Assembly: GCF_025698545.1 (NCBI RefSeq)
Contig: NC_068575.1
Coordinates: 49,051,980 to 49,115,979 of the forward strand
DNA length: 64,000 bases
Source: Gossypium raimondii
Taxonomy: Eukaryota; Streptophyta; Magnoliopsida; Malvales; Malvaceae
Reading direction: 5' to 3'
Under the pieces are notes generated by a model. It saw only the letters and a program-made list of their open reading frames with translations. It was not told the DNA's origin and did no database searches. Each line of letters begins with the position of its first letter. Position 1 is the first letter of the stretch. The position numbers were made by a program, and so were the translations under genes. Positions 1-64,000 of the stretch are shown here, piece by piece.

Positions 1-2
1 CG

Positions 3-77
3 AGAATGAGAGCAGGGATTGATGAGTTGATTGGTAAAGTGGAATGTGTAGTTCAACAATTTGGGTTGCTCGGATGA
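3..77 (+). other. Possible 3' end of a coding exon cut by the window edge
   Basis: An open frame enters from the left edge and ends at a TGA at 75-77. It gives about 24 residues, alternating charged and hydrophobic (GIDELIGKVECVVQQFG), which could be the amphipathic tail of a protein. The AT content rises sharply after the stop, which fits the end of a gene. It is too short to assign to a family, and chance openness cannot be excluded. Confidence 0.2.
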
Positions 78-2827
78 TGTCTCAGCAATTTCTTGTCATT
101 GGACCCCTTCGAATCTATTTCAGGATATATAATATCAACAATCTCAACCTCATCAAAATAGTAGTTTTTTAGATCATATTTGTAAAAACATGATGCTTAT
201 AATACATAATGTTTTTGTTTTTATTTTTAACAAACATGATGATGATATTACAAAATTAGATAACTTTTTCTGATCATGTGATTTGTTTATAGATCACGTG
301 ATTGATGTGGGAAAAATATCACCTCTTTTAATGGCAATTTAGCATCTGACTCAAGAAACATAATTTATTTTGTATTTTTAAGAGTTTTTTTTTTTTTGTT
401 AAGGTGAAAAGACCTTATAATTTAATAAAACGGAATGTGGTGAATAAAAACAAGTGCGGTGGTAGATGGTGATAGAAGTGATAAACGGTCAAGAACGATA
501 AAAATAGTGATGTTATAACAATAACAGAGAAAAGATTAAATCTTAAAAAACCCAAATTTATAAAAAGATCAAAAGTCTCCAAATGAAATATTTGGGAGAA
601 ATTAGTTAATGTGCTTATATATATTCTTCATATCCGTTTTACGATCTATGTTCGAGGTTCATGGCTGCTCTTCCCAACAATTTCGTTTCTAAAGTTCGAA
701 CTTGAATCCTCCTTTTGAGAGTGCAATGTGCCTTACCATTTTTTGATAAAAAGAGAAATTGCGAAATGATAATAGTTACACTCAAGTATTATTTTTGATA
801 AATAAAGTATTACTTGTTTATCAAATAAAAGTGTATTTTTCACTTAACGAGGAGAGGAAGTACTTGTATTTTAGAAAAAGGTTAAGAAGCATTTGCTTTA
901 ACAATGTTCATATTCTAAACTTCCCAAGGGAGAACATCTCGAAAGCTAGCTCCAAAGTGTTCCCAACATGATGTTGTTCACAACATAGTGTGAGTGTGAT
1001 TCTTAAGGTTAATTGTTCCTAATATTATTCCTGTAATTTTTGCAGAATGAAGAAGTTGTTCCCGACTGGAGGTCTGGTGAAGAATAATAATTCCCAATCA
1101 AATAAAAACAAACATCTAGAATATTATTTCAGAAAATAATTTTAAACTATAAATAAATTTTTATCTTTATTATTCAAATAGTAAAAAAAAAAAAAAAAAG
1201 ACCTCACATATTAATTTCTTCACTGTGTTTTATTCCCTTTGCCCTTGGTTAGGTAAAATTCTTAAATTACTTGCCACATGTTTAGCTTCAATCTTTGAAA
1301 CATAACACGATTCATGTTACGGCCTCCATTGTACATAAAAAGGAATAATCTGGATACCTTAGTTTTGGTATATGTAAGTAGATTTTTATTCCAAAATGAA
1401 TGAAAAAGTTTTCGTTTTTGTTAATTTTACTGACATGGCATCTAATTATTTTTTTATAAAAATTTTAAATTTTTTTAATAATTTTATAATTTTAAATAAT
1501 TGTAATGACTCTTATAAACATTTTAAAATTTTTAAACTTAATTAGATGCTAACATATCATCACATGACAATTCACATATACTCAATAAAGTTAACAAACA
1601 ATAACTTTTTATTCATTTTGAGGTGATTTAACAAAAAAAAAAAAACAAGTTTAAAGAGTAGAAAAGATGAAAAATTAAATGAAGAACTAAAATGAACTTT
1701 TCTGTAAAGTTGGAGGGCCAAATAAGTTATTATGCCATCATAGAAAATATCGGAAATCGAAGCTTTACATATGATTGGCAATCCTGGTTTCATCATATTA
1801 GCAGAAGGCGCCATAGTTTTCACAGTTACAGCTGCTGGGTTCTGAGGCAGAGAGGATTTAATGGCCGCCCAAGTGATTGTCATGTATTAACAACAAATGA
1901 AACATACTTGGTTGAACCTTTGCAGTTGTCGCATTAAAGCCAACACGTAAGATAAAAAAGTAGAACAAAACTTGTAATTAAAAGGATTTGAATGCAAATG
2001 GTGGAAGGAGTGTTTTAGAAAGATGCCCTAGGAAGATTGGTAGAATATTCTGAATTCATCAACTGAAAGTTAAACCGGTGTAATTCTAGGTTCCCAATCC
2101 AATCCATCATTTAAATACAACCTCAAATAAAAATGGTTTATTGATTATAGTAAATAAAACCACGTATGTTGCTTAGCAGAATAAGAAATTATAGGTTCAA
2201 TCAAATATGATACCTTTTTTTTTTTCTTTTTAGACTGGTTCAAGAGATCATCCAACCAACCGATTCAATTGTTTCAAGTTTCAACCATGCTAAGAGCTTG
2301 AATTCTGAATCTCAGGCTCTTGCATCTAATAATAAAACAGTATTATTGATTTATGTTTAATACTATAACAAGGGATTAGGCATCTGCAGCCTGCAGGTTA
2401 AGAGACCAACCTACTATTCTCCTGGCTCAATGCATCCTTAAATTAGAATTGAGAAGGTTGATTTTCCTATTTATAAATTAACCTAAACTCTAAAGATTTA
2501 AACTTTTATTTCTCAGGAAATGATACTCAATTTATCTAGCTTTTCTAAGTGAAACCATTGAACATTACAGTCCAGAAAGATGTTCTCAGGATCAAAATTG
2601 GCATGCCAAGTAATATGGAAACCAAAAAAAAAAAAGGAAAAAAAGGTAGTAGGAGCTATCCTGGTTTGACTTACAGTGTACGGGTACTAACAGCAACAAT
2701 GCCCTCGAAATCACTTTAATACTAACCATAACTTCGGTAAGCTCTTTGTTTGTTGGATCCTTTCTCTGAATATAAGATCTTTGGGTGGGGGAAGAAGCCC
2801 ACGTTCTATAAGAACAATCCTTCTCTG
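78..2827. other. AT-rich intergenic region, no supported gene
   Basis: Non-coding, AT-rich DNA with poly-A/T runs (near 386, 1184, 1636, 2216, 2625). It contains one copy of a dispersed repeat (about 640-750). A short exon-like frame at 1046-1087 (after a TTTTTGCAG) and a minus-strand frame within 1572-1883 were seen, but neither connects to other exons. The last 100-150 bases before 2828 should be the 3' UTR of the RNase E/G-like gene, which is read leftward. Confidence 0.5.
640..750. repeat. Dispersed repeat, copy 1
   Basis: About 110 bases resemble 21055-21165. Both carry a GTTCGAGGTTCA-like start, an AAAGTT..AACTT/AAACT..AATCCTCC core, and a TTGAGAGTGCAATGTGCCTTAC-like tail. The core resembles a degenerate tRNA B-box, which would fit a SINE-derived fragment, but no A-box or poly-A tail is clear. 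Confidence 0.4.
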
Positions 2828-5800
2828 TTATTTCCTATCAACCTTGGCCCTCTTAACTGGAACAAGCGTCAGTTTCTTCCCAGATTTGCTAGTTCCGGCT
2901 TCTGCTGTTCTAAGCATTGATATAGCCACTTGATGCTGGTTTTTGCCTGCTTTCTCTTCTGTAAATGGTTTCAACTCAAATGCTCCCCGGGTGAAACCTC
3001 GTGCAACCTGTGTAATAAAATTATGGTGATCAGTGAAAAAATGGCAAAATAACACTGTAGAATACAAACAAATCATCCAGACAATGTTTAGTTCCAGCCA
3101 AATCCACATACAAAAATTATTCAGGTTCAATCAAATTTTTTGCAAAAACACAAATGATAGTAGTGGTCAAGAATGTCAAGGTAGAAGGTAGATAACATGT
3201 TCTGTTGATGCATGATCCTGAACTAGATGAATTACCACCTAAAAGAGACTTCGACAATAACTGGGAATTGAGGGATGATGAGACAATGAACAAGCATGTC
3301 TATGGACAAATAATGCCAAATACCAAGCATACAACAGTTGAATATTTGAATACTGAGTTAAAAGAAATGTATTTGAACTGTATCATTTATATGCTAACTT
3401 TAAAAATGCAGAAATGAAATAACTCAATGAGCATGATGCACCTTCAAAAGAATCCAAACTTTCAGGGAACTACTCAAAATTGCAAGTCTTGTCCTTTTCC
3501 CCGAAGTTAAGTAATTGCACATGTGTTGGTCAACCCTCAGGATAAATCTTGGCCAAGATTTTGGGTTTTCAGGGTGTGTCTTCTGTTTCATCACCGCCTG
3601 ATGCCAAAAGAGAGAAAGGTATAAACAGATGATTTTGTCATTCCCATTAAAAGAAGAGGAAAACAAGGTCTTATTATAACCGAAATTAGGACAAAACTTC
3701 ATTAAACTCTTATCATTCAGTTGCAAAATGAGAAATGCCCAGAATATATATATAAAACTTACAAGTAATCGACCAATTTCTTGTTCAATTTTTGAAAAGG
3801 AGGTCTCCAAAGCTTCAACCCTCCCCGTACCATGACAACAAGTGCATGGTTCACTAACCATAAATGTGACGCTAGGCCGAACCTGTTCAAAGATTACACC
3901 AATTATAAGTTTAAAGAAATAGTTCAGGTAGAATTGAAGATTAAATATTGTCATTTGAAAATAAGGTTTTATCTTGGGTTCCAAATTAGGATAAATTAGG
4001 ACCAGGTATAGATATACATCATTCATAGGAGCAAAGTTCCCCGAAAATTAGAAATAAAATTTCAGGAACCAGCATACCCTCTTTCTTGTTATTTCCATGA
4101 GCCCATGTTTCGATAATTCAGAGACTTTCACCATTGATCGGTCTCTCTCAACTGCTTTCTTAACTTCTTCATATACTAATCTCTTGTTTGCTGAAAATTA
4201 GAGCCAAGTAAACATCAATGAGAGATTTCCTTAACTCCATGGAAGTTAGAACACTTCAAGACTAACTAGTTTTACTACTTCAAGCATGTAGCATGTACCC
4301 CGAGCAGTCTAATAATAAGTTGGAGAGTGTGAGAGAGAGAGAGAGAGAGAATTATAATGTATATAGTATTTTCATGTTCACTAGAGCAGCTAACTGAGAC
4401 AGAGAAAAAATTCACAATAACTGTAGCATACTTCTAACAGTCTAAGCAAGACATATAGCAATTAAAAGGTGAAAGAGAGAACTCCGATGAACACAGATAA
4501 CAAATATTCATAGAAAACATAACATAAGCATCTAGAGCAATTTCAATAGACAGACAGGAAGCAAAGATAGCCGTAAAAGAAAGAGAGAGAGAGAGAGAGA
4601 CTCACAGTCATCTGCCATATCAATAAAATCCACTACAATAATGCCACCAATATCCCTAAGCCGTAACTCCCTAGCAATCTGAAAAATAGTATTTACTGTT
4701 TAATAACAAATCCTTTGATACAATGGTCAGCATGGGTGGATAATTTATTGAAAACAACATACAAAAAGAACAAGAGGCTGCAAGGAAGATTAATTATGCA
4801 TAGTATACAAGCACTTAATAAAAGATACTTACCCTTGTTTCTTTCCCCTTACTACCTCCTCTCTCCTACACTAACTAAAGATGAAGCTTCTCATTTTTAA
4901 CGTTGAGTAGCATTACTGACTTTATATCAAGGTAAATAATTATTGGGATACAGAAGCTGAATTTTTTAAATTTTAATACAAAAGGTAAGTAGCATGATTG
5001 TGTTTATATCAGTTGAATTGATTATTGCCATTCACAACAAGGGTCTTAGAGTTGACATCTGCAACCACTATGAGATAAAGTGATTACCCATCTCACATGC
5101 AATAAAAAATCACTAATAGTTGGAGTATAAAGAAACCAATTAACAATACCTAATTATATTTCTGAATAAAGTAATAAAAAATTTAGGATCCATTGTCCAA
5201 AGGCATATTTCCTCTCTCAGATTGATGAAACCAACATATGAATTATGATTGTGGGATGGATGTGCATACAAAGTGGAAAAAAATAATTACAATAAAATTT
5301 GTTCAACCTACTTGTTTTGCAGCAGCAAGATTGACATCCAAAGTGGCTTTTTCCTGTGATGTTCCATGACCAAACATCCCATGTCCTCCATTCACATCAA
5401 TTGAGACTAAGGCCTCTGTTTGTTCAATCACCAAGGAACCTCCATTTGGTAGTGGAACCCTGTTGGCAAGAGTTGTACATGACATCAGACAGGAAACATA
5501 GAAGGTATAGAACATTCCCCAGGAACACAGCAGCAACATTACATAACCATCAGTGGGGGGGGGGGGGGAGTTATCAATTTGGCTTCTCTGATAGGAATGA
5601 ATTAGAACTATTCAACTTATTTATTTAACTTTTTAAGATCATCTCCGTAACTGTAGCTTGCGGTATGTTTAAGTGGCATATGTGAGTTTGAGAAAAGGAC
5701 AAAACATAGCAGAGATGCCTGGAAAACTCAGAAGCCAATTAAAGGAACAGATAATTTGACTGCCAGTTCTTGGGTCTAAGCACCCCATTTCAAAAAGTGG

Positions 5801-8800
5801 CTTTAAAGATAGCTAAAATCTCTCTTCCAGACCCAATTCTCTAATTAATTCACGGATAGTTAATCAGCTGATATAAGGAATCAAATCTATCAGGAGATCA
5901 GGGAACGTTATAAGAATTTACAAAGTTCACAAACCCATCCTCACAGCTACAATTTACCTAAAAATTAAGAGCATTTGCATATAACAGCTATCCTCACCTT
6001 TTGCTAAGGATACTGTTGATCTCTTCCTCAATGTTGAATGCATCAAAAAGGGGAATTCTTTTATCGTATAACTCTACTCGATCACAAAGATCAGGAGCTA
6101 TATCCTGAAGATAGTTGGTAACCTGACACCAAAAGAAGAGTTGATATCACGCTATCTCATAGCAAATAACTAATAAAGGAACAGTGAGATGTATGGATAA
6201 CAATGATGCTAAAATCAGAAATATTGGGTAAAAATATATGAGCCATTTTTTCTTTATAAACAAAATAAATTCAGTAACTTTAACTATGTTTAAAATTTCA
6301 CCAAGAAGAAAAATTAAATAGAACTGAGGATACACCATGAATGGAAATAAAAAACATGCATGCGTGCATGCAGATGGAGAAGCATTCATTGCCTCAGTCC
6401 TAATAATGTAATACCTCATGATATGTTCTTGGCGAGTCAACTACCATTTTGTTAACCTGAAAGGTACATGAAAAAAGAGGTGATATTAGGTGATACTGAA
6501 AGACTATCATAAGCTCCTGGTGTAAAATAAAACATCTGAAAGGGTATACGGAAGAATGGAAGACAAGATAAATGACAGACTTACATTATCATTAAAGTAA
6601 TCCTGAACAACTGAGAGTGTTTGACCCATTGCTCTATGCAGCAAAACAGGTGTTGCCCCTTCTACACCTTCATCTGCTGCAAGAGCTGCAGATTTAGCAT
6701 GTTCTACTATATTTTTCCAAGTCGAAAGCAAACCTTCCAAGTCTTTCTGCAGCTCCTCCAAAGAACGTCCAGTGGCAACAGTCCTTACAGTTAGACCAAA
6801 CCCCTGCGGCTGCAAAGTTTTTGCTATGACTTTCAGGCGTGTACGCTCAACACCAGTTATCTTTTTTGAGACTCCAATTCTGTCGCAACAAGCGAGTAAT
6901 ATCTGCAACCCAGGAAAACTACTTCAGAAAAATAAGCAACTTATAGAGTCATGCTTTAGACAGAGCAGAGATGGAATTGAAGTAGGAGAAACAAGAGAAA
7001 ATACCCAGAATCTGCTTCTTAATTTTGGATAAGGAGTCAGAGTGGGACCTTTTGTACCCAATCCTTCTTTCACAACTTGCACAATTATTTTGGTGCCCTT
7101 TCGAACATGGTGCCACTTGTTTTCATCAGCACCCTCTATATCTTGGGAATGTGACACAGAACAGCTATTAGACATTTCTAAAGAAGAGGCACCGATAAGA
7201 TTTCCTTCTAAGTGGTGCTCTCCATCTAACAAATCTTCAAAATCAGCATCCACTTCACCATAATCAACTACACTACCATTCACGTTCTCTTTAAGAACTC
7301 CTAAAACATCAAAATCATCACCAACATCATTACCATCAGAGTTATTATGCATAAATTGCATATCCTCGTCCTCAAAGTCATCTTCTGCAGCATCTTCAAA
7401 GAAAACATCTTCGGAGGAAGGTTCAATTTCATTTGCTGCTGAAGGCTCACTAAGACTGCCAGAAGCAAAATCTTTGGCTTGTTTCTTTTTCCTCTGACGA
7501 AATGGAGGGAATATGAATGGTTCTCTGTTGTGCTTTATGTCCATAAGAGAGTGTCTTGAACTTCCAATATTTACAAATGCACCACCCATATGGGGAACAA
7601 GTTTTGTAACTACTCCTAAATATACACTATCACACTGTACATGACTTTTAACTGGTTCAAGTAACAACTCAACCAGTTTACCATCTTCCAGTACAGCAAT
7701 CCTTTGCATGGTACATATCGAAGAATTAATCAAAATAACAGTAGATACAGAGTCCTTGAAAATTAAACGGCTGTTTTCTTCGGACAAAAACTTCTCAGTA
7801 ATTTGGTCATGCTGATTATTTGCTTCCAACCTGGTTTTCTCATCTTTGGCACTGTTGGCCTCCATACCATCCCCATAACTGAGAAAGGACAGAGGTGAAT
7901 GCAAAAACCAAGGTTCCTCAACAGGCTGGTCTCTTTCAGAAATAGTAGAATATAATCCCTCCTCTGCATCACTAATTGCAACCATATCACTTGGTTCTAT
8001 TTCATCCATGCCTATAAGGTCATTCAAGAAGGGCTTTGCTTCGCTTAGATCACTTTCATGATGTTTCATAATCTTATCTTCATCTGTCAAAGCACTGGAA
8101 GCATTTGAGTGTTCAGAAACATTTTAAAGAAGTAAGTTACATAAAAAATGTCCCCAAAATAGAGATGTTACCTTCAGCTTGAGAGACTGAAGGTTTTATT
8201 GGAGTACTGATTTCCTCAATCCACGACCCCCAAGCATGCGGTAGATAGGTTTCAGATTTAGGACTCATCCATGAATCTCTCACTATGATTTTTCTTTCTG
8301 GCTTCTTACGTGGAGGAACTGACAAAGAAAATTGTGGCCCAGGTCTCCAAGTGATGTCAGATAAAGGCTGCTTTTCTCCTTTTATGAAATAATTATACTT
8401 GAAATTTACACCACCAGCTATCTGCCAAATATCAGTGAATATAATTTACCCAAATGACCAGGTTCATTTTTTGTATGAATATGTAACAGTTATTGTCAAC
8501 CTACCTTTAATCAAAAGAAAGGCCCTATAAATCAAAACTCCATTGTAAAAGAAAAAATAGAGATCTAAAGGATATCATTATTCTTTATTTTTTGTCAGGA
8601 TAAACTTCATTGTTGCCAAGGTGGCAAAAGAATATGTCCTCAAGACTTTTGACACTGTTTTACATCCTAAAGAAGGACAACTGTGCCACTTATCAAAGTT
8701 GAATCAGCCTACCTTGACTTCAGCCATCCATATGTTTGCATGTTCAGTAGGAGACATTAGGATTGCGGTCTCTGGTTTCCAGCAGCCTAAGGCAACAGGT

Positions 8801-10353
8801 TCCCCACTAATGTAGAGGAGTTGACCTTCTGCCAAATCTGCTTCCACAGTCCAAACTACCTCACATAGTCCTTCAAAAGTGGCAGTTGACAGACCTGAGA
8901 AAACTTAGTTCAGTTTGTCATTCTGAAATACAGGAAAGTATTTCCTGAGAAGATCGCATTATATGTGGATAACAATGGGGAAAAAAAAAAAAAAAACAAC
9001 AACAACATAAATTTGTGATAATCTTTAAGATTTATATTTCATTCTGAAATACAGGAAAGTATTTCCTGAGAAGGACAAATTTGTGATAATCTTTAAGATT
9101 TATATTTCCAGGAACAACATAAAAAGTCTAGATTTATCAAAGTCTGCAAGTAGAAATATTTGTCATATATAAATCTAACAGCAAAAAAGTGCTTGCTGTC
9201 AGTTAATATCATCACATCTACCAACAAAATAAAGGCATATAATGTTTTAAGTCAATAGAAAATAGCAAATTACGACTGTCACTTACCTTTCTTTGCAGAC
9301 ATAACTGGGGATCTTGTCAAAGAATTATGATTTGCAGCACACAGAGTAAATCTGAACACACTCCCAAGGGGTATGTGATGGCCAGGAAACCTGCTTCAAC
9401 AGTACAAATCAGTAGTTGATTTTGAAAGAGTGGGAAAGAGAAGAAGCAATTCCTTTTTTTAAGACATTTCAATCCAATGACATTCATGGTTTTCAACCAT
9501 GTCCAAACTGTAGTTCTGCCTCTTCCTACAACAATATATATATATATTAACGTTTTGCATTTGAAACAATTAGATTTCCCAGTTAAGGAAACAGATTCTA
9601 GAAAGTAAATAAGTATAATGCAACAAAAATGCACAAACATGAGTTCACAGCTTGAGTATATTAGGTGCTGTTTTCGCTCTTGAATAAGTCCAACAAATTG
9701 AAATTACAACACCACCAAGAAGGTGGTGAACATGTTCATTGGAGCATCATTAGTATCAAAAAATACAACTTTATAGGTTCTCGAATTACATACCACATAA
9801 TTGCAAGAAGGAGACCCCCATTCATAGGGTGATACCCAAGCAATTGAGTTAACAAGAAGTAATTATAACTAATAACGAGGCTTCTTTCATTAATACTTGA
9901 GGATGAAGTGTTCTTAGCAGTGGCATTCAGCACGAAATGCAAATTATCCATTTAAAAAACTTTTGATAACCAAGGGATGTTAAAGCCCCTATTAATGCAT
10001 ATCAGCTACTTCTACCGTTCTACGAATATAATAAGCCTGTTTAAAAATTATAATTCAATAAAGCTATCCAACTAATTCTGTTCTAAGACACTAATGAAAA
10101 AGTAAGGAAATCAAAAGAAGAATAGAAAATTGAAAAACAAGCTCCCACCTTTCACAGCTTTACAAAAATGCGTTAATCCTTATCCTTAAACAAAGGCAAT
10201 ATACGTTGAAAAAATAAAATAAAACGGAGCAGACGGTACGTACGGTGATAAGAAATTAAAGGAGCGAATCAGACAAGAAGGAGTTCGTGGCAAGAAGAGA
10301 GTGCAAGGGCGAGGCGGAGGCGGAGGCCGAGGCCAGGCTTCTAAGACATCCAT
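2828..10353 (-). CDS. RNE: Ribonuclease E/G-like protein, chloroplastic, with CBM20 domain (14 exons, 999 aa)
   Basis: Plant homologue of bacterial RNase E/G, an endonuclease that processes chloroplast transcripts. Exons (minus strand): 10353-10244, 9390-9287, 8894-8713, 8421-8172, 8083-7005, 6902-6585, 6456-6415, 6122-5998, 5459-5312, 4678-4606, 4190-4078, 3882-3763, 3597-3442, 3007-2828. All introns are GT-AG, every phase closes, and the CDS is exactly 3000 nt, matching the family's roughly 1000 residues. The first about 70 residues are Pro/Arg/Ser-rich, as in a transit peptide. Residues about 79-185 form a CBM20 starch-binding domain (LCEVVWTVEADL; later WRPGPQF). An S1-like segment lies at about 365-403, then an acidic insertion (about 430-530). 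Catalytic aspartates are expected at D758 (SIDVNGG) and D803 (VVDFIDM). C861 and C864 (CTCC) correspond to the zinc-link cysteines. The start is the MDV methionine at 10353. Nothing suggests inactivation. Confidence 0.95.
4331..4350. repeat. (GA)10 microsatellite in an RNE intron
   Basis: A pure GA run inside the intron between exons 10 and 11 of the RNase E/G-like gene. It is a likely length-polymorphic marker. Confidence 0.9.
4582..4600. repeat. GA microsatellite abutting an RNE splice donor
   Basis: A GA run that in the gene's sense reads as a CT run beginning five bases after the exon-10 donor GT at 4605-4604. It is the second GA tract in the same intron. Pyrimidine repeats this close to a donor could affect splicing, but that is inference. 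Confidence 0.85.
8918..9110. repeat. Local partial duplication inside an RNE intron
   Basis: The block beginning CATTCTGAAATACAGGAAAG occurs at about 8919 and again at about 9041. The block AAATTTGTGATAATCTTTAA occurs at about 9010 and again at about 9067. Together they mark a tandem duplication of roughly 125 bases interrupted by an A-rich stretch (8981-9003), wholly within the intron between exons 2 and 3. Confidence 0.8.
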
Positions 10354-10759
10354 GAAAGTGGGGTGCAGGAGCTCAGTGAAGTAAAGCATGGCGTAAGCCC
10401 CAAAGAAGGTAAATTTGAGGAGATAGCACGGGCAGTTTCGTCATTCAGAGCTCGGAGGTTCACTGTTCGGAGCTTGAGATATTGGATTCGGCATTGGAGG
10501 ATAAATGGATAAATGTTATTTTTTTCCCTTGAACATATTCGAGGGGTTCTTTGGCTTTGTATGGTGCCGTCTGTCTCACGTGTGTGCATTCCCACACGTG
10601 ATACTGAAATTATTTTAATTTTTCGAAGTTAATATATACTGTTACCATAGCAAACTTCTTTTTAGGTATATTGCTACTAATTTTTTTTTTGTAATAACCT
10701 CATTATATATTTCAATTATATTTCTCTTTATAATATAATTCTTTGAATTAAGTATAGTT
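10354..10759 (-). promoter_or_regulatory. 5' UTR and promoter region of the RNE gene
   Basis: The sequence upstream of the RNE start codon is GC-richer than the flanks up to about 10600 and then becomes AT-rich. No convincing TATA box is seen. A palindromic-looking CACGTG-type pair lies near 10577-10602 (CTCACGTGTG, CACACGTGAT), which resembles G-box cores. Assignment as promoter rests on position only. The retrotransposon cluster begins at about 10760. Confidence 0.4.
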
Positions 10760-11059
10760 TGTCACGCCCTAAAAATGACGGATCCAAAAAGACTAGTGAG
10801 GTATGCATATTAATTGTTTTGGCGCACTATTATAGTATAATCCACCACTCCGCTAACTTGCTGGTAAATTAAAGTTTTAATGCATACTAGTGTAAGGTAT
10901 TTGCTCGTTGGCGGTAACTAAGGATTTAATTATAGGGTATCTTCAAGTGAAAAAAGAGTACGCCTAAAGAATAGTACACCCCAGAGTTTTGGCTGAGCAC
11001 GAAGAGCCTACTAAGTGAATGAGAAAATTGTAGGAGACTTAACTGTGTTGGACTGAGTA
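10760..11059 (+). mobile_element. LTR-like 5' fragment of a decayed gypsy element
   Basis: Starts TGTCACGCCCTAAAAATGAC, close to the TGTAACGCCCTAAAATTTG that opens the LTR at 11660. It is therefore probably a remnant of the 5' LTR, joined after deletion directly to the 3' part of the polyprotein at about 11079. No matching 5-bp target duplication was found (TAGTT before 10760 versus ATGTG after 17005). Confidence 0.35.
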
Positions 11060-11078
11060 AGATGAGCACCGGGTTTTA

Positions 11079-11630
11079 GGTCCTGAGCTAGTTTTCGAGA
11101 CCGAAAACACTATTCAGTTGATTCGAGACCGTCTAAAGGCTGTTTCTGATCCAAAAAAATCTTATGTTGATTTAAATAGGAATGATATCGAGTATGTTGT
11201 AGGTGATTGGGTATTTCTGAAAGTTTCCCCATGGAAAAAGGTCATCTGAATCGAAATGAATGGCAAGTTGAGCCTGAGGTTCATTAGACCATATCGTATT
11301 TTGAAACGTATCGGACCTATTGCTTATCTATTATAGTTACCGCCGGAGTTGGAGCAGATTCATGATGTGTTCCACGTCTCAATGTTGAGACGGCATCGAT
11401 TTAATCCGTTGCACATTGTCCCTATTGAGGAGATTGAGGTACGACTGGATCTAACTTTTGAAGAGGAACTTATTCAAATTCTGGATCGCGACGTTAAGGT
11501 ATTGAGGAAGAAAATTGTCCCTTTAGTTAAGGTTTTGTGGTGGAATCATGGCACTGAGGAGGCCACTTAGGAACCTGAAGATTCGATTCGACAGTAATAC
11601 CTGTATTTGTTTGAGTCTGGTAAATTTTGA
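11079..11630 (+). pseudogene. Ty3/gypsy polyprotein C-terminal fragment (integrase tail / chromodomain region)
   Basis: The frame reads the conserved end of gypsy integrases: IRDRLKAVSD, DWVFLKVSPW, RFIRPYRILKRIGPIAY, HDVFHVSMLRRHR, VPIEEIEVR, DLTFEEEL, then EDSIRQ. In-frame stops interrupt it (after KKVI, after AYLL, in EAT*EPED and after RQ), one of them matching a Trp codon turned into TAG. All of gag, protease, RT and RNase H is missing. The longest open piece is 11349-11570. It is followed by a purine-rich tract and a 3' LTR, as expected for the end of an element. Confidence 0.8.
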
Positions 11631-11644
11631 GGCCAAAATTTCTT

Positions 11645-11659
11645 TTAGGGGGAGAGAGT
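11645..11659 (+). other. Polypurine tract of the decayed gypsy element
   Basis: TTAGGGGGAGAGAGT lies immediately before the TGTAACGCCC start of the 3' LTR. This is the expected primer site for plus-strand synthesis in an LTR retrotransposon. Confidence 0.65.
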
Positions 11660-12625
11660 TGTAACGCCCTAAAATTTGAATGTTTGATTGTGGAATTCTA
11701 TAGTAATTAAGTCTTTGCATATGTGGTTATTTGATTTGTTCATGTGTTTAAAGTTAGAAGTTTAAGTCGCTTCTTAAGAAAGTTTTTGCTATTTTAGTCT
11801 AAACTAATCTTTATCCTTGATTTTTGGCTTAAGCTCAATTATGTGTAAATCTATATTAAGGATGAGCTTGTTGGTTTAATGGTTAAGCCTTTGTATACCC
11901 TTTGGTCTTGTGTTCAAGCTGCGATGCATGCGATATGGAAATATTTTTGTTAATTGTTAGAATTCTGATCGGTAGTTTTAAAACAGGAATTAAATGTTCT
12001 TCTTTTCTTCTTTCCTTCTTCTTTTCACTTTCTTTCTTTTTCCTTTTTCTTTTTCTTTTTTTTTTGTTTTGTCCTTCTCTTCTTTCTTTTTCTCTTTATT
12101 GTCAGCTTAGAATCGTACTTCTTATTTGCTACTGCTATCAGGTAAGTTTGTTTCGTTAATTTTGTAAGTTCGGTTGTTCAATTCCTGAAATCGTTGTTGA
12201 TTGTTGGCACTGTGGCAAAATTTGACTTCTTGCTTAAACTATTTGAATCCTTTGTTTATAAGTTCGATTGTTATTCTTTAAGAGAAAGTTTCAAAGATAA
12301 CGATCCTTATAATGTCCTAGATTCTTGATTGCGGTGGTGCAGAGGTAATTATTACGTGATTTAGAATTTTCTTGTGTCGAAACGTTTCGACAGGATTGGT
12401 TGTGCGATAATCTTAGTGTTGTTTCGAATTATCGCTTAATTGGTTATGGATTGTTTGTTTTAGAACTCGAGAATCTTCTACGTTATTCCGGCTTCGAAAC
12501 TACTTCAGGTGCGTATCGAAAATCCAAGTTTTTACGAATTTCGAATGCTGGAAAACATGGCTGTCAACGCCACACAACTGTATGAGCCGCAAGGTTGTGT
12601 GCTAGGACGTATGGTAAGCAGTGTA
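11660..12625 (+). mobile_element. 3' LTR of the gypsy element, first part
   Basis: Begins TGTAACGCCC directly after the polypurine tract. It holds a pyrimidine-rich block at about 11999-12108 (only C/T with few exceptions) and a tRNA-like segment at about 11865-11925 (GGTTTAATGGTTAAG, then GGTCTTGTGTTCAAGC). It is interrupted at 12625 by solo LTR A and resumes at 15851. The two parts sum to about 2.1 kb. Confidence 0.65.
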
Positions 12626-13995
12626 TGTAACAACCTAATTTTTAGTGGTATCAGAAACAGTGATTTGGGATCACTAAATCTGACAAGTAAGCTTGAAAAT
12701 TTAATAAATTAATAATTATGGGTCAAGTGTGAATTTAGAAGAATTTTTGAATTAGTGAATTTTGTGATTTAAAAATAATTTAATTGGTAAATTGGGTCTA
12801 AAATAAGGTATTGAGACCTCGAATTCATAAGTCGAGCCATAAATAGTTTTATAAATATTTATGGAGTGTCATTGAGTTAGTTTAAAAGTTTCGTTAGAAA
12901 TTTTTAACGTTTGGATAGTCAATTAATTAAAAAGGACTAAATTGAAAATAGTGCAAAATTTGTTAAATTGTGATTAAATAGTTTAAGTTACTAATAAGAA
13001 GGGATTTAAAAGGAAATTAGGCCTAAAGTATATGGGCTGGACGGTTTGGGCAAGAAAATCAGCAAGAAAATAAGGAGAAATAAGGGCAAAATTGGAAATT
13101 TTACAAATTAAACATATAAAATAAAGACAAAATTGAAAAATCTAGAGATATCATCATTTTTCTTCAGAAAAAACGCCATAGGAGAGATTTTTCAAGCTGG
13201 TTTTTCATATTTTTCATCATGTAAGTTCAATTCTTAATTTTTCTTTGTAATTTTTCATGTTTTGTGACTTTTACAATTAAGTCCAACTATTGAATTCATT
13301 TGTTTTTGATTCTATGAATGATTTTGAAAGTTACCATGAGTGAGTAATGGATTTTTATGATGAATTATCATATATTTTAAGCTTTAATTTCATTATATTG
13401 TGATTTTATTAAGTGATTTTAGTAGAAAATGATTTTTAGGACGTAATTGTGAAAGAGTTAGGAATTGGGGTTTTGTACTGAAATTATGAATATCAAAGGC
13501 TGTATAGTAGTCTAAAATGATTAGACAAAGTGTTATTGGAGGAAAAAATTGTTCAATTAAAGTGTTAATTGAGTAGGGACTAAATTGTAAAAATTGTAAA
13601 TTTTGGGGTAAAAGTGTAATTTTGAAAATTGAAGGGCATAAATTGCGAAGTGAATTAGTATTGAATTAGATGCTAATGAATGGAAAACTTTATATTATAG
13701 ATCGGGAATTCGAAGATAAACGCGGAAAAGAGAAAATATCAAACTAGTCCCTGAACTTTTACAACTCCTACAAATTGGCCCAGGTAAGTTCATACGGCTG
13801 AATTTTTATGATTAATTGTTATTGTGGGAATGATATATTGTATCAGTTCGTATATTGTTGTTGAATTATGATTATGGTAAAAATGAAAAAAAAATGAGAT
13901 TGTTAGTTTAAATTAAAGGATACGCAGGATTGAGTACATACGTTCTGTAATCAGTGATGAATTGACGAATAAGCCCATGGTGAATCCATGGAAAA

Positions 13996-14180
13996 TTGTG
14001 AAAAGTAGGTATGGTGTTTCAGTGAAGAAAGCCATACTAAGTTGTGAAAAGTAGGTATGGTGTTTCAGTGAAGAAAACCATACTGAGTTGTGAAAAGTAG
14101 GTATGGTGTTTCAGTGAAGAAAACCATACTGAGTTGTGAAAAGTGGGTATGGTATTTCAGTGAAGGAAACCATACTGAGT
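13996..14180 (+). repeat. Minisatellite, 4 x 46 bp, each unit a hairpin (LTR A array 1)
   Basis: Four near-identical units start at 13996, 14042, 14088 and 14134, an exact 46-bp step. Each holds the inverted repeat GTATGGT ... ACCATAC (7 bp) around a loop that can also pair TTTC with GAAA. The last unit is slightly diverged (GTGGGTATGGTATTTC). Confidence 0.9.
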
Positions 14181-14515
14181 TATAGCATTGTAAAATATTC
14201 AAGCAAATCATGGCACCGGGCAAACGATGTACTCAAATCCGTAAGACGATTCTTAATTTGACAAGTATTTGTAAGTGCAATTGAAGCTAAATGTTGGAAT
14301 ATCAGTTGATATTTGATATTGAGCTCAATTGAGTAAATTCATTGTTTGAGATTGTGGTTGGCAGGAAATGTTGTATTATACTTTGAAATTTCATGAATGC
14401 TATGGTATGTTATTTTATATGAATGTTATTAAACTGAGATAATTGTGAAAATATAAATGTTTGAACAAAAGTTCTAATTTAGTGGAATATTGGATTGAGT
14501 ACTTTAGTTCAATGA

Positions 14516-14705
14516 CTCATACGCATTGACGAAAAAGACCATGGTTGGACCATGGCAATATGCGATATGTGATTTCCGTATAAGACCATATTCGAGATAT
14601 GGCATCAGTGTGATATATGCTTCCATGTAAGACCATGGTTGGGCTATGGCTTCGGTGTGTGATATGTGATTATGTGCAAGACCATAGTTATACCATGGCA
14701 TTTTA
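14516..14705 (+). repeat. Degenerate tandem hairpin repeats (LTR A array 2)
   Basis: About four units of roughly 50-60 bases, each centred on a short palindrome: GACCATGGTTGGACCATGGC, CCATATTCGAGATATGG, CCATGGTTGGGCTATGG and CCATAGTTATACCATGG. LTR B carries only one equivalent unit at about 18770-18788 (CCATAGTTATACTATGG), so the motif has been amplified in LTR A. Confidence 0.75.
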
Positions 14706-15850
14706 AAAAAAACAAAGTACTCAATTCCGTAACCGTTTCCTAAATTGATTAAGAAAAGGAAGAATTAGTGAAATTATATATTGTATAATTGTTATAAGAT
14801 GTTCGGTAAGAATTATTTTCTATGCCTATGAACTTACTAAGCTTACATAAGCTTACTCCTGTGTGATTAATGTTCTTTGTAGATTGATGTGAAATCGGTG
14901 GATCGGATCAACACATCAGGGCACACTATCCAGATTCTTCGGTAAATTTTATTGAGCATCTTAAGGTTTATATGGCATGTATAGGGTTTAATTGAAAGAA
15001 AGTGACGGTGTTATATACTTAGTTATCAACATTTTCCACTAAAACAGTTTTTGGACAGCAGCATTGATATGATTTTGAAAAATCACCAAAAATGGGGGAA
15101 ATTGAATTAGAAGCTGAGTGAGATATGAAATTAAATCTGAATGAGTCTATTTTCACATGAAAGAAATAGAGTAAGCAAAAGAGTTGTATATTTTTAGATA
15201 TTTGAATTTTAGTGAGACAGGGTCAGAATAGTTTTTGAAATCTTCTGTTCTGACTTTAGAAAATCATTAAAAATTGTACAGAAAGAATTGAAAGTTATAA
15301 TTTATATTTATAGATTCCTGAGTGAGTTTATTTTCAATAGAAACAAACGAGAATGTTATCTGAATTCTGTACAATGAGATAATTAATTTTTAGTGAAGAG
15401 GGGTCAGAGTTGTCGAACAATGAAACATATGAGACTTTAAAGAATAAACTGTACTAATTGGAAAAATTAAAATTCTAAAAATTTTATGGTAAGAATATAT
15501 ATGAGTCTAGTTTTAGGAAAAATTTACGGATCTAAATTTCGATTTTTGTAACTTGAGTTATAATTAAATTAGTGACTGTTGTGTAGGTGGACAGTTTTAT
15601 TATAAATAGTGAAAGGAATTGTTTTGATTTGTTTTAGTATTTGGAAAATTATTAATGTTCCTGGTTTGGACCCGAACCATTTCTATTGCATGATTTAGGG
15701 CCTCGAGATTCCTTTTTAGGTACATATTGAATGAACGTGAGTGAATTAATTTTAAAAGAAAATTTTTATGCTCCAAACTAGTAAGTTAAGTTAGGTAATG
15801 CCTCGTGCTCGACTCAGGCAACGGTCTCGGGTAAGGGGTGTTACAGTGTA

Positions 15851-17005
15851 ACTCACTGTCCACCAAGTAAAAGCCACGCGGTCGTGTGTCCAGACTGTGT
15901 GTGGCCTTGATAGTGCAAGGTTCACACGGGCCAAGGACACGGGCATGTGTCCAGGCCATGTAGCTCACTGTTTACAAACTAAGGATCACATGCCCAGAGG
16001 ACACAGCCATGTGAGACACACGGGCAAGCATACGGGTGTGTGCAGGCCGTGTGGGGCTGCACGAGTCAGCTACCTAGGCCGTGTGAGACCACATGGGTGT
16101 GTGGGCCAGTTTACAAAATTTTGCCATATCCCGAGCATCGCTCGAACCGAATACAAGCCTTCTGTGAGGCCATTTGAACTGAATTAAATTGTATAAACTG
16201 ATTTTCTATGATTTGAAACTTGAGAACTGATTTTCAGTGTGTATTGTGTTTGATTAATGTTAATGGATTTGATTTATTGTATTCGAGTATAAGCGGTATT
16301 TGAGTATTTGCATAAAACTTTGTTTTAATTGTCATGTAAAGTTTGCATATGCATCGGGTGGGAATTGAATCAGGAGGAAGTATTCTGTTATGAAACTGTG
16401 GATAACTCACTGGTATTTATGTTCTGGTCTGGCAGCTAGGCTGCATTATCTAAAACGTGTCAGACCGACACTGTATGGTGTGTAAGGCTGGAAGGGTAAT
16501 AAATACCCTATTTTGTGTGTTAGGTTGGTCGAAGATGGTGTGTAGCAGTTGACATTAAGTAATTGCATCTGTTATGTTCTGCAACTGACTACAGTTTGAA
16601 TTGTTATATGTCTATATGATTCTGATCTGTAACCGAATGAACTATTTCCTGATTCTGAATCAACATCTACACTTGGATATCTTAATTTTACCAATACCCT
16701 ATTGAATATATAAATAGTTGGTTCCTTTTGATATTTATTAATTCAATTATTGTTTAATGGATTTCAGGTAAATCACAGGCTTGAACGGGGTTATGTGTTT
16801 GCATCTTTTAGTATTATTAATAATGTTAGTTGTCTAGTAATTTCAGTTAGTTGGATGATAATCATGAAGTACTGATTTATCTTTATTAAAACTTTATATG
16901 ACTTTAAAGGAGTTTTAATATAAAGTGTAGAGTGTGTCTTGATTGTCATACATTGTAACTCTCCAAGTTTGGCCTTGTCATTTAAGCCGGTTATGGGGTA
17001 TTACA
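15851..17005 (+). mobile_element. 3' LTR of the gypsy element, second part
   Basis: Continuation of the LTR broken at 12625, resuming right after the GTGTA duplication and ending in GGGGTATTACA at 17005. Its first 260 bases (about 15870-16110) are packed with ACACGG/CCGTGT-type motifs such as ACACGGGCATGTGTCC and GGCCGTGTGGGG, a signature I associate with cotton gypsy LTRs. Small open frames here are by-products of this GC-rich repeat and are not genes. Confidence 0.6.
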
Positions 17006-17217
17006 ATGTGGTACAATTTCAAAGTGTCACGTTCAGTATTTTAACAACTAGACCAGTGGTTGAATAGGTTAGACCATCAATTCTCAATTCAACCAATTCA
17101 ATAGGTTCGACCACTAGACCAACAATAAATAAATAATTAAAAATCATAAAAATTTTAAAAAATATTAAATTGGTTTAATTGTTGATTTTTTTTATTTCAG
17201 TTTTCTATTTTACTAAT
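17006..17217. other. Short spacer between LTRs with a dispersed degenerate repeat
   Basis: The sequence is rich in GGTTCGACC/ACCAGTGGTTG/CAATTCAACC-like words that recur at about 20090-20160, 38820-39310 and 39750-39970. It continues seamlessly across solo LTR B (TTTCAA joined to TCAGTTTCC), which supports the insertion model. Confidence 0.45.
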
Positions 17218-17222
17218 TTCAA

Positions 17223-20084
17223 TGTAATAGCTGAATTTTCGGTGATGTCGAATGGTGATTCGAGATCACTAAATCTGAAAAATGAGTAGAAAATATTATT
17301 AATTTAGTGAGTATAAGTTAAATGTGAAGTTAGGAAAAATTTTGAAATAGTGAATAAAGTACTAGGAATAAATATTAAAATAATTAGAATCGAAAAATAA
17401 GGTATCGAAACCTCAAACTCATAAATCGAGCCATAAATATTTTTAGAAACATTTATAGAGTGTCAAATAGTTGGTATTAAAGTTTCGTTAGAAATTTTAA
17501 CGTTTGGATAGTCAATTAGCTAAAAAGGACTAAATTGAAAATAGTGTAAAATTTGTTAAACTGTGATTAAATAGCTTAAGTGACTAATGAGGAAGGATTT
17601 AAAAGGCAATTAGGCCCAAAGTATATGGGCTGGACGGTTGGGTAAGAAAAATCAGCAGAAGGTAAGGAGAAACAGGGGCAAAATTGGAAACTTAACAAAT
17701 TAGATATATAAAAGAAAGACAAAAGTGAAAAATCTAGAGATTTCTTCACAATTTATCAGCAAAAACGCCATAGGAGGTCTGAAACAAGCTGATTTTTTTA
17801 TATATTTGAATCATGTAAGTTTAATTCTTGATTATTTCTTCAAATTTTGTGATTTTGATACTTTTACAATTAGGTCCAACTAATTATTTCATTAGTTTTT
17901 GATTTCATGGCTGATTTTTAAAGTTACCATTGATGAGTGTTGGATTTTTATGATGAAAAACATGGAATTAAATCTTTAATTTTGTTATATGATGATTTTA
18001 TTAAGTAATTTTGATAGAAATTGATTTTTGGGACCTAATTTTGAAAAAGTTGGGAATTAAGGTTTGGTGTTGCGGTTTTGAATATGAAAGGCTATGTAGT
18101 AGTTTAAAATGGTTGGAAAAGGTGTTAATTGAGAAAAATTAGATCAATTGAGAGGTTAATTGAGTAGGGACCAAATTGTAAAAACTATAAAGTTTGGGGT
18201 AAAAGTGTAATTTCGAGAATTTAAGGGTAGAAACTATGAAATGAATTAGAATAGAATCAGATGCTGATGAATGAATAAATTTTCATTTTAGATCGAGAAC
18301 CCGAAACAAGTCGAGGAAAAGAAAAAGTAGCTGATTAGTCCCTGAACTTTTACAAATTCTGCAAATCGATACAGGTAAGTTCATATGGCTAAAATTTAAT
18401 GATTAAATGTTAATTTCATGAATTATATAATGTATGATGAAATATATTTATAGTTGAAATGAGAATAAAATAAAATGTAAAACAGAATAAATGATCAAAT
18501 TGAGAGCGAACGGATTTGAGTACTTCTGATCAGGTGACAAAGTGATAAGTGGTAGCTTTAGCTACACTTATCTGATCAAGTGACAAAGTGATAAGTGCTA
18601 AACTTATCTGATCAAGAGACAAAGTGATAAGTGGTAGCTTTAGCTACACTTATCTGATCAAGTGACAAAGTGATAAGTGCTACACTTATCTGATCAAGTG
18701 ACAAAGTGATAAGTGGTAGCCTAGCTACACTTATCTGATCAGGGACAAGTGATAAGCGATCATACGTAAGACCATAGTTATACTATGGCAAAGTGAAAGT
18801 GAAGTACTCAATTTTCCGTAACCGTTCCTTAATTTTGATCAAGGATGGTAAGTGACAAATGGGCCCAAAGGAATTATGGTAAAAGAATAAGTAGTAGTGA
18901 GTTTATACCAAGGAACTCACCAAAGATAGTGGTTGACAGGTAAACTTAGTAATGGTGTATAATGTATAAGTGTATAAATGTTTGGTAAGATTCATGTTTT
19001 GTGCCTATGAACTTACTAAGCTTTCTATAAGCTTACTTGTGTGTGTTTATTGTTTCATGTAGATTGACGTATTTATACATTCGGAGGATCGGATCTACAT
19101 CAAGAATCACACTATCCAGATTTACTATGGTAGATTTTGTTAAACAACTTTTTGGTTTATATGGCATGTATAGGGAATTGAAGTAAAAAGTAATAGAATG
19201 AATGATTAAGTATGCAAAGTAAATTTGCATGTGATGGTTGTGTTAGACATTGAAATATACATGTTTTTAGTTTGAAATGGTTGATTGGTTGAACTTCATT
19301 AGTATTTAAATGAAGTAGTTGAAATACTGGAATAGGTTGTGATTTGAAATTTGCAGGGAAGGTTAGATAATTATAAAGGGGTTATATTGAATTTTTTTTA
19401 AAAAATTACAATGAAACAGTTTTGGACAGCAACATTTATGTAACTTTGAAAACCACCAAAATGGTGGAAATTGAATTAGAAGTTGAGTGAGATATGAAAT
19501 TAAATCTGAATGAATCTACTTTCACATGAAAGAAATAGAGTAAGAAAAAGAGTTATATATTTTTAGATATTTGAATTTTAGTGAGACAGGGTAAGAATAG
19601 TTTCTGAAGTCCCCTGTTCTGAATTTAGAAATTCATTAAAAATTGTACAGAAGGAATTATGAATTATAGTTTATATGTATAGATTCCTTAATGAGTCTAT
19701 TTTCAGTAGAAATAAGTGGAAGCACCATATGAAGTTTGTGCAAGGAGAAAATTTAATTTTAGTGACAAGAGGTCAGGATAGTCAGTTACTGAAACAGGGG
19801 AGACTTTAACTAATAAACTGTATTAATTTGCTGAACCAAAAACTCTGAAAATTTTATGGTAAAAAGATAAATGAGTCTAGTTTCAGAGAAAATTTACGTA
19901 TCTAAATTTTGAGTTTTGTAGCTTGAGTTTTAATTAATTTAGTGACTGCTGCACAGGTGGACAGCTTTATTAGGAACAGTGAAATAACTTTTAAACGTAA
20001 ATTTTTATGCCCTGAACTTTTAAATTAAGTCAAGTAACATCTCATACTCGACTCCGGAAACGGTCTCGAGTAAGGGGTGTTACA
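17223..20084 (+). mobile_element. Solo LTR B (same family as A, TTCAA target duplication)
   Basis: Opens TGTAATAGCTGAATTTTCGG and closes GAGTAAGGGGTGTTACA, with perfect 5-bp flanking repeats TTCAA at 17218-17222 and 20085-20089. It aligns along most of its 2862 bases with LTR A (shared blocks include TATATGGGCTGGACGGTT, GTCCCTGAACTTTTACAA, GAACTTACTAAGC and TATGGCATGTATAGGG), so both come from one family. The donor-like CAG|GTAAGT is at 18375 and the acceptor TAG ends at 19062. The hairpin array between them has a sequence unrelated to array 1 of LTR A. Confidence 0.85.
18526..18743 (+). repeat. Alternating long/short tandem hairpins (LTR B array)
   Basis: Five units separated by CTGATCAAGTGACAAAGT. 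Long units at about 18543, 18625 and 18707 (82-bp step) hold GATAAGTGGTAGCT...AGCTACACTTATC, a stem of about 13 bp with one bulge (the last has a shorter loop). Short units at about 18589 and 18671 hold GATAAGT..ACTTATC-type stems. Confidence 0.9.
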
Positions 20085-20584
20085 TTCAATCAGTTTCCTA
20101 CTCATTTGGTTCAACGTCTTTGTTTTAACAGTTATACCGATTAATTCTCTTCATTAAATCTTGACAAAATCTAAGTTTTAAGAGACAAAATGTATTCAGT
20201 TGTCAAGTTCAAGGACTAAAGTGGAAAAAGTACCAAATTAAACCTAATTGCCCAGTTCAAAAGCCAATAATTATATTATCCCATTTTTTTATTCCCATAA
20301 TATGTATAAAAATACTAAAATAATTATTTCTTAGATTTTATTTTGTGGGGACCTTGATATCGGTGGATGTCGATTCTAACATAAGGTTTTGACTACTAAG
20401 TTTCCTCGGGATCAAGGAGGGGACAAGGAAAGAGAATTTCAGTCTAACTTTGTTCCTCAGCTCTCACAGGAGTTGAGTTTCATTTTTAATATTTTGATTG
20501 CATTTTAAGTTAGTGTTTGGACTTCGACTCCTATGGGTGTCGAGGTTAGTTTAATATTGACTATTTTTTTCTTTTTTCTTTTTT

Positions 20585-20945
20585 GTGAAAATATGTGTTA
20601 AGTCCATGTATTCATTGTAAATTTGGAATTTAGTTATTTTACTTTTATTCATAGGACTTTAGTCCATCTATTTTTCAAATATCACAACTCAAGTCTAATT
20701 GTTAACATTGTTAAAATTATTATGTTAAATTCAAATTCATTATAACGCCATTTTTAATTACATCTCTACCAAGTGAGTATTTTTTAATTTCAAAATATCA
20801 CACCAACAAATTTAACAATATTAATATTTAGACCTAAAATTTGAAATCTAAAAGTAAAAGGACTAAATTATTAGGAATAACAAGTATAAAGACTACATTC
20901 TAAATTTGTGAAGAGTATAAAGACCTACGACATAATTTAGACTTT
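20585..20945. mobile_element. Possible MITE with imperfect terminal inverted repeats
   Basis: The left side (GTTAAGTCCATGTATTCATTG, AAATTTGGAATTTAG, TTTTACTTTTATTCATAGGACTTTAGTCC) is loosely mirrored on the right (AAAAGTAAAAGGACTAAATTATTAG, TATAAAGACTACATTCTAAATTTGTG, TATAAAGACC). This family of 'colour-by-phrase' repeats is frequent in plant intergenic DNA. Boundaries and target duplication are uncertain. Confidence 0.4.
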
Positions 20946-21054
20946 TTTTAAAATATTTCTCTTACTTTTTAATTTATTTTTTTCTTATAATATATATAAA
21001 TTTCATATATAATATAACACAAAAACTTGACCATATTTTTCATGTTTATTTTAT

Positions 21055-21165
21055 AATTTATATTCGAGATTCAGTAGTTGTCGTGTCTAATAATATCATC
21101 TCCAAAGTTTAAACTAAAATCCTCCTATTGAGAATATAATATACCTTACACCCAACCGCTTTTCA
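21055..21165. repeat. Dispersed repeat, copy 2
   Basis: Partner of the repeat at 640-750: TTCGAGATTCAG, then CAAAGTTTAAACTAAAATCC, then TTGAGAATATAATATACCTTAC. It is diverged, so both copies are old. Confidence 0.4.
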
Positions 21166-21722
21166 GTTAGAAAATATATTTTCATTCAGAGAGAAATTAT
21201 ACTTTCATCTTTTGGATCGGTGAAATCAACAAATCCTTCAAATTATTTGATCGAAATTAGTCTAGAAAAAGTACCCTGAAAATACACATTTCAAAAAAAA
21301 AAAAAAAACTTAGCAAAAAAAATTGACAAAATATTAAGAGTGTAGTGAAAAGCTGGTAGACACCTATTTCTTAGTCGTTTTGGATATATTCGAGGATGAA
21401 GAAAAAAAAAATCCTTACAACACTTTTTTGATATTTGTCTGAATATGCATCAAACTCCAAATATTTTATATGAAAGTAAAATTTATGATTCCTATGTTGA
21501 CATGATAGTTAGGGTTCCAATTCACAGCTTCAGATGTGGATTGAATTCGAATTACGTTAGTCGTCTTACTGTTAGCGCTCCTCTATTAATTCACCCAAAA
21601 AAAAATAAAACATATGAAGAGTTCGAGTGAGATGCATATATCATCAGAAACGGGTATCACAGGCCCATAACTCCCATATTAATCGCTGTACAATAAACAC
21701 CTTCATCACGGTTGTACTATTC

Positions 21723-22127
21723 TCACCAAATGCAGGAAGCCTCTTGTTCATGCAGCAGAGGCGTCCGGCAATCCGGGCATGTAACCTTCTGATAATCCAA
21801 CCACTTTTCCAAGCATACCTTGTGAAAGAGATGGCCGCAGGTCAAGCGATTAACCTCCGATTCTGGCTCAAATCGAGTCAGGCAAACCGAACATTCATAC
21901 TCAGGTTGCTTGCAGCTACATATAGCATCAAACCTCATCGCTGGGGTTCTATTTCGGAATTCTTCCATGTAACTATCACAAGTTGTAGGGCTGAATTCGA
22001 ATGATTCCGAGGGATTTTCGACAGAATCCGAGGATGGCGACGAAGACGCAATACCGACAATGTGAAGGATTGATTGGACTACACATAGCACTCCTTCTGA
22101 TGGTGCTGGGAGACCTGAGAGACCCAT
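21723..22127 (-). CDS. RING-H2 E3 ubiquitin ligase, XERICO-like (134 aa)
   Basis: Intronless coding region beginning MGLSGLPAPSEGVLCV, the characteristic N-terminus of XERICO-type RING proteins, which in Arabidopsis raise abscisic acid levels and drought tolerance. The RING-H2 is complete: C79, C82, C97, H99, H102, C105, C117, C120. The segment EEFRNRTPAMRFDAICSCK (about 55-73) is also typical of the family. The start was set at the MGLS methionine rather than the in-frame ATG four codons upstream, because the family begins there. Oddity: the hydrophobic stretch that normally follows LCV is very short here (VVQSILHIVGI), so the membrane anchor looks partly missing. Related RHA-type RING proteins are the alternative. 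Confidence 0.9.
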   Translation of the reverse strand: MGLSGLPAPSEGVLCVVQSILHIVGIASSSPSSDSVENPSESFEFSPTTCDSYMEEFRNRTPAMRFDAICSCKQPEYECSVCLTRFEPESEVNRLTCGHLFHKVCLEKWLDYQKVTCPDCRTPLLHEQEASCIW

Positions 22128-23110
22128 TTTCAGTATCAAGGTCCCAATAATGGAACGGTAGATGCAAGAAGATGATTTCAGCTACTCTCCAGCAGAATAT
22201 ATGACCTGTAAAACATAAAAACATCCATTAGACTACAAAACATAGAATTAGAAATCAATGCAAAAGTAATCGAATTACGCAAAGCAAAATGCTCAGGACT
22301 CTGCCAAGAGCCTTGACCGTTTTATGAGAATGTCTCAAAGTGCCTAAACAAGCGAAACCACAGAGTTTGAGTTAGCTAGCTCAAGAGGTTATAATGTCGA
22401 GCCTAACTGTGCGCAAACTCAACAGAATCCGAATGCAAAACGCCAAATAAGAATGATACTAACACGTTTTAATCCCAAAACTCACATGCAGATAACATCA
22501 AAGACGAACAAAATCACTGATTAAAACACAAATAAAGAACGAAGAAAAAAGACAAGGAAGAAGATCATTGTAATTGATTACGAAAATCACCTTTAAAGCA
22601 AGGGAGGGAAAATTTTACATAACCAGTGATGAATGATGAGTGGAAACCCTGGTAATCTGCAAGACAACCCATCATTCAATTAGGAAAAAGTGAGGTTATT
22701 GGAACATTTGTGGATAAGTACACCAAGAACTGTGATGTTTTTTCAATGAATTCAAATACCCAAAACCCAACAAAAAGAAAAATGCAACAACAAGGTGATA
22801 TGAGATCTAATCATTTCAAGCATAATCAAAAGTTCCCATTTATATCTTCCATTTGCTGCACTATTTGAAAGGGGGGAAAAAATCTTTAAATGCCCTCCAA
22901 AAAGGGGAAAGAGCAATCTCCAAGAAAGTAAAACTTACACAGGGTCAACTTTGCTGTGTAGAGGGCACCAAGAACAAGAACTAAACAAGATTATTTTTCA
23001 TTAGAGCAATTTAAACATAGAGAAAGCTAATTTGGTTTTCTTTTAACAATAAAATGAAAGTATGTAAGCATTTAAAATGTCTGGCAATGGCTGCTCCTCC
23101 TTATACAGCA
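22128..23110 (-). promoter_or_regulatory. 5' leader with introns and promoter of the XERICO-like gene
   Basis: Reading leftward, a TATA-like CTGTATAAGG lies at about 23100-23109. A donor CCTGT|GTAAGTTTTA is near 22940, an acceptor TCTTGCAG|ATTACC near 22661, a donor TTAAAG|GTGATTTTCG at 22590, and an acceptor TTTTACAG|GTCATA at 22206. Two leader introns before the ATG would explain the 1-kb distance between TATA and start. The splice sites fit consensus, but no transcript evidence is available. Confidence 0.5.
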
Positions 23111-26100
23111 ATCCCCACCTTTAACTCTAATCCCCTTAACTATGGTTACTTTATATCATCAAACTTACTTCTACTTGAGTTTAGTTGTTGTAAAAATATA
23201 TTTATTAAATGCTTATATAAAAACAAATAATTATTATAAAAGAATATATATATCAAATAAATAAAATTTTAATTGAAATAATGAAATTAAATAATCTATT
23301 ATGTTAATTTTTTATGTTAATTTTTTTTACTTTTTTTGTCAATTTTATTATTTATATTTAACTTTGTAATAAATCTTTCTAATAATAAGGTTTTAAAGTT
23401 CAAACCTATATTTTTATTGAAAGTACTGTACCCAATCATTTATAATAATATAAAAAATAAAATTTATTTAATAAGTTTTTATTCCTCAATTAAGTTAAAA
23501 TCTAATGGATAAATATATGTCACTCTTTAACAATATTTTACGTTCTCAACCTTAGGCTTTTAACTTGGTAAAAATATATCATCGAGTTTAGTGTATATAA
23601 AAATATATTTATTAAAGAATATTTATAACAAATAGATAAATCTTTAATTGAAGTAAATTAAAAGCTCTTTTTTGTTCTTCGTGCTTATTTTATTTTTATA
23701 TTTAAAGTCAGTAATATTATTGTCAAAATTCAAACATAATACAATATATTTTACATAATATAAAAATAAAAATATCTAAACCCATTCTTACATAAAGCAG
23801 CAAAAAGAGGGAGAGTGCCATTTTTAGCTAAAAACAGTGGGAATAGCAAATCAAATGTTTTTTAATTTTAAAATAGTGTTTTCTTAGGCCAACTTGGAAT
23901 TTTTTTAAAGTAAAGAGCAAAATGCGAATGGCAATTCATATGTCAGGAATGTTCTTCTCGTGAAAAACAATGAAGGCTCTCTTTTCATTTCCTTTCTTTC
24001 TCAATAATTATCCAGCAGCCGTTTGCAACCCTTTTTATAAAATAAATTATATTATTATAATTGCATTTTTATAGGATTGAATCTAAAATATTATAAAATT
24101 TAAAATTTTAATAAAAAATTGATTTGTTCTTTTAGATAAATTCTACGCGTACTCTAATTTAATGTGCAATTTAATATATAAAATTTTTTGATTAGGTGCA
24201 ATTATAAAACTGAAACTTTGTTTGTGATTCAAATATATACGTCAATTTTAATTTTGATTCAATCATACACATTTGAAGAAATAAATACATTAATATATTG
24301 CATAGATATAATTATGTGTGTTTGCAATATATAAACATAAAATTAAACCATATTAATAATTGCATTAATAATTTATGATAATTGTTTCAAATCAAAATTT
24401 CATGTGTAATAATTATAAATTAAACCAAAACTCATATTTAAATTCTAATTATAAATGTTCTATTCAACATTTTTATTATTATTTTTTAAACCATTTCACT
24501 TTATTTTAAACAAAATTAAATCTTAAATGGAAAGTCTTCAAAAGAACTTTATAAAGAAATAGTGATAAGTAACTCTTTATTTACTTAAAATTTTTATGTT
24601 TTTATGAATTATAAAATGTGTTTAATAAATTAAATCATTAATAATTAATAATTTCAGTTGATTTAATTTTTAAAGTAGTTATCAAACAACACATTTTAGG
24701 CTTAGAAAATTACTTGGGCAATAAAGAAGCTTGACGATATGATTTTAATAATCCGGTTTATGATTTTTTTTAAAAATTATGTGAATTTAATTAAGCAATA
24801 ATATTTTATTGATCGAGTTGATTTGTGACTAGAGGTGTTTATAGGTTGGGCTAGGTCGGGCCTAAACATAATATTATTTTATTTTATGTTTTCCCAAGCC
24901 ATGCCCAACTTGAAATATAAGCCTAAAATTTTACTTAAAGCTGCCCATATTAATTTTTAATTATTTTAAAAATATTTATATTGTTTTAATATAACATTTT
25001 ATAATTTCATATATTTTTTCTATTTATTGAAAATTTTTATATAGTCATATTAACATTGTTTTAATGTTTACATTAGAGTAGTATTGTATATTTAGTATAA
25101 GTTTTTTTAATGTGTTATAAATTACATAATATATAAAAAATAACAAAATATAAAGTATTATAAACATTAAAAACAAGCCCAATCCCAACTTATATTTAAA
25201 CGGGCCTAATATTTTTGCTCAAACTCTCCTAAAATTTGGACAGACTTTTAGACCTAAATGAGTAATTCGACTCATGAACAAGTTTACTTGTGATACCACA
25301 TCAGTAAATTAAATTATATGTAGTATAGATTAATTATTTAAATTTACACAGGAAACAATGATCTCACTTTTAAATTAATGTCTTTAAAAACATAAATAAA
25401 TCTATTTAGAATTTCTTTTATCATTATAAAATTGGAGGTGAGAGAATAACAAAGCTTGAACTCGTGTTATCTAGATGCTAGATTGAAAGTTCTAACCATT
25501 GCTTCGAGTCTTGGCATAAATATATTCAGGCTTGAAATGAAATGATTATGATAAATTGTATACCATATAAAATAAATTAAAACATGATATAAACTCTTAT
25601 GAGAAAAATAATTAATGAAAACATATAAAATATTTATATATATTTGCCATTATTTACAATTTAACGATTTGATATCACACATCAATTAAGTCTCAACTCG
25701 ATTATAAAAATAACTGAAAAAAAATAAATATTATTTTAAAATTTTATTTACATAAAATCTAGAAAAATACAATTACACAATAAATTATAAACCCAAAGCA
25801 TTAAAATCAAAATCAAAATCATTTAAACTTTACCCAAATTTCTCCACCTACTATATCATAACTTAGTAATAAAATACTTTCCATAAGTACATTGGATTGG
25901 CAGAATGGTTTATTATTATTTCGTGAATTAACATTAGAGAAAAAAGAAAAGATGTTTTTGGAAGGCATCTAAAACTAGCTTCTTATCAATACATTTAAAG
26001 ATTTGGATTATATCTAATTATAATGCTCAACTGGCAGACACTTGAAAGTGATAGAAAATCGAATCCTGCATTGAGAGTAGGTATCGGTGGATGAGTGATG

Positions 26101-28400
26101 AAAATGATGGTAGGGGTTATCTTTCCCAATTTTGACAATGACTCTCCTATGAACTTTCCAAATCAGAAACCAGAACCTCAGTCTGGGTGACTGAAAATGA
26201 AGTTTAACCAAAAAAGAGACCTTACTTGGCTCTGAATTGCCTATTCAACACATAAGCTGTAAATTACATTATTATTGTTAATTAAATATATAGGAGGAGT
26301 TAGGAGATATGAAGGTGTGGACACAGCATGAAAATGAAAATTGGTTGCGAAGAATCAAGGATGTGGAGAGAAAATGGGGAAATGAGGGGGCAGGTTCTTT
26401 GAATCACATGCCCACTGTTTTCTTCTACCTTTTTTAGGCACCCACCTTATTTGGCTCGCTTCCATTTCTTTAATATAATTTGCATTTTACGTCCAAATAA
26501 ACAATGCTACTCTACTTTTTTTGAATTAATTGCATTTTTGGGCTCTCCATAACCATCCATTTTCTCAAACCAAGGTTTTAGCTTTTTCTCCACTCTTTCT
26601 ATTCATGATCACTCAATTTTCATTAATTTCTGACACTGCTATTGTTAGCAAATTATTTCACTTTGGTCACCCTCGATTATAAGGGTCGACGGACGTTGAT
26701 ATTGACAATGGGAGTGTATAGGAGGTGGTAGAATATTGAGTTAATGGTGGTGCAATGTGGAGGGTGAAGATTAGAAGAGATGAGGTGAAAATTATATACA
26801 ATAATTTGGTTTTGTGTAAAAATAAAGTCAAAAAGTAAATTTGGCTCTCATTACATATTCCAGTCCACATGGAAAGGTCTAATTTCCCAATTTCACCACA
26901 TCACTCAACGCCTTCTTTGTCGTACCATAGAGTAAATGTTTCGGATATAGTTTATGACCAAGCCTCATACTTCGTGTATTTATATAAGTATTTATGCATT
27001 TAATTATTTTAACGTAATTAATTCAATTTTAGAATAAATATATAATTTGATTTCAATATTACCTAAATTATTTTTATTCAATTTTATTTCTGAATTCAAC
27101 CTACGTCACATATTTAAGTACACTTTTGTAATACTATTTAAAAAAAGACCTGACATGGCACGAATGTCACATCGAAAATGAGTTATAACTATAACTTTAG
27201 TAATATATATATATATATATATATGAAATATATAAGGACATCATAAAATTCCATTTTCATAAAAATAAAATATATATTTAAATAAATTTTCATAATTTTA
27301 TAGATTCTTTTAATACTTTTATTTATTTTCTTTATTTTTTGTAACTTTAAATAATTTTATAGTTTTGCATATATATATATTTGTCATTCTATAAAAGTTC
27401 AAATAAAATCTCAAAAATTTTAATTTTATATATTTCTTAAATTTTTATGTTTTGTTAATTTGAAAATTTCTTCAGTTTTAAATAATTTTTTATTTTTATA
27501 AAACTTTTGCATTTTTTATATTTTATAACTTTTTTAAAAAAATTAATGTGATTTTTACGTGATAGATATATGTAATTGATGATGTACCATGTGGGCCATG
27601 TGTAATAATTTAATTGGTCCACATCATTCCATTTTAACAATATTATAAAATTGGACTTAAATGTGTGATGAAAATCAAATATGGTACTAATTTGAAAAAG
27701 AAAAACCTTAGGTAGCAATTTAAATATAAAAGCTAAAATTAAGTACCGAATTATATTTAATATTTTATTTTATTCGTGTAAGTAATTATTGTTTAAAAAT
27801 ACATGATTATTTACTTTTATTTTTTCAATAATATATTTTATTTTATGTAATAAAAAAATTAAAAATTTAAAAATATTGTTGATCTACGAATTTGACTAAT
27901 TTAAGTATAAAGAAAATGTAATTCCATATTTTCGAAATTTATCTAGTAAATTTTTAGTTTTAATATAATAATAGTATAAATAAAAATAATGTGTAATTCA
28001 AGATGAATATAACATAAACTTAAATATTTATGGAATATTATCTATTTAAATTTTAGTTTTGATATAATAATAAGTATTTTCTTACATTTAAATTATAAAA
28101 ATTAAAATAATAAGATATTACTTATTTATAAATTCAAGATGAATACAAACTACAATTCAATACTTATTTATATTTAGTTGCAATACAATAATTAAAATAA
28201 TAGTTTACATTAGGTAAAATGTCAAATTTAACTTTCAACATTTACATATTTTATCAATTTGACCATTATTTTTTTTGAGCTAAATTTAGTTATCAATTTT
28301 TAAGGAAAATTATAATCCAATAATAACCTTAAAAGTAGTTTATGATTTCACTTTAGTTCAAGACATCAAACGAAATCGGCTCTGCTTAAAGAAGCACCAC
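23111..28400. other. Long AT-rich intergenic region
   Basis: About 5.3 kb without a supported gene. Open frames (26014-26211, 26667-26870, 27455-27718) show no recognisable domain and sit in low-complexity sequence. Contents seen: a hAT-like element (24831-25287), an AT dinucleotide run at about 27203-27224, and 'GACATGGCA ... GATGTACCATGTGG' words at about 27150-27600 typical of diverged MITE remnants. Confidence 0.6.
24831..25287. mobile_element. hAT-like non-autonomous element with near 8-bp target duplication
   Basis: The left end, AGAGGTGTTTATAGGTTGGG, is followed by CTAGGTCGGGCC. The right end in reverse complement reads GTAAACTTGTTCATGAGTCG. Both are diverged versions of the AGGTGTTCATGGGTCGGGC terminus common in plant hAT repeats. 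Flanks are TTGTGACT (24823-24830) and TTGTGATA (25288-25295), matching in the first six of eight bases. The interior has ACGGGCCTAATATTTTTGCTC-type words and no ORF. Confidence 0.45.
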
Positions 28401-29578
28401 TTATGAAATTACGTTCTCGTTTATAGAAATAGGCTCAACAATTCATAATTGAGCTTGATTCTTAAATAGATTATCTGGACTTCCATGTGCATCTCAATGC
28501 TGATATATGCATTGGGAAATCCTAGCCAGATTAATAGCTGTTTCTATATTATGTTTTGAAAATGGGGAGCCATCAACATAACATTTGTTCAACTTCTTCC
28601 AATAATCCTCGATTAAGTCATTTATGTATTGGCAAGCCATTGCCTCTGAGCACCCAGTTTCGTTCATGTAGCATGTTATTGCGTTTACACTTTCGCCTCT
28701 TTCTAATTCATCCTATAAAGCATTTCATGAATTAGTTCTCGGTACATGAAACTCAAACAAGAGAAAAATTAATGGTGGAAATCAGTGCATATGTATATAT
28801 ATACACACCTTTGCAGTGCCTAAATCATTGCAAAGTCGAAAAATAATAGATGGACATCTAATGACATCATGGTAATGTTCCAAGCTATGAAGTGCTTCAA
28901 TGGTAATGTTTGTTCTCTGTAAAAAGTAGGTGTGGACTAGACAGAGATGTCCCGATACAGACAACCATGCATTTTCAAGATATTCTTGGAATGTCGGAAT
29001 GTGTTTACTATTTGCCCAGTTTGCAATGCTTTGCATAGATCAGCCCACTAAAATAAGGAAGAGAAATTAGATTTTAATCAGATTTATGAATTAATGTTGT
29101 TATAGACTGGCATGTACTATGCACCGTACCACTTTTCTCAAGTAAGGAAGGATGTTTTGTCCATGGTCTCTAAGAGTTTCATAAGCCATCTCATTTATAG
29201 AGTTATAAAGGGCAAGGAAGCATAGCTCCATATAATCGGGCAGATTTTCTTCGGTACCTAAATCCCATCTGAATATTAAAAGAATTTATTAGTGAATAAT
29301 AATATATAAATAATATTTCATATAAATACTTTCAAACCTTTGAACAGCATCAGTAAATGACTCCAGTTCATCCAAAGTGCCATGAACATCGTAAATATCA
29401 TCGATTGTAGTTACAAAGGAAGCCACTTTGGTTAGAACTTTTCTACAATGCCTGAATTGAGGTTGAGAAACCACTCTGACCGTCCAAAAGAAACATTCCG
29501 TAAGCCTGTCCCTCACGAAATTCAACTTGCTCGCCAGCCCCATGTCTTTCCACCATCTATCTAATAATACTATTAAAC
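28401..29578 (-). pseudogene. Terpene synthase (TPS-b monoterpene-type) pseudogene, C-terminal half
   Basis: Four exon-like blocks (about 29578-29338, 29268-29133, 29047-28809, 28712-28401) encode the class I terpenoid cyclase domain. The metal-binding DDIYD motif is intact ([17 protein letters not shown]) and the NSE/DTE-region context LCNDLGTAKDELERGE is readable. The N-terminal half, with the usual RR(x)8W and RxR motifs, is absent: homology stops just upstream of [15 protein letters not shown]. Lesions: block three is 239 nt between two phase-0 junctions, so it must contain a frameshift (near 29015-29030, after ADLCKALQ). Two TGA stops interrupt the last exon (IYQH*DAHGSPDN and QAQL*IVEP). 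A functional enzyme is not possible. A Copia LTR lies 100 bp beyond the break. Confidence 0.85.
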
Positions 29579-29681
29579 CATGCTAAGTACTGCAAGTAAC
29601 TATAAATTATAAAACATATATAGCTTTGAAAAACTTACAACTTATCTTCTAATTAAATTAGCTTGACATCTCTTAGAGATT

Positions 29682-30068
29682 TGTTAAAATTAAGTGTCCC
29701 GAATCCTTATTTAAATAAAATACAGTAGTAAAATAAAATAAAAGTAAAATCCATATAGAATTACACTTCTTTTATTTTATTTTAGAATAAGGTTTTTTTA
29801 AAAATGATTAAACTCCATCTATTTGATATTGATTAGAATAAGGTGTTTCAATCTTACTACACTCCTATTAGAATATGGTTTTACAAGCCTATAAATAGAC
29901 ATAACTTACTCCTCTTGTAATCATTCGAATTCGACACAGTGAATTATCTTCTCCTCTGCCCGTGGTTTTTTTCCCAAAAGGGTTTCCATGTAAAATTTGT
30001 GTGTTCTTTATTTTTTACTCTCTTTTTTCTTTGCGATACATTGTCATTAACGACATACTATTTTTACA
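29682..30068 (+). mobile_element. Copia-type LTR
   Basis: Starts TGTTAAAATTAAGTGTCCCG and ends CTATTTTTACA, short inverted ends with TG..CA. It contains a TATA-like CTATAAATAGAC (about 29890) and a CTCTTGTAATCATTCGAATT block typical of Copia LTR 3' regions. A primer-binding site follows at once, so this is a 5' LTR of 387 bp. Confidence 0.7.
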
Positions 30069-30070
30069 AA

Positions 30071-30380
30071 TTAGTATCAGAGCTTCCAGGTTGTTCATCT
30101 CAATCACGGTAATGACGTCTTTAAAGTATGAAATTCTGCTATTGGATGGTAACATCAGATTTGTGTTGTGGCAGATAAAGATGCAAGCAGTTCTTACACA
30201 GATGGGCTTAGAGGAAGCCCTACTAGGGGTAGATAAAATTCCTTTGAAATTGACGGAGGAAGAGAAGAAGCGCAAGGATCGAAAGGCATTAACACAGTTA
30301 CATCTGCATTTGTCTAACGAAATTTTGCAGAATACCGCCGCTGGATTATGAAAGAGGCTAGAACAAATATGTATGTCTAA
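30071..30380 (+). pseudogene. Copia primer-binding site and gag 5' fragment
   Basis: TTAGTATCAGAGCTTCC at 30071 matches the initiator-Met tRNA primer site pattern (TGGTATCAGAGC) with two changes. A gag frame starts at ATG 30112 (MTSLKYEILLLDGN, LWQIKMQAVLTQMGLEEAL, LTEEEKKRKDRKALTQLHL), typical of Copia gag N-termini. It hits a TGA at 30349-30351, where a Trp or Lys-type codon is expected before KRLEQICM. Homology ends at about 30375. The rest of the element and the 3' LTR are missing. Confidence 0.75.
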
Positions 30381-31129
30381 CGAAATTGTTATTATTGTTT
30401 TGGTTTTGATTATTTACCTCATTATTTATCCATTTATACTGTTCTTAGATTATATTAAATATATACATACTTATATGCGTACTTACATTTTATACATTTT
30501 ATAATTTTTATATATATGCATTCATATTCTTTTATAATATGTGTACTCATATAATTTTCCAAGTTTACTTTTATATATATATATATATCTACTTAGATAT
30601 ATGTTATTTATACTTTATACTTTTCATACGTATACACATTTTATTTTTATGAATATATATACACATTTATATGTTTTCTTATTTTCACGTAATTTATATA
30701 CTTATATATTTTTGGATATATACATACTCATGTCCTTTTACACTTTATAACTCATACATATAGATATGTATATTTGTTTTATACATGTATATAAACTTAC
30801 GCCTTTTATGATTTAAAGTATACTAATATATATACACAAATACTTTATCTCTTCTTGTTCGTATTGTCATTGTCATTCTATATGATATTTATTTATTCAT
30901 TTATTTGTGTGTTCGTTATTATTTTTAGGAAATGTTTAGTTTTTATTTATATATTTATTTATCATTTCACATATACTTGATTTGTTTTATGTGTATTTAT
31001 TTCTTTTTATTATGGCTTACATTAGTTGTGCTTATATCATCATTTGGTTATATAGTTTAATATTGCGTTTATTCTTACCGTTTTATGATAAGTTAATTTT
31101 ATTTATTTAACATGGTTTCAAAATAGAAC
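30381..31129. other. Low-complexity AT-rich DNA
   Basis: TATA/TTTA-rich sequence with loosely repeated words (ATATATACACATTTATATG, TTTATACTTTATAC). There is no ORF of interest. It may be LTR-derived, like the block that follows. Confidence 0.5.
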
Positions 31130-31757
31130 AAAATCTCGTATTTAGATTCGAGAAGGTCGTACCCTAACTTACTGGGTTTCGATTTTCATAATAAATCTAA
31201 ATACACTAATCTTTTCAAACTTAAGTTTTAAACAATCTTGGGAATTAAGAAAAGATTGTGTCCTAACTTACTGGGCATGATCCATTTTCTAAACTCGAGA
31301 TAATTAAAAACCTTTTAAATAAGTAATTTTTTTTATTCGCATATCGGGAATTCGAGATATTGTGTCCTAACTTACTGGATACGATGCTTTCTTTCTCGAT
31401 TAACGTGGAACGCCCCCTTTTCCCAAAATTTTCAACATTTTAATACAAAGATCGTATTTTTAAATTTCTTTAAAGTTTTCAATTTATCGACACTAAGACA
31501 TTAAGTAATCAACTAGGTACCAATTTTGGGCGTATCGAGGGTGCTAACCCTTCCTCGTGCGTAACCGACTCCCGAACCCGTTTTTCTGAATTTCGTGGAC
31601 CAAACTTGTCGTTTTAATAAAATCAAACCGTTTATTAAAAACAACCACTCTTCGAGGTGATCCAATCACACCTCATGAAAAAGGATTGGTGGCGACTCCC
31701 GTTTCATTTTTCAAAATCCAAGTCGACTCCGTTTTTCATCCAAAAAAATGGTGTCAA
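31130..31757 (+). mobile_element. LTR-retrotransposon end fragment with threefold 'CCTAACTTACTGGG' repeat
   Basis: The word CCTAACTTACTGG recurs at about 31154, 31261 and 31364, a step of about 105 bases. The block later contains GGTGGCGACTCCCGTTTC and ends ATGGTGTCAACA. The GTGGCGACTCC region is a landmark I associate with long gypsy (Tat/Ogre-like) LTRs in cotton. The block abuts the truncated Harbinger ORF1, so it may have inserted there. The start is unclear. Confidence 0.35.
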
Positions 31758-32359
31758 CAGTAGCCACTGGAGAGAACTCATGGGCACCTTCGTCTGGTGT
31801 TCTTCCACGTGGGGTTCCTATGGGAGATGATGCACCTAATGAGGGATTTGGTGATTTAGATGAACATAGTAACGAGAATGAAGGTATTCCCCCTGATGAG
31901 GTACCATCAAACCCTTCTCATGAAATCCCTAATCAAGAAAGCAAACACTTGAAATGTACACGGTAAGGGAAAAAATCAAGTTCAAGTAGAAAATCATCAA
32001 GAAATACATTAACTACTCAGATTGAGAAATTGTGTGAGAGTATGGCTAGTCCAAGGAAGTCAGTGAATGAAATTATTTTTCCTCAATCTCAATATACTAT
32101 TTCAAATGCAATGGATGTTTTGCGTGCTTTGGGAGATGAAATTCCAAAAAGAGATGAACTGTACTATTTTGCCACCAAAATGTTCCAAATACCGGTGAAA
32201 CGAGAAATGTTTTTGAACTTAGATCCAGATGATAGGGTTTGGTGGCTTCGACGTGAGTATGCTGAACAAAATCCAATTGCATCATTTTCATCCTTGGTAG
32301 CAACATCCTCATTTCCTTTCCAACCATACCATCAACCACCTCCACCATCAGCTCCTTAG
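31758..32359 (+). pseudogene. Harbinger ORF1 (Myb/SANT-like partner protein), C-terminal remnant
   Basis: Begins inside a TGENSWAPSSGV segment, which in intact ORF1 proteins follows the Myb/SANT DNA-binding domain; that domain is missing here. The frame closes at a TAA (31964-31966), and the rest reads on in another frame (KSSRNTLTTQIEKLCESMAS; then FPQSQYTISNAMDVLRALGD) to a stop at 32359. Poly-Pro/Ser end (PYHQPPPPSAP). The normal protein helps bring the transposase to DNA. This copy cannot. Confidence 0.7.
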
Positions 32360-32521
32360 AAATATTGTTGTAATATAACTATACTACTTTTTTATATGTA
32401 AAACTAATGTATGCTACTTTTTATGTTTGGTATTTTTATGTTATGCTTTTAATCAAGTTTCTGTGTTGTATAGAATGTCACAAAATATTAATTTACTTAC
32501 ATTTGATTACTTTTTCAGGTT

Positions 32522-33930
32522 ATGGATGAATTTAACAATATGTATAATAGTTTTGATATGAATTATGATACCTCTGAATTAAGTGAAGAAGCTCAACAAA
32601 GAATAGCCACAATTGTTACCCAAGTTGAGCACAACAATTATCATAATGAGGAAGAATATGTGTTAAGCAGTGTATTTGTACACCATGAAACTTATTTCAC
32701 TATGCAACTGCGTATGGATTCAAATTATACTGGTCAAATGTGGGTGGATGAAGTATTAAATGGGCACGATGATCGTTGCATGATTAGTTTTAGGATGCCA
32801 AAAATATATTTCATGATTGTTGCATGATTTGCAAACAAATTATGGCTTAAAGAATGGGAAAGTATCGGCGATGGAGAAGTTAGCATTATCATTGTACATT
32901 CTTGGAAATAGAGAATCAAATTCAAATGCAACAGAGCGATTTCAACGATCTGGGGAAACTGTTAGTCGAATTTTTACTGATATGTTGCATATATTTGCTC
33001 GAATGGGAATAGACACGATTAAACCCATTGAAGGTCAATTCGAGGAAGTACCGAACCATATTCGACATGATACAAGATATTGGCCTCACTTTAAGGTAAA
33101 ATTTACACAATCTTTATATTTTAAAACATAAATTATTTCTAACTTTTATCTCATTACTTGTATTTATTTTAAAGGATTGTATTGGGGCCATAGATGGAAC
33201 ACACATAAAAGCATGCATTTCACCTTCTTCTCAAATACCTTATATCGGACGGAAAGGTGAACCAACTCAAAATATTATGGCAGCTTGTGACTTCAACATG
33301 TGCTTTATTTTTGCATTTCCTGGTTGGGAAGGAATAGCACATGATAGTAGAATTTTTTTGCAAGCACTTAGAAAGCAAGAGTTGAAGTTTCCACACCCTC
33401 CACCAGGTCAAACTTTAAATTTTTAATTACTTTTTACATAAAAAATATTAAAATTTTTAATTTATTTTTAAACTTGATATTATGTTTTACTTTTTTTGCA
33501 GGAAAATATTATCTTGTGGATTCCGGATATCCACAAATGGCAGGTTTTCTAGGTCCATATAGGGGGAACGATATCATTTACCTGATTTTCGTCGAGGTAA
33601 TCATCAAGTATCTGGAAAAAAAGAAATCTTTAATCATGCCCATTCTTCGTTACGCTCTGTGATTGAACGAACATTTGGAGTGTGGAAAAAAGAATGGCCA
33701 ATATTAAGAGATATTCCAAGTTATTCATTCAACAAGCAAGTTTTAATAGTTATTGCAACAATGGTTTTGCATAATTACATTCAAGACATGCTTGGTCAAA
33801 TGATGAGGATTTTCGAGAATTTGAGAATATACGGACATGCCGTCTCTTCAAGCTAGTTTGATGAGGTGAATCGAGTTCTTCTAATGAGAAAGTGACCTTG
33901 AAATCACAATGTTAAGGGAAACCATTGCAA
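32522..33930 (+). pseudogene. PIF/Harbinger (HARBI1-like) transposase pseudogene
   Basis: N-terminal part at 32522-32827 (VDEVLNGHDDRCMISFRMPK), then a frameshift near 32815 into DLQTNYGLKNGKVSAMEKLA at about 32823-33093. A likely intron (donor at about 33095, acceptor near 33174) leads to DCIGAIDGTHIKACI (first catalytic Asp), and GIAHDSRIF gives the second. A second intron lies before GKYYLVDSGYPQMAGFLGPY. A one-base loss in a G run at about 33565 shifts the frame before RYHLPDFRRGNHQVSG. The final block has the third acidic residue (VIERTFGVWKKEWPIL) and another shift near 33785. All three DDE positions are still readable, but the gene is dead. Confidence 0.85.
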
Positions 33931-34329
33931 CTAGTTTAATGAATAAATATTTGTAAACACATTTTGTATCATAACCTAATTTCTAGTAATAATGAAACTT
34001 GTTATGTCTTATGTTACTATATATTTTTATTAAAAATCATCCGTTTAGATACTTCAAAATTAGATCCAAGTATAATGTTATTATTTGTGAAAATAATATT
34101 TATCATTGTTATAAAAATATTTAATTATAACTATAAAAAATTAAAATAATTATCATTTTATCTAATAAATAATTTAAATTAATTATATAATTCATTAAAA
34201 TATTGGAAGATACATTTTAATATTTTATTAAATGAATTTGCATATTTTAATAATTTTAAAAAATTAAAATAATTTAAATAACTTCTATTATATATCAATT
34301 CTAATCTGATGTCCTTAATAGTCATTTTT

Positions 34330-34497
34330 CATTCTCACCTCACCGCTACAGCTGCGTTTGAATTCAAACACACACTCCACCATTGTTTCTAATCTCACCG
34401 CTACAGTACCCAATCTCACCGCTACAGTAACTAATCTCACCGCCACCGCTATTTTTAACCTCACCGAAGGGAAACACACCGCCCATCCAAACTAGCC
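34330..34497 (-). repeat. Harbinger right terminus with subterminal repeats
   Basis: The words CTCACCGCTACAGC/CTCACCGCTACAGT recur four times within 34336-34445, spaced about 24 bases in the last three. CCTCACCGAAGG and CACACCGCCCATCCAAACTAGCC follow at the tip. Such subterminal motifs are plausible transposase or ORF1 binding sites (inference). Confidence 0.7.
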
Positions 34498-34744
34498 TTT
34501 AACCTTCCCTCGTTCTTCTCTTCTTTTGTCGCGTCGCCAAAATTCATTTCAACGGTGGACCTGTTAAAGCAAATCCTTTGTTCTCGGCTTGACTTCATTC
34601 CCCCGGTCCATCATCTTCTGAGTTCCTCCGAGCTTTGTTAACCCATTTCCTTTTTCGAAGTTAGCCCATCAAACATCCATATATTTTTATTAATCAATTC
34701 TTCTTTGGTCTCTAGCTACGATAGGTTCAACCTCTAATGGAGTT

Positions 34745-37245
34745 TCTTCTACCTAGAAAGTCAAAAAATTACTTCCTCTGCCCCATGCAGCCATCGCATA
34801 CGCCGCTCCGTTGGCTTCTCGTGGTATGAACCGAAACTCAATATTCCAGAAAATTCTTGACATTGCTATTATTTTGTTTATAACTCCCCTGATGGCTGAT
34901 CTATCATTTCCATGGTTTTGCAGTTTTTTAATGACAATCCTTGAGTCCCCTTCCATGATAACATCGCTAAATCCTATTTCTTCAGCAAAAACGGCTCCTT
35001 TAAGGCATGTATACGCTTCAGCAATTGTTAGATATCTAACGTTGTGGATCAGGTAAGAACACAAACCTATTACAAGTCCTGTATAGTTTCTGATGATAAT
35101 TCCCGAGACTGCTTTGTTGCTTTGTTGAAGAAATGCAGAATCAAAATTAACTTTAACTTGACTTTTTGATGGGGGCTCCCAATGGGTAATCACTGTGTTA
35201 TGTTGACATTTTAGTGCTTCCTTTAGCTTATCAAGATCCGCTAAGTATGCTTTAATATAAGCCACAATCTCGCATGTTCTCTGTCGGATGCCTTCATGGA
35301 AATATATATTCTTGTTATGCCATATTGCCTATAATGACACTGCTAAGCATGAACATTTATATGCATTATTGAGATTGAAGGCCTCCGCTAACCATTGTTT
35401 CCATTCTTGATTTTCATGAACGGGGACCAATGTCAGTGTCATTTGCTGGAGGACTTGTTTTGCGAGGATGTAGTCTCGGAAGATGTAGCTTACAAACTCA
35501 TTTTCCCATAGATTAATTCGAACATTGCTGAGAATTTTTAGACTCCAAATTTTTGTAAAATAACTTCTAGTTAGATCCTGGTCTGTTGAAATTTCATTTC
35601 CCATCATATTTAAATCTTCTAAGACACACCTTTTGTAACCGTTTTTTACCGTGTATTCTCTCAACCTGTCACCTTACTAAAACCTTATATCTAGTTGCAG
35701 AGCGTTCCCCAAAGGAATGGATCCAATCTCACTAGCTTGTTCTTCTGGGAAAAACCCTCTCAAGGTTTCCTCCTTTCAGGTGACAGATTCATGATTTATA
35801 AGGTCTGCAACTAAAGTGTACCTATAATCAATATTCTGAAATTGTAATTTTCCTTCCTCAGGAAACCATGGATTGTTTCATATGTTAACTGATCTACTAT
35901 CTCTGATTCTTCAACCCATTCTTGATTCCAAAATACTCCGAGCGTTCCATATGCTTCTCTAGGTAAACGAAGGGTAAGCCCCTAGTTCGGCATTCAAAAA
36001 GTCACTTCATGGGTAGTATTTAGATTTCATTACTTGTACAAGTAAGCTTGTGGGATTGGTGATTAGCTTCCATCCTTGCTTTGCCAACAAGGCATTATTA
36101 AAATTTGATAAATCTCTAAATCTCATCCCCCATTGCGCCTTTAAGATGCATAATGACAACCACCAACACTAGTAAATACCCTTATCCGTTTTTAAATTTT
36201 ACCACCAGAATTTACACATAATATTCTCTAATTCCCGGCATAAAGAACTTGGTAATCTGCAACATTGCATAGCATAGATTGGAATGACTTGTAAGACTGA
36301 TTTGATAAAAACCTCTTTTCCTCCAATAGGCAAATTGCGAATGCTTCAGTTCTTCACTTTTGTCAAAAAAAATTATTTATTTCCACAAAAGCATTTCTCT
36401 TTCGCCTCCCCACCATTGTCAGTAATCCAAGGTATTTCTCCGGATTGTTGGTCATACGAACCCCCAACTCCCTTCCTATTTGCAATTTAACCGTATCGTT
36501 GACATTGTTGCTAAAGTAAATTAATGACTTTTTAAAATTCACCATCTGTCCCGATATTTTTTCATAGGCATTAATAACTGATCGAATTGCTAAAGCTCCT
36601 TCCACTGTTGCTTTTCCAAATAAGATACTGTCGTCAGCCAAAAAAAGGTGGGTTATTGACAAACACCCTCTATCTATTTTCCCCCCTTATATTTTTCTTT
36701 CCCTTTTTTACAATATTAAGAAGTCTTGAAAAGCCCTCAGCACAAATGATAAATAAATATGGGCTTAAGGGATCTCCTTGCCTTATTCCTCTAGTAGGAC
36801 TGAAACCAACCCCTTTCCTCCATTAAGCACAACGGAGTATGAAACGCTTTTGATGCACCCACTTGTCACAAAACCAAGCTTTCCCATCATATTTTCAACG
36901 AAAATCTACTTAACCTTACCGTATGCTTTGCTCATGTCTAGTTTTAGAGCAAAATTACCAATTCATATCTTTTCTTCTTAAAAGAGTACAATAATTCATA
37001 TGCCACTAATATGTTATCTGTAAGCTGTCTATCTAGGACAAAAGTGCCTTGTGCATCATCAATGTAGTAGCCAGGAGCCTTCCTAAATCTATTGACTATA
37101 TATCTTTTGAGATTATTTTATAAACTACACTGTAAAGGCTAATTGGCCTAAATTGTCCCATATTTTTTGGGTTTTGAACTTCTGGAATTAGGACAATGTT
37201 GGTATCGTTAATTACACTTAATTCTTTTTGGTTGTTCAAAATTTC
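34745..37245 (-). pseudogene. LINE (L1-type non-LTR retrotransposon) fragment: RT, zf-RVT, RNase H
   Basis: Read leftward, the reverse transcriptase begins at about 37240 (NDTNIVLIPEVQNPKNMGQF, PISLYSVVYKII). It continues through [30 protein letters not shown] and the catalytic box HLFLADDSILFGKA (with the ADDS variant of F/Y-A-D-D). A zf-RVT-like segment follows (YTVKNGYKRCVLED, 35664-35329), then a 170-aa RNase H ORF at 35265-34753 (KVNFDSAF, GDSRIVIKKLQNH, ANGAAYAMA). The frame is broken by stops and shifts (between 37150 and 36663, and around 35700-36360). ORF1 and endonuclease are absent, as in a 5'-truncated LINE. No poly-A tail was identified. Confidence 0.85.
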
Positions 37246-37258
37246 TTATCGAATGATT

Positions 37259-37438
37259 ATATGATCTTGAATTTTTATGCTAAGCTAAAAGTAAAGAAAA
37301 ATCCTTACAATTAATTAATTTTATTTTTCATGCCAAATAAAACACGAATTTTTCATCACTTTTTACCCAAACGATAAACAAGCAATTAATGGATTTTCCT
37401 TTACTTTTAGCTTAGCATTGAAAGATTCAAGATTATAT
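37259..37438. mobile_element. 180-bp hairpin MITE (long terminal inverted repeats)
   Basis: The left arm (ATATGATCTTGAAT, then GCTAAGCTAAAAGTAAAG, then AAAATCC) is mirrored by the right arm, whose reverse complement reads ATATAATCTTGAAT ... GCTAAGCTAAAAGTAAAGG ... AAATCC. The arms of about 46 bases differ at only a few positions and enclose about 85 bases of AT-rich loop. There is no ORF. The 5' end of the LINE fragment lies about 15 bases to the left. Confidence 0.75.
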
Positions 37439-40400
37439 TTTTCATAGACAATTATTAAATATGAGTTATTCGAGTTGATTTTATTAAGAATAATCTAGAA
37501 ACATAAAATAAAATTTTACGATTTAGAAAGAGATTAAATTAGTTAATTTAATTATTTTCAATATTTCAATAACAAATCGGTTGGCATTATCAAAATTCTT
37601 TTAACAATTTATTTAATTGATTTTTATGCTTTAAAATTTAAAATTTCAATATTGAAAAAAATGAAATTGGGTGATCAAAATAAAAGTATAAACATGATGT
37701 GGCATGTATAGTCTAACTGTCGTTAGATATTTAGTGATTAGGTGACTAAAATGAAAGCATCTTAAAATTTGAATGATAAATTACAAGAATTTTATTTTGG
37801 GTGACCAAAATGAAAATATTCTAAAAATTGAGTGACCAACTAGATCTTCATGACCGAAATAACACTCCTATATCTCATAAACATGGGCTTTTTTAGGAAT
37901 CTAACACTATAAGTTTAAAAAATTATGAAAATGACCCAATTTCAAGATTAATTATGAGAATTACCTGATTTCTATAGTAGAATTGAGTGTTGCCACTTTC
38001 TCAGGTGACACCACCCTAAAAATATAAATAATATTAATTTTTTTAGTGCCGCCTAACAAATGGATAGAATTGGACTGAAACGTGCAGGGGAAAAATGTCC
38101 AAGGACTTGATGAAATATCGGAGTAACTTTTTTTTCCTTTTCAACAAGTACATTTTTTATATAATAATAAAATAATTTAATTGGTAATGTTTAGTATAAA
38201 AAAAAAAGAAATTTTTTTATAAAAATTATTACTCATATTTCTAATTACATATTTAAATTTACATTAACTTTTTTATATCTAATTATTGTAATATATACCT
38301 CATATTATTACATTAATAATCAAACGAGGTATGAATAATTTGATTGAGAAATAATTATTAGTTTAAACATGATATGAGAGTAAAAAGTGAAATGTTGAGA
38401 TGTAGAAAAATTCTTATTTTTTTTAAAAAAGAATTGATGGTTAGGTAATGATTAAGCCAAAAAAGTAAGTGCTATGGCCGGTTGATCAGATGTCATCGAC
38501 TTCTACTATAGCAAATGTGTTATTTTCTTAAATAATTTTTTTGTATACATCATTTTCGTAATTAATTAATATGTTAAGAGTATTTTTATATAAAATCTGA
38601 AATGCATTGATAACAGTGGGGTCCATATTTGGGTTTGAGTTTGACTTTAGTTGCTTTCCTGACATCAGGCAGTTTCTTATCCACAGAAAATTGAAATAAA
38701 ATCAAGGCGTTCCACAATGTCCTTTCTCAGAAAAATAATATTAAAACAATAATTTATTATCTAAATAATGTATACCCACTTAATCAATTTCCAAAGCATC
38801 TAAATTTTAAAATTCAATATTATCTCAATTGAACTAGAACGATTGAACCAAAAATAGGTCGAGTATCAAATCGAGCTAAAAAATCGATTAAATCAACAAT
38901 TGAACTAATTTGATTAATTGGTCTCCAAAATGGTTGGCCTGATCGGTCAAAACAGATAATTTATAAAAAAATATATAAAAATTGGTTCAACAGTCAGTTC
39001 AATTGGTTCTTTTAGTTCGGTTTAATCAGTTCATACCGATTCATAGGACAATTGGATTTTAAATTTTTTAAACTTTTTTAACCTTTAAAATTTTTTTGCC
39101 AATTTGGTCCGTACCCTTTAAAATTACGTAACTTTTTAAATTATTTTTTCCATATTTTAAATAACATAAAATTTTTTACAAACTCTTTAAAATTCAAAAA
39201 TAAAAATATTTTTTAATATAAAAAAATCAAAATTCAATGATATCTAAATCGGATTGGTTGAACCAAAAATCGTCTGGTATCATCCTGGTGAGAGGTAAAC
39301 AATTGATTGACCCACCGATTTTTAGTCCAATTTAAATAAAATTTAAATTTTTTTATATTTTCAAAATATTTAAATTTTCTATTTTTTATTTTAAAATTTT
39401 AAAGAGTTTTTATTTTTTATAATTTAAAAAATATATCTTTTAAAATATGAAAACAGTTTTCAAATGCCCAAATCGCCACAAACAATGCCGGAGACTAGAA
39501 TTTTTATTGCTCAAAATATATAATTTGAGTAAATAAAAGTGAGTTTATATTATTTAGATAATAAATTATTATTTTGTAAAAAGTTATTTGTAAACTCAAC
39601 TCCTCTCTTCCAAACAATATTACCACTTCTTTTATTAGAAAAAAGGTTTCTTTTGTGAATTTGGCAAAAAAAAAGTTGCAAATATGGATACACTTTCACG
39701 AATGTTTCCTTCAAATTTACACTAAAGTTTTCGAAGTCATATTACACTACCGGTTATCGATTTGAATAGTTAAATTAATTTGTTTAATAATTTATTAAAA
39801 TTTATAAAACTTAAAAATATATATATTTTAAAAATTTTAATTTAATCTGTATTGATTTATGAATCAATTAAAGTTTTTAAATCGAACTCATGATTAAATT
39901 AATTGGACTACTAATTCTTAATTTAATCGATCAAATCGATTCAACAAACAATTCGACCGATTCACAAATTAAAAAAACCTGAAAAATGAAAAAAAAGAGA
40001 AATGAAAAAAAAACTAAAGAGAAAAAAGTCCTAAGTTAATCTCCCAAATGCAACAATTGTTACCATAGATACACCACCTACTTTTTAAAATTTATATTAA
40101 TATTTATTGAAAAAGTCAAAAGGTTGACCCGTTAATTTTTTTACCTATTATAGGATTGGGTAAACTACACCGATCATTCCTAAATTTTGTTTAAAATTAC
40201 ATTTCGGTCACTCAACCTTCAAAAGTTACATAATAGTCACTAACGTTATTAAATTATTGCATTTTTGTCACTCAACTTTTCTATAGAGATATATAACTTT
40301 TATCAGTAATTCCATTTCATTTATATTATATTCTATATCATATATATTTTAAAATAAAACAAGGGCTCTAAAGAAATATCTCAAATAACAAAAAAAAAGA

Positions 40401-41733
40401 ATATCACTTTGATTTCATGCAAAAGGGACTTTTTGTTTTTATTTCCAATTTCCATGAACTGGATTGGTTAGTACCCGGTCGAGCTCATTTTCTTATTTGC
40501 AACTCAAATAACTCATTTTTTTCTATGATTCTACGATTTGACTATTAAATTTAGTTAAAAAAGTAATGTTGCACCTTAATTTAAAAGGTTAATAGTTAAT
40601 TTGGTCCTTGAACTATAGTTAAAAAATCATTTTGGTATTTTTAAAATATCCTTAACAATAATTGTAAAAATGTAAAAGTCTTAAAATAAATAATTCATAC
40701 AAAAATCAATTGTAGCAAGGAAAAACAAAAAATTGCAATTAGTTTTTCCACATCTAATCTCATAAAAATCAAAATCTTTGAACTTTCACAAAAGAATACA
40801 TTAAATACTCATTCACTTTGATCTTACTTTTGTTTTTCATTTACTTTGTTGTTTTACGCTCTTTTTATATTCATCTTTCTTTGCCTTTTCTTGTTTCTTT
40901 TCTCTTTTTTCATGCAGATTGGCTTCGACTCCGCTCTTTCCAGATAATTAATATATATGTGTGTATTATTTATAGTTGAAAGAAGTTGAAATTTGAGAGA
41001 GCAAATGATGGGGTTGTAGAAGAAGAAGAGCATTTTGTATTATAAATTTTAAAATCTAAAATTTCAAAATTGAAAGTTACTCAAAAACCTAATCAATCAA
41101 GTAATTGGGGTTACAAAAAGAAAAGATGGGTTTAGAAAAGAAGTAAGGTGCTTTGTATTATAAATTAAAAGAAAAAAACTCAAATTTCAATAAATGAAAC
41201 TTACCAAAGAATTGAGGCAATACAATAGGACATTTTGCTCCTCTCTTTCCCTCTTCTTTTTTTCTCCTTTCTTTTCTTTTTATAATTATCAAGAAAATAT
41301 TATAAATAGACCATTGATAGTAGAAGTTTTTATGATTCTTAAAATGAAAGCAATGTTGCAAGTCTAGATTTTGTTTTTGAAAACTTGAGCAGCAACAATC
41401 GATCTAATAGTGGAATCAATCTTAAAAAAAACTAATTGAGATGTATTTTACTAGGACTTTGAGAATAAATAAAACAAAATAAATTTTGCAAAGCAATTTC
41501 TCGATAAAATAACATGAAGTTATTAATGTGATTAAAGGCATCCATCAACGGTGGAAAACAAATCAATTTAGTTTGAAATTTTAAGATTTTTATATAATAA
41601 AAATTTCAAGAAATGTTAGTTTAATTTTTTAGTTTTAAATTTAATTTTTTAGATTTGTACATATTTAAATAAAAATTATTCTTTTTAATTATTTTTATAG
41701 ATTTTTAAATAAATTTTAAGGTAAATTACATAT
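37439..41733. other. AT-rich intergenic region with degenerate dispersed repeats
   Basis: No gene supported. Repeats of the 'GGTGACCAAAATGAAA' type lie at about 37660-37860. Words like TTGGTTCAACAGTCAGTTCAATTGG at about 38830-39310 and 39760-39970 match the spacer at 17040-17130. A further dispersed repeat lies at 40150-40300. The ORF at 41158-41361 is low-complexity. Telling single mutated elements apart is not possible by eye. Confidence 0.55.
40150..40300. repeat. Dispersed 'GGGTAAACTACACC ... GTCACTCAAC' repeat
   Basis: GGGTAAACTACACCGATCAT is followed by TTTCGGTCACTCAACC and TTTGTCACTCAACTTTTC, phrases repeated within the block. An inverted relative with GAGTGACCAACTAG and GGTGACCAAAATG is at about 37660-37860. 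This fits an old, abundant MITE family, but no clean ends are seen. Confidence 0.45.
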
Positions 41734-43240
41734 GTCACACCCACAATATAAGGGGTTAGTTGTAATAAATAAGTAAGAAATAAGCTTTAGGCTTGATGGT
41801 TAAGTAGTTTATACATTCCTTAAAGGTATCTCTCCTTGATAGCAAGTTAATTTTACATGTTTAATGCAATCTAATTTTTGTCAATTTTTTAATAGAATGC
41901 TACTAAGCTTTTGATTTCTTGCTTAAATTTTATCAGGGACGCAATTGGAGTGCTGAAGTTCAAAAACAAACAAAATCAGGCTAAATTGAAACAAAAAGCA
42001 AGTTGGGGGCTGAATTGAAAATTGCAGAATTATTTTTGGGCTAATAAAAAAAATCAAACTTTTGACTTTGACAAATTCTATATTTAGAAAATCTAATATT
42101 GTGGTTGGTTGTTAAGCATGATTCTAAGAGTAAATTATGTGAAATTAGTTATTTGTGAGGTGCATATAAGTATATAAAGACTTGTAATTGTGGTATTAGA
42201 ACACACTTGAATTTAAAAAGGCAATTAGCATATTCTTGCGTTAAATATTCTGCCATTTCTTTCCTCTTTTTATACTTTGGTGCAATTTCCTTTTTAGTCC
42301 TCACTTTTCTCCACCTATTATCTTTCATTGAAATCCACTCTCATAATCTAATCAAGTATGATTAATTTCATGCTCAGCTAATCTCGTTTAGCTTTAGGCC
42401 AGTTATTATTCCGATCGAGAATCATGAGAAATGGACCCGTGCTAGAACCTTACGGCACGATATTCATTCTCTCTCCAGAATATGGGATAGTCACAATCGT
42501 CCCTTAAAGTTAATTCAATTTCAACTCAAAAAGTGCACGTTGGGTTGAAGTAGTTTGGCGTACAGTTGGGAAAACGAGACAGTCGTCTGCAGCGTTCGGG
42601 TTCTCGCGAACAAATTGGCGTGTCCAGGTGGGAAAAGGCCTAGTGGATTCCGTCAAGGGAGATAGGGATCTGATTTAAACGATCCACGCGGTTGAGGTCA
42701 CTAATTCGAGTTAGGCTCTTTTAGATCATAAGGCTGCCGAGATCTTAAATTGCGAACGCATGTTACGTGGTTAAATAGTCGGTAAGGGTTGGTTTGTAGG
42801 GCGTACTAGAATCAACTGCACAAGGAAGAGTTAGCTGTTAAGGTATCATTGATCTCTATAACCAACTTATCGTTTCGAAGGAAAATTTCACTTTCAATGA
42901 TTAACTCGAGTTTGTAATATTTTTAGTCTAAGGTTAAGAATTTGCACATTTGATTATCTAATTTAGTTTCAGTTATTTAATTTTGTATTTATAATTCAAT
43001 TAATATTTTTTTTCTATTTGTTTTCTATATTTTTAACCCTAATAAACTAAAACCCATTCGTTTTATTTTTCAGCACATCACGTTACAAGTCGTGAGCACG
43101 ACAACTGCCACGACTTTGGTATCTGGTCCTGCAAAAAGCAATATTAGGAATCCACGTCCCTGTGGGATTGACCCTGCTTCTCTATACTACTATTTAGTTT
43201 AGTTAGAATGTAGGAAATTTATATTTGGTGGCCTTGACAA
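41734..43240 (+). mobile_element. LTR-like segment, probably gypsy-derived
   Basis: Opens TGTCACACCCACAATATAAG. It holds a tRNA-like phrase at about 41785-41850 (GGCTTGATGGTTAAG), a TATA-like TATATAAAG (about 42172), a GC-richer untranslated stretch (42360-42860), and a CCTGTGGGATTGACCCTGC block near 43160 that I associate with the 3' part of plant gypsy LTRs. No target duplication or coding domain was found, so limits and family are tentative. Confidence 0.4.
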
Positions 43241-45072
43241 CTATCACTCCCATTAAAAAAAATCAGCAAACTAGGATGAAAAATCACACTAAAATAAGTA
43301 TTAATTGGAGGAAAAATTGAATAAGAATAGGCAACAGCCCAAATCATTAAACATGCTTGTTTCCCCCTCCCTTACCCAAGTTTGAACCACCCTTACCCAA
43401 TCCTATTCTTTTATTATTTTTCAGCCAAAAATTTGGGAAAAGCACCCATGTCGCACCTAGGGTTTCCAAACCTTAGGTATTTAAGCAATTTATCTCCTAA
43501 TTGGTTTTCAATTTCCCTTTTTTTTCAAATCCTATTAGAAGTTGGTCCTTTTCGCTCCTTATATTTCCCCCTTTATCTTTTTCATCCTATTCTTTACAAC
43601 ATATTTTCTCTCCATTGCCGGAATTATTTTTGCTTCCTGAAACATAATCAAATCTCGATTGAACCGTTTCCTATTGGATTCATAATTGCCATTAGCTTCA
43701 ACCTTAGTCTTAACCAAGAATCCGTAAGAATAACTCGATCCTAGTGTTTGAATTTGAATCTTCATGGAATTTTTATCTAACAATAATCTTACAAGTGACT
43801 AAACGATTTTTTTAGGTTTTATATCGAATCTTTTCATTAACCTTGATGAATCTTGATAAATCTTAGAAATAAAATGTTAACCCATGTGAAAATTATCATC
43901 TGAAGGACCCGATTTAGGTGCATCGGACCAGATTTAAACGCAGGGAACGAGGTTTGAGATCTTGGAGACAAGTTTGTGTTCTTTTACAAGTGAATCGAGA
44001 CAAATCGTGCTTTGGAGTATGGCCACACGACCAGCCAGACTAGTGTGTGGTCCACCCGTGTGGACCACACGACCCCTCATATAGCCATGTCCCCTTGAAA
44101 CCCTAAGTTTTTTTATTCTCACACAGCTTAGACCCTTCCATACAGCTTACCACACAGTCGTGTCTCCCTTGTAGCATAATTTTGCAATTTCCACACAACC
44201 TAGCCACACGGTCGTGTACCCCTTCCACATGGTCCAGGGCATTCCACACATTCTGGTCACACGACCATATGTTATTTGTATCTCAGATTTTATAGCTTTG
44301 GCCCAAAATTTTTATGTTTTGTTTAGTTTAGCCCCTAAATAGTTCTCGAATTGATTTTAGTGTTTTATTTTATTCAATTAAGTCTCTGATAATATGAATT
44401 ATGTTAGAACCCATGAATTAATTAACCGTATTAATATGATGTTTATATATTTCCATGAATTATGAACGATACGTATGACTATTGTTGTAGTGTTTGTGAT
44501 TGTACGTATAGTATGCTTTATGACACTGTCAAACCGAACACTTAATAAGCATGACTTTCGCTACCGAGTTGATTTATTATAAGCATATTATTTGCCACTA
44601 TATTGAATTGTTATAAGCATATTGATTGCTACCATATTGTTCTGTTAAAAGCATAATTAAATTCTACCGCATTGATCCATTTTGAGCTTGTCATATTGCA
44701 TATTGCATGGGTGGGACGATATGTATGAAGGAAAAAGTGGCAATTTATCTACAAATTTACTGTGCACCCACAACCTAGTGGCAGGTTTCATCTACGAATT
44801 TTTGCTATGTATCCACAGCCTAGTTGCAAATTTTATCTGCAAAACCAGTGGTGGTTAAACCACAACCCGACTAGGTGGTTGGAGTTTAAGGGAACTCTCA
44901 TTATGGTGTGTAGAGGTAGGGTATGATCTTTTTTGTTAAACCGAAATTGTATGACATTCATAAAGCATGTGTATACAAAGTGAATTTTCTGAGATGGCAT
45001 ATATATGTATACATTGTTGAAGTGGTATGAAATATCGATATTCTGATACTGCTATTGTGTATTATTCTATGT
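43241..45072 (+). mobile_element. LTR-like remnant with ACACGG/CGTGTGG motifs
   Basis: Between about 44020 and 44270 the sequence is dense in CACACGACC, CACACGGTCGTGT and GTGTGGTCC words, as in the LTR part at 15870-16110. Two sets of short tandem repeats follow: TTATAAGCATATT.. units at about 44575-44680, and a GTGGCA..TTT..ATCTACAAATTT..CCACA..CCTAG unit of about 45 bases at about 44745-44850. The 120-aa frame at 43382-43744 has no recognisable domain and is not called as a gene. The block ends where LTR D begins. Confidence 0.4.
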
Positions 45073-48000
45073 TGTAACAAATCGTTTTTCTGTAGTGTTA
45101 GAAACAACGATTTTGGGACCACATTTCTGACAAGAGAGTCCATAGATGTAGTTAAATATAGTATCATAGTGAATCGTGGTTTAATCGATTTTATAAATTG
45201 ACCAGTTAGACAAAGTTCAAGTGGTGCATATCGAAAGTCAGTAGTTTTGGTAAATTAGGGATCGGGACCTCATTTTCATAAACCGAGCTCATAAATATTA
45301 TTTTTGAATATTTATGGAGCTATTATATGAGTGGGTTGAATTTTGGTTCAAAAATTGTATTGATTAGATAGTTAATTGAGGAAAAAAGGACTAAATTATA
45401 AAAGATGTAAAACTTAATCCTTATTTAATTATACTAACTAAATGGCTTAATTATTAAACATGAAAGGGTTTATGTTGTAATTAAACCATAATGTAACATT
45501 ATGGACGGTTGGCGGAATGTTTAACTTAAAATTTTATTAGTTAAAAATGATAAATTAATAAAATAAGGTAATTAAAAATAAAATAAAATGGTGTATCATC
45601 TTTCATTTTTGTTCCCACCACCAAAATTAGAAAACCATACCTTGGGGAGCCATTTTTAAAGCTTCCAAGGTTCAACCAACACAAAAATCTTTGCATGTAA
45701 GTCAAATTTAACTCTATTTTTAATAATTTTTATATTTTTTGAGATCGTTGCAGTTAGATCTAATTAACTCGCATCTCTGTTTTCAAAATTGTTAAAGATT
45801 TTAAAGTTTCTATTTATGTTAATTTAAGTTTTTGAATGTTGCTAGTAGATTTTGAAGCTTAGAAATGAAATAGGATTAACTTCATAAGTAAATTTTATTA
45901 GTTTTGAGTTTAAGAACTAAATTGTGAATATCTTCAAATTGATATAATTTTTTTGTAAATTTGATAATAGGAGGCTTTATATGGACATAATTGAAGTGGG
46001 TTTAAAATTTGGAGTTCAAATTCGGAAGATGTGATAAGTTCAGTTTTAGGGACTAAATTGAATAAAATACAAAAGTTTAGGGTCATTCAAATAATAAAAT
46101 CAAACTGATATATACTTATAATAGAATGATATAAGATGTTTGGAATTGATAAATTAAATTGAATTATTGAATAGATAGAAAATTAGATCAAATTGAAGTT
46201 GGTCGGGGAAATGACAAAATTTGTTGATTATTCCTTAGAGGGTTGTTTGCTTGTTGTCTTGACCAGGTAAGTTCATACGATATGTTTTTGTTAAATGGTT
46301 ATGCATTTATAATTATAATTGTAATTATATTTAATTAAAATTTTAATTTTTAAAATTCGCATACAAAAAGATGAGTGAGGGATTAAATTGAATATGATGA
46401 ATTGCAAATTGAAAAATTATGGAATTTACTTTAAATTGAACTGAAATAGAATATATTATGAGATGATGTGATGAAATGAGCTAGACTAATTCGATTTAGA
46501 CCGGTTGATAGTGATATGGAGTGAACTGAATAGATTCATAAATATTAGATATTATTTGAAATGTGAAATTGTGCTATGTGGTGATGAAATATACTATTAT
46601 AAATGAGAATATGAATTAGATGAATTTTATTTTGATATTGAAATGAAGAATTGGTTATAAACGAATGTGAAAATTGTTACCTTATTAATTGTTTAGGCAG
46701 GGTCGGGTATGGTTGGCATACCATAAGATAGGAAGAGTTCAGGGTTATACAACTACGTGGCAGGGAGTGCTGGGCACCCCATTTGTTGGTTATACCGACC
46801 AATGTTGGGTACATTTATTTGTCGATTTTTTCGGCCAGTGTAAGGCGCAATTTATTATTTCGGTTTATCCGATATGCAATGAGTGCCAAATTGGTGTGTT
46901 GGTTGTATCTGCGTATTCGTCCAAGTCCAAGTCATGTTAATAGAGAAATAAATGGTAAAAATGAAATATCCAATATTTGAAATAGTAAATGATGTGAAAT
47001 GAAAGTGAAATGTGTAATGGAATATGAAATTTATGGAATGAATTGGAAACATTGATTAATTATGTTCAATGAATCTATGAATTTGGAAATTGAGATGGAA
47101 TGTGATTCATAATTCGTATTATGAAATGAATTAGTAAATGACATTAAATTGACAATTGATATATGTATTTGGTATAAAGATGAATTAATATGAAATGGAA
47201 ATGAAGTTTATATGATTTTATATGAATTTGATTGAGAATTCAAACTATGAAATGAAAAATAATGTTTGGCATTAATTTGAAATGGGATGTATTACGGGTA
47301 AATAGATTGTATGATATGATTAAGATGATGAATTGATTAAATGATTATTTGTTTTATGAATGATAATGAAATGTGGAATTAAGTGAATTGAAATGTTATA
47401 TGGTATGATAAATGTTGAACTCACCTTTTTAATATTTGATTTGCCATGATAGGTAAACTTTATCAAGCTAAGTAGCATGTAGTGTATAATTATAACCTGA
47501 GGTAAGTTATTGGGTGTTAATACCTATGAACTTACTAAGCATTTGTAATGCTTACTCTCTTGTTTCCTTTTTCCCTGTAGTGACAACTTGCATAACGTGT
47601 CAAGAGGATCATCGAGAAGCTCGCACTATCTCGGTATTGATTATGTAGTCTTTTTATCGTTTAAAACTTGGTTTTGTGGCATGTATATAGGCGATTCATT
47701 TTTAGTCAATTTTGAATGTTGGTACTTTGGTAGCTTGATATGTGTGGTATGGTTTATGCCAACTTTGGTATTTAGAAGGTTAATGATAATGGCAAGTTTG
47801 AATGATATTATTTATATGATTTAGTTTGTGGTATGCAATGGTTAAGGCATGATTTGTATATAACTTGAGTTAATGCTTTGTTGGTGCCAATAAAGGCATT
47901 TTGGTTGTATGTTTAGATGGTTATATAAATGGAGGCTTTGATTTTGAAATGTGCATATGATATGTATTTAGTATTGATGTGAATGAATGTGTTTGAATGA

Positions 48001-48780
48001 GAATGATTGAGCTATTGTTTGATAAGTTTAACATAGTGAATAATGATGCATAATGGTTAAGTTGATTGAGAGATGAAGGGTACTTTAAGTGCATATAAAG
48101 TTTGGTATGAAATGCATGTAACATAACTTTGAAGTTGTTGAATTGTGGTTTGAAAATGACTGAATGTGGTATTTAGCATGTTGAAATTGGTTATTTATAG
48201 GTCTTATGATATGCTTATAAGCATCCTTGAATTTGGGTTATAGTTTTGAGCATGATTGGTACATAAAACTTATGATTTTAGCCATCTAGGTAAAAGTTCC
48301 GATACTAGGGACCAAGGTATCAATACTTGACCAAATGAACAGTGTTTTGAAAATGATAGAATGCCAAAACCATATTGATACCGATAATAATATTGATACC
48401 TATCATAAAAGTATCGGTATTTGTTACTTTAGTATCAATACCTAGTTCCAAAGTTTTAAAATTTTTTAGATTGGTCCTTAATCATACTCGAATCTATTAA
48501 ATTATGTTTGAATGTCCGATTTAGTCTCTCCTTTACTAATAACTTCTAATATGGATGAATTTGGATTAGTTTGATGATTTTAATTGAATTCAATATTATA
48601 ATTTGTGTGTGAATGTTCCAGTATTTGTTTTAGCATTCCTTAATTTGGGTTTGTAACTCCGTAATTGAGCTTCATAGCTTGCTCCATTTTTATTTACATA
48701 TCTACAAATAACCCACTAGGTTAGGATGCGAACACGACACTCAGAGGGTCTCGGCTCAGTTTTGTTTTAGTTGATTATAT
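45073..48780 (+). mobile_element. LTR D (related to solo LTRs A-C), 3' limit uncertain
   Basis: Opens TGTAACAAATCGTTTTTCTG and shares the 5' signature of LTR A (GTGTTAGAAACAACGATTTTGG versus GGTATCAGAAACAGTGATTTGG). It has TTATGGACGGTTGG, a donor-like CAG|GTAAGTTCATACG (GT at 46267), and the acceptor block CTATGAACTTACTAAGC...CCCTGTAG ending at 47580, then GCACTATCTCGG. Between donor and acceptor are inverted repeats such as GGTATGGTTGGCATACC (about 46706). No GTGTTACA end or matching TATGT duplication was found, so the right border is an estimate from loss of similarity. Confidence 0.55.
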
Positions 48781-49468
48781 ATTTTAGATTTATTATTATC
48801 TCTTAATTATTCAGAGACTATATTATTTTATTTTGAACTATGGCATAAGACTTAAAGTTTTGTTTTCTTTTAGCATGCATGGCAGTTAATGTGAACTTAG
48901 AACTTCAAATTATGAACATTAATTAATTATGCATGAACTTTGTTTTTTATTAATAACACAACTACGATGACTTTTTCGCTGCTAAATTATAATGAAGAAT
49001 CATGAGTAGTAAATAAACTGGTAATTAACTAAGTTTTCTTCCAAAGATAACAAATATTTTAAAATGATTATTTTCAAAACTTCGATAGCTTACTAAATCA
49101 TTTTGGTGACTAATGTAATCTTCCGAATTCGAGTCTAACACCTAGGCCGAGTTGAAGAGATTACAACATAAATAGTCATCCAACTTTTAAAAATTTTCAT
49201 TTTAGACACCTAAAAAAATAAAGTTCGCACACTTTACACACTCTAATTAAAATTGTTAACTGATGCATTGTATGAAATTTTTTTGTGAATAATAAAATTA
49301 TTTATGAATTTCCAACTAATATTATAAATTTTCAAGTCAACCTTTACAAGCACCACTCTTGTGTCATCTTCCTCAACTTTTCTTCTTCCAATCCTTTCAT
49401 CCTCTATTGTTATCACCACTAAGAACAGAACTATTATGGCGATGCCCATGATCTTCCCTGTTATCGCC
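48781..49468 (-). other. Unassigned flank with a possible short exon at about 49456-49340
   Basis: On the minus strand an ATG near 49450 opens a short frame with a hydrophobic start and a charged continuation (MGIAIIVLFLVVITIEDERI, then RRKVEEDDTRVVLVK) before possible splice-like GTTGAC. Solo LTR C sits about 20 bases upstream of this ATG. If real, the LTR split the gene's 5' leader. Only composition supports this, and no family is recognised. Confidence 0.2.
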
Positions 49469-49473
49469 ACTTC

Positions 49474-52138
49474 TGTAACACCCCTTACCCGTATTCCTTA
49501 CCGGAACAGAGTATGAGGTATTACTAAATTTTAAAAAAAAAAATTCGACAGCATTCCTACTTATTTTTGCTTAAACCTCCTGCAAATTTACAACACATTC
49601 CAATATACCAACCAATTTCATTTGTATAAACACACATACAATTTAAGTATTAATAAACGCTACATTTAAAAGGGAACCATAACATATATTTACATGATGA
49701 TCCCACATTACATAAGTCGTTTATACATGCCATAAAATTTCGGAACACTAGTAGTAAAATACCCCAAATGTGAAGGATAGTGTAGATGATTGTCTGACTT
49801 CGTTCCAATTTCCGAGTTGTTGGAAGTCACTATAATCAAGATAAAAATAAAATCGAGTAAGAATATAGCTTAGTAAGTAAACACATGATAAATAAGTAAT
49901 TACTCCCATAACTACACCAAAATATAAACTTATTCATGAATAACTTTATTGTTTAGGCAATTTCCAGCAAGCTGTTTTTCTGCATCATATTCGCTAATTT
50001 ATTTTTATCTGGAGCTACAGGGCTCCAAATTGAGTTCCGTAAATTTTCCCTGAAACTAGACTCATATACCATTTCACCATAAAAATTTCAGAATTTTTGA
50101 CCCAGCCAATTAGTACAGTTTATTCATTAAACCTTCCCCTGTTTCACTGCCCAACGGTTCTGACCCTTCCTCACTAAAATTCACTTAACTCTCTGTACAA
50201 AATTTGAAAAATGGTTTCGCTTGTTTCTAATAAAAATAGACTCAATAAGGATTCCAGGTATATAAATTTCATGCCATAATTATTTTTGTACAATTTTTGA
50301 TAATTTTACAAAGTTAGAACAGGGGATCTCGAAATCAATCCAGCCCTGTTTCAGTAAAATTCAGATATCTCCAAAAATACAACTCTTTTGCTTATTCTAT
50401 TTCTTTCACATGAGAATAGATACATTCAACTTCAATTTCATATATTATTCAGCTTCCCATTCATTTTCCACCATTTATGGTGATTTTTCAAAGTTACCCA
50501 ATTGCTGTTGTTCAACACAGTTTATAATTAAATCGTTCCTTTTGCGTTTTTGATATTTTCTCTCATCTCATACATGGGTCGATTTAGTATTCAACTCAAT
50601 ATTTCCACCATATGGCAATATTCACCTTCCACACTTTTTCGTTGAACACTCGGAATGTTAACCGTTATCGGTGGATCCCGCACTTAGCACCACCACTGAA
50701 TCGGGAAATCAGCACTTAGCAACCCCTCGGGGGAATCAGCACATAGCAACCCCCTTTTCATTTCAAAGATACGGTGGATATCGCACTTAGCACCACCAAT
50801 GAAATCGGGGAATCAGCACTTAGCAACCCCTCGGGGGAATCAGCACATAGCAACCCCCTTTCACATTTCAAAGATATGGTGGATCACGCACATAGCACCA
50901 CCAATGAATCGGGGAATCAGCACACAGCAACCCCTTTTATATACAACATACTCCGGCTTATTCCGAGTGTTCAACCCATAAACCATATATTGCAACCCTT
51001 TATCACCTTTCCCGATTTAACAACATTTTTAGGATATTGCCAAACATTTATTTTAATTCCAAATAAATCTCAACATATATCAAATAATATCAAAATAATA
51101 TATTAAGTCACGTGTTTACTTACCTCGGTGCAAAATATCGTAATTTTGCACTTTACTCCACTATCTTTTCTTTTCCCCGTTTGATATACTCTTCACGTCT
51201 TTCTTGATCTATAATAGCAAATTTAACTCGTTTAATATTCACATTTATTAAAATAATCCACCACCCAACTTTTGAAAAATTACAATTTTGCCCCAAACTT
51301 TTGCATAATTACACTTTTGTCCCCAAGCTCGAAATTAAACTTCATCACTTATTCTTAAGTTTTATAACATGCTGAACATTTTTCCTTCTATGGCAACATC
51401 AAATTCCACTCCAACACATACTTTTGAATATTAATTATTTTTACCGATTATGTCTATTTACCCGTTTTCGCTTAAAATTGCTTAGCAAAAGTTGTTTAAC
51501 ATAATCTCTAGCTTTATATTCCACCATAAAACAGCAAAATAAACATTAAAAACGGTAGAATAAGCTAAACCAAATATGAACCCTAACACGAATTAATGGT
51601 AGAATAAGCTAAACCAAGTTACCGGGATTCCAAAAATACGAAGAACATTAAAAACGGGGCTTGGAATCACTTACTATGGAGCTTGAAAGCTTAAAAACCC
51701 TAAATATGGCTTCCCCTTTGCTGATTTCGTTCACCATGAAGAAGATGAGCATATTTTGCCATCTTTTTCCCATTTAATTCTATTTAATAACCAAATGACT
51801 AAAATGCCCCATTTAAAAAAAATCTATTTCACCCATTTCTTATGTCTATTTTGTCCATCAACTAACTAATGGTCTAATTACCACATAAAGAGCTCCAATT
51901 TAAAATTTCATAACAATTAGACACCTCTAAGATGTAGAACTCAACTTTTGCACTATTTACAATTTAGTCCTTTTGACTAAATTGAGTGCCCAAACGTCGA
52001 AATTTTCGAACGAAATTTTTACGAAAATTTTCCGTGAAATTGTAGACCATAAAAATATAATAATAACTATATTTTCCCTCGTCGGATTTGTGGTCCCGAA
52101 ACCACTATTCTGACTAGGCCCAGAATCGGGCTGTTACA
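49474..52138 (-). mobile_element. Solo LTR C (minus orientation, ACTTC target duplication)
   Basis: In its own sense it opens TGTAACAGCCCGATTCTGGG at 52138 and closes CGGGTAAGGGGTGTTACA at 49474. Perfect 5-bp flanking repeats ACTTC lie at 49469-49473 and 52139-52143. It shares blocks with LTRs A and B (GGACCACAAATCCGACGAGG-type start, TTACTAAGC acceptor block, TATGGCATGTATA, and the identical GGGTAAGGGGTGTTACA end). The donor-like GAG|GTAAGT has its GT at 51123, and the acceptor ends at 49830 (GATTATAG). No internal domain, hence a 2665-bp solo LTR. Confidence 0.85.
50669..50936. repeat. Tandem hairpin minisatellite in LTR C (about 104-bp period)
   Basis: Three higher-order units start at about 50670, 50773 and 50878. 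Each contains GGTGGAT..GCAC.TAGCACCACC (stem GGTGG/CCACC), then GGGGAATCAGCAC.TAGCAACCCC; the first two also have CGGGGGAATCAGCACATAGC followed by AACCCCC. The shared core GCACTTAGCA/GCACATAGCA sits in the loops. The array lies inside the putative LTR intron. Confidence 0.85.
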
Positions 52139-52143
52139 ACTTC

Positions 52144-52836
52144 TGTTGATTTATAGAACCCAAGCTTATGCATAGCTTTGAAAAAGAATTTGAAATTTTG
52201 CAAAAAGATTAGATTTTTATATTTTTTATGAGCAAAAAAATGGCAACTAACTCGATGAGAAATAGTCTAAAGCTGCAGAACCCAACTGGGACTTTCTATC
52301 CTAAGCAAATGAGGGAAACCCATATAGGGAAGTTCTAATTTTTTTTCTTCCTAAATCAATTGGAATTCAACACCAAAAGAAATTAATTAAAAAAATAAAG
52401 AGAAATGGAAGGAAATGAGGGAAACCCCATATGAAAAATGGGAATAAAATCTGAAAACCAAAAAGTTCTTAAGCAATGGAGATAAATTTGAAGAGGTGGG
52501 TTTTAAAGGGAGAAGGAAAATGTAGATAAAACTTTTAAGAGAATTCAAAGAAGGGATCCCCGAAATAAGTTACACCTCAGAATCTTGAAAGAATCAATGG
52601 AAAAATATAAATTCTTTTTAGGTATTTGCCTTGAAAGAGATCAAAATCCACCCATTTTCTTATATTCTTTTTAGGAAATATAAGTTTCACCCTCTCTCCT
52701 TACATTGTCACCCGAGAAACTGCCATCTGTCTCAAAATCGATCCATGTTCCTAAATTTAAAAAAAAAACTTAATATTTTTTAAAACTAACGTATATGCTT
52801 AATTTTGCCTATAAAAATATAATTAAATGAAAAGCG
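52144..52836. other. Unassigned flank between solo LTR C and the Mutator element
   Basis: T-rich on the minus strand, with a duplicated phrase (CATATGGGGTTTCCCTCATT at about 52415-52434 and TATATGGGTTTCCCTCATT at about 52306-52324 when read leftward). It could be leader or intron of the putative gene upstream of 49468, but no coding frame supports this. Confidence 0.3.
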
Positions 52837-52973
52837 AAAAAGAAAGGGCATTTTACCAAAAAAAAACCCTTTTTTTAAAAATTACCGAAATGGGCCTATT
52901 ATTTAATTATTTACCGGAATGGTCTATTTTTCGGTAAATCGCGTCCACGTTAGCGCGATGTCAGGGGACGCGT

Positions 52974-53087
52974 CAGGAAATCGCGTCCACATCAGCGAGT
53001 TGCTGACATGGCAACAAATCGCGCCCTCTAAGACGCGATTTGCTACCACATCAGCAACTCGCGCTAATGTAGACGCGATTTCCTGAG
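52974..53087. repeat. Subterminal inverted repeat of the MULE
   Basis: TCAGGAAATCGCGTCCACAT with GCGAGTTGCTGA and a following CAAATCGCG is mirrored by CGCGATTTG, TCAGCAACTCGC and TGTAGACGCGATTTCCTGA. This makes an almost perfect hairpin with arms of about 50 bases, partly overlapping the end of the left terminal repeat. The right side of the element lacks an equivalent. Confidence 0.8.
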
Positions 53088-53185
53088 CCACGTAGCGCGT
53101 TTCGGGGGACGCGATTTTTCTGTTTTTCCCACGTTAGGTTTTTTCGGCTTTTAGGGCTTAGGGTTCAGGCTTTTTAGGGTTTTTA

Positions 53186-53559
53186 GGTCTTGGAAGAAAT
53201 AATTTTGAGTTGACGTTTCTGATCAAATAGTATAAAATCGCTTCTAGCAGGATGCTATTTGAGAAGAATTTGTGAAATCGCACCCTTGTGGACGCGCATT
53301 TGCTACAGTAGGTCATGGAAGAAATAAATTTTTTTGACGTTTTTGAGCAAATAGTATAAAATCGCTTCTAGCATGATGCTATTTGAGATCAATTTGTAAA
53401 ATCGCGCCCTCGTGGTCGCGCTTTTGCTACAGTCGGTCATGGAAGAAATAATTTTTTTTGACGTTTCTGAGCAAATAGTATAAAATCTCTTCTAACAAGA
53501 TGCTATTTGAAAAGAATTTTTGAAAATCGCGCCCTCGTGGACGCGTTTTTGCTACAGTA
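53186..53559 (+). repeat. Three 125-bp tandem repeats upstream of the MULE transposase
   Basis: Units start at 53186, 53311 and 53435 (GGTC(T/A)TGGAAGAAATAA) and end GACGCG..TTTGCTACAGT. Each includes GACGTTTCTGA or a close variant, CAAATAGTATAAAATC and GATGCTATTTGA. They end 45 bases before the first transposase ATG, so they lie where a promoter is expected; TATAAAATC in each unit is TATA-like. Confidence 0.85.
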
Positions 53560-53605
53560 ACATGTTTGGGCTGAGGCTATAAATTAGGCAGAAAATGTTC
53601 TCAGA

Positions 53606-56531
53606 ATGCATAAGTCACAACAGAAACAATTTAGAGAGGCTAAGAAGGTTAGAGTTTCAAATATGAGCGAATATATTAGTGTTGTTATTTACTACGATGG
53701 TGAGGTTTGCCACACCGAGAATGGTGTTATTTTTTTGTCGGAGAATACGGTGCAACTGGTTTTTAACCAGAACATAGATTTGACAGAATTTCGTAAAAGA
53801 ATTAGGCGTAAAATTTTCGGAACGACGCCAATGAAAGTTCTGTCTATCACGTATCGATTTTGTTCTTCTGTTGATCCGGTGACATATGACTCGTTCGACA
53901 TAAAAGGTGCTCGTAGCTTGGAGGCAATGGTGCAGACTCATCTTGCTAGTGGAGCACCTTATATTGAGTTATATGTACAATTTACATCGCCAACTGATGT
54001 ACTTGCGACCGGTGTTCGAGATGTATACACGACCCCTAGCCGACACTCGGTTAGCAAGTTACAAAATACGGAACAACCCATGTTCGGTAGCGGTGTCAAA
54101 TGCACATCCCTCGCAAGACACTCTGTTGGTGGATGGGACATGTACGTCGGTGGCTCGACATTTGATGCTGGAAATACGTACTGGGGAACGGCATCAAGTT
54201 CTAGTGGGTAGCAATCTACATCCAATTAGGGACGTTATCAAATGCCTAGAAGAAGGGATGACGTACTCCCTACGACGTCAACCGGTGAGGGGACCTCGTA
54301 CGTTACAGATGATTGTGGGTTAGAAGATGACTTCGATGTGGATCCACCTCGAGAGCCCGGGCAGGATGGTGCAGAAGTTGGCTTATTTTCTGAGCCGGAG
54401 CCTATTCCAACAGAACCTGAAGATGCTGAAAGGAGTTCAGATGAAGAAGAAAATCCACGATTTAGAGTATACTCACCTCCAGCCCACATGCATAATGTTG
54501 ATCTGTCCGCAGATAATGCGTTAGAGTTTCCAGATCTACCACACTGGTTGCGTGATTGTACAAGTTCGGGGGTAGATTCAGGTGAATTTGAAGTTGGTAA
54601 TCAGTTTACCAACAACGATAGTTTTATTGGTGCTTTGAAACAATATAGCATCAAAAACAGCGTTAACTACCACGTCGTTAAATCCAAATCTGATAAGTTT
54701 GAGGTGAAGTGTGTGGTCCAAGACGGTACATGTTCATGGAAAATCTACGCCTCGTTAAGGAAAATAACAGGGTTGTGGGAGATTAAAAAGTACCAAGGTC
54801 CACATACATGTGCTACAAGTATAGTATTGACGGTTTCTGAATAATACTTTTATTATGCAATGTTGCATTATTTAATGTACTCGGTTTATAGGTGTTTCAC
54901 AAGATCATCCTAAGATGGATTCAGCTATGTTAGCTAGCTTGATACTGCCTACGGTAAAAGCAGATCCCAATACTTCAGTGTCGGTGTTAATTGCCAATAA
55001 TTGTAGCCAAATGGGGTACACGCCCTCTTACCGCAAGGCTTAGATAGCTAAGCAAAAGGCGTTGGAGAAGATGCATAGTGGGTGGGATGCCTCATATAAT
55101 GAAATATGGCAGTGGTTTCAGGTGCTAGAGAGATACGTCCCAGGTGCCATCACAGACCTTGAAATGGAACATGCATACTACAACGACCGATTGCTACGTG
55201 GATATCAAGTGTTCAAACGCCTGTTTTGGACCTTTAAGCAATGCCGAGACGCATTTCCATACTGCAAGCCGTTGGTACAAATTGACGGTACCTTTATGTT
55301 CCGTAGGTATACTCATCGGCTATTGCTTGCAGTGGCACAGGATGGCGGTGGGAGAATTCTTCCAATTGCATTTGCAATAACACCGGGGGAGTCGTCTGAT
55401 GACTGGGATTTCTTTCTCTTTAAGTTAAGGAGGCATGTGTGCCCCCAACCTGATATCTATGTTATTTTAGATCGGGGCACCGGTATACTAGCTGCATTTG
55501 ATCGACAGGGAAGCTTATGGCAGCGCACACACCATAGATATTGCCTAAGACACATTGCTTCGAACTACTACAGGCAATATCCATCTAAGAGCGAACGACG
55601 ACAAGTGACCGACATGGGTATTTAGTCTATATCTGTGTTATTTCGTTAGTCAATTTGAATTAGTTTTATTGGTAGAAGTGGTATAAATTATTCGCTATGA
55701 TCTTATATTGGCAGGGTATGAAATAAATAAAGATCGTTTTCACGAGATGTTGTCAATTTTACGTTCAATTAACGGAGAAGGGGCAGACTACCTTTGTAAC
55801 ATACGTTTCGAACAGTGAGCATAATCATACGACGGTGGCCTACGATATGGCCATATGATGTCGAACCTGGCTGAATGTATCAATTTTGTTCTTAAAGGAA
55901 CGCGCCATCTACCGATAACATCGGTTGTGCGAGAGACATATTTTCGTTTGGCGGCGCTATTTCCAAAGCGAGCAGCAAGTTATGTAGGCCAGATGCAGGG
56001 AGGACATGTATGGTACAGTAAGGTAGTTCAAGAAATTAACAAGGCCAAGACGAGGGCAAACACCATGCACACGATCGAGACAATTAATGGTTTCGCGTGA
56101 CAGAGTTTGACAGACCGCACCAAGGTGTTGTTGGCGGGCAATATCGTGTACACTTGCGAAATAGGACTTGTGACTGTGGGATGTTTGATGCACTTCATTA
56201 TCCATGTGCGCATGTTATTGCAGTTTGTTAGAATCTCCGTCTGGATCCGATGAGTTATGTGGACGAAGTTTACAAATTAGAAAACATGTACAACGTCTGG
56301 AGACACGTTTTCCCACCGGTCCCAGATGAACGTAAGTGGCCGCCCGTGTCTCTTGCTCCTTTTAAGCTGTTACCGGATAGAGAATTATGTCACAAACCAA
56401 AGGGTCGAGCTTGCTCGACTAGAATACGTAACAATATAGATATCCGAGAAACAGCCAGTCAAACAAAATTATGCAGATGGTGTAGGAATTCAAGCCATAC
56501 AAGTCGATCATACCCTAATCACAATAGTTGA
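53606..56531 (+). pseudogene. MuDR-type (MURA-like) transposase, inactivated
   Basis: Three exons: 53606-54818, 54892-55617 and 55715-56531. The alternative start is the MSEYIS methionine at 53663. Domains in order: N-terminal MuDR domain (VIYYDGEVC); transposase DNA-binding domain with DCTSSGVDSGEFEVGNQF and DGTCSWKIYASL; DDE core with LVQIDGTFM (first Asp), VILDRGTGI (second Asp) and SNLAECIN (Glu); a SWIM zinc finger (CDCGMFDALHYPCAH); and a C-terminal zinc knuckle whose third Cys is changed (CRWCRNSSHTSRSYPN). Stops: TAG 54209, TAG 54227, TAG 55041, TGA 55816, TAA 55822, TAG 56229. A small deletion shifts the frame near 56075, with a TAA just after it. The chemistry is cut-and-paste transposition with 9-bp duplications. 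Confidence 0.9.
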
Positions 56532-56555
56532 ATGTAATTGTAAAAAAATTAAGTT

Positions 56556-56790
56556 TGTGAAATTATTAATTGATAAATTGTATTAATGGTTACTAAAAAT
56601 TATCAAATTATATAAAATTATTAATTGTTAGTACCAGTCAAAACATTTTTCCAAATCTAACATTATGTGAATGTAAATTATTAATTGATAAATTGTACTA
56701 ATGATTAGTAAAATTATCAAATTATATAAAATTATTAATTGTTAGTACCAGGAAAAACATTTTCTAAATCTAACATTATGTGAAAGTAAA
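56556..56790. repeat. Two AT-rich direct repeats of about 117 bp
   Basis: The phrase AATTATTAATTGATAAATTG, followed by TATAAAATTATTAATTGTTAGTACCAG and AAATCTAACATTATGTGAA, occurs twice in tandem (about 56556-56672 and 56673-56790) just after the transposase stop. Confidence 0.8.
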
Positions 56791-56799
56791 ATTATTAAT

Positions 56800-57400
56800 T
56801 TAGTTTAGGTTTTAATTAAATTAGGTTAGGGTTTTAAGTTTAGGGTTTAAGGTTTTAATTTAATTAGATTAGGGTTTTTAAGTTTAGGGTTTAGAGTTTT
56901 AATTTAATTAGGTTAGAGTTTTTAAGTTAATTAGGCTAGGGTTTTTAAGTTAAGGGGTTAGGGTTTTAATTTAATTAGGTTAGGATTTTAATTAAATTAG
57001 GTTAGGTTTTTAAGTTTAGGGTTTAGGGTTTTAATTTAATTAGGTTAGGGTTTTAAGTTAATTAGGTTAGGTTTTTAATTAAATTAGGTTAGGATTTTTA
57101 AGTTTAGGGTTTAGGGTTTTAATTTAATTAGGTTAGGATTTTTAATTTTAGGGTTTAGGTTTTAATTAAATTAGGTTGGGTTTTTAAGTTTAGGGTTTAG
57201 GGTTTTAATTAAATTAGGTTAGGGTTTTTAAGTTTAGGGTTTAGAGTTTTAATTAAATTAGGTTAGGATTTTTAAGTTTAGGGTTTAGGGTTTATGGTTT
57301 TAATTAAATTAGGTTAGGGTTTTTAAGTTAAGGGGGTTAGGGTTTTTAAGTTTAGGGTTTAAGGTTTTTTAATTAAATTAGGTTAGGGTTTTTAATTTAA
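56800..57400. repeat. TTTAGGG-rich minisatellite between the two MULE genes
   Basis: About a dozen units of roughly 45-50 bases built from TTAATT(T/A)AATTAGGTTAGGG and TTTTTAAGTTTAGGGTTTAGGG. Many units contain two consecutive TTTAGGG words, the plant telomere repeat. Unit length varies by loss or gain of subrepeats. It carries no ORF and separates the convergent genes. Confidence 0.85.
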
Positions 57401-57544
57401 GGGTATTAATGGTTAGTAGAATTCTCAAATAATATCAAAAATTCCTATTTTATTACATCAAATAAACTTCTATTTTATTACATCAAATAATATCAAAATA
57501 TTAAAAATATTTGTACAAATAAATTTAAATACAGCAATTAATGT

Positions 57545-59692
57545 CTATGCCCGGGGGATTCAGTGCCACATGGCGGCCGTCGACGGTTACGTGCTAGATT
57601 CCTCATTTCTCTAGCTTCCGGCGGGGTTGTTGTTCCTCCGGCGGGGATTCTGGTTCTTCCGGTACGACATCTGGTTGTCGGACTTGGGACGATGATCCAC
57701 ATTCAAAGAATAGTATATGTGGAGGTGTTTGCATCACGAACGGCGACAGTGTTTGAAACTCATACGTTGGTGGGGATTGGTAAAAAGGAGAGTTCCCCGA
57801 CAGCCCCTCTTGCGATCCCTCGTGCGCAGCTGGCCTATACATCGGCGGTCCACTCGGCATAACAGGAAATGGAGCTGAACCGGGCATTTGGCTCCAACCT
57901 GCCATAGGACTCGAAAAAGGGTACATATAAGGGTTAGGATACATATAAGGGCTAGGAAACGCACCTGGCATCATCTGAAAATACGGGTGCGTGGGTATTA
58001 TCGGTTGAACTGCTACGTCGGGTGACTGTGTCGGTGCTCTCGTTGGGCCTGGTGATTGAATGGCCGCTGATGATGAGCCAGGTGAATGTCTAGGCCTCGT
58101 TGAGGGGCTACCTTCGTCGTCTTGTCGTCTTGGATTTAGAGGCCCGCGCCTTTCCCTTTCGACACGTATTTGCCGCTGCCTCTCCTCTGGCGTCAGTAAA
58201 TACGGCTTGCCATTGATCCTAAATCATGGCATGTATTCTGGAACCACGCTAACTCCGAAACGATGATTGGTTCCCGAGTAGGTATATATTTATATCGATC
58301 TTCCCACATTTCCATGTACTCGGACTAGTATCTCATCCAATCCGTATTCAATTGTCGAAGGTCGACTTTGTGTTGATCATCAAATACCTCAGGATCCACG
58401 GGAATCGGTTGTCTACATCCAAACTGTCGTAGCACTCTGTCTGTCTGGTGCGGCTCCACGGTTGCGTAGTTGATCAACACGAGTTTCACGTGCCAAACTT
58501 GTGGATTTTTTCAGAACTCTTCTGGGATTATTGCCCGAATTGCCGGATCCTCGTATGGTGTCCATTGAAACTATATGAACATGATAGAAATATTAGTTAT
58601 ATACATAATACTAAATACTAAATACTAAATATCAATCGACTAGCGAATGTATGGAAATATCTATTTTATTTAAAACTTACTTGTGCTTCCGACCGTTGGT
58701 CCAATAGAAGCCGTATATCTTCAAGAGAGGACGGTAATTGAGCATGACTTGTCGGATGGTTCCACCTAATTAAATAAATTTTTAGCATACTTTTATTTTT
58801 AAAAATCTACATAATAATTGTAAAATCTAATATAAAATTTACCACATTATGAGTGGGAATGTATATGAGTGGTCTACTCGAGGACGTAGAAATGGAAAGC
58901 GAAACCGTGCCACGATCGCAGAGAGTGACAGTAACCTCGATTTTACTCTCCTCGGTGCGCCTCAAGACATCTCCCGATATAACATTGCCAAGATGGTAGA
59001 CCCCAACTCAATTCACCGGTTGCTCTAAAATCAACGAGTTTCAGCAGCCATCTTAGATGTACGCGGCTCCGTGACGTGTCGGGCATCAGATAACCTCCAA
59101 TTAATTGAAGAATGTATGCCCGAGCATATCAGATTCTTTCAATTTCTGTTGAATCTTCATCCAGATCGGGAATGTGTCACGAATCCACCCATCTCGATCT
59201 TACCTCCTCCATTTTCTCCTAATAGCGCCAAAAGCTCAGAGCACACCGCCCCAATCGCTAGATTAGGCAGTTCGGTGGATCGGGCTCCCGTCCACCGGCA
59301 ATCCCAATTACAAACTGGCATCTTCTAGAGTGATAGTGCACTCTCCACATGGAAGATGGAATGTGTGCGTCTCAGGTCTCCACCTCTCGATCAACGCACT
59401 GATTAGTTTTGGGTCCACATTGCATCCCCAGCCTACCGTCGCCACGTGCCAAAAATCCGCTTCCCGCGGGTAGTTCTCTACCAACGGTGATGGAGGAGCA
59501 TGCATATTCCGGAAATTGCATTCCAATACCTGATCTACAGACTTTTATAACAAATAAAAAATTAATAATCATCTAAAAATGCATAAATAAAAAATTCTTA
59601 AATAATATTTAAAATTTAAATTTAATACTTACCATTTTCATTTGTTCCACCGATATGTGATGTTTATCAAGACGAGTCAATTCTCCGGCCAT
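57545..59692 (-). pseudogene. Captured plant mobile domain (PMD, MAIN-like) gene, inactivated
   Basis: Start ATG at 59692 (MAGELTRLDKHHISVEQMKM, exon 59692-59633). The next exon reads [19 protein letters not shown], then [20 protein letters not shown] and [15 protein letters not shown], the conserved core of plant mobile domain proteins. A TAA replaces the next codon, and LGLPVDGSPIHRTA is followed by several more stops. Later blocks include an exon near 58860-58720 and a Pro-rich tail (GAFPSPYMYPNPYMYPFSSP; 57974-57603). PMD proteins act in the nucleus in silencing and genome stability (MAIN/MAIL1). Copies inside Mutator elements are known. This copy has many lesions. Confidence 0.85.
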
Positions 59693-60151
59693 TGCTGAAA
59701 TCGTACAAATTTTTACGGTTAAAAAAAAAATTTAAAAAATTTAAAATTATTTTAAAAAAAGGGGGTTAAAAGAAACTTAAGAGGAACTTAAGAGAATTTT
59801 TGAAGAAAATTGAGAGGAAATTTGAGAGAGGATTAGTTTGTGGAAAAAAAAAAGGGGTAGGGGTATCAATAGTTTTTTTTTTACCGTTGGGGGGCAACGG
59901 TCAAATTTTTGACCGTTGAGCACTCGTTTCACGCTACGTGTTGAAAGCAGTAGATTTCAAATATGAAGTTGTCGATGTGGCAAGAACTCGCTACCAAGTG
60001 GATGCGATTTCCTAGCGCGTCCCCTGACGTCGCGATGACGTGGACGCGATTTGCCGAAAAATAGACTGTTCCGGTAAATAATTAAATAATGGGCCTATTT
60101 CGATAATTTTTTAAAAAAATGGATTTTTTTGGTAAAATGTCCAAAAAGAAA

Positions 60152-60667
60152 TGTAGAGCGCAAATAAAATAAAAGGGCGAAACAAATAACTTAAAAGTTT
60201 TTGGCAAAAAAAATATATTAGATCAAAAGATAAATTGATCATTATTGTTAAAAATGTTATATATTTTATTGTTAAATGCTAATGAGGCTGTTGGAGTAAT
60301 TAGACATATACTTCATGTTGATACGTTAAAATTAATTCAAGTAAAATGAAATTTTTAACAAAAACAATGTAAAATGGATGAAATTTATTTTACGTGAAAA
60401 GACTATTTCAAACAACCAAAAATTTTATTTTTATAAAAATCAATTTATATCTTAATTTAATATACAAAATTAATTCATTCATTTTTAATAAAATACTAAT
60501 AACGGTAATAATAAAGCGAGAAGGAAAATTCATTTAGAAAATAAAAGACTGTTCTGCTTCTGAGTTTTCTCGGTATAATTAGGGTTTAAAAAGGGTTTTT
60601 GTAATCTTCTCTTTCTTGTCATCCTTGTTTTTTTTTTTTCCTGTTCAAAGAAAGAAAGAAGCTGATA
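60152..60667 (+). promoter_or_regulatory. Upstream region and telo-box of the RRP15-like gene
   Basis: AT-rich upstream DNA; the last about 130 bases look like leader. TAGGGTTT at 60580-60587 (AAACCCTA on the other strand) is a telo-box, an element frequent in plant ribosome-biogenesis promoters, with AAGGGTTT at 60591 as a possible second. A TATA-like CGGTATAATTAG overlaps. The MULE's right end is only about 0.44 kb upstream of the telo-box, so the insertion may border the promoter. Confidence 0.55.
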
Positions 60668-63194
60668 ATGACAATGGAGGAAGGCAGTTTTACAGCCGGA
60701 AAAAGGAAAAGAAATCTGGGTAAAAAGAAAGGTACCAAAGCCAAAAATAAGAAGCTCAAGATGTTGGAGGGTAAAGGAAAAAAGTTTAGAGTAAGTAAAA
60801 AAATGAGAAACCTGTTTGAGAAACGTGCCCGTGACTACAATTCTGATGACGAGGAGGAGGAGGAAAAGGAAGACACAGCGGAGGAGGCAGTTCTTCATGA
60901 TACCCGGAGAGGGCGCGGCGGAGATATTTCTTTTGAAGGAAGTGATGATTCAGAAGGAGAAGAACAAGAAGGAGGTGAAATTCAACCTGGGATTATGAGG
61001 TTTACGGAAGGTGTCAGAGCATTCAGGTTGGCATTTAAGAACATTATAAAGAGGCATGTGGCTGATGATTCATTGGCAATGCTAGTTTCTGAACTTGGGT
61101 CTTTTTCATTTCAGATAGAAAATTTTATTTTATTTTCCCAATAATTCTTTTTAAAAATTGTTACAGGGTCCTGTATTATCAGGGCATAAGCAACTTGTTG
61201 CAAAGAAGTTAGCTGAAGAAGAAGCTGAAAGGAAAGTCAAAGGAGAAGCTAAGAAAGAAAAACATTTGGTATTTGCCTTGGAATTTGCTAAATATTTTAC
61301 AATGACTGCTTGTGTTATGCTTTTTTTTAGGCTATGTGATTTTAATGTTACAGGTTGCAGAGAAAGGGCATGTGAAGCCTGCAAATTACTTGGATTCACA
61401 GGAAAAGTTTCTAATCGGTATTGCTACAAAAGGAGGTATTGTATTTTTAGACCGTATTTTCTTCTAATGTTATACATATAACTTAGTTCATTGCTTATTT
61501 CTTCTCATACTAATTTTGTTTTTTTATGTGTTGCTGGAAATTTCAGTGGTGAAGTTATTCAATGCTGTAAGTTGTTTTATGGAAGCTAAAATTTCTTTGT
61601 TGAAGTATCTTATTTTGTCTGTTAGTCTGATTGATAGTTATTACTATCCAGTCTCTGCGTAATCTTTTGTTGTTTCATATATCATGTAGGTGAATAAAGC
61701 ACAAAAGGCTCAGAAAGGATTGGACCCTTCGAGGTCTAAAGATGCAAAAGGTATATTTATATCACTACAACTATAATTTTATATTGAACATCTAAAAGCA
61801 AATTTATTGAATTTTGGGAAATGTGCAATACCCGGCTGCCATGTAAATCTTGTTCTGAATATTAGGCCTTCTTATGGGCATTTGGCATTTAAATAACTTG
61901 GAATGCTTGTTCTTGGCTTCTTGCTTAATTTCTTTCAAGTTATGTCTATGGCTAGATCAGTGAGAAAAGACATGATATACTATTATCATTTATCACCAGG
62001 CAATCTTCTCGTACATTTGTCACTCAGTGGTTCTCACCTAGAACAGCGAGCCTTTTGTATATATATTATATGCATATACGTACAAACTGTTGTCACTTTT
62101 ATCTGATCAGATGGTAGATACTTTATTCTTTCAAAAGCTTAGATTTGAAATGGTTCTTATTTATTGAAGTAAACTTCATCTTTCTCCTGTATCTGCAGCT
62201 AGTTCTAAATCTAATGGAATGGTTCTTAATTATTGGTGCTTATAGAAACTATGTTTGCTGTTTTAAGTTCTATCATGGTGTACAAATGAAAAAATTAAAT
62301 GGATTTAATAAAATATTTATGCCTTGATACCCTAGATTTAGAGCTGAGTATTATTTAGGTTCTTTATGCACGGATGTCAATTTTCATGGTACTTAACATA
62401 TGCTACTTTTAAAAGATTATGGAAAACTTTGCTTGCCCCTGGATAACCCTTAAAAGTGTGTTACTTTTAAAGTTCCAGTTTTCTGACTTTGTGGTTCATG
62501 CTTCCTGCCAGTGATAAGGAAGCGAAGGAAAGAAGCCTTCTTTTCAGAGCTAGGCAAGACATCATTGCCCGCACGTGATTCTTCCAGTAAGGTTGGTTAT
62601 TTTCTTAAGTATTTTACAAATTCCTTGCATTTGTGCTATATCTCTCCGGATATCCTTTTTTCCTTAGTACTGTTGGATGTTTTTGTGGTCTATCTACAAA
62701 ACTTTAGTATGTGTGTATCATCTTGTCAATGTTAAGCTACAAAAGAATTATCTAATTTGGCTCATAATTTGCTGGGAACGTCACATTAATTGCCTCTTTA
62801 TTTGTTATATGGATTCTGTAGATACTTTTCTGTAATTGCTTACGCAGCTTTATGACATGCAGGGTAATACATCTGATTCTAGGAATGATGAAGGACCTGC
62901 TTGGGCCCCATTGCGTGATAATTACATGCTAACAAATCCTAAATTGAAGGACTGGGATAAAATGGCGGTAAGAATGCTAATTCTTTTGATTGTTACACAA
63001 GTCATGCCCCTCTCTTTCTCTAGTAGACACCATCATTAGATTTACTCGTGAATTTTGAGTGCGGGAAGTGACTGCATGCGTTTACCTCTTCATTTTAGGT
63101 AACAAGTTCTTTTTCTGCCAATTGTTTACAGGACTCGGCAATAGTTGATGATGTTGGAATGATGTCTGAAGATAGTGGTTCAGATGATGATTGA
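60668..63194 (+). CDS. RRP15: RRP15-like ribosomal RNA processing protein (8 exons, 306 aa)
   Basis: Nucleolar factor for 60S subunit maturation. Exons: 60668-61075, 61167-61268, 61354-61435, 61547-61566, 61690-61750, 62512-62591, 62863-62967, 63132-63194; the total of 921 nt closes in frame. The N-terminus is strongly basic (GKRKRNLGKKKGTKAKNKKL), followed by acidic runs (DDEEEEEKEDTAEE). The RRP15 core is GEIQPGIMRFTEGVRAFRLA, AEEEAERKVKGEAKKEKH, KGHVKPANYLDSQEKFLIG and KRRKEAFFSELGKTS, ending SEDSGSDDD. Exon 1 must end at a GC donor (TCATTG|GCAATG) to give the usual DDSLGPVLSGHK; a weak GT nine bases later would add three residues. Exon 4 is only 20 nt. A second ATG two codons downstream (60674) could also start translation. 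Confidence 0.93.
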
Positions 63195-64000
63195 TGTCCT
63201 TTGAGGTTAAGGAGATTAAGTAGTAGTGTTCTTGCGGGCCATGGTATAACAGCTGAACCTGAATTTTTTTTTCCTTTTTCTTTACTTCTTCCCAATTTTG
63301 TGTAGTGGTCTATTTATTATTTATAAATGAATTAAACCAAGAGGAATGATTGTTCTCCATACTGCCTTAATTTGCACTCTGATCGTTCACTGCTCCATTG
63401 TTGATGCATGGAAGGAAAATATTGGAGCATAGTGAGCCTATGGATTTATTGGTTCTTTTATAGCTGATGATGATGTGTTCATCCCGGTAGTTATTGTAAT
63501 CAAACCAGATTTCCAATATGTATTTTGTTGTAGTTGTTGAAAATAATTAACGAATTTTTTATACATATCGATGTTATGTCCATGCCCTCTTATAAGAATC
63601 ACTCCTGAGGGTAATATGTCTCTTACAATTCATCAACAGGGATAAAAGTGGTATTCGCCATTATTCCTAAGGCTCTATTGCTTGGCATTGTATGATATAC
63701 CAGATTCTCGGAAGCATTGCCTTTGTTTCATGGTAAAGGGGGGTAGATACAAAAAAGAATAGAAAATGTTTTTTTTTTTTTTTTTTGTAATTTGTATAAA
63801 AGTTTACACACAATGTCCATCCAAAGTGCAAAGTGATCAAATCCAGTGCTGTACAAATCCAACCACAAAAGAGAACTACAAGTGTATATCCCTTGTCTGA
63901 CCCAGCAGGCACAATTATTTACTTTTGGCAAACAATTAAAATACTAAACTGAACTTAGAAATAGAATACCTATGCTATACATACATGTCCATCAGAAGTG
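63195..64000 (+). other. 3' UTR of the RRP15-like gene and unassigned flank
   Basis: The 3' UTR probably runs to about 63560 (AATAAT-type words near 63541). Beyond it, a run of about 20 T at 63767-63786 and short minus-strand frames (63667-63931) have no domain. The region may be the 3' UTR of a convergent gene outside the window, but this is only positional. Confidence 0.4.

Follow-up and report, generated by a model that had tools for sequence, protein, structure and literature searches.

Splicing is known to separate RNAs in several plant LTR retrotransposons. In the passages cited here, BARE1 of barley is described as keeping separate RNA pools, including a spliced Gag RNA (PMC3735527), and BARE is the demonstrated case of how a plant retrotransposon can serve both translation and replication from a single transcript. 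Functional introns and different RNA products are likewise described for Ogre, EVADE and other spliced plant elements (PMC12786077, PMC6317226, PMC7730604). The caulimovirus pregenomic leader is outlined in the section cited as a large stem-closed structure with a splice donor, a packaging signal and a Met-tRNA primer site (PMC5902531). The LTRs of Sireviruses carry palindromic repeats upstream of the TATA box that share, with the exception of one element, a CGG-CCG core; the cited part of that report discusses them as transcription-factor sites (PMC2829016). Our literature search returned no paper that places an intron within the LTR of a plant element. Here we analyzed 64,000 nucleotides of Gossypium raimondii DNA (the window), which contain four LTRs, A to D (Table 1).

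Judged by their sequence, A to D come from an abundant group of Ty3/Gypsy-type LTR retrotransposons, putatively the Tekay/Del chromovirus lineage. TG...CA termini and 5-bp target duplications are exact in A, B, and C; in D, no 3' end is recognisable. Relatives of LTR C scored 99-100% identity in 40 of 40 cases (201-nt query). Further, an LTR end with TGGTATCAGAGC, which we take to be the initiator-Met primer-binding site (PBS), occurs at 1,544 genome sites (control 0; 751 Mb), indicating that the LTRs belong to full-length Ty3/Gypsy-type elements. The gag family PF03732 was detected at two loci (1.1e-16 in L054 and 1.7e-18 in L050), with Ty3_capsid above the cut-off in L050 and below it in L054. 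At least 26 same-strand neighbour pairs, 6.0-8.1 kb apart, were counted by eye among the 100 listed of 623 C-type donor places. A unit-sized non-LTR element could be ruled out because C-type copies are paired on the same strand and the PBS lies 3' of the LTR end. The idea that TGGTATCAGA near the 5' end of A marks an internal primer site, which would make A a small element of its own, was also rejected, since B, C, and D do not have TGGTATCAGA there and LTR-plus-PBS sites exist elsewhere. Window positions 14750-15620 had no match in plasmids or phages, and the LTR-end pattern had none in viral contigs. The only Rfam hit at the gathering threshold, MIR7486, falls outside the LTRs.

Table 1 Coordinates of LTRs, predicted introns and exons, and folded modules in the window
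Feature	Position	Strand	Remarks
LTR A	12626..15845	+	Solo LTR, exact 5-bp target duplication GTGTA
LTR B	17223..20084	+	Solo LTR, exact 5-bp target duplication TTCAA
LTR C	49474..52138	-	Solo LTR, exact 5-bp target duplication GAAGT
LTR D	45073..48680	+	5' end clear; 3' end decayed, approximate
Predicted intron 1 of A	13221..13700	+	Candidate sites only; intron 1 donors are T/GTAAGT or A/GTAAGT
Predicted intron 1 of B	17815-18291	+	Candidate sites only
Predicted intron 1 of C	51674-51209	-	Candidate sites only
Predicted intron 1 of D	from 45697	+	Candidate sites only; acceptor uncertain
Predicted exon 2 of A	13701..13783	+	ATG-poor, GC-richer than intron
Predicted exon 2 of B	18292-18374	+	
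Predicted exon 2 of C	51208-51124	-	
Intron 2 of A	13784..14882	+	Donor/acceptor pair, 1099 bp; acceptor block at 14833
Intron 2 of B	18375..19062	+	Donor/acceptor pair, 688 bp; acceptor block at 19012
Intron 2 of C	49830..51123	-	Donor/acceptor pair, 1294 bp; acceptor block at minus 49877; block X inside
Intron 2 of D	46267..47580	+	Donor/acceptor pair, 1314 bp; acceptor block at 47531; without tandem array
Module 1 of A	13928..14245	+	Stem GAGTAC/GTACTC around 46-bp array (13996-14181); z -9.99, interior -8.70
Module 2 of A	14489..14740	+	Stem ATTGAGTACTTT/AAAGTACTCAAT around CCATGG-type hairpins; z -2.67, interior -1.68
Module of B	18510..18825	+	Stem GAGTACTTC/GAAGTACTC around 82-bp array (18525-18756); z -7.29, interior -5.84
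Module of C	50638..50979	-	Stem GTTGAACACTCGGAAT/ATTCCGAGTGTTCAAC around 104-bp array (50669-50935); z -3.81, interior -1.87
Single short hairpin of D	46706..46723	+	Region no more foldable than chance
Predicted exon 3 of A	14883..14941	+	Includes CACTATC, then weak donor GGTA
Predicted exon 3 of B	19063-19129	+	
Predicted exon 3 of C	49829-49763	-	
Predicted exon 3 of D	47581-47633	+	

The original prediction placed a spliced-out intron (here intron 2) in the leader of all four LTRs, running from an AG/GTAAGT donor to an acceptor block, CTTACTAAGC, and a terminal TAG; its donors, blocks, acceptors, and intron lengths all proved exact. AGGTAAGT has five sense-strand copies in the four LTRs (two in D) and 0 antisense; dinucleotide shuffles average 0.33 and never exceed 2. 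The flanking LTR sequence, said to stay alignable, does so between A and B (77-83% in pieces) but largely not in C and D: by self-BLAST, the matches of C to A are limited to one piece of 80 bp and a block of ~530 bp, and those of D to A and B cover ~166 bp. The block common to A and C lies downstream of intron 2 in A and B and within intron 2 in C. Block X was ruled out as a structured element (z of -0.91 for A and 0.16 for C). Whole-LTR alignment collapses within intron 2.

Genome-wide, the acceptor module occurs 11,229 times (751 Mb; reversed control 0), and of 16 acceptor-anchored loci, 8 have AGGTAAGT at a distance of 450-1450 nt upstream, where 0.32 were expected. The first NAG past +24 is TAG in 30 of 32 loci, and in 27 of these 30 it lies at +45 to +56 and is preceded by 61-91% pyrimidines. 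Half of 24 PBS-anchored loci were without the acceptor module in the stretch read. The predicted exons have a GC content of 38-43% versus 20-23% for intron sequence, contrast in T content as well, and contain approximately tenfold fewer ATGs (exon 3, 7 in 1621 nt versus 71 in 1566 nt of the intron directly upstream; exon 2, 5 in 1470 nt versus 54 in 1470 nt directly past the donor). Donor, branch/acceptor context, and exon/intron composition are those of spliceosomal introns, and the genome-wide conservation, composition switch, ATG depletion, and acceptor context strongly support the predicted leader intron. The splicing of intron 2 itself we infer from the sequence; a search of two families for intron-less genomic copies, which would have been direct proof, found 0 (A-type) and 0 (C-type), against 623 unspliced C-type junctions.

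Intron 2, originally taken alone, is better understood as part of a predicted set of three leader introns. Features absent from the original prediction include a likely first intron, closing stems around the arrays, and a T-rich acceptor directly before gag, with 615 exact sites (control 0), which was seen at 8 of 11 loci examined. The candidate donor 3 is a weak one, GGTA, which stands 3' of CACTATC in 15 of 16 rows; L057 has lost it, and 26 of 35 A-type copies have it. Use of the pre-gag acceptor would remove the PBS.

Tandem inverted-repeat arrays had been noticed inside intron 2 of A, B, and C, and their periods of 46, 82, and 104 bp were all recovered. Compared with dinucleotide shuffles, the array regions gave fold z values of -6.5 (A), -5.7 (B), and -3.0 (C), but the corresponding region of D was at chance (-0.08 and 0.06 in two runs). 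TRF detected no array in the D intron, and the single hairpin reported there is real but short, in a region that folds like shuffles. Under a stricter control of tiled shuffled units, A (z -3.4) and B (z -2.6) were still beyond chance, but C was not clearly so (z -1.4; 19 of 200 shuffles as good). This control was negative for L061, L064, L065, L066, L070, and L071 as well, and was passed by two arrays outside such introns (window 56803-57346 and L063). TRF also found no array in the intron of 5 of 16 acceptor-anchored loci (L076, L077, L082, L086, and L087). The 46-bp unit has 2 to 6 copies across 35 A-type introns. Array units do differ from lineage to lineage, but calling them unrelated is too strong for A and B, which have the hairpin of the second module of A in common (family D10).

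In the intron-2 domain, a closing stem that covaries is often accompanied by a 10-16-nt palindrome and usually by a hairpin array. Stem-closed domains have a mean z of -3.36 (15 of 21 below -2), compared with 0.03 (0 of 14) and -0.55 (1 of 15) for their flanks; the interior without the stem is modestly better than chance (mean z -1.92; 7 of 21). As RNAalifold on mixed stems recovered the closing stem in part only, covariation was counted on 13 motif-anchored rows, with a single bulge base excluded. Excluded from these rows were other stem types (window A, B, and C; L065, L066, L079, and L083), window D, the C-type L084 (no pair found by script), loci with no such stem or too little sequence (L051, L052, L053, L057, L058, L061, L074, L077, L082, and L085), and some further A-type copies. 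The stem has 19 double-changed cells versus 7.5 in shuffles (0 of 500 as high), with two of five measures within shuffles: pairs with a double change (7 versus 4.7; 48 of 500) and further pair types (132 of 500). G.U occupies 20 cells and A.C 12, a ratio that does not separate RNA from DNA selection. A palindrome of ≥10 nt occupies a constant position in 9 of 13 loci; of 30,000 random stretches, 683 contain one. Short hairpins number 85 in intron 2 versus 40.2 expected and are somewhat enriched upstream of the donor (26 versus 16.5). The structure and palindrome expected of a packaging/dimerisation signal are present in stem-type loci, but not in D. The suggestion that selection keeps a foldable insert is sustained for the stem-closed domain by its folding and covariation, but not in D; for the arrays alone it is weaker, with only some still significant under the tiled-unit control.

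We give a probability of roughly 55% to an explanation in which the LTR carries leader introns, the spliced RNA is the Gag mRNA, and the unspliced RNA is the genome with the domain. The transcript leader would be split by introns, two of them predicted wholly inside the LTR and a third running from the exon-3 donor across the PBS to the acceptor just before the gag ATG. The spliced RNA, with a short and nearly ATG-free leader, would be the source of Gag; without the PBS, it would be translatable but not copyable into a complete element. The unspliced RNA would serve as the genome, retaining the PBS and the intron-2 domain, whose presence only in unspliced RNA would follow from the predicted intron. 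A folded domain kept by the unspliced copy alone suggests a way to part genome RNA from mRNA. It would most likely tag this RNA for dimerisation and packaging, or possibly export; among the roles originally listed (RNA structure, packaging, small-RNA evasion, or size control), packaging is favoured. Array units may turn over for one of two reasons: numerous small hairpins would suffice whatever their sequence, or reverse transcriptase slips at hairpins. More tentatively, and at somewhat less than even odds, the LTR intron may hold an identity signal of the genome RNA: closing stem, kissing-type palindrome, and interchangeable hairpins would mark the genome, the array keeping its hairpin character and not its sequence, and the spliced Gag mRNA would lack both PBS and signal.

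The same sequence evidence would suit real introns in which the intron-2 domain works not in packaging but in exporting unspliced RNA from the nucleus or holding it back in a controlled way, like the RTE and MTE elements of IAP and MusD. An unspliced RNA with strong splice sites requires a nuclear exit route, and the portion of the review cited describes structured export elements of LTR retroelements in the mouse and a plant pararetrovirus whose structured leader recruits export factors (PMC12786077). We nevertheless regard this as unlikely; on its own it gives no reason for the palindrome to have a constant position. We also doubt that, in real introns, the arrays are neutral by-products, minisatellites from reverse transcriptase slippage or template switching at hairpins, and the stem a relic or a DNA-level palindrome. 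The variable copy number of the 46-bp unit, the modest interior folding, the loci without arrays (D included), and the tiled-unit results, with two arrays elsewhere also passing, are consistent with such neutrality, but compensatory changes preserve the closing stems, and the domains fold better than the intron sequence on either side of them.

A reading without splicing, in which the conserved blocks resemble splice sites but act at the DNA level as promoter, polyadenylation, or other signals, seems quite improbable. LTRs do require transcription and polyadenylation signals, and the lack of intron-less copies would agree with this; against it stand the donor and acceptor consensus, the T-rich acceptor context, the switch of ATG frequency and composition precisely at the predicted sites, and the acceptor-like site directly before gag. 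A role of the arrays in small-RNA evasion or as decoys, turning over fast under silencing pressure, would explain why the unit sequence changes and a short foldback is often kept, but stems of ~4-8 bp are shorter than those that Dicer usually accepts, and we consider it very unlikely.

If leader introns do divide the RNAs, this would account for the great LTR length and the odd minisatellites, and portable promoters, each with a first exon, would number in the thousands in the genome. The acceptor module alone has more than 11,000 exact copies in this genome, which makes the prediction directly testable on long-read RNA data.

In retroviruses, the packaging/dimerisation signal lies downstream of the major splice donor. 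The predicted domain resembles it as a structured region of unspliced RNA only, with a palindromic hairpin near the 5' end, but here its predicted intron does not extend beyond the LTR and ends long before the PBS, the hairpin array varies, and Gag would come from the spliced RNA. The caulimovirus leader is similar in its stem-closed structure with donor, packaging signal, and primer site, but ribosomes, in the section cited, shunt over the structure, whereas splicing would remove it here (PMC5902531). Sirevirus LTRs share repeated palindromic units, but those described have a CGG-CCG core upstream of the TATA box and no intron (PMC2829016); the array units listed here show no common core. Ogre and EVADE are alike in having functional introns in plant LTR elements, but these are placed in the internal coding region in the passages cited (PMC12786077, PMC6317226, PMC7730604). 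The short-gag intron of the BARE/EVADE type, which lies within the gag-pol coding region, differs from those predicted here, as introns 1 and 2 lie inside the LTR and the third ends before gag. BARE1 is similar as a plant LTR element in which splicing parts Gag mRNA from genome RNA, with a U-rich intron and GC-richer exons; in the cited part of its description, however, it is a copia and not a gypsy element, its 104-nt intron lies near the gag end and frameshifts pol, the PBS is kept, and no LTR intron appears (PMC3735527). If introns within the LTR do split the leader, this group would have solved the problem in another way than BARE.

LTRs A, B and C each run from TG to CA as a single unit between exact 5-bp target duplications (GTGTA, TTCAA and GAAGT, respectively) and are therefore solo LTRs; in LTR D the 5' end is clear and the 3' end has decayed. 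In the 751-Mb genome, GGGGTGTTACA with TGGTATCAGA no more than 8 bases downstream, the latter taken to be the initiator-Met primer site (primer-binding site, PBS), gave 766 + 778 matches, and the reversed control gave none. All 40 places scored of 1,686 candidates for copies resembling LTR C (C-type) were 99-100% identical to the 201-nt query. Counted by eye, at least 26 same-strand neighbour pairs lie 6.0-8.1 kb apart among 100 listed of the 623 C-type donor places. Downstream of the PBS, two gag frames matched PF03732 in Pfam (1.1e-16 and 1.7e-18), and one of them also scored above the cut-off of Ty3_capsid. The window LTRs belong to full-length elements, presumably of the Tekay/Del lineage. 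By eye, LTR A seems to interrupt another repeat (12500-12625 and 15851-17006), which has GC-rich stretches 3' of the LTR, and the first 60 LTR bases may form a nested hairpin whose arms seemingly covary among A, B and C.

The original prediction had placed an intron (here intron 2) in each of the four LTRs, and its four donor places, four acceptor places and four intron lengths proved exact. On the sense strand of these LTRs the donor octamer AGGTAAGT occurs five times (twice in D) and on the antisense strand never, the shuffle mean being 0.33. The acceptor module, searched as CTTACTAAGC followed after 75-105 nt by the exon 3 motif CACTATC, a pattern that leaves the acceptor AG unspecified, gave 5,613 + 5,616 matches genome-wide and none in the reversed control. 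From 100 places listed, which all come from contig C1, every fifth was taken; four of these 20 had already been sampled and were omitted, and 1.45 kb upstream of the remaining 16 (L072-L087) was read. AGGTAAGT lies 450-1450 nt upstream in eight of these acceptor-anchored loci (shuffles, 0.32) and TGGTAAGT at a similar place in three further ones (L076, L081 and L086), while GTAAGT without AG was seen by eye at the donor region of L073 and L074; no donor could be named within the 1.45 kb in L077, L082 and L083. Half of 24 PBS-anchored loci carry the module, two with one changed base; it was not found in the other 12, the stretch read being only 1.5 kb for L048-L059. Across 32 acceptor loci (16 acceptor-anchored, 12 PBS-anchored and four in the window), 30 have TAG as their first NAG beyond +24 of the module. 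In 27 of those it stands at +45 to +56 and is preceded by 61-91% pyrimidines, and in L073, L079 and L087 a TAG comes earlier. Among copies resembling LTR A (A-type), AGGTAAGTTCA is kept in 37 of 39, as scored on best matches only to a query that contained it. The module begins in 25 of 32 rows with a mini-hairpin, AAGC..GCTT (14833-14860 and homologues), whose next inner pair is T-A in 14 rows, A-T in five and T-T in six, and which would cover a branch-site-like TACTAAG.

ATGs number 7 in 1621 nt of predicted exon 3 versus 71 in 1566 nt of the intron immediately preceding the module (L077 and L085 skipped, leaving 30 of 32 loci). For exon 2, the 21 loci in which a donor was found have 5 in the final 70 nt of the exon (1470 nt in all) versus 54 in the 1470 nt immediately following the donor. 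These correspond to exon/intron ratios of 0.10 and 0.09, a contrast whose binomial significance is overstated because the rows are related; other orders of the letters A, T and G gave 0.43 to 2.47, except GTA in exon 3 (0.14). GC is 43% and 38% in the exons and 23% and 20% in the intron, and T is 28% and 25% in the exons and 45% and 44% in the intron. Within LTR A, exons 2 and 3 together hold one ATG, intron 1 holds 13, intron 2 holds 41 and the remainder of the LTR 18.

A third predicted intron would join exon 3 to gag and thereby remove the PBS along with the remaining LTR sequence. With L049 left out, 8 of 11 PBS loci (L050-L054 and L057-L059) show T-rich sequence that ends in TAG, 2-19 nt upstream of the probable start codon of gag; L048 and L055 have none, and L056 is degraded. 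A search for TATAGTAA 95-125 nt beyond the PBS gave 302 + 313 matches (control, 0). On the donor side, 15 of 16 rows have GGTA 2-14 nt downstream of CACTATC (L057 has lost it), and GGTA follows CACTATC in 26 of 35 A-type copies. Of the predicted junctions this one is the least certain, given how weak a donor GGTA is. Common immediately after the PBS in the genome list of PBS plus TATAGTAA matches is CTATACATGCCATA, of which the LTR motif TATGGCATGTATAG (about 14986-14999 in A; 15 of 16 rows have GCATGTATA) is the exact reverse complement; the two might pair at long range around the primer site.

Of the 16 acceptor-anchored loci, 11 have an array within the intron according to Tandem Repeats Finder (TRF), which detected none in L076, L077, L082, L086 and L087. 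The units vary, for instance GTAGC TTCG GCTAC (23 bp), CCATGTC TGG GACATGG (50 bp), AACCC TTAT GGGTT (42 bp) and TAGAT..GCTC TTAG GAGC ATCTA (36 bp); all 35 A-type introns read had between 2 and 6 copies of the 46-bp unit. In many loci the array is enclosed by a closing stem, CCCG-n-TTGAAC...GGATAC with GTATCC...GTTCAA-CGGG; other types are GTTGAACACTCGGAAT in C and GAGTAC in A, B, L079 and L083. A stem was assigned in 11 of the 16 loci, weakly in L073, and not in L074, L077, L082, L084 and L085. Just inside GGATAC a perfect 10-16-nt palindrome, in several sequence versions, occurs in 9 of 13 loci (not in L059, L073, L078 and L080), compared with 683 of 30,000 random stretches from the same introns. 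In 13 motif-anchored rows, selected for having the stem and with a bulge base omitted, both of which favour structure, 89.3% of cells pair (shuffles 83.2%, slid 30-40%) and 19 cells are double-changed versus 7.5 in shuffles; pairs with a double change (7 versus 4.7) and further pair types fall within shuffles. A motif near TTTGTTGCGAAC recurs in the structured domain of unrelated lineages (L073, L076, L079, L083, L086 and L087) and might be a protein-binding site.

Folding against controls gives good support to the closed domain in intron 2 and indicates that its arrays are structured often, not always. With its stem the domain has a mean z of -3.36 (15 of 21 below -2), versus 0.03 for equal-length flanks on the 5' side (0 of 14) and -0.55 on the 3' side (1 of 15); with stem and palindrome removed, the interior retains -1.92 (7 of 21). 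Short perfect hairpins number 85 in intron 2 against 40.2 expected (24 sequences) and 26 against 16.5 upstream of the donor (10 sequences), so that this control is raised too. The tiled-shuffled-unit control was passed by A's 46-bp array, B, L062 and L069, the latter two only putatively in such introns, and failed by C, L061, L064, L065, L066, L070 and L071; it was passed as well by two arrays that are not in introns of this kind (window 56803-57346 and L063), and the D region folds at chance. Between A and C conservation is highest in block X (76%), which folds no better than chance. Exon 3 precedes this block in A and B, but in C the block is within intron 2, and it has thus shifted relative to the splice sites. 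The open frames listed in the table look like a MULE-type transposon.

Positions of features in the window
Feature	Position	Strand	Basis
Possible nested hairpin at LTR start, A	12626-12690		by eye
Possible nested hairpin at LTR start, B	17223-17290		by eye
Possible nested hairpin at LTR start, C	52138-52070	minus	by eye
Block X, A	15034-15614
Block X, B	19406-19984
Block X, C	50523-49991	minus
MIR7486 microRNA precursor family match	52987-53071	minus	Rfam, E 1.7e-12
Open frames adjoining TTTAGGG-like repeats	53588-55625
Degenerate TTTAGGG-like telomere-type repeats	56803-57397

Exon-exon junction patterns had no match in the genome, either A-type (up to 2 mismatches) or C-type (up to 3); the unspliced C-type junction had 623. 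This lack of intron-less copies is predicted by replication from unspliced RNA and also by no splicing at all. An intron inside a plant LTR is likely to be novel. An excerpt of a review describes introns as generally absent from plant LTR elements, the exceptions given being Ogre and EVADE (PMC12786077). Titles and abstract openings in the literature searched, a scope that leaves out most subscription papers, contained no description of one, and a phrase search matched a lentiviral vector paper alone.

We propose that spliced RNA would serve as the Gag messenger, with a leader nearly devoid of ATGs, and that unspliced RNA would be the genome and sole carrier of the primer site and the intron-2 domain, which may act in packaging, dimerisation or export. 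Retroviruses follow a similar logic, with the signal downstream of the splice donor. In caulimoviruses, as outlined in an excerpt of PMC5902531, one stem-closed leader unites packaging signal, splice donor and primer site, and for BARE an excerpt of PMC3735527 describes RNA pools that are kept separate.
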